From: a virus | DNA length: 22,493 nt | Direction: 5' to 3' (one strand) | Virus record (IMG/VR): IMGVR_UViG_3300007351_000060 | Location: 1-22,493 of that record | Shown: positions 1 to 22,493 of the stretch, one piece after another | How the letters are laid out: every line of letters starts with the position of its first letter | Position numbering within the stretch: the stretch's first letter is position 1 | Position numbers and translations under genes: made by a program | Notes under the pieces: generated by a model | Seen by the model: only the letters and a program-made list of their open reading frames with translations | Told to the model about the DNA's origin: nothing | The model's database searches: none

Positions 1-60
1 CAGAAGACGGCATACGAGATACATCGGTGACTGGAGTTCAGACGTGTGCTCTTCCGATCT
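1..60. other. Illumina TruSeq-style adapter (library artefact)
   Basis: Bases 1-20 match the P7 flow-cell primer lacking its first four bases. Bases 21-26 (ACATCG) are a six-base index. Bases 27-60 match the read-2 primer and end in GCTCTTCCGATCT. Phage sequence therefore starts at base 61. Translating this stretch gives the well-known artefact peptide TGVQTCALPI, so no protein should be called across it. Confidence 0.98.
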
Positions 61-62
61 TG

Positions 63-221
63 GCGGAACCTGGAAGTCCGGCGGAAACTATGCAAGGTAA
101 AACAGGGATGATTGCGAAATCCGCGCAAACAGTGGTGCCTAAGGGTCAAGTAGGCCTGCCACAGGCTGGTAACATCGCCAGTAAAATTAAAAATGTTCTC
201 GGAGCTTTCTATAGGCAATAA
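63..221 (+). CDS. C-terminal end of a structural gene, probably the portal protein (5' end missing)
   Basis: The open frame enters from the adapter junction and stops at TAA 219-221, giving about 53 residues of real protein. The tail is rich in Gly, Ala and Lys and ends in AFYRQ. No catalytic motif is visible. The portal assignment is inference from position only: two small genes and the scaffold and capsid genes follow downstream, as in many tailed phages. It could equally be another head-module protein. The stop overlaps the next start as TAATG, so translation is probably coupled. The apparent start upstream lies in adapter sequence and must be ignored. Confidence 0.5.
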   Translation, partial: AEPGSPAETMQGKTGMIAKSAQTVVPKGQVGLPQAGNIASKIKNVLGAFYRQ

Positions 222-439
222 TGTTACACACCCAAGACAAAAAAAGACTTAAAAGCTTGATTCAGGATGACAGATATGACCTGATTCTGAAGGTTGCCAG
301 GGCTTTAATCGAGAAATACAAGACCGAATCCAAAAAAAGGGAAAACGAATTTGAAACAATTTGGGCGCTGGCCGCCAATGACGGAGCCATCGATGGTATA
401 AAATCTTTACTCAATAACTTAGAGCAAGAAGCCTTATGA
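221..439 (+). CDS. Small conserved-looking phage head-module protein, 72 aa
   Basis: The start ATG at 221 overlaps the previous stop by one base, and its own stop overlaps the next start as ATGA at 436-439. That is strong evidence for a real gene in a coupled operon. The protein is helical and charged, with a Lys-rich first half and an acidic C-terminus (LLNNLEQEAL). It has no signal peptide or membrane segment. Small charged proteins between portal and scaffold genes are common in tailed phages and mostly uncharacterised. I do not recognise a family. Confidence 0.7.
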   Translation: MLHTQDKKRLKSLIQDDRYDLILKVARALIEKYKTESKKRENEFETIWALAANDGAIDGIKSLLNNLEQEAL

Positions 440-810
440 TAGATTCTCATCAGAAATTAGAAATTCCGAGCGTTGGTGGCGGGCATCCTCTACAGCTAGA
501 AATTAACTGGCGGGGCGACATAGAAGATGTGGTCAGATTCACCATTAACGGCCAAACGGCCGTCATTAAAAGGCAGGATCTGTTTAGTTTCATGTTCATG
601 ACGGGAACGCCGGAGCAGCAGGAGCTTATGACACCAGTCAGGGAAACCAAAATCGTCAAACACGTGAGACAACACCGGGTTGTAGCCAAAAAAGACATCA
701 AAGTGGGACAGCAGTTGATCGTAAATTGCGAGGTAAATGTCCCTGTGGCCGTCTACGAAGGTCTGAAAATGGATTTTATCAGAGGGAAAAGAAGCAAGTT
801 CGCTATGTAA
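436..810 (+). CDS. Unknown phage protein, 124 aa, beta-rich
   Basis: It starts in an ATGA overlap with the preceding gene. The sequence alternates hydrophobic and polar residues as expected for beta strands (PLQLEINWRGD, VVRFTINGQTAVI) and ends with a basic tail, RGKRSKFAM. There is no membrane segment or export signal. Its place in the head module suggests a virion or assembly role, but no motif identifies one. An 86-base AT-rich gap follows, so it may end a translational unit. Confidence 0.75.
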   Translation: MIDSHQKLEIPSVGGGHPLQLEINWRGDIEDVVRFTINGQTAVIKRQDLFSFMFMTGTPEQQELMTPVRETKIVKHVRQHRVVAKKDIKVGQQLIVNCEVNVPVAVYEGLKMDFIRGKRSKFAM

Positions 811-818
811 AAAACATT

Positions 819-837
819 TTTTTATAATTTATAAAAA
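819..837. promoter_or_regulatory. AT-rich perfect palindrome in the 811-896 gap
   Basis: TTTTTATAA and TTATAAAAA flank a single T, giving nine paired positions. The element contains TATAAT at 823-828, but no convincing -35 box lies 16-18 bases upstream. It could be a weak promoter, an operator, or simply AT-rich spacer. Nothing else is visible in this gap. Confidence 0.25.
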
Positions 838-896
838 TAGGTCGTCATTAAAAATAATCTTGGGTCTAGGACAAGTAAAACAGCTAGTAAAAAATA

Positions 897-1400
897 ATGA
901 GCGAAACATTAACAAACAAGGAAGAGAAAAAAAATAAGAAGGAGAAACAAGAGTTTGCTTCCACCAAGGATTTGGAAACGCTTGTCAGCGTTGTCTCAGG
1001 CTTGGCCGAAAGTATCGAAAAATTAAATCAGAAGATTGACAACAAGCCGCAGGAACAGGAACTGAAAGATAAATTTGAGGAAAAGTCAGGAGTGCACATC
1101 AAGCCAGAAGATTCTTCAGGAAATTATATCCCTCCTAAGTGGAGAGAAATAGTAAATAAAATCCTGGGAGAAGATTTTGGCATAAAAGTGGTGTATCCCG
1201 ACAGCGGCAGCGGTTTCCTTTTTAAAATCATAGTTCCCGAAAGCAAATCCAACATGACGGAAACCCATAGAATGAGGCACAAAACCGATGTCAGAACCAA
1301 AGCTCTCGGATATAGCGATGCAATTTCGGGAATCCAGGTATTTTGCGAGAAAATAGCGGTTAATCTAGGCATGAAAAAGAGAAAGGTGATTAACGAATAA
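897..1400 (+). CDS. Unknown phage protein, 167 aa, with a lysine-rich coiled-coil N-terminus
   Basis: Residues 1-25 are dominated by Lys and Glu. Residues 25-65 look like a coiled coil (LVSVVSGLAESIEKLNQKI). The C-terminal part, from about residue 80, is mixed alpha/beta with IPPKWREIVNKILGEDFGI and ends in a basic MKKRKVINE. There is no export signal. The start follows an A-rich leader with no Shine-Dalgarno motif. The layout of a coiled coil plus a compact C-terminal domain would suit an assembly or DNA-associated protein, but I do not recognise the family. Confidence 0.75.
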   Translation: MSETLTNKEEKKNKKEKQEFASTKDLETLVSVVSGLAESIEKLNQKIDNKPQEQELKDKFEEKSGVHIKPEDSSGNYIPPKWREIVNKILGEDFGIKVVYPDSGSGFLFKIIVPESKSNMTETHRMRHKTDVRTKALGYSDAISGIQVFCEKIAVNLGMKKRKVINE

Positions 1401-1422
1401 TTATTTAATTAAATTAAACACT

Positions 1423-1743
1423 ATGAAGCTGAATCTAAATATATCAGAAAGATTGCAAGCTCTTAATATTCTCAATGATTTCAAAGGTAGCTTGGAACAT
1501 CTTGGCATAATTCTTGAAGATATCAGAAAATTTACTATAACAGCAGCAGAATGGGAGAAAGCTGAAAGAGTAATAACTGAAACTTCTTGGAGTTGGAATG
1601 ATGAAAAAGGAGGAGAAAAAGAAATTGAGATCCAACTGGCAACAAAAGAATATCTGAAAAAAACAATCAAAGATAAAGACGAAAAGAAAGAAATAGGATT
1701 GCAAGAGAAAGCATTGATTAGTCTATACAAGAAATTAGCTTAA
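1423..1743 (+). CDS. Small phage protein of the 'KLNLNISERLQAL' type, 106 aa
   Basis: The N-terminus MKLNLNISERLQALNIL resembles a family of short, uncharacterised phage proteins that begin with a similar LxERLxLxxIL strand-helix. In that family a Trp-containing acidic middle and a C-terminal LYxK motif follow; here these are SWSWNDEKGG and ISLYKKLA. This assignment is from memory of the pattern, not a search. The protein is soluble and charged. It is the last gene before the structured non-coding block with a terminator, so it probably closes a transcription unit. Confidence 0.75.
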   Translation: MKLNLNISERLQALNILNDFKGSLEHLGIILEDIRKFTITAAEWEKAERVITETSWSWNDEKGGEKEIEIQLATKEYLKKTIKDKDEKKEIGLQEKALISLYKKLA

Positions 1744-1752
1744 CAATCAACA

Positions 1753-1810
1753 GACTGGGCAAAGACTCTTGATGAGTCTTTTATCCTCCTTATGGAGTTA
1801 CTGCCCAGTC
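1753..1810 (+). ncRNA. Three-way-junction RNA fold downstream of 1423-1743
   Basis: An outer helix pairs GACTGGGCA (1753-1761) with TGCCCAGTC (1802-1810). Its last base pair competes with the first base pair of the second helix. Inside it, AAAGACTC (1761-1768) pairs with GAGTCTTT (1774-1781), and CTCC (1786-1789) pairs with GGAG (1794-1797). Pairing explains almost the whole segment. It may be a 3' UTR element, an RNase processing site or a small regulatory RNA. No known family is recognised. Confidence 0.5.
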
Positions 1811-1820
1811 AATTTCATAA

Positions 1821-1889
1821 GGAAGATAAAAGGCTTATCACAGAGATAAGTCTTTTTTATTATCTGCAAATCTTCCTCTCTCTAGGAAG
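1821..1889 (+). promoter_or_regulatory. Alternative pairings around the terminator (candidate attenuator)
   Basis: GGAAGAT (1821-1827) is complementary to ATCTTCC (1870-1876), which would enclose the terminator hairpin. CTTCCT (1872-1877) is also complementary to AGGAAG (1884-1889). The two helices share bases and exclude each other. A TTATCA/TATTAT promoter-like pair with a 17-base spacer (about 1835-1863) overlaps the terminator, which could restart transcription for the scaffold gene. No Shine-Dalgarno sequence sits close to the 1910 start. Confidence 0.3.
1828..1858 (+). terminator. Intrinsic terminator before the capsid module
   Basis: AGGCTTATC (1831-1839) pairs with GATAAGTCT (1845-1853) around a five-base loop, extended by three A-U pairs and followed by a T run (1853-1858). 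One pair is G-U on the plus strand and would be an A-C mismatch on the minus strand, so the plus-strand reading is favoured. It separates the early small genes from the capsid genes. Confidence 0.65.
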
Positions 1890-1909
1890 TAAAAAATAAG
1901 AGTAAAAAT

Positions 1910-2701
1910 ATGTCAGATGAAAAAGAGTTCGTTACAAACGAAAACGGCGAGGAAATAGTTAATCCTGAATTGGTCAAAAAACCGGAAGGGGAAAGCGAAG
2001 ATGAACCCGTTGAAAAAAGCGAGGTTGAGCCGGAACCTGAACCGGAGGAAGAAGGGGAAGAGGTTGTCGAAGAGGAAATTCCAACCGAACCGAAAGCCGT
2101 CGAGGGAGAAACTCCGCGCGAAAGGGCGCTGCGAAAAGAAGTTGAGCGGTTAAGAGCCAAGACGCGCGAGAGAAAAGAGAAGGATATTTTTGGCGAAAAA
2201 AAAGAAGAACAAAAAACGCCCAAGGTAGACCTTTCTCAATACGAACCGGAGGAAATCACCAAATTCAAAGGGATTCTGGAGACATTGGCCGATGACTTAG
2301 GCTTCGTCAAAAAAGACGATGTTCAGTCATACACCTATAAAGATAAAGCCAACGAGATTCTCAATGAATTTTTGGACAATCATCCCGAGTATTCTCCCGA
2401 GAAAGACAAGGACGACACCTTGTGGAATCGGTTCAAAGAAGAATATTCTCTCTACAAACAACCCGAAGACCCCAAACTTCTCAAAAAACTATTCCAAAAG
2501 ATCCACAACGAAATTACCGACAACAAACCAATGGAAAAAGGCAAGATTTTAGCCAAACAGGAAAAAATCAAAGTTGCCTCGCATGGCGGAACTTCCAAAC
2601 AAAAAAGCTCTGCCGAAAAGGAAGCGAAGATCGACCCAAGTCTTACCGCTCACCTCCGGGGATTCTCCAAGGAGGATATGCAAGAAATATTTGGGCTTTA
2701 G
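1910..2701 (+). CDS. Probable capsid scaffolding protein, 263 aa
   Basis: The first 65 residues are extremely acidic (runs of Glu with Pro, for example EPEPEPEEEGEEVVEEEIP). They are followed by a charged coiled-coil segment (RERALRKEVERLRAKTRERK, residues about 69-88) and helical regions with a FLDNHPEYSP loop. A basic, Ser- and Lys-rich stretch comes before the C-terminal helix SKEDMQEIFGL. An acidic, helical, disordered protein directly upstream of the major capsid gene is the usual profile of a scaffold, whose C-terminal helix typically contacts the coat protein. Length fits. No protease motif is visible, so shell maturation by cleavage cannot be judged from this gene. The start follows an A-rich leader. 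Confidence 0.75.
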   Translation: MSDEKEFVTNENGEEIVNPELVKKPEGESEDEPVEKSEVEPEPEPEEEGEEVVEEEIPTEPKAVEGETPRERALRKEVERLRAKTRERKEKDIFGEKKEEQKTPKVDLSQYEPEEITKFKGILETLADDLGFVKKDDVQSYTYKDKANEILNEFLDNHPEYSPEKDKDDTLWNRFKEEYSLYKQPEDPKLLKKLFQKIHNEITDNKPMEKGKILAKQEKIKVASHGGTSKQKSSAEKEAKIDPSLTAHLRGFSKEDMQEIFGL

Positions 2702-2719
2702 TAAATAAATTTTAAAATT

Positions 2720-3157
2720 ATGGCTTACGAAATCATACAAGATATAGACAGCAATCCGGCTTTTAAACTTCCAATCTCTTCAATCACTGTCGCTATTGGA
2801 GATTTGCTGGAGAGGACAGCCGGTGCTACCACTTGGGTTCTGACCACTTCAAGCTCTGACCACTTCACCAGGAAAGCGATTGCTCTTGAAGCGGCCACAA
2901 CTTCAGATACTTCAGTTCTTGCCCAAGAATTGACAGGAAACGAAAAAGTAAAGGTTGAATCGGCTAACAACAGCAACACTGCTCACAACGGCGATAGAAT
3001 GGCCGCAACAGGCGAAAACACAGTCAATAACTCTGGAACAGATGTTACAGGGCAAGCGGTTGTTTTCGTGCAAGACGGCACAGCTGGAGCTGCTTCGGAT
3101 AAGAGAATTATCGGTCGTGTATTAGTTGGCAATGGAGTTGATCCTGATGCTTCCTAA
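2720..3157 (+). CDS. Probable capsid decoration or minor head protein, 145 aa
   Basis: This is a small Ala-, Thr- and Ser-rich beta protein lying between scaffold and major capsid genes, the usual place for a decoration (cementing) protein. Features include IGDLLERTAGATTWVLTTSS near residues 27-46 and a C-terminal RIIGRVLVGNGVDPDAS. The latter resembles the short beta segments of small head-decoration proteins. There is no signal peptide or membrane segment. Assignment is from position, size and composition; no diagnostic motif is present. It follows the scaffold by 18 bases. Confidence 0.6.
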   Translation: MAYEIIQDIDSNPAFKLPISSITVAIGDLLERTAGATTWVLTTSSSDHFTRKAIALEAATTSDTSVLAQELTGNEKVKVESANNSNTAHNGDRMAATGENTVNNSGTDVTGQAVVFVQDGTAGAASDKRIIGRVLVGNGVDPDAS

Positions 3158-3189
3158 TCTCTAATTATTAATTAACTTAAACTAAAAAC

Positions 3190-4194
3190 ATGAGTGCACC
3201 TCTAACAATAGGACAAGCTTCTGATCTAGTAGACTTGTCCATTCAGAAAATCTTTCTCAAGACCAGCGAACCTGAAAATCAATACAAAAAGTATTTCAAC
3301 TTCAGGAAAACGGAGGATTACTACGAGAAGGATTCAGGTTTGTCAGGACTGGGCGAATCTGACTTCGCGGATGAAAACGGAGTCATTATGAGCGATATTC
3401 CGGTTCAGACCTACGATAAGACTTATACCCAGGAAATGGTTTCCAAACTTCTTTCGATTACTTACAAGATGTGGAAATTCGGAATCAAGAAAAGAGACCT
3501 TGAAAACATCACAGCTGATTTAAGAAAAACTGACTTAAGAAAAAGAGAAAAGTTGTGCGCGGAAAGACTTATCAATTCATTTGAGACGACTTCATACACA
3601 CATAACGGTCAGTCAGGCAACAAAACGATAACCGTATCGGGTGGAGACGGACTTGGTGTGATTGATGATGACCACACAAGAGAGGATGGCGGAACCAACA
3701 TGAACAACTATGTTTATGACGGCACCACCTATAACCTCCCTTTCGGTTACGCCGGCTTGAAAGCCGCCCACACCACGGCCTCAGCCTTCGTTGACCCGAG
3801 AGGTAATCCGATGCCGGCGTCTCTTGACACTTTAGTCTGTAAAAAAGCATCCTCTGTCGCTTTTAAAGCGAAAGAAATCTTAAAAGCTATTCAGAACAGC
3901 AAGATTCCGGAATCAAACGACAATGATGGAGCTGGAACTCCAGCATTTAAGATTCTTGAACTTGATTACTTAACTCAAGACGCAAGATGGTGGATGTTCG
4001 ACGGCTCAAGAATGGATGACAGGAACGGCTTTCAGTTCATCGAGAGCGAAGCTGTAACCATCGATCCGGTCAATGTCGTCTACAAAACGAAAGAAATCCA
4101 GGTTTCTTCCCATTCTTTATTTGACCTCGGTCATAACGATTGTGCTAGGTCATGGGTCGGTTCGAAAGGAGATTCGTCCAATCCCACCAGCTAA
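3190..4194 (+). CDS. Major capsid protein, 334 aa
   Basis: Its place directly after scaffold and decoration candidates, its length and its mixed alpha/beta composition fit an HK97-fold coat protein. The N-terminal region (KYFNFRKTEDYYEKDSG) leads into IPVQTYDKTYTQEMVSKLL and a long charged helix (KKRDLENITADLRKTDL, about residues 100-116). These resemble the extended loop and spine helix of coat proteins. The middle has a Gly/Asp-rich segment. The C-terminus is Ser-rich and short. No cleavage site can be read with confidence. A strong hairpin follows the stop codon and may stabilise this abundant message. Confidence 0.72.
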   Translation: MSAPLTIGQASDLVDLSIQKIFLKTSEPENQYKKYFNFRKTEDYYEKDSGLSGLGESDFADENGVIMSDIPVQTYDKTYTQEMVSKLLSITYKMWKFGIKKRDLENITADLRKTDLRKREKLCAERLINSFETTSYTHNGQSGNKTITVSGGDGLGVIDDDHTREDGGTNMNNYVYDGTTYNLPFGYAGLKAAHTTASAFVDPRGNPMPASLDTLVCKKASSVAFKAKEILKAIQNSKIPESNDNDGAGTPAFKILELDYLTQDARWWMFDGSRMDDRNGFQFIESEAVTIDPVNVVYKTKEIQVSSHSLFDLGHNDCARSWVGSKGDSSNPTS

Positions 4195-4208
4195 TATTTA
4201 GCAACTAA

Positions 4209-4260
4209 TATCTCGGAGTGAGGAGGATAGTTTAGCCGCTATCCTCCTATACACGAGATA
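4209..4260 (+). promoter_or_regulatory. Strong two-part hairpin after the capsid gene
   Basis: TATCTCG (4209-4215) pairs with CGAGATA (4254-4260). After a five-by-five internal loop, AGGAGGATAG (4221-4230) pairs with CTATCCTCCT (4239-4248) around an eight-base loop. It is followed by A8 rather than T8, so it is not an intrinsic terminator on the plus strand. One arm carries a perfect AGGAGG and the other its complement. The next start codon lies only ten bases beyond the hairpin. Confidence 0.65.
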
Positions 4261-4270
4261 AAAAAAACAA

Positions 4271-6619
4271 ATGGCTACCATAAATAACAAACCATATTCC
4301 TCACCAAGGAATATAAACTTAAAAGACGGCATATTGAGATTTGCCGCGACGCAATCTTCCAACCCGCTTGATTCCAGTTCCAACGGACTTTATGTCAACA
4401 GTTCCAATCAGTTGATTTTTTCGGCCCAAGGGGCAGCGACAGTTCTTGGGACAACGGGAGGAGCAGGCAACGTTCCTTCTTGGGATGCAATTTTTCAAGG
4501 GGACCAGACAATGCAGCTCGGAGGACTTGCGACTTTTACCATAGACCGAAACTCGGGCAACAATAATGTCCTGACCATTACCAATACGGGAGCGGGATCT
4601 GGACATTTGATTCAGATTACCAATGCTGGAACAGGAAAAGACATCAGGGGCGATAGTGGCACTTGGGATGTCAGTAAGGCCGGAGATGCGACATTTAATA
4701 CTATTACCTTATCCGGAGATGCCGGAAGCAATTCTTTCAGTATGACTGCCGGAGACGTAGTTTTGTCGGATGGTTCGGTTGCAATAACTGATGCCGATAA
4801 TGCCGCAACCTTCAGTGTTACCAATAACACAGCGACATCCGCTTCTGTCGTCGTTATAGCAGGTTCCGGAATATTTACTGGCTCTACTACGACCAGCTTT
4901 ATGACAGTAACAGCCTCAGGGTTGACGACGGGCACCGTGCTTTACATGCCTGCCGCCGCTCTAACGACTGGCAAAGTCATAGATGTGGTGGGGAATGCCG
5001 TAACTTCCGGTATTCTTGTCAACATTTCTTCTTCCGCCGCTGGCACGCAATTAACCGGAGCGGGTAGGTTGCTTAAAGTTGACCACACCGGCGCGGCGAC
5101 AGGCACAGGCATTATTGCCGAAATCGCCTCTGCCGCCGCCGATGAGACAGACATTTTCAAGATAACTGCTTCGGCTGGGTTAACAGGAGGAGCATTAGTA
5201 GTTTCAGCCTCTTCCTTAGCCACTGGCGCGGCCATTGAAGCTGCTGATTTGGACAGTTTGACTTCCGGTATCGGACTTCATATTGCATCAGCCGCCACGG
5301 CCATAGCTGGGGCTGGCAGATTGGTTTATGTCAATCACACGGGAACAACTTCAACCTCTGGCATATTGGTTGAAATCGCCTCTGCCGCCGCGGACGAAAC
5401 AGTAGCCTTCAAGCTTACTGCTTCAGCGGCTTTAACCGGGGTCGTGGCTGATTTCTCGGCTGTCGCCCTGCAGTCTGGCAAGGTGATAGATATCAGCGAC
5501 TTGGACGCAATCACGACCGGTAAAGCGATTCATGTTGACGCCACTGGAGTAACTCAAACATCAGGTATCTTGGTTCACTTGGATTCAGCCGGCACGGCCA
5601 TTACCGGAGCAGGCAGAATATTCTTGTCCGACCATACGGGAACAACTTCCACTTCTGGCATAATGAACGAATTTAAGTCTGCTGCAACTGACGAAACGGT
5701 AATTGTTAAAATAACAGCTTCCGCTGCCTTGGCACTAGGTGTCGCCTTGCAAGTCAGTGGGGCTTCTATCACGACTGGTGATGCCATTGACGCAAGTGAC
5801 TTGAATGCTCTTACCACTGGCATAGGTTTACACATAGCTTCTTCCGCTACGGCAATTACCGGAGCTGGAAGACTTGTCTATGTCAATCACACAGGGGCAA
5901 CCTCAACATCGGGCATACTTAATGAATTTGCTTCGGCTGCAAACGACGAGACAGTAATTGTTAAAATTACTGCTTCAGACGTGTTGGCTGCCGGTGTCGC
6001 CTTACAGGTTAGCGGAGCATCTATTACGACAGGAGATGCAATTGATGTCTCGAACCTAAACGGTCTTACCACAGGCAAGGGTCTTGATTTGGCTTCAACT
6101 TCAGCGGCTTGGACTTCGGGAAATCTTATTTCAGCTGCATTAACAAGCTCTTCAGCCACTCTTGCGACTCCAACTGGAGCAATTGCCGCTTTGTCTTACA
6201 GCATTACTGGAACCGCAACTTCAGGAACAGTTTCTCCTACAAATAGCGTTTTGACTATTTCTGGGACAATGGTTCAAAACGGCGCAGGTGGAACACTTGC
6301 TCCTTCCGGAGCCTTGCTTTCCGTTGTCGGAGTTTCAACTCAAACTGCTGGAACATTGACCGATACCAGAACCGCCATTCAGATAACAGTTCCTTCGGGT
6401 ATGACTGGTGCTCCTATAAGAATTACTCAAAGTAATTTAACAAGCACTAACTACAGAAAACTTATGACTGAAAGCGCGACAGGTATTTCAGTCTGGATGG
6501 GTAACGGAACGACTGCCAACGGAAACTTGTCTGGAACCGCTGGTGATATTCTCATCAACGGAGGTTCAAATAAACCTGAATATTGCACAGGAACGACTAA
6601 TTGGACGGCATTGGTCTAG
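4271..6619 (+). CDS. Large repeat-rich structural protein (head fibre or fibre-like), 782 aa
   Basis: The N-terminus (INNKPYSSPRNINLKDGILR) looks like a virion-anchoring segment. From about residue 230 to 600 the protein is built of tandem beta repeats. Four copies of AGRxxxxxHTGxxSTSGI are followed by an EIASAAxDET segment and by TTGxxIDxSDLxxxTTG strands. The C-terminus ends NKPEYCTGTTNWTALV. The composition is almost wholly Gly, Ala, Ser, Thr, Val and Ile, as in beta-helical fibres. Its place directly after the capsid gene suggests a head fibre or capsid-surface protein, although a tail fibre is possible. There is no export signal. Several long antisense frames across it are by-products of this composition. 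Confidence 0.75.
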   Translation: MATINNKPYSSPRNINLKDGILRFAATQSSNPLDSSSNGLYVNSSNQLIFSAQGAATVLGTTGGAGNVPSWDAIFQGDQTMQLGGLATFTIDRNSGNNNVLTITNTGAGSGHLIQITNAGTGKDIRGDSGTWDVSKAGDATFNTITLSGDAGSNSFSMTAGDVVLSDGSVAITDADNAATFSVTNNTATSASVVVIAGSGIFTGSTTTSFMTVTASGLTTGTVLYMPAAALTTGKVIDVVGNAVTSGILVNISSSAAGTQLTGAGRLLKVDHTGAATGTGIIAEIASAAADETDIFKITASAGLTGGALVVSASSLATGAAIEAADLDSLTSGIGLHIASAATAIAGAGRLVYVNHTGTTSTSGILVEIASAAADETVAFKLTASAALTGVVADFSAVALQSGKVIDISDLDAITTGKAIHVDATGVTQTSGILVHLDSAGTAITGAGRIFLSDHTGTTSTSGIMNEFKSAATDETVIVKITASAALALGVALQVSGASITTGDAIDASDLNALTTGIGLHIASSATAITGAGRLVYVNHTGATSTSGILNEFASAANDETVIVKITASDVLAAGVALQVSGASITTGDAIDVSNLNGLTTGKGLDLASTSAAWTSGNLISAALTSSSATLATPTGAIAALSYSITGTATSGTVSPTNSVLTISGTMVQNGAGGTLAPSGALLSVVGVSTQTAGTLTDTRTAIQITVPSGMTGAPIRITQSNLTSTNYRKLMTESATGISVWMGNGTTANGNLSGTAGDILINGGSNKPEYCTGTTNWTALV
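5058..5960 (+). repeat. Four tandem beta-repeat units within the 782-aa protein
   Basis: The AGR(L/I) codons fall near 5060, 5312, 5609 and 5864, giving spacings of about 252, 297 and 252 bases (84, 99 and 84 residues). Units one, two and four are closest around VNHTG and DHTG. Unit three (LSDHTGTTSTSG) follows the longer spacer. DNA identity between units is partial, with short exact runs such as ACGGGAACAACTTC, so the duplications are old or under selection for protein pattern. Confidence 0.75.
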
Positions 6620-6695
6620 AAAGTTAATGCCTTCCTACTGCTCATCATTCATTTGGTGGGCAGAATGGAGGGCAGATTACAACTAAATTAAAAAT

Positions 6696-7022
6696 ATGTT
6701 TTTAGAAAAATCATATAAGGCAAATATAGATACCGCCACATCGGGAGACAACACGATTATCGCCGCTCCGGGTGCTGGAAAATATTTGGCTATAGATCAT
6801 ATCAACATGGTCCCAAAAGGGGGGGTTACCATTCAATTCAAGGACGGCTCAACTGATTACGGCGGAGATTATCTTTTGACCACTTCCCAAGGATTCGTTC
6901 TGGAAAATGTTTACGCCGATCAAGACGGCATAATCACTTGTTCCGACAATTCCGCTTTCGTTATTAATCTTTCAGGCAATGTCCAAGTCAGTGGATTCGT
7001 TCGCTACAGAATCCTTCCATAA
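6696..7022 (+). CDS. Small beta-rich structural protein, 108 aa
   Basis: Short alternating strands (YLAIDHINMVP, GVTIQFKDGS, YLLTTSQGFVLEN, NVQVSGFVRYRILP) indicate a compact beta sandwich. There is no export or membrane signal. Gene position between the repeat-rich fibre-like protein and a coiled-coil gene suggests a fibre-associated or capsid-surface component. A run of seven G bases lies inside the gene (about 6819-6825), but the reading frame stays sensible on both sides, so no frameshift is called. The family is not recognised. Confidence 0.7.
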   Translation: MFLEKSYKANIDTATSGDNTIIAAPGAGKYLAIDHINMVPKGGVTIQFKDGSTDYGGDYLLTTSQGFVLENVYADQDGIITCSDNSAFVINLSGNVQVSGFVRYRILP

Positions 7023-7024
7023 AT

Positions 7025-7507
7025 ATGAAAGCTCCAACAACAAGAGTTAAATCAATCAACGAAGATATAATCAAGTTGAATCAACGACTTGTTGCTTTGA
7101 AGACTGAGAAGGAAAAGGCCGTTGCTGAAAGTTTCCAACAAATGGAAAATCTTGAAGGATTGAGGGAAACGGAAAGAGAACTCAAGAAAGAAATAAGCGA
7201 CTATGTCCAGGAAATTCAAGAAATTGTTGCCGACTCCACTGAACTGCTTCAGGTTAGTTCGGAGATCATTGAGGAAAAGCGGAAGATCACGGAAAGCCTA
7301 AATAATCTCATTGGGGAAAGTCAGAAAATCCTTGACGGCAAAATAAGCGAAATTCAAAAACTAGACAAGGAAATGGCGACAAAGAGAAAGGGCCTTGTTG
7401 AAGAATACACGAATTTGGCCAGGCAAAAAGAAGACCTAAATATTCTCAAAGAACGATTGGAGGCCAGGGGCAAAGAAATTAACAAAGATTATAAAGTAAT
7501 AATTTAA
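7025..7507 (+). CDS. Coiled-coil protein, 160 aa
   Basis: Nearly the whole protein is a heptad-like coiled coil with Lys, Glu, Gln and Leu (RVKSINEDIIKLNQRLVAL, KLDKEMATKRKGLVEEY) and no Cys. There is no signal peptide or membrane segment. Such proteins in phage structural operons may be stalks, tape-like rods or chaperones. The short length suggests a rod or trimerisation element for the adjacent fibre-like proteins. The stop overlaps the next start as TAATG (7505-7509), pointing to coupled production with the 110-aa protein. Confidence 0.75.
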   Translation: MKAPTTRVKSINEDIIKLNQRLVALKTEKEKAVAESFQQMENLEGLRETERELKKEISDYVQEIQEIVADSTELLQVSSEIIEEKRKITESLNNLIGESQKILDGKISEIQKLDKEMATKRKGLVEEYTNLARQKEDLNILKERLEARGKEINKDYKVII

Positions 7508-7839
7508 TGGGATACATATCGCCAAGAGGAGAACAATCAACAACTGCTGAAATAGCATTGCTTGAAGCACTGAATAATCTTGCCACTTCCGGTTCTGGTG
7601 AAGCGATTAAAAAAACAGGGGCTGCTTCGTTTGCAAATGTATCAGTTGGTTTTACCGTCGAAACCCCTACTGGCACGGTCAACGGAGTAAACACTACCTT
7701 CACCGTTACCAATGAACCGAAATTCGTGGTCATTGACGGAATGATTCGCTTTGACGGATTAGGTTACACTTACGCCGCAGGTACGATAGAGGTAGACCCT
7801 TTAATTCCCCCGACATCGTTTATTAGAAGTATTTATTAA
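7507..7839 (+). CDS. Small tail or fibre accessory protein with C-terminal FIRSIY, 110 aa
   Basis: The N-terminal half is helical (STTAEIALLEALNNLA). The C-terminal half has TGTVNGVNTTFTVTNEP, VVIDGMIRF, GYTYAAGTIEVD and a final FIRSIY. This pattern of strand, ligand-like loop and terminal aromatic residues resembles a short beta domain that I know from phage fibre or baseplate-associated proteins, recalled rather than searched. It carries EAIKKTGA, encoded by a 23-base stretch repeated exactly at 16806-16828. It probably anchors or caps a fibre. Confidence 0.65.
   Translation: MGYISPRGEQSTTAEIALLEALNNLATSGSGEAIKKTGAASFANVSVGFTVETPTGTVNGVNTTFTVTNEPKFVVIDGMIRFDGLGYTYAAGTIEVDPLIPPTSFIRSIY
7600..7622 (+). 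repeat. 23-base exact direct repeat, copy 1
   Basis: The segment begins GAAGCGATT, runs through seven A bases and ends CAGGGGC. It is identical to 16806-16828. Both copies are read in the same frame and encode EAIKKTGA in otherwise unrelated proteins. Confidence 0.85.
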
Positions 7840-7845
7840 ATAAAA

Positions 7846-9291
7846 ATGAACAAATTTTTTCAAATAATTCTGGCAATAACTTTAGGGGTTCTTCTAACCG
7901 CGGGGGTGGTGCAAGCCATCACCGTCCCTTGGGAAAGACCGGCCGTAGGGAGAATCCATCCCATTTATCTCAGCGACAACGTGGGCATAGGCACCACCAC
8001 TCCCAACGTCGGCTCTTACACAGGAAGAACCTTGACCATTTGGGATTCGGCCAATCCTCCTGTTTTTGAAGGCATTAGGAACATTCAAACCGCCTCTAGT
8101 TTGGCTTTCACCATGCGGGGAGGCACCCTGTCTAACTCGGCCCTTGGTGGTTTTACCGTTTACTCTGGCTCGACTGCTTCCAAAGGCGAAGTGAGATTTC
8201 AGACTTCAGACGGCTCGTCTATCTTAGACCGAATGACTATTAATGAGAATGGCAACATCGGCATCGGCACCACATCCCCTTACGCCAAACTGTCGGTGGT
8301 AGGTGAAGTGGTCTCTTCTTACTTCACCGCCACTTCCACCACAGCCACTTCCACCTTTGCCAATGGTCTCGAGCTAACAGGCGGATGTTTCAAAATTGGC
8401 GGCGCTTGTATCTCTGCCGGATCCGGCACGGTCACTTCCGTGGATATGTCCGTTCCAACAGGACTGACAATAAGCGGAAACCCCATCACCACTTCCGGCA
8501 CTTTGGCTCTGACTTATACAGCTGGATATGCCGGAGTGTTGACCGCTTCCACGACCAACTGGAACACTTTTTATGATACGCCTTCAAACAGGATTACGGA
8601 CGGCACAGGCTTGACTTGGAGTTCTAATACTCTTAACTGCGATACTGCTTCAGGTTCGGTTCAAGGTTGCCTCACCTCCTCCGATTGGACAACCTTCAAC
8701 GGCAAGCAGGCCGGAGATGCCACCTTGACCGCCTTAGCCGGACTGACCATCACTGCCGGTTCGCTCATCACTGGGACGGGGGCGGACGCATTCTCGGTTT
8801 TGGCCGGAGGAACGAACGGATATGTCTTGGCTATGTCCGGCGGCGCTCCTGCTTGGGTGGCGACAACTACCCTTTCTACTATCTCTGGCACGCTTGATAT
8901 ATCTTCGCAATCAAATCTAGCCGTAACCGCCCCTATAACTCTCACGGGCGATACATTAAGCTTGGGAAATGTAACCCAATATCCGGCATTCACATACGCG
9001 ACTAGCTCGGCTTGGACAGGAACCACCACCATACCTCTTGCACCCGCTTATGTCGCCGAAACTTGGAACGGAGTAAAATGCTTCACTAATACGGGGACTC
9101 TTAATGTATCTTTTTATGACGGCACAAACCGAATGAACTTACTTAACGCTTCAACAACTGTTGGGACTTTCACTTTGTCCAGCAATAATTCGTTTACCGC
9201 TTCAGAAAAAAGATATGTTGATGTCGGCACCCCTGCCTCATCGCCGACCAAAATTTCTTGCACAATTTCCAAAACCTTGTCTATAAACTAA
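7846..9291 (+). CDS. Fibre-like surface protein with Sec signal peptide, 481 aa
   Basis: Residues 1-24 form a textbook signal peptide (Lys at 3, hydrophobic core IILAITLGVLLTAGVV, AQA-like end at VQA). Then come NVGIGTTTPN, a second unit NIGIGTTSPYAKLSVVG, and Ala-Thr-Ser strings (FTATSTTATSTF). The middle, GTVTSVDMSVPTGLTISG and TTSGTLALTYTAGY, is like phage fibre shafts. The C-terminus is a beta domain ending CTISKTLSIN. The GIGTTSPYAKLSVVG unit is characteristic of Parcubacteria surface proteins as I know them, which supports host assignment and host-phage exchange. A virion protein with a Sec signal would be unusual. It may instead be displayed on the infected cell. The stop overlaps the next start as TAATG. 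Confidence 0.72.
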   Translation: MNKFFQIILAITLGVLLTAGVVQAITVPWERPAVGRIHPIYLSDNVGIGTTTPNVGSYTGRTLTIWDSANPPVFEGIRNIQTASSLAFTMRGGTLSNSALGGFTVYSGSTASKGEVRFQTSDGSSILDRMTINENGNIGIGTTSPYAKLSVVGEVVSSYFTATSTTATSTFANGLELTGGCFKIGGACISAGSGTVTSVDMSVPTGLTISGNPITTSGTLALTYTAGYAGVLTASTTNWNTFYDTPSNRITDGTGLTWSSNTLNCDTASGSVQGCLTSSDWTTFNGKQAGDATLTALAGLTITAGSLITGTGADAFSVLAGGTNGYVLAMSGGAPAWVATTTLSTISGTLDISSQSNLAVTAPITLTGDTLSLGNVTQYPAFTYATSSAWTGTTTIPLAPAYVAETWNGVKCFTNTGTLNVSFYDGTNRMNLLNASTTVGTFTLSSNNSFTASEKRYVDVGTPASSPTKISCTISKTLSIN

Positions 9292-9659
9292 TGTCTAAAC
9301 TAAAAACAATCTGGCGGAAATTCAAGAAATGGATTATCTTTTCTATTCTCGGCGGGACGGCTCTGGCGGCGGGGATAGGGGGAGATATTGCGGTATTGAC
9401 CGAAACTGAATTGGTGAATCAAATGGCTGATGAGCAGCAGCAATCACTCCTAACCAAAGGGAAATATAAACATATTCCTCTTACCAGGGAAAGCATAAAT
9501 CTAAAGGATTCCCAATACACTATCACGGAATACGAGACACCGAATGGAGAAGTCGGATATCAGATGATTATTCAAGATTATGACAGAATCAAATCAATAA
9601 ATTTCGGGCCGACATCCGAATCTTACAGAAATTATAACACAGCTTCCACCACAAAATGA
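9291..9659 (+). CDS. Single-membrane-segment protein, 122 aa
   Basis: The start is taken at ATG 9291, which overlaps the previous stop by one base; a start 33 bases upstream in the same frame would lie inside the fibre gene. Residues 1-14 are basic (KLKTIWRKFKKW), and about 15-34 form a membrane segment (IIFSILGGTALAAGIGG). A soluble C-terminal domain of about 85 residues follows, ending NTASTTK. By the positive-inside rule the soluble part should be outside the cytoplasm. The next gene starts in an ATGA overlap. Function is unknown. Membership in a run of exported proteins suggests an envelope role. Confidence 0.7.
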   Translation: MSKLKTIWRKFKKWIIFSILGGTALAAGIGGDIAVLTETELVNQMADEQQQSLLTKGKYKHIPLTRESINLKDSQYTITEYETPNGEVGYQMIIQDYDRIKSINFGPTSESYRNYNTASTTK

Positions 9660-10432
9660 AAAAACTAATTGCCATAATTATAGTTGCGACAGTGGTTCTA
9701 TCCTGTCAGTATGCTCTAGGAGTCAATACCTATTCAACCAGTCTCGAAACCGATAGCTCTCAATATTGGTCAATCGGTAGCGGAAGCCAAACTGGACTGC
9801 AGATTACAAGCGACATGACTCTTGAATTCTGGCTCAAGGCGGAAACCGAAGTCTCTTATGCGATAATGTCCCGTTCCCGTTCGGGCGGTGCGGGCAATCG
9901 AGGCCCCTGGTATCTCATCTATGACGCAACCAACAATCGCTTTGAGTTGACGATAAGCTCCGATGGGACAGCTTTCACAACTTCTCAATTCAGTTACACC
10001 ATACTCACGGGCGAATGGCATCATTTCGCTTTTGCTTATACGGCTTCCGCCGGAACGGTTGATTGGTATGTTGACGCAGTCGCCCAGACCCAACAAACAG
10101 GCCAACAGACGAGTATTGTTAACGTCGGGGCTACTTTCGAAATTGCGGATTTTTCGGCTGGAGGGTGGGCTAATATTGATGGGTTGGTTGATGATGTCAG
10201 GGTGTGGAACGATGTCAGAACATCAAGTGAAATATCTAATAATTACCAAACTGAACAGGTCGGAAATGAAGCCGGACTGGTTGGTTACTGGAAATTCAAC
10301 AATGACGGCCTGGATGAAACCGCCAACAACAACGACCTTACCAACAATAACAGCGCCACATTCAGCACGGATATTCCGTTTCCGGTTGCAGCCGCCACCC
10401 AAGGCGAAGAATACCAAATAATATTCGAATGA
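9656..10432 (+). CDS. Secreted LamG/concanavalin A-like lectin-fold protein, 258 aa
   Basis: An N-terminal signal (MKKLIAIIIVATVVLSC) is followed by a single LamG-type jelly-roll from about residue 28 to 205. The motifs are in family order: YWSIGSGSQTGLQITSDMTLE, EFWLKAE, WYLIYDATNNRFEL, GEWHHFAFAY, VDWYVDA, and IDGLVDDVRVWNDVRTSSEI. The typical closing segment GLVGYWKFNND comes next. LamG domains usually bind glycans or proteins. VLSC could be a weak lipobox, but Leu at -2 is atypical, so a lipoprotein is only possible. The gene overlaps both neighbours as ATGA. A glycan-binding protein in a phage operon could aid adsorption, or be shown on the infected cell. Confidence 0.8.
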   Translation: MKKLIAIIIVATVVLSCQYALGVNTYSTSLETDSSQYWSIGSGSQTGLQITSDMTLEFWLKAETEVSYAIMSRSRSGGAGNRGPWYLIYDATNNRFELTISSDGTAFTTSQFSYTILTGEWHHFAFAYTASAGTVDWYVDAVAQTQQTGQQTSIVNVGATFEIADFSAGGWANIDGLVDDVRVWNDVRTSSEISNNYQTEQVGNEAGLVGYWKFNNDGLDETANNNDLTNNNSATFSTDIPFPVAAATQGEEYQIIFE

Positions 10433-10674
10433 AAGGAGCAATAACCATATCAATAGCGACGGCGTTAGGAATAGGGATTCCGATAGTAATGACATTATCG
10501 GGTTTCTTCATTTCTCAGGTCAAGGAAGTCAATCAGGAAGTCCAGGAAGTAAAAAAAGACACCAGCAGGCAAGGGGAGCGTATCTCCGCCGTGGAATCCA
10601 CCACCGCCAATATAGACAAGCGACTAGACCGCATAGAGTCGAAACTTGACCAGGTAATAAGCCAAAAGAGATGA
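10429..10674 (+). CDS. Small membrane-anchored coiled-coil protein, 81 aa (holin-like candidate)
   Basis: Residues 4-28 are a membrane segment (ITISIATALGIGIPIVMTL). The rest is a charged heptad coiled coil (VNQEVQEVKKDTSRQGERI, NIDKRLDRIESKLDQVI). Single-TM proteins with a coiled coil of this size occur among phage holins and XhlA-like haemolysin accessory proteins, but the latter carry the membrane segment at the C-terminus. The orientation here argues against a straight match. It overlaps both neighbours as ATGA. It could be a holin, a spanin-like rod or a membrane tether for the exported proteins before it. Confidence 0.65.
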   Translation: MKGAITISIATALGIGIPIVMTLSGFFISQVKEVNQEVQEVKKDTSRQGERISAVESTTANIDKRLDRIESKLDQVISQKR

Positions 10675-12071
10675 CACCAAGATTTAAAATTAAATACGGA
10701 GAAAACATAGGGGTTGAATTATTCTTTAAAGCTCCTGAAGTTTTGGATAACGAAAAGACTTTTTTGTCCGCCGATGAAGCTTCCGGACAAACCACTTTAT
10801 CGGTTGTTTCAGGTAAAAATTTCTCGGCCAATGATTACGTCTTAATCGGCAACTTCGGCCAAGAAGACGCTGAAATCCTCCAAGTCAGTTCTCAAACCGA
10901 CACAACCATTGTATTAAGTTCTGGCACTTCTTTCGTTCATTCGAGAGGGACAAAAATCCAGTTCATCCCTTTCAATCAAATTGTTCCAGAACGCTCCACC
11001 AATAGCGGTTCTTCATATTCCGCCCTATCCGCAATCAATATCCGTCCGGACGCAACGGAAACTTACCTTCAAAGAGCCAGCGATAGTTCGACTGATTATT
11101 ACCGTTTTCGTTTCTATAATGCCACTTCGGGCAACTATTCTCAATACAGCGATGGGATAATCGCCACGGGTTACGCCGACAATTCTGTTTACGCCATAAA
11201 AAAAAGAGCCCTAACCCAAATGGGTGAAAAAGTAGGCGATGTAATAACCGATGATTTTTTAAACGAGGCCTTATGGGAAGGCAGAAGGGAGTTAGACCAA
11301 GACCCAAGAGTTTTAAGATGGTCTTTCAGGGTGAAATACGACCAGGACATTGGTAATGCAATTCCTGGAACTTACAGCTTGGCGTTACCGACCGACTTAC
11401 GAGACAAAAAAAATAATAAAAATATTCTTTCTTTAAGATTTGGGCGGGATAATTATCCGCTAGATTATATAGATAAAAATACTCTCAACCAGCATTACAG
11501 AAATATTGCTCATACAACTTTAAACGGGGCGGTTAATGACGTTGATACATCAATCACTTTGACATCGAGCGGCGATTTTGAAGAGAGTGGCTCTGTAGAT
11601 ATTGCCGCCGCAAGCGTGGCTGGAACAGTGGATAGTGTCGCATATACCGCCAACAACGAATCAACCAACGTCATAAGCGGAGTAACGGGGATTGCGTCAG
11701 GGGGACATTCAAGCGGTACGGACGTGTGGCAAAACGTAACCTTCGGCATGCCGACCCAATACACCATAGACGGAAATAACGAAAAAATTCTTTTCGATGT
11801 TCCGATAGCCGACGATTACGCCGGCGAGAATATTTGGATGGATTATTATACTGAACTTACCGCCTATGATAGTGATGGAGACAATTTAAACGAGCCCGAT
11901 TATGACGCTTTTGTATCCTGGTTGAAGTGGAAAATAAAATATCTCAAGGCCAACGGCAAAATAGACAGCGATTCCGATGTTGATTACAAAGAATGGTTCA
12001 GGCGAAAAGAAGCGATGATCGCAAAGGAAATGACCGGGCAATACGTTCAATTACAGCCAGACATATTATAA
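10671..12071 (+). CDS. Probable head-tail connector (tail tubular protein A-like), 466 aa
   Basis: Residues about 35-105 form a small beta domain (SGQTTLSVVSGKNFSANDYV, then EDAEILQVSSQTD). From about residue 180 the sequence becomes helical (ALTQMGEKVGDVITDDFLNE, LWEGRRELDQDPRVLRWSF) and continues with YSLALPTDLRDKKNNKNI and a C-terminal FVSWLKWKIKYLKANGKI plus EWFRRKEAMIAKEM. A helix-rich adaptor core with an inserted beta domain (about 285-345) next to a propeller-like nozzle gene fits the T7 gp11/P22 gp4-type adaptor position. This is inference from layout and general pattern, not a recognised signature. The gene overlaps the next by one base. Confidence 0.6.
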   Translation: MTPRFKIKYGENIGVELFFKAPEVLDNEKTFLSADEASGQTTLSVVSGKNFSANDYVLIGNFGQEDAEILQVSSQTDTTIVLSSGTSFVHSRGTKIQFIPFNQIVPERSTNSGSSYSALSAINIRPDATETYLQRASDSSTDYYRFRFYNATSGNYSQYSDGIIATGYADNSVYAIKKRALTQMGEKVGDVITDDFLNEALWEGRRELDQDPRVLRWSFRVKYDQDIGNAIPGTYSLALPTDLRDKKNNKNILSLRFGRDNYPLDYIDKNTLNQHYRNIAHTTLNGAVNDVDTSITLTSSGDFEESGSVDIAAASVAGTVDSVAYTANNESTNVISGVTGIASGGHSSGTDVWQNVTFGMPTQYTIDGNNEKILFDVPIADDYAGENIWMDYYTELTAYDSDGDNLNEPDYDAFVSWLKWKIKYLKANGKIDSDSDVDYKEWFRRKEAMIAKEMTGQYVQLQPDIL

Positions 12072-13510
12072 TGCAATTAAAACCCGCACAAATAACCAAT
12101 TTCCAACAACTGATAACTCCATCAGCGGTATCAAAGTCTTTAATGCCTTTAGAGGCGGTTCAAGAATCTCTTAATTTTGATTTTGACGTGATTGGAGCGG
12201 TGAAGCTGCGGAAAGGATTAACAAGGCTTGGCAACCAAATTTCGGCTGGCACAAACATTGTTGGGCTTTACGAGTTCAGAGACAGCGGAAGCGGCTCGAA
12301 CAATCAGATAATCGCAGTCAATGGAACTGTGGCTTACTATCTTTCAGGTTCAACTTGGACAAGCAAGAGAACGAGTTTAACGAGCGGAGCGAAAGCGAGA
12401 TTTACCACCTTTCTTGATTATGTCTTTATGGTAAACGGCAACGAAGCTACGGCCATTTGGGACGGCAACCCTTCTAACTCTTTCGTAACGACAGGTAACG
12501 CTTCAGGAGCCCCTATTGGTCAATTTATAGAAAATTTTAGGTCCAGGGTCTGGATAGCAGGAAACTCAACCTATCCCGATAGGGTATATTATTCTTCTCT
12601 CCCAAGCGCCGTGGCAACTCCCGTTATAACTTGGGACACCACCGTCACAGGCGGACAGTGGTTCGACATTTCGCCAAGCGACGGGGAAAACATCACTGGC
12701 CTTAAAAGAGACAAATCAACTCTTCTTGTTTTTAAACAGAATCATATCTACAGAATCGCCTCGATCAATGAAACCGAACCAGACCCAAAAATAAACGTGG
12801 GGACATACAGTAACGAAAGCATTGTTGAAACAGAAAACGGAATCTATTTCCATCACCCGACGGGCTTTTACCGCTATTTAAATGGCGGGGCGCAAAGAAT
12901 AAGTCAGCCCATTCAAGATATTGTCGAGGCTGTTACACTGGCCAATTACGATGAAATTACCGGCTGGGCGGACGGCGATCATGTGTATTGGTCTGTTGGG
13001 GACATAACTTACAAAGGCGTAACTTACAGCAATTGCGTCGTCAGATACACTATATCTTCTCAAACATGGACGCACAGGTCTTATCCTTCCCAAATACGCT
13101 TTGCCTCCAAATACAACGATGGTTCAACTTTATTTAACTTGGTCGGCGATTCGGCCGGCAATGTCTTAAAGGTTAACGTCGGCAACGCCGACAACGGGAC
13201 TCCGATTAGCTATTCCTTCATCACCAGACCTTATACTTTGGACGGTTTTTTTTCAACCAGGAAAAATGTTTCAAAACTTAGCGCGATACACGAAGGAGCC
13301 CAAGGAGGAAAATTAGAATGGCAGTCAGATAATATGTTAACTAATGAATGGAATAAGATCGGTGTAATTGACGAGCAAATTATGAAACCAAAGACCGTGG
13401 ATATTAAAGGCCGGGAAATTAAATTCAGGCTTTCGGGAGCTTCTTCCGGCGAACCCTTCACTTTTTACGGATGGGAGGCGCTTGAAGGAACCACCGAATT
13501 AATAGGATGA
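12071..13510 (+). CDS. Probable tail nozzle (tail tubular protein B-like), 479 aa
   Basis: The start is placed at ATG 12071, which overlaps the preceding stop as TAATG. A longer frame to 11993 would overlap the connector gene by 79 bases and is unlikely. The protein opens with SLMPLEAVQESLNFDFDVIG and AVKLRKGLTRL, then has blade-like repeats: GLYEFRDSG, FLDYVFMVNGNEATAIWDG, NFRSRVWIAGN, DRVYYSSLPS, LVFKQNHIYRI, ENGIYFHHPTGFYRYL. This succession of strand-turn-strand blades with a DRVYYSSL segment is the pattern of podovirus nozzle proteins (T7 gp12, P22 gp10), which form a beta-propeller. Length is close to the smaller family members. The next gene starts in an ATGA overlap. Confidence 0.75.
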   Translation: MQLKPAQITNFQQLITPSAVSKSLMPLEAVQESLNFDFDVIGAVKLRKGLTRLGNQISAGTNIVGLYEFRDSGSGSNNQIIAVNGTVAYYLSGSTWTSKRTSLTSGAKARFTTFLDYVFMVNGNEATAIWDGNPSNSFVTTGNASGAPIGQFIENFRSRVWIAGNSTYPDRVYYSSLPSAVATPVITWDTTVTGGQWFDISPSDGENITGLKRDKSTLLVFKQNHIYRIASINETEPDPKINVGTYSNESIVETENGIYFHHPTGFYRYLNGGAQRISQPIQDIVEAVTLANYDEITGWADGDHVYWSVGDITYKGVTYSNCVVRYTISSQTWTHRSYPSQIRFASKYNDGSTLFNLVGDSAGNVLKVNVGNADNGTPISYSFITRPYTLDGFFSTRKNVSKLSAIHEGAQGGKLEWQSDNMLTNEWNKIGVIDEQIMKPKTVDIKGREIKFRLSGASSGEPFTFYGWEALEGTTELIG

Positions 13511-14640
13511 GCGATTTATACAAACAATTCGATAAAAATTTATACAAACTCGTGGAGACGGAAACCCCGAATGTTTTTGAAATTGATCCGCTCAACATCG
13601 CTTCCGGAACCTTGACGGCCATTCTCGAGCAGAATGTGGGAGTTCTTAAAATCGGCAAAACCAAGTTCGACAACACCAACGCCGGATACATCCTGGGGGT
13701 GGACAACGGCACGGCCAAATTTTATATCGGCGATTCAACCAACTACTTGAATTGGACAGGCTCGGCTCTCAGTATGAGCGGAGCGATTACCGCCTCCAGC
13801 GGCACAATCGGCGGATGGATCATTGGCTCAACCACCCTGTCTTCGGCGGCCAGCGGGGAGAGATTGGTATTAGATAAAGGAAACAGCAAAGTTGAGTTAT
13901 TTAATTCATCAGGCAATAGCGTATTGGCCTTGCGTTACGGAACAACTGGTCAATGGATAATCACTTGCACGGCGCAAAATGACAATAGAGGGATAATGTA
14001 TGTAACCGCTTCTTTAAACACAGCCGTTAACTTGTTTGACGTGGTAAACAACGGCACTGGTCAAACAATGAGGCTTTATCAAGACAATGCTTCAAATTCA
14101 TCTTCAGTGTTAAGTTTAACCAATAATGCGGGCAACGCACCCGTTTTGAGTATTACTCAGACTCCTTCCTCGTCTTTAAGCTCTATTGACATAACCCACA
14201 GCAGCGACAGTTCACCGGCCATCAATATCGACGCTTCAAACAGCGATGACAGTGGAATAGAAATAACAGCCGTCCCAGCCAACACGGACACTCATGGAAT
14301 GAAAATAACCATCACGGGAGGTGCTTCCGGAGATGCCTTAAACATTGTTAATTCAGCAACAACTCACTTATCCCGGGCGATCGAAATAACAAGAACGATA
14401 AATTCAGCTTCAGACGGCTCAGCCATATACATAAAACCGGCTAATTCCAATCCCTCCGGGCATTGTTGGGGCATTACCTTTGATGGAAGCGGAGCTAATC
14501 CTAAGGGAATAGACTTGTCAGCACTAGGGACAAAAGACTATTTCAAAGTAGCGGCAGACTCAAACGCAATCGGCGCTTATGCCGGCAAAATCCCGGTAAG
14601 AGTAGGAAACGACCTTAGATATATAGCTTATTACAATTAG
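13507..14640 (+). CDS. Tail fibre protein, 377 aa
   Basis: The N-terminal 40 residues (YKQFDKNLYKLVETETPNVF) probably anchor it to the nozzle. Then YILGVDNGTAKFYIGDS, NWTGSALSMSGAITASSG and TIGGWIIGSTTLS follow. These are units I know from fibre and tailspike proteins of many phages. The rest is Ser/Asn-rich beta sequence with a collagen-free, repeat-like shaft (SDSSPAINIDASNSDDSG). The C-terminus is VRVGNDLRYIAYYN. There is no intramolecular chaperone or peptidase S74 domain. It ends the ATGA-coupled chain that begins at 9656, as expected for the receptor-binding end of a short tail. A partial copy of its last codons lies just downstream. Confidence 0.8.
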   Translation: MSDLYKQFDKNLYKLVETETPNVFEIDPLNIASGTLTAILEQNVGVLKIGKTKFDNTNAGYILGVDNGTAKFYIGDSTNYLNWTGSALSMSGAITASSGTIGGWIIGSTTLSSAASGERLVLDKGNSKVELFNSSGNSVLALRYGTTGQWIITCTAQNDNRGIMYVTASLNTAVNLFDVVNNGTGQTMRLYQDNASNSSSVLSLTNNAGNAPVLSITQTPSSSLSSIDITHSSDSSPAINIDASNSDDSGIEITAVPANTDTHGMKITITGGASGDALNIVNSATTHLSRAIEITRTINSASDGSAIYIKPANSNPSGHCWGITFDGSGANPKGIDLSALGTKDYFKVAADSNAIGAYAGKIPVRVGNDLRYIAYYN

Positions 14641-14644
14641 TTCA

Positions 14645-14671
14645 ACCCTAAGATATTTAGCTTATTATTAA
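14645..14671 (+). pseudogene. Remnant copy of the tail-fibre C-terminal codons
   Basis: This segment reads TLRYLAYY followed by TAA, against DLRYIAYYN and TAG at the end of the fibre gene (14611-14640). Over the aligned 23 bases, 19 are identical. It lies 34 bases downstream of the first copy, in a different frame and with no start codon. It is best explained as the scar of a recombination or duplication that exchanged the fibre tip. Confidence 0.55.
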
Positions 14672-14710
14672 ACCCTTAAAATGTAAAATCGTCTTCCATA
14701 TACTAAATCC

Positions 14711-15616
14711 ATGACAAGAAAAATAACATTACCAAGCGGCAAAGTCGTAACCATCAACGAAAGAGGTGATATTGTTTCTGACTCGCTCGAAACAAAACCA
14801 TCAACCAACGATGCGGTGTCAAACGCCCAAAAGGCGTTAAACACCATCAAGCAGATCCGGGAAGCCGGTTATGCCGGCGACATACCGGGCAACGTTGACC
14901 TTGACGATTTTCTGCATCAAGTCAGTTCGAAGACAGTTCCGCAACCGCCGAAATACCAAACAGGAAATGAAATCCTGGATGAAACTTTAAAAGGGGTAAG
15001 AGAATATCTCGAAACTCTCAAAGCTCAAGGAATGAAACTTAACCCAGCAATCGAAATCACCCCCGAAGTGACTCAGAGGTTCATAAACCAGGCCGAAACG
15101 GAACTCAGTCCCTATTATTCTTCCAGGATAAAAGTCATCAAAAACGACCTGAATCGCAACCTGGAGACGCTCAACAAACAATACCTTTCCCAGAAAGCCA
15201 GGGCTGAAACCGAATTCAGAAACAGCTTAGCCGCCACCCAGGAAGACTTTGCCGACCGGGGTTTGACTTTCTCCGGCCAGAGGCAAAAAACGGAAGGACA
15301 GTTTGGCGAATCAGCCGGACGCTATTTCGAAGACTTGGCCTCGTCTTTCGCTGAGAAAGGCAGGGAATTCGGAACGACTGCCGAAAGAACCCTGGGTAGC
15401 AGGGAATTGGATGGCTTGACCTCTCCTTCTATCACGACATACAAGCCGGAAATCGGAACAGATTTTAATTTAAGCGAAACAGGGAGCAGATCGTTGTTCT
15501 CTCCCGAAAGCGGCGTTGTCGGCAGCCTGGAGAGAGAGAAATTAGCGGCTAAAAAAGCGAGAGAGCTTGAGCTTGAAAAAGCCTACAGGCAGAATCGAGC
15601 TTTAACATTTTACTAA
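14711..15616 (+). CDS. Helical virion protein, ejection-protein candidate 1, 301 aa
   Basis: The N-terminus has a small beta hairpin (KITLPSGKVVTINERGDIVSD). The rest is almost entirely helical, with LDETLKGVREYLETL and a long Arg/Gln-rich coiled coil (NRNLETLNKQYLSQKARAETE). A Gly/Phe-rich segment (DRGLTFSGQRQKTEGQFGES) and a basic C-terminal helix follow. There is no export signal. The first of three long genes after the nozzle and fibre, it sits where podoviruses encode the internal proteins ejected with the genome (T7 gp14-16 by analogy). No catalytic motif is seen. The start follows an A-rich leader without a Shine-Dalgarno motif. Confidence 0.65.
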   Translation: MTRKITLPSGKVVTINERGDIVSDSLETKPSTNDAVSNAQKALNTIKQIREAGYAGDIPGNVDLDDFLHQVSSKTVPQPPKYQTGNEILDETLKGVREYLETLKAQGMKLNPAIEITPEVTQRFINQAETELSPYYSSRIKVIKNDLNRNLETLNKQYLSQKARAETEFRNSLAATQEDFADRGLTFSGQRQKTEGQFGESAGRYFEDLASSFAEKGREFGTTAERTLGSRELDGLTSPSITTYKPEIGTDFNLSETGSRSLFSPESGVVGSLEREKLAAKKARELELEKAYRQNRALTFY

Positions 15617-15617
15617 A

Positions 15618-16874
15618 ATGGCAACTTACGTTAGAGACAAATCAGGAGCGTTTTTCCAATCGGGACAAGCTGGGACTAAAGCGGTAAACGACCCAAGAAC
15701 TTTGGCCAGTCTGATGTCCGGGACGACACCTTCGGAATCGAGGGATTTATTCGCCTCCACTCCCAGTCCGGATCAGACCGACCCTACCTTGACCCAAGAC
15801 ACCCAGGTGGACGAAAACAGCCCCATAACCAAATTCAACCTGGCTTTGATGGATATGCTGAAAGAAGCGCAAGGTTTTGGCCCCAGCGAGCAGGACTTCG
15901 CCCATCAAAGAACCATTGAGCGAACCCAGACAGGCAAAGTGAGCGAAATGACCCCTGAAGAATTAAGGGTGCTTTCACCTAGCCAGCAGGCGGCTATAAG
16001 AAGCGGGGAAGTGTCGGCCTTAGAACCCGAAGCGGACGCTATCGCCGCCAAGATTAAAGCCCAGGACGCAAGGCTTTCCAACTTCGAAAATCTGCTTAGC
16101 GCTGCCAAACAATTCGGGGGCGAATTTTCCAAAACCATTGCTCCGACCAAAGAAATAGTGGACGGCTACAAAAGAATGATCCGGGAAGGAGCTCAACCAA
16201 CTTCCATACCCAACGAGATAAGGAATAAAGTCTTGGCTTCGCTTGATGATGATGATTGGACAAAATGGAGGGAAGCGACTACTAAAGAGAAAGGCGGGTT
16301 TGAATTAAGCGAAGGGCAGACCAGGTATGAATACAATCCTCAGACAGGAAAATACAATATAGTAGCGAATGCGCCGAAGAGTAAGGAAGACGGGGAACAA
16401 CCATTAAATATTTTGGATATTCAGCGATACCAAGAACTCTACCCTGAAGCTGGAATTATTGCGGGTGACACACAAGAAACCGCAAATAAAAAAGTTGCAG
16501 AAATAAATACTCCTGAAGACAAGATGCGGTCATTAATTGTCGCAGCGAAAGAAAACGGGAATGATTACGAAACTGTAGTAAATGAAATCAATAATGACAA
16601 CACAATAAAAGACAAGAAATTAGCAAATGAAATAGCACAAGAAATATATAATATCACCCCTGAAGCTTCACCTGTTTCAGAGCCCGCTTATGGTCAGGGT
16701 GTTTTTTCAAAAGTCGAAGTTAAAGATAGGATGAAATATTTGGAAGAGGTTGGCATGCCAAAAAGCCAAATAAAGGTTCAACTGAAAAAAGATGGTTACT
16801 CAATGGAAGCGATTAAAAAAACAGGGGCGGGGAACATAATTGATAGATTGCAGTCTTTTTTATTCAATGAATAA
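15618..16874 (+). CDS. Helical virion protein, ejection-protein candidate 2, 418 aa
   Basis: It starts one base after the previous stop. Residues 1-60 are polar and Thr/Ser/Asp-rich. Then come EMTPEELRVLSPSQQAAIRS, a helical core (FENLLSAAKQFGGEFSKTI), a YEYNPQTGKYNIV beta segment near residue 235, and helical repeats to the end (VEVKDRMKYLEEVGMPKSQI). No membrane segment or enzyme motif is visible. Codon choice shifts within the gene at about 16380: the 5' part uses many C- and G-ending codons, while the 3' part is A/T-rich like the following gene. The C-terminus includes EAIKKTGA, from the 23-base repeat shared with 7600-7622. Confidence 0.65.
   Translation: MATYVRDKSGAFFQSGQAGTKAVNDPRTLASLMSGTTPSESRDLFASTPSPDQTDPTLTQDTQVDENSPITKFNLALMDMLKEAQGFGPSEQDFAHQRTIERTQTGKVSEMTPEELRVLSPSQQAAIRSGEVSALEPEADAIAAKIKAQDARLSNFENLLSAAKQFGGEFSKTIAPTKEIVDGYKRMIREGAQPTSIPNEIRNKVLASLDDDDWTKWREATTKEKGGFELSEGQTRYEYNPQTGKYNIVANAPKSKEDGEQPLNILDIQRYQELYPEAGIIAGDTQETANKKVAEINTPEDKMRSLIVAAKENGNDYETVVNEINNDNTIKDKKLANEIAQEIYNITPEASPVSEPAYGQGVFSKVEVKDRMKYLEEVGMPKSQIKVQLKKDGYSMEAIKKTGAGNIIDRLQSFLFNE
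16806..16828 (+). repeat. 23-base exact direct repeat, copy 2
   Basis: Identical to 7600-7622 across all 23 bases and read in the same frame (EAIKKTGA). The flanking DNA and protein contexts differ. It lies 46 bases before the stop of its gene, in the AT-rich part of the window. Confidence 0.85.
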
Positions 16875-16876
16875 AC

Positions 16877-19800
16877 ATGTCGTTAGCAAATTTAGCGCAA
16901 CAAAAAACTAATGAACTCAAGGGTTTAGCTGGTCTTGCCTCAAAACCAATTAAAGCTGATACTTTTACTGTTGAGGGATTAGGACAATTAGCACAAGAAT
17001 CAGGACTTGGAGAGCAAGCGGCAAGAATTATCGACACTAAACCTAAGCTACCTTTCCTGCAAAGACTAGGAAAAGGGTTAGGGGCTTTTAATCCGGCCGA
17101 AGCGATTTTAACTGGAAAAGAGGGTGGGGTAGGTTCAGGAGTTTTGGAATATGGTAAGAACATCGCACAAGGAATAGGGTCAGCTATAACAGGAAAAGAT
17201 TTTGAGGGGGAAAGGAGAACATTCAAAGATGTTGCCGAAGAAATGGGTATAGAAAACAGGATTGCAAAATTCGGTATTGGGCTTGCTGGCGATGTTTTAC
17301 TTGATCCGACTACTTATTTCGGTGGAGCGATTGCGAAAGGTTTGGGCATTGCCGCCAAAGGAGCTTCAAAAATATCTCTTAAAAGCATTGGCAAAGTTGC
17401 ACCAGAGGTCAAAACTGGTTTAGAGCTTGTGGGAACTGGATTACAAGATGCTTTAGGTAGAGCGTTTAAATATGGCTATGGGGCAAGTAAAGGAGCAAAA
17501 GAAGATGTTTTATCTTTCCTTTCTAAAGAACAAAGAGCCAAACTTGGTCTAGCGGCTTCTAATATAGACAGACTTGGAACTGGTATATTAACTCCATCAC
17601 AAAGAGAAGAATTGGCGGTTAAAATGATTGCTGGAAAAAGAGCGGAATTTGTAGCAAGAGAAGCTGGAAAATCAATAGACGAGGCGGGACAAATTGCAAG
17701 ACAAACAACACTTGAAGGAACTTCACCAGAAGTAGCAAAAGCCATTGAAGCACAGATGACTCGGTCTCAAAAAATCGGGCAAGGTCTAACTGAAAATCCT
17801 TATGAGGTTTATTTCCCTTTTATCAAGAAAGGTAAACTTGCAAAATTTGTAAACGAAACAAAAGGTATAAAAGTTGGAAGCGAGGGTTATCGCAAGCAAT
17901 TTAAGAACTTATTAACTAACGAAAATATGGAGCTTGACCCTGCCAAAGCTTTTTTTACCAGAGAGTCTCAAATTGTAGCTGACAGAATGACGCGCGACTT
18001 TTTAAGTGGATTTGCGAAAAAATATGGGCAAAAGTTTGCCAATGAAGCCGAAGCAAAAGCTACTGGTTATGTTCCTGTGTATGAAAAAGGATTAAGTCAG
18101 GGATTAGGATTTTATAAAGGTGAAATTGATGTTGCGGAAGATATATTAAAGCAGATGAATCTTCAAAAAATGGGAACAACTTTGCCCAATACGGGGAGAA
18201 CATGGGAGCAACAGTTTATTAAAGTTGGGCAGGCAATCAAATTCGCTGAAGAGTCTGGATTAAAGGTTTCTAAAGGGTCTGGAAGGAGCATGGGTAAGGC
18301 ACTGGGGAGGGCTACTTTGGGCGGGTCAGAAAAAGGGGGGATTGTTAAACTGAAGTCTTTTTCAAGTGAAGTTATATCTCATGAATTGGGGCACTCTTTC
18401 GATATTGAACTAAGCAAGGTTATAAACACTAAAAAAATATACCAAAAAGAATTAGCAAACTTAGTTGAAAAAACCGGGTTGGGCGGTGGTGTCGCATATA
18501 GACGAAGTGCGGTTGAGAGGTTTGCTGAGTTTGTTATGACTTATGTTCATGACCCATCGAAAGCAAAAGAGTGGGCTCCAGAATTTACAAAATTCTTCGA
18601 GAATAATTACTTAAAAAATCAAAAAATATCTGAATTGGTTAATAAAATTGGTTCCTTTTTTCAGAAAGTTGACGGTCTCCCAAACATAACCACCCCTCTA
18701 AAAGAAATGGATAATGCTAGTTATTTTGAGTTGGCCATTAAGAAAGCGTTTCCCAAAAAAGAATTTATAGGGGTTAAAAAAAATGAAGCTTTAGGTTATA
18801 TAAGTGAGTGGGACGCAAAATTACTAAGAGATTCTATTTCTCCTGAATTTCAGACAATAAACATGCTTGCTAAAGCTACTGGTTTTGACGCTATTACTTC
18901 CTTGTTTAAACGTTCAGTTACCGGGTTGTTTGCCCCCTTTCATGTTCGCAATTTCTTATCAGGTCAGATACAGAATTTTGAGGTTTTAGGAGCTGGGGCT
19001 TTGAACCCTAAAAATATTAACGTAGGACGAAAGATAGCCTACTTAATGGGCAAGGGAGAAAAAATACCCGCCGGAACAATAGAAATAGGTGGAAAGCCAA
19101 TGAAATTCAGTGACGTAATAAAGCCCTTTACGGATAGATTTTCGGGTGATACTTTTTATAATGCCGATTTTGAAATGGCTTTAAAAAGCGGGACTGAACT
19201 AAAACAAGTTGCCGGCATATTCTCCAAACAGAGAATTAAAGAAACAGCCAAGACTGTTGGTTTAGGACAAGAAGCGATACCATTTAAAGTGGGAAGGGGA
19301 ATAGGGCAATTTATAGAACACCAACAGAAAGCCACCGCTTATGTTACAGCGTTATCACAAGGCAAAAACATAGACGAAGCATTAAGAATAGCGGAAGCGG
19401 CGGGTTTTGATTACAGAGCCTTAACTAAATTTGAATCGCAAATAATGCGAAGGCTTATTCCTTTTTATTCTTTCACGAGGAAAAATGTTGAATTACAAAT
19501 AAAAACATTAGGCGAAAATCCACAAAGAATAAATCAAGTGCTGGCTTTCTTTAGAAATGTCGGCGAACCCTTAAGTGAAGAAGAAAAACAGAATCTTCCC
19601 GATTTTATCAAAGAATCCATTGGCGTAAAACTTCAAGACACACCGGAAGGTTTGAAGCAGTATATCTCATCCTTTGGAACACCAGTAGAAGCATTTACTC
19701 AGCTTTTTGGTTCAAACCCTATTTTGAGAATTATTAGCACAATGAATCCGGCAATTAAAGTTCCCATTGAATTAGGCATAGGAAAAGACAGCTTCCGACA

Positions 19801-20209
19801 AAGAGACCTGAAAGATGTTTACACTGCCAATGAATACAAATTAGCTCCTCAAGTCGTAAAAGACCTACTTGGTATTAGAGAGGTTAGTAAGCCAATCTAT
19901 AGGACTATAAATGGAAAAGCGGTGAAAACTGGCGAGAGAGTGGCTTACATAGCCGATCCAGAGAAATTGTTAATAGCTAGAAGTTTGTTTACTTCTCGTG
20001 GGGTTTCATACCTTGACCAGTTGTTTGGAAATGACTTGAAGGGATTCGTTAAGTTTTTAAAAACCACAACAGGTGTTAAGCCACAACAAGTTGATATTGA
20101 ATCTCAAAAATATTTTAATCAGAGAGATAAACAAAGAGCTTTGGAAGATTTGCTCACACGATACGGGGTTACTAAACAGTTTACTAAAACCTATATTCCT
20201 AAGAATTAG
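16877..20209 (+). CDS. Large internal virion/ejection protein with zinc metalloprotease motif, 1110 aa
   Basis: The longest gene of the window and the last of the structural strand. Residues 1-300 are Gly- and Ala-rich helices with GDVLLDPTTYFGG near 140, a segment I associate with large phage internal proteins. A gluzincin-type motif HELGHSFD lies at 502-509. About 40 residues on is SAVERFAEFV, with Glu547 or Glu551 as likely third zinc ligand. The C-terminal half has FAPFHVRNFLSG (about 684) and FDYRALTKFESQIMRRLIPF followed by FTRKN (about 845-870). These are motifs found in large phage proteins that carry varied enzyme domains. The protease may cut envelope proteins on entry or process virion parts. 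The gene ends convergently, overlapping a minus-strand gene by four bases. Confidence 0.7.
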   Translation: MSLANLAQQKTNELKGLAGLASKPIKADTFTVEGLGQLAQESGLGEQAARIIDTKPKLPFLQRLGKGLGAFNPAEAILTGKEGGVGSGVLEYGKNIAQGIGSAITGKDFEGERRTFKDVAEEMGIENRIAKFGIGLAGDVLLDPTTYFGGAIAKGLGIAAKGASKISLKSIGKVAPEVKTGLELVGTGLQDALGRAFKYGYGASKGAKEDVLSFLSKEQRAKLGLAASNIDRLGTGILTPSQREELAVKMIAGKRAEFVAREAGKSIDEAGQIARQTTLEGTSPEVAKAIEAQMTRSQKIGQGLTENPYEVYFPFIKKGKLAKFVNETKGIKVGSEGYRKQFKNLLTNENMELDPAKAFFTRESQIVADRMTRDFLSGFAKKYGQKFANEAEAKATGYVPVYEKGLSQGLGFYKGEIDVAEDILKQMNLQKMGTTLPNTGRTWEQQFIKVGQAIKFAEESGLKVSKGSGRSMGKALGRATLGGSEKGGIVKLKSFSSEVISHELGHSFDIELSKVINTKKIYQKELANLVEKTGLGGGVAYRRSAVERFAEFVMTYVHDPSKAKEWAPEFTKFFENNYLKNQKISELVNKIGSFFQKVDGLPNITTPLKEMDNASYFELAIKKAFPKKEFIGVKKNEALGYISEWDAKLLRDSISPEFQTINMLAKATGFDAITSLFKRSVTGLFAPFHVRNFLSGQIQNFEVLGAGALNPKNINVGRKIAYLMGKGEKIPAGTIEIGGKPMKFSDVIKPFTDRFSGDTFYNADFEMALKSGTELKQVAGIFSKQRIKETAKTVGLGQEAIPFKVGRGIGQFIEHQQKATAYVTALSQGKNIDEALRIAEAAGFDYRALTKFESQIMRRLIPFYSFTRKNVELQIKTLGENPQRINQVLAFFRNVGEPLSEEEKQNLPDFIKESIGVKLQDTPEGLKQYISSFGTPVEAFTQLFGSNPILRIISTMNPAIKVPIELGIGKDSFRQRDLKDVYTANEYKLAPQVVKDLLGIREVSKPIYRTINGKAVKTGERVAYIADPEKLLIARSLFTSRGVSYLDQLFGNDLKGFVKFLKTTTGVKPQQVDIESQKYFNQRDKQRALEDLLTRYGVTKQFTKTYIPKN

Positions 20210-20358
20210 TCATTCCACAAAGGGTGATTAAAGGTTCTTTCTGATTGTGTTTCTTCAAGATACCGAAGATCTGGTTGTGTATCTTTTTTGTCAGCCCAAA
20301 TATACATTACAACAAGCCAAATTATAAAAAAGATTATACCCGCGATTGTTTGTTTCAT
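20206..20358 (-). CDS. Single-TM mini-protein, 50 aa
   Basis: The minus strand gives a clean frame from ATG (20358-20356) to TAA (20208-20206). After MKQT, residues 5-21 form a strong membrane segment (IAGIIFFIIWLVVMYIW). A charged tail ending FNHPLWND follows. It starts seven bases after the stop of the preceding minus-strand gene, in line with operon membership. Its stop overlaps the stop region of the 1110-aa gene. The family is not recognised. Size and topology would suit a holin-like, antiholin or envelope-modulating peptide. No Shine-Dalgarno sequence is close to the start. Confidence 0.6.
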   Translation of the reverse strand: MKQTIAGIIFFIIWLVVMYIWADKKDTQPDLRYLEETQSERTFNHPLWND

Positions 20359-20364
20359 GTATCT

Positions 20365-20553
20365 TTATAAGCCTTTTTTATGAACACATTCCTGATAATT
20401 AGGATTAAAGCCTTGTTCGGTAAGACCAGCTAATCCGGATACTTTAGAGCAAGCTTCTCTTGCATTGCGAGGAAAAATAAATTGCAAATAAAAAAAAGTT
20501 AAAACCAAAACTACTGTAATTAACTTAAACCAGTTTTCTTTTAAAAATTTCAT
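20365..20553 (-). CDS. Single-TM protein with two extracytoplasmic Cys, 62 aa
   Basis: A short basic N-terminus (KFLKENWFK) is followed by a membrane segment at about 10-27 (LITVVLVLTFFYLQFIF) and an outside domain with EACSKV and YQECVHKKGL. The two Cys residues are spaced to form one disulphide. I know small CPR proteins with a similar ACSK...YQEC...GL layout, recalled rather than searched. It sits three bases after the previous gene in the minus operon, with an AGGAAG-like sequence about a dozen bases upstream of the start. Function is unknown. Confidence 0.65.
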   Translation of the reverse strand: MKFLKENWFKLITVVLVLTFFYLQFIFPRNAREACSKVSGLAGLTEQGFNPNYQECVHKKGL

Positions 20554-20556
20554 ATA

Positions 20557-20745
20557 TTAATACGCTCTTCCTTGCGATTCCAGCCATTTTTGGCGTTTAA
20601 TGTAGAACTCATCCAATGCTTTTTCTTCTTCCGGGTCAATGTAAGCGTCTTCATCCAAAAAAGTTTTTGGCTCACGGAAAGCAAAGTAGCCGACAGTGAT
20701 ACCGATTATCACAACACCAACGATTGTTAAGATTTTATAATTCAT
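20557..20745 (-). CDS. Single-TM protein with acidic tail, 62 aa
   Basis: Residues 4-24 are hydrophobic (ILTIVGVVIIGITVGYFAF). The tail is acidic then basic (EDAYIDPEEEKALDEFYIKR) and ends in SQGRAY. It overlaps the end of the peptidoglycan-binding gene by 11 bases, and an AGAGGAA Shine-Dalgarno-like site lies inside the end of that gene, about nine bases from the ATG. This is one of the few good ribosome-binding sites in the window. The function is unknown. An envelope role alongside the secreted protein upstream is likely. Confidence 0.65.
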   Translation of the reverse strand: MNYKILTIVGVVIIGITVGYFAFREPKTFLDEDAYIDPEEEKALDEFYIKRQKWLESQGRAY

Positions 20746-21631
20746 AAGTTATTCCTCTAACAGGGAAAGAGTTCATAAATTCATCAGCGTCGGTTCTAAG
20801 AGAATCTAAGGTAACATAGAGGATTTCGCCTTTGTTCATGTAACCTACATGAATACTTACAAGAAATTGAATCATTCCCTCTCCTCCGCCAGGTATCATT
20901 ATATCTTGATCAAAAGTCATTGTTCGTTCCGGTTTTTGCAATATCAATCCCGTCCCTTCTATGTTCCCTAAAGAATCAAGGGTGGAAGTTGCGTTATGAA
21001 TTGAAATCTTTCCTCCGGAGATCGAGATTGTCTTATTCCCCCTGTTGTATAATTTTGCCCTAAAAACAGGCAAATGATTGCTTCCTTTATGGTTATATTC
21101 TTGAATGGTTATATCCAACACGCTCTTTTTAGCAGGAACATATTCAACATATTTTTCAGCTTTGTCTTGCTTTAGCGCACCAACCATTTCCTGCTGGGAT
21201 TTAGTCTGCTCCTTAACTTGCGTGTTTAGCTGCTGAATCTGAAGCAGCAGAGCGTCTATCTGAGCTTGGAGAGTGGAGGCGGCGTCATCCTGGGAAGCGT
21301 TGGTAACTTTGCCTTGTTCCTGAACTTCTTGAGTTTCTTCGTTAGTGTTTTCTGCCTGGATAATCTCGTTGGCCTTGCTTCTCGTCATCGGCCCGAAGTA
21401 GCCGTAAGCGGGGGAGATGCTGTTGGCTTGCTGAAATTTGATGACGGCAGAACGGGTAAGGGAATAAAAGAACCCCGTAATGGGGCCGGAGTAGTAGCCC
21501 TTATCTGTTAAAAACTCCTGAAGCTCGGTTACTTCCGGTCCGGAAGAACCGTATTTTAAATCGCTCTCGAAAGCGAAGGAAAGCGAGGGGAGGAGCAGGG
21601 CTGATAAGATGAGGATTTTGAGGTATTTCAT
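20735..21631 (-). CDS. Secreted peptidoglycan-binding protein, 298 aa
   Basis: A signal peptide spans residues 1-20 (LKILILSALLLPSLSFA). A PG_binding_1 domain follows at about 26-92: GSSGPEVTELQEFLTDKGYY, TGFFYSLTRSAVIKFQQ, and YGYFGPMTRSKANEI. An acidic Gln-rich linker leads to a coiled coil at about 115-155 (LQAQIDALLLQIQQLNTQVK) and a C-terminal beta domain at about 165-298. There is no catalytic domain, so it binds the wall rather than cutting it. This layout is common in Parcubacteria wall proteins, so a host origin is likely. It heads a minus-strand operon with three mini-TM proteins. The start codon follows an A/T-rich leader containing a strong hairpin. Confidence 0.8.
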   Translation of the reverse strand: MKYLKILILSALLLPSLSFAFESDLKYGSSGPEVTELQEFLTDKGYYSGPITGFFYSLTRSAVIKFQQANSISPAYGYFGPMTRSKANEIIQAENTNEETQEVQEQGKVTNASQDDAASTLQAQIDALLLQIQQLNTQVKEQTKSQQEMVGALKQDKAEKYVEYVPAKKSVLDITIQEYNHKGSNHLPVFRAKLYNRGNKTISISGGKISIHNATSTLDSLGNIEGTGLILQKPERTMTFDQDIMIPGGGEGMIQFLVSIHVGYMNKGEILYVTLDSLRTDADEFMNSFPVRGITYEL

Positions 21632-21658
21632 AGTTATAAATTAAACTTATAAAACAAA

Positions 21659-21713
21659 GCTCCCATTTCTTACAGTGGGAGAAATGGGAGCATTATTCAC
21701 CAGCCCCACTGTA
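21659..21713 (-). promoter_or_regulatory. Structured leader of the minus-strand operon (attenuator candidate)
   Basis: A perfect 12-base-pair stem (21659-21670 with 21680-21691) closes a nine-base loop (21671-21679). The loop is fully complementary to 21705-21713. Read on the minus strand, the order is complementary segment, stem, loop, stem, then TTTGTTTT, so the stem can act as an intrinsic terminator 28 bases before the start codon. Pairing of the upstream segment with the loop could nucleate refolding. A complete H-type pseudoknot is sterically strained, since the loop has no free bases. Confidence 0.55.
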
Positions 21714-21734
21714 AAGCTGATGTTATTTAAAACT

Positions 21735-21763
21735 ATATTACCCCTGTTTCAGTTTTTTGGCAA
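21735..21763 (-). promoter_or_regulatory. Candidate sigma70-type promoter for the minus-strand operon
   Basis: On the minus strand, TTGCCA (five of six to consensus) is followed by a 17-base spacer and TAATAT (four of six). Predicted transcription would start near 21728, giving a leader of about 97 bases that contains the hairpin described above. Host promoter consensus in these bacteria is not well known, so this is a motif match only. Confidence 0.4.
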
Positions 21764-21764
21764 G

Positions 21765-21773
21765 TTATACACA
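21765..21773 (+). other. DnaA-box-like sequence between divergent promoters
   Basis: TTATACACA fits the TTWTNCACA DnaA consensus. It is a single copy, lying between the two divergent -35 candidates and flanked by TTGGC repeats on the same strand. One match can arise by chance. I found no cluster of further boxes nearby, so origin function is not claimed. Confidence 0.25.
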
Positions 21774-21775
21774 GC

Positions 21776-21803
21776 TTGGCTATCGGAAGTTTTGGTATAT
21801 AAT
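21776..21803 (+). promoter_or_regulatory. Candidate sigma70-type promoter, plus strand
   Basis: TTGGCT (four of six), a 16-base spacer and a perfect TATAAT. Predicted transcription starts near 21810, directly before three hairpins and a terminator, so it would yield a short RNA. It lies back to back with the minus-strand promoter candidate. Confidence 0.45.
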
Positions 21804-21830
21804 AAAAAGCACCCACGGGTGGTGGGTGCT
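21804..21830 (-). terminator. Intrinsic terminator for minus-strand transcripts from the right
   Basis: AGCACCCA (21808-21815) and TGGGTGCT (21823-21830) pair perfectly. On the minus strand the stem is followed by TTTTT. It would stop any RNA coming from the structured region beyond 21900 before it reaches the operon promoter. Confidence 0.55.
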
Positions 21831-21898
21831 TGAAATACCTTAATTGGTATTTTTGATTAGAAATCGCTTGTTGAGTTTTCTCACACAGGCGATTTTTT
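21810..21898 (+). ncRNA. Candidate small RNA of about 90 bases
   Basis: It is bounded by the plus-strand promoter candidate and a strong terminator. It would carry three hairpins in a row: AGCACCCA/TGGGTGCT, AAATACC (21834-21840) with GGTATTT, and the terminator stem. There is no open frame of use in it. Its existence depends on the promoter being real. Confidence 0.3.
21861..21898 (+). terminator. Strong intrinsic terminator, plus strand
   Basis: AAATCGC (21861-21867) pairs with GCGATTT (21889-21895), continued inward by TTGT with ACAG (after a bulged C) and TGAG with CTCA around TTTT. The stem runs into a T7 tract. One pair is G-U on the plus strand and would be C-A on the minus strand, so plus orientation is favoured. 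Confidence 0.65.
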
Positions 21899-21908
21899 TA
21901 TGCCCTGA

Positions 21909-22127
21909 ATTGGAATCCGTTGGAAATACTATCCAATTGCCGTTCCAATGCTCGCAGAGCATTTTGCCGTTTTCTACTGGAAAACAGCGAGCAAACTTAG
22001 TCATTTGCTTTTTAGTATCTACTGATTGTTAAGTTTTTCTCTTGCTCGCCAAGATGCTTACATACCGATAATCGTATGCAGGGTAATTCTGTGTAATTCA
22101 AACAGAAAAACACTTTCCAAGGCAAGA
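21909..22127. ncRNA. Dense run of RNA helices, second structured domain
   Basis: No gene is supported here. Perfect complementary pairs include 21909-21915 with 21943-21949, 21949-21955 with 21987-21993 (TGCTCGC/GCGAGCA), and 21987-21999 with a bulged partner 22030-22049. Further pairs are 21969-21974 with 21980-21985, a CATAC hairpin at 22061-22078, TCTGT/ACAGA at 22088-22106, and TCTTGC (22040-22045) with GCAAGA (22122-22127). Several exclude one another, as in switching RNAs. The helices give no strand information. Confidence 0.35.
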
Positions 22128-22151
22128 AAAAAACCCACTCTGAATCGTGGG
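22127..22151 (-). terminator. Terminator that competes with the pseudoknot helix
   Basis: On the minus strand, CCCAC (22151-22147) pairs with GTGGG (22138-22134) around an eight-base loop, followed by T7 (22133-22127). The CCCAC arm is also part of helix one, so the two folds exclude each other. Confidence 0.5.
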
Positions 22152-22291
22152 ATGTGGTGCATAGGCATCTCTTGCGAGATAGCTAACGCCCCAGATTGGG
22201 ACATAGGTAGAAAATACCGACATCCCACAATTCAAGGCAGGTTTTGTCTGCCTATGCTTTTATTTTACTTCGGAGTTTCTACTCCCCGAAG
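22127..22291 (-). ncRNA. Pseudoknotted RNA candidate with terminator, minus strand
   Basis: Helix one pairs 22142-22155 with 22220-22233 (14 positions). Helix two pairs GCATAGGCA (22159-22167) with TGCCTATGC (22249-22257), nine of nine, and crosses helix one, making a pseudoknot. Inside helix one are hairpins at 22167-22180, 22190-22200 and 22206-22218. Hairpins at 22235-22253 and 22268-22291 precede them on the minus strand. The one imperfect pair in helix one is G-U on the minus strand but C-A on the plus strand, which supports minus-strand RNA. A terminator at its 3' end competes with helix one. The layout resembles a riboswitch or attenuator, but no known class is recognised. Confidence 0.5.
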
Positions 22292-22349
22292 GATCTAAAT
22301 TATCAAATCTTTATTCTTACTCTATCATAGTTCCTTTTAAATTGCAAAT

Positions 22350-22493
22350 ATGGGGATATACGAGCGCCTCTTGGCATTGTTAAAAACGATAAATTATAAA
22401 GGATATGTGACTCCCATTAAAAATTTCGTCTTAAAAAGTTATCCTGAAGGCCAGGTAACGCAATGGTTTGGTGAGAACCCGAATCTTTATGCC
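22350..22493 (+). CDS. Start of a probable M23-type peptidase or lysin gene (3' end missing)
   Basis: An open frame of 48 codons runs from ATG 22350 to the end of the window. Its last part, EGQVTQWFGENPNLYA, resembles the opening strand of M23 (lysostaphin-type) peptidase domains. These often read TQxFGENPxxY just before the His ligand of the active site. The catalytic residues lie beyond the window, so activity cannot be judged. The first 30 residues lack a signal peptide, as expected for a phage endolysin or virion-bound peptidase. No Shine-Dalgarno motif precedes the start. Confidence 0.5.
   Translation, partial: MGIYERLLALLKTINYKGYVTPIKNFVLKSYPEGQVTQWFGENPNLYA

Follow-up and report, generated by a model that had tools for sequence, protein, structure and literature searches.

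Near one end of a viral record of 22,493 bp, analysed here over its whole length (the window), a non-coding region of ~720 nt holds on its minus strand an RNA (22291-22127) in which two helices cross and a terminator competes with one of them. The question raised by this locus is whether the arrangement is a regulatory device, and of what kind. Rather than folding this way by chance, the RNA seems to be an on/off switch for the expression of phage genes, of a kind not described before.

Architecture of the minus-strand RNA

The first element of the predicted transcript is a 5' hairpin (CUUCGGGG..CUCCGAAG, 22268..22291), followed by the 5' strand of helix P1 (GCAUAGGCA, 22249..22257), a candidate anti-antiterminator whose 3' strand (UGCCUAUGC) lies at 22159..22167. 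Helix P2, the candidate antiterminator, is formed by an extended 5' strand (22216..22245, inverted repeat I1) with the core GAAUUGUGGGAUGU at 22233-22220, and by an extended 3' strand (22130..22158) with the core ACAUCCCACGAUUC at 22155-22142. A sequence-only reading of this DNA had described arms of 14 pairs (22233-22220 / 22155-22142) and of nine perfect pairs (22257-22249 / 22167-22159); both were found, and they are interleaved, the main helix P2 being longer than noted, with 28 pairs and -39.8 kcal/mol. The terminator hairpin CCCAC-GAUUCAGA-GUGGG (22134..22151) has its 5' arm CCCAC (22151-22147) inside the P2 3' strand, and is followed by a U7 tail (22127..22133) and then by CUUGC, which is also found in four of the leaders of a scaffold gene described below.

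This terminator overlapping the main helix had likewise been recognised, together with three hairpins between the helices, and all were located. Among the predicted folds, hairpin Q (UGGGAUGU..GGUA/UACC..AUGUCCCA, 22197..22227), which appears in the growing-transcript prediction and also as a predicted state, would hold the P2 5' strand until the P2 3' strand is made, hairpin R (AUGUCCCA/UGGGGCGU, 22186..22204) coexists with P2 and is exclusive with Q, and a further hairpin, AUCUC-GCAA-GAGAU, occupies 22167..22180. A chain of strand exchanges is readable in the sequence: GUGGGAUGU pairs with AUGUCCCA or with ACAUCCCAC, AUGUCCCA alternatively with UGGGGCGU, and CCCAC of ACAUCCCAC alternatively with the terminator arm GUGGG.

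The minus-strand minimum free energy is -62.7 kcal/mol (z -7.0, none of 200 shuffles being as good), and the plus-strand fold has a z of -4.7. The minus strand had been favoured earlier on a single G-U/C-A difference, and one G-U of the 14-pair core is indeed C-A on the plus strand; P2 as a whole, however, has four G-U pairs on the minus strand against one A.C position that is G-U on the plus strand, so that the direction of this argument stands and its count does not. The strand evidence from G-U in the P2 of this RNA is still modest, though a little stronger than one difference.

Leaders of the presumptive scaffold gene

A search for helices that cross led to the leader of gene 1910-2701 and to its counterparts in relatives, 11 of which were gathered via the presumptive major capsid protein of the record. 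The product of gene 1910-2701 is considered here a presumptive scaffold on account of its acidic character and of the position of its gene in the capsid cluster, a short way upstream of the presumptive capsid gene; no family model names it. The six syntenic leaders, which covary and have no Rfam match, are those of the window (1741-1912, +) and of five related phages: L095 (3942-4107), L098 (16861-17038), L101 (13943-14120), L102 (7318-7480, -) and L100 (11650-11806, -). In the window leader (+), the P1 5' strand GACTGGGCA (1753..1761) begins 9 nt past the upstream stop codon and its partner TGCCCAGTC lies at 1802..1810; the P2 strands (1766..1799 and 1811..1845) form 33 pairs with -42.2 kcal/mol, and the 3' strand includes the 5' arm of the terminator AAAAGGCTTATC-ACAGA-GATAAGTCTTTT (1828..1864), which has a T-rich tail and stands upstream of gene 1910-2701.

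In all six leaders a P1 of 7-12 bp crosses a P2 of 25-33 pairs, and within the 3' strand of this P2 lies the 5' arm of a terminator with a stem of 8-12 pairs; a U-rich tract follows the 3' arm, with UUUUCUUGC in four of the six. The linkers are short (L1 0-4, L2 1-5 and L3 0-2 nt), the P2 loop of 10-19 nt is mostly the P1 3' strand, and P1 begins 9-23 nt past the upstream stop codon. The P1 sequences differ among most of the phages and yet match, with 42 of 42 pairs in their own combination and in only one of 720 permutations, and P2 behaves in the same way (48/48 pairs in the true combination only, 1/720 permutations). The chance level of P1 is 0.00015-0.00175 per leader and 0.0015 for the RNA at 22291-22127, with which added the P1 pairs reach 49/49 in one of 5040 permutations. 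G-U pairs are more numerous on the transcribed strand than on the other, with 26 against 9 for the leaders and 4 against 1 for the 22291-22127 RNA. The check for compensatory changes, set beforehand, was thus passed by the architecture as a family, since the helices of the six leaders covary; those of the 22291-22127 copy, for which no sequence homologues were found, have no covariation support of their own, and the evidence from the six leaders is the stronger.

The same layout precedes the presumptive scaffold gene here and in five relatives, which makes it probable that the phages of this lineage use the device repeatedly for regulation. In the modelled folds, the state with terminator and P1 and the state with P2 are 0-6.1 kcal/mol apart in the leaders, a gap as for a poised switch. 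A further relative, L145 (G391), has the same gene order and at most a reduced form of the leader, and a search of 380 genomes for the 3' motif shared by the leaders gave no match. Other capsid-cluster genes are preceded by a hairpin with AGTAAAA after it, and then by AAGTAAAA and the start codon (L101 12633, +; L102 8374, -; G386 34187, +, in L098), and CTTGC/GCAAG occurs at two of these three sites.

Relation of the 22291-22127 RNA to the leaders

The agreement of the 22291-22127 RNA with the leaders is one of layout: a P1 of 9 bp, a P2 of 28 pairs, a terminator arm inside the P2 3' strand, and U7 followed by CUUGC. By contrast, its P2 loop measures 56 nt and contains hairpins, versus 10-19 nt in the leaders, its terminator stem has 5 pairs versus 8-12, and its terminator 5' arm shares 5 nt with P2 versus 8-12 nt; no sequence homology to the leaders was seen. 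In a descriptor scan of 262 kb of phage DNA, the leaders and the 22291-22127 RNA were among the strongest terminator-bearing matches, a ranking that is partly circular, given that the descriptors were developed on these same data; the synteny and the permutation test are independent of the 22291-22127 copy. The descriptor alone is not specific, as many long duplexes occur in GC-rich control DNA and terminator-bearing matches occur in control genomes too. Interleaved repeats number 18 in these phages against 3-7 in shuffles, a general excess that is weak, control DNA being similar when no T-tail is required. When only intergenic terminators were considered, p 0.01 was reached by 4 of 22 phage terminators, which represent three separate elements, and by none of the 31 and none of the 17 in two sets of controls. 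With moderate confidence, these comparisons suggest that the 22291-22127 RNA works like the leaders; common descent is not claimed.

A proposed three-state attenuator

On balance, the minus-strand RNA 22291-22127 can be regarded as a transcription attenuator, with P1 as anti-antiterminator, P2 as antiterminator and the hairpin T as terminator. The architecture is supported by the sequences compared, through the helices, their overlap, the synteny and covariation of the leaders and the recurrence of the layout here; transcription, termination, the order of switching, the trigger and the target of this copy we infer. The P2 rod of ~28 pairs would act as the antiterminator by sequestering the terminator 5' arm. 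As the P1 3' strand is synthesized ahead of the P2 3' strand, P1 could form first; once closed, it would bar the full P2 rod, because the linkers leave too little room for two helices that cross, so that the terminator hairpin would form and transcription would stop at ~22127. If P1 were prevented or opened, P2 would win and read-through would follow. In line with this order, simulated folding of the growing chain gives the hairpins next to P1 and Q first, P1 becoming possible at ~138 nt (probability 0.59) and being replaced by P2 at 144-150 nt; in the full-length RNA the P2 rod is the best fold (-66.8 kcal/mol), with terminator-compatible folds at -59.0 to -59.6 kcal/mol.

Candidate triggers are a ribosome, a phage protein or the speed of the polymerase. 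In the leaders with the shortest spacings, a ribosome halted at the stop codon upstream could cover P1, and hardly so at 17-23 nt; for the 22291-22127 copy no upstream gene is known. A structural protein might also exert autogenous control. The earlier notion that the RNA has the plan of a switch is supported as regards the competing terminator, a layout repeated with covarying helices in six syntenic leaders. A small-molecule aptamer is not the favoured reading, since no unpaired core with strong conservation was seen among the leaders.

The Bacillus subtilis rplJL leader (PMC4538822), where 8 nt belong to both the first structure and the antiterminator, has in common with the RNA described here three mutually exclusive structures, an overlap of the antiterminator with the terminator 5' arm and a U-rich tail. 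Of the features that define an attenuator, the hairpin with U tract and the antiterminator-terminator overlap are present at 22291-22127, and bases shared by anti-antiterminator and antiterminator are absent: unlike in rplJL, P1 shares no bases with P2, which it would exclude by crossing, and the carrier is a phage. Like the HK022 put RNA, which acts on the RNA polymerase elongation complex itself (PMC9378689), the element is a structured phage RNA; put affects termination, a role that is predicted here, and the 22291-22127 RNA differs from it in its direct overlap with a local terminator.

More tentatively, and at a level that leaves the proposal doubtful, these elements may constitute a new class of leader switch in which the anti-antiterminator blocks by topology, with no shared bases, and which repeatedly times capsid and other genes in Patescibacteria phages, 22291-22127 being a second, diverged copy. 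If the attenuator reading holds, it would add to attenuation a form in which helices exclude each other by crossing and not by base sharing, it would represent a structured RNA family absent from Rfam from viruses of the Patescibacteria, and the 22291-22127 RNA would be explained as one of a kind with six capsid-cluster leaders. To our knowledge, this host group has almost no genetics.

Genomic setting and the small RNA alternative

Large genes of the window have almost no Pfam or PHROG matches, and terminase, portal-like and M23 endolysin genes are carried by relatives. The host probably belongs to the tiny bacteria of the Patescibacteria, an assignment for which the PG-binding domain is a weak basis: its best match is in a Paceibacterota genome (71% over 62 residues), and most other matches of this short query are cyanobacterial. 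The region that holds the RNA is flanked by the PG-binding gene (21631-20735, -) and by a plus-strand gene from 22350, the start of which resembles M23 endolysins at the same place in relatives. The sole nearby minus-strand ORF (22004-21840, 54 aa) has non-coding-like codon use, and a search for its relatives gave none that is convincing. The earlier remark that no gene follows closely is therefore upheld: a downstream same-strand gene is in place for the six leaders, whereas none convincing was found within ~500 nt of 22291-22127, and two more minus-strand terminator-like hairpins stand between the RNA and anything downstream.

In this setting the element might be a stand-alone small RNA of ~165 nt, running from ~22291 to the terminator and either acting in trans or being simply a leader that terminates by default, as the lambda late-promoter transcript does. 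The terminator and a weak promoter-like site, ATGATA-18-GATAAT (22299..22328, -; 9/12 matches), from which a transcript would start at ~22291, bracket the element, with such sites occurring at chance number in the region; no gene lies close downstream, and the ~720 nt include several terminator-like hairpins, on both strands, with no coding signal. Nevertheless, the crossing of P1 and the overlap of P2 with the terminator would be purposeless in a constitutive small RNA, and the layout precedes a gene elsewhere, which makes this explanation unlikely, if the best placed of the alternatives to the attenuator.

In the same region, the best promoter-like site (TTGGCT-16-TATAAT) is followed by three hairpins and by a T-tailed terminator at 21895 (21776-21900, +; 21831-21801, -), which might yield an RNA of 90 nt that is antisense to a terminator of the minus strand. 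The motif GTAKATAMTAAAAAGCA is repeated in opposite orientation at 21795-21811 (+) and 22022-22006 (-), with three matches, one of them with three mismatches, against 0.4 in shuffles.

Processing and pseudoknot alternatives

Phage RNase III sites are found between genes of one strand, and P2 might similarly be a duplex for cleavage by an RNase III-type enzyme in an RNA processing or stability element, the terminator-like hairpin being secondary. P2 exceeds two helical turns in seven of seven cases and the leaders sit between same-strand genes, as do such sites, but this reading leaves unexplained both the complementarity between P1 and the P2 loop in six phages and the terminator arm that always lies in P2, and we consider it distinctly improbable.

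Equally little probability is given to a true pseudoknot in which P1 and the 14-pair P2 core form together and bind a ligand or protein, as in a riboswitch or protein-sensing leader. With the core P2 alone, the linkers here would be 15, 52 and 3 nt, coexistence would be possible if the lower rod opened, and the rough energy is competitive; as in H-type pseudoknot riboswitches, two crossing helices stand beside an expression platform. Unlike in those riboswitches, P2 has 25-33 pairs, the leader linkers are too short for both helices with the full P2, and neither a conserved unpaired ligand core nor a match to an Rfam riboswitch was seen. The element had been described as a pseudoknotted RNA; P1 and P2 do cross, but the lowest-energy and the terminator-compatible folds are alternatives, and since P2 extends to 28 pairs, P1 and the full P2 are better read, in the model, as alternatives than as one pseudoknot.

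The earlier statement that the RNA matches no class recognised in that reading agrees with the covariance search: with Rfam 15 at curated thresholds, neither the window over its full length nor eight relative loci gave a match, and a relaxed search of the region gave chance-level matches only. A tRNA or tmRNA identity was considered and rejected, as was that of a known riboswitch or 6S RNA, with no Rfam match.

Homologue searches and chance levels

No sequence homologues of 22291-22127 were found in 13 related phage records or 380 genomes, and the single-sequence covariance model R1 gave no convincing match in the 13 records and two weak fragments in the 380 genomes. The best match of a DNA comparison with these genomes, of 35 nt, lies inside a coding gene and was rejected. 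Exact-pattern scans of viral contigs gave chance matches only among the sequences inspected, the RNA is absent from relatives found through the 1110-aa protein, and scans of viral contigs with the PG-binding protein, the endolysin start and the 54-aa ORF yielded no useful relative. Such elements, whose layout persists as their sequence diverges, would be missed by homology searches by sequence.

That the element is an unregulated bidirectional terminator whose stems interleave, or that the layout arose here by chance, is very improbable. In favour of this, TTTTATTTT follows P1 on the plus strand, no homologue was found, and 73 of 2000 shuffles (3.7%) contain some pair of crossing helices of at least 9 pairs with G-U allowed, a weaker result; against it, the layout recurs and the position-specific chance levels are 0.0002-0.0015, a P1-quality helix from the P2 loop to the upstream flank appearing in 0.15% of shuffles and one abutting the P2 3' strand in 0.02%.

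Other elements of these genomes

The leader of the PG-binding gene (21714-21653, -) has a terminator hairpin of 12 pairs with a UUUGUUUU tail, ending ~24 nt ahead of the start codon; the 9-nt loop of this hairpin can pair in full with a strand upstream, the same kind of crossing. More crossed-helix leaders (+) are present in L097 (13694-13747, 17211-17264 and ~18710-18770) and L076 (19123-19201), immediately upstream of genes for NUMOD3/DUF559, HTH/DnaD-like, NUMOD3/HNH and presumed replication proteins, and two of them have the linker ATTTTTTATGCC in common. An ORF of 50 aa in the window (20358-20206, -), small membrane-protein-like, is kept beside the 1110-aa gene in L074 and L076. In L075 (541-820, +), two long rod-like hairpins stand in tandem (fold z -8.5), one of them with a tRNA T-arm-like stretch, GGTAGGTTCGACTCCTAC.
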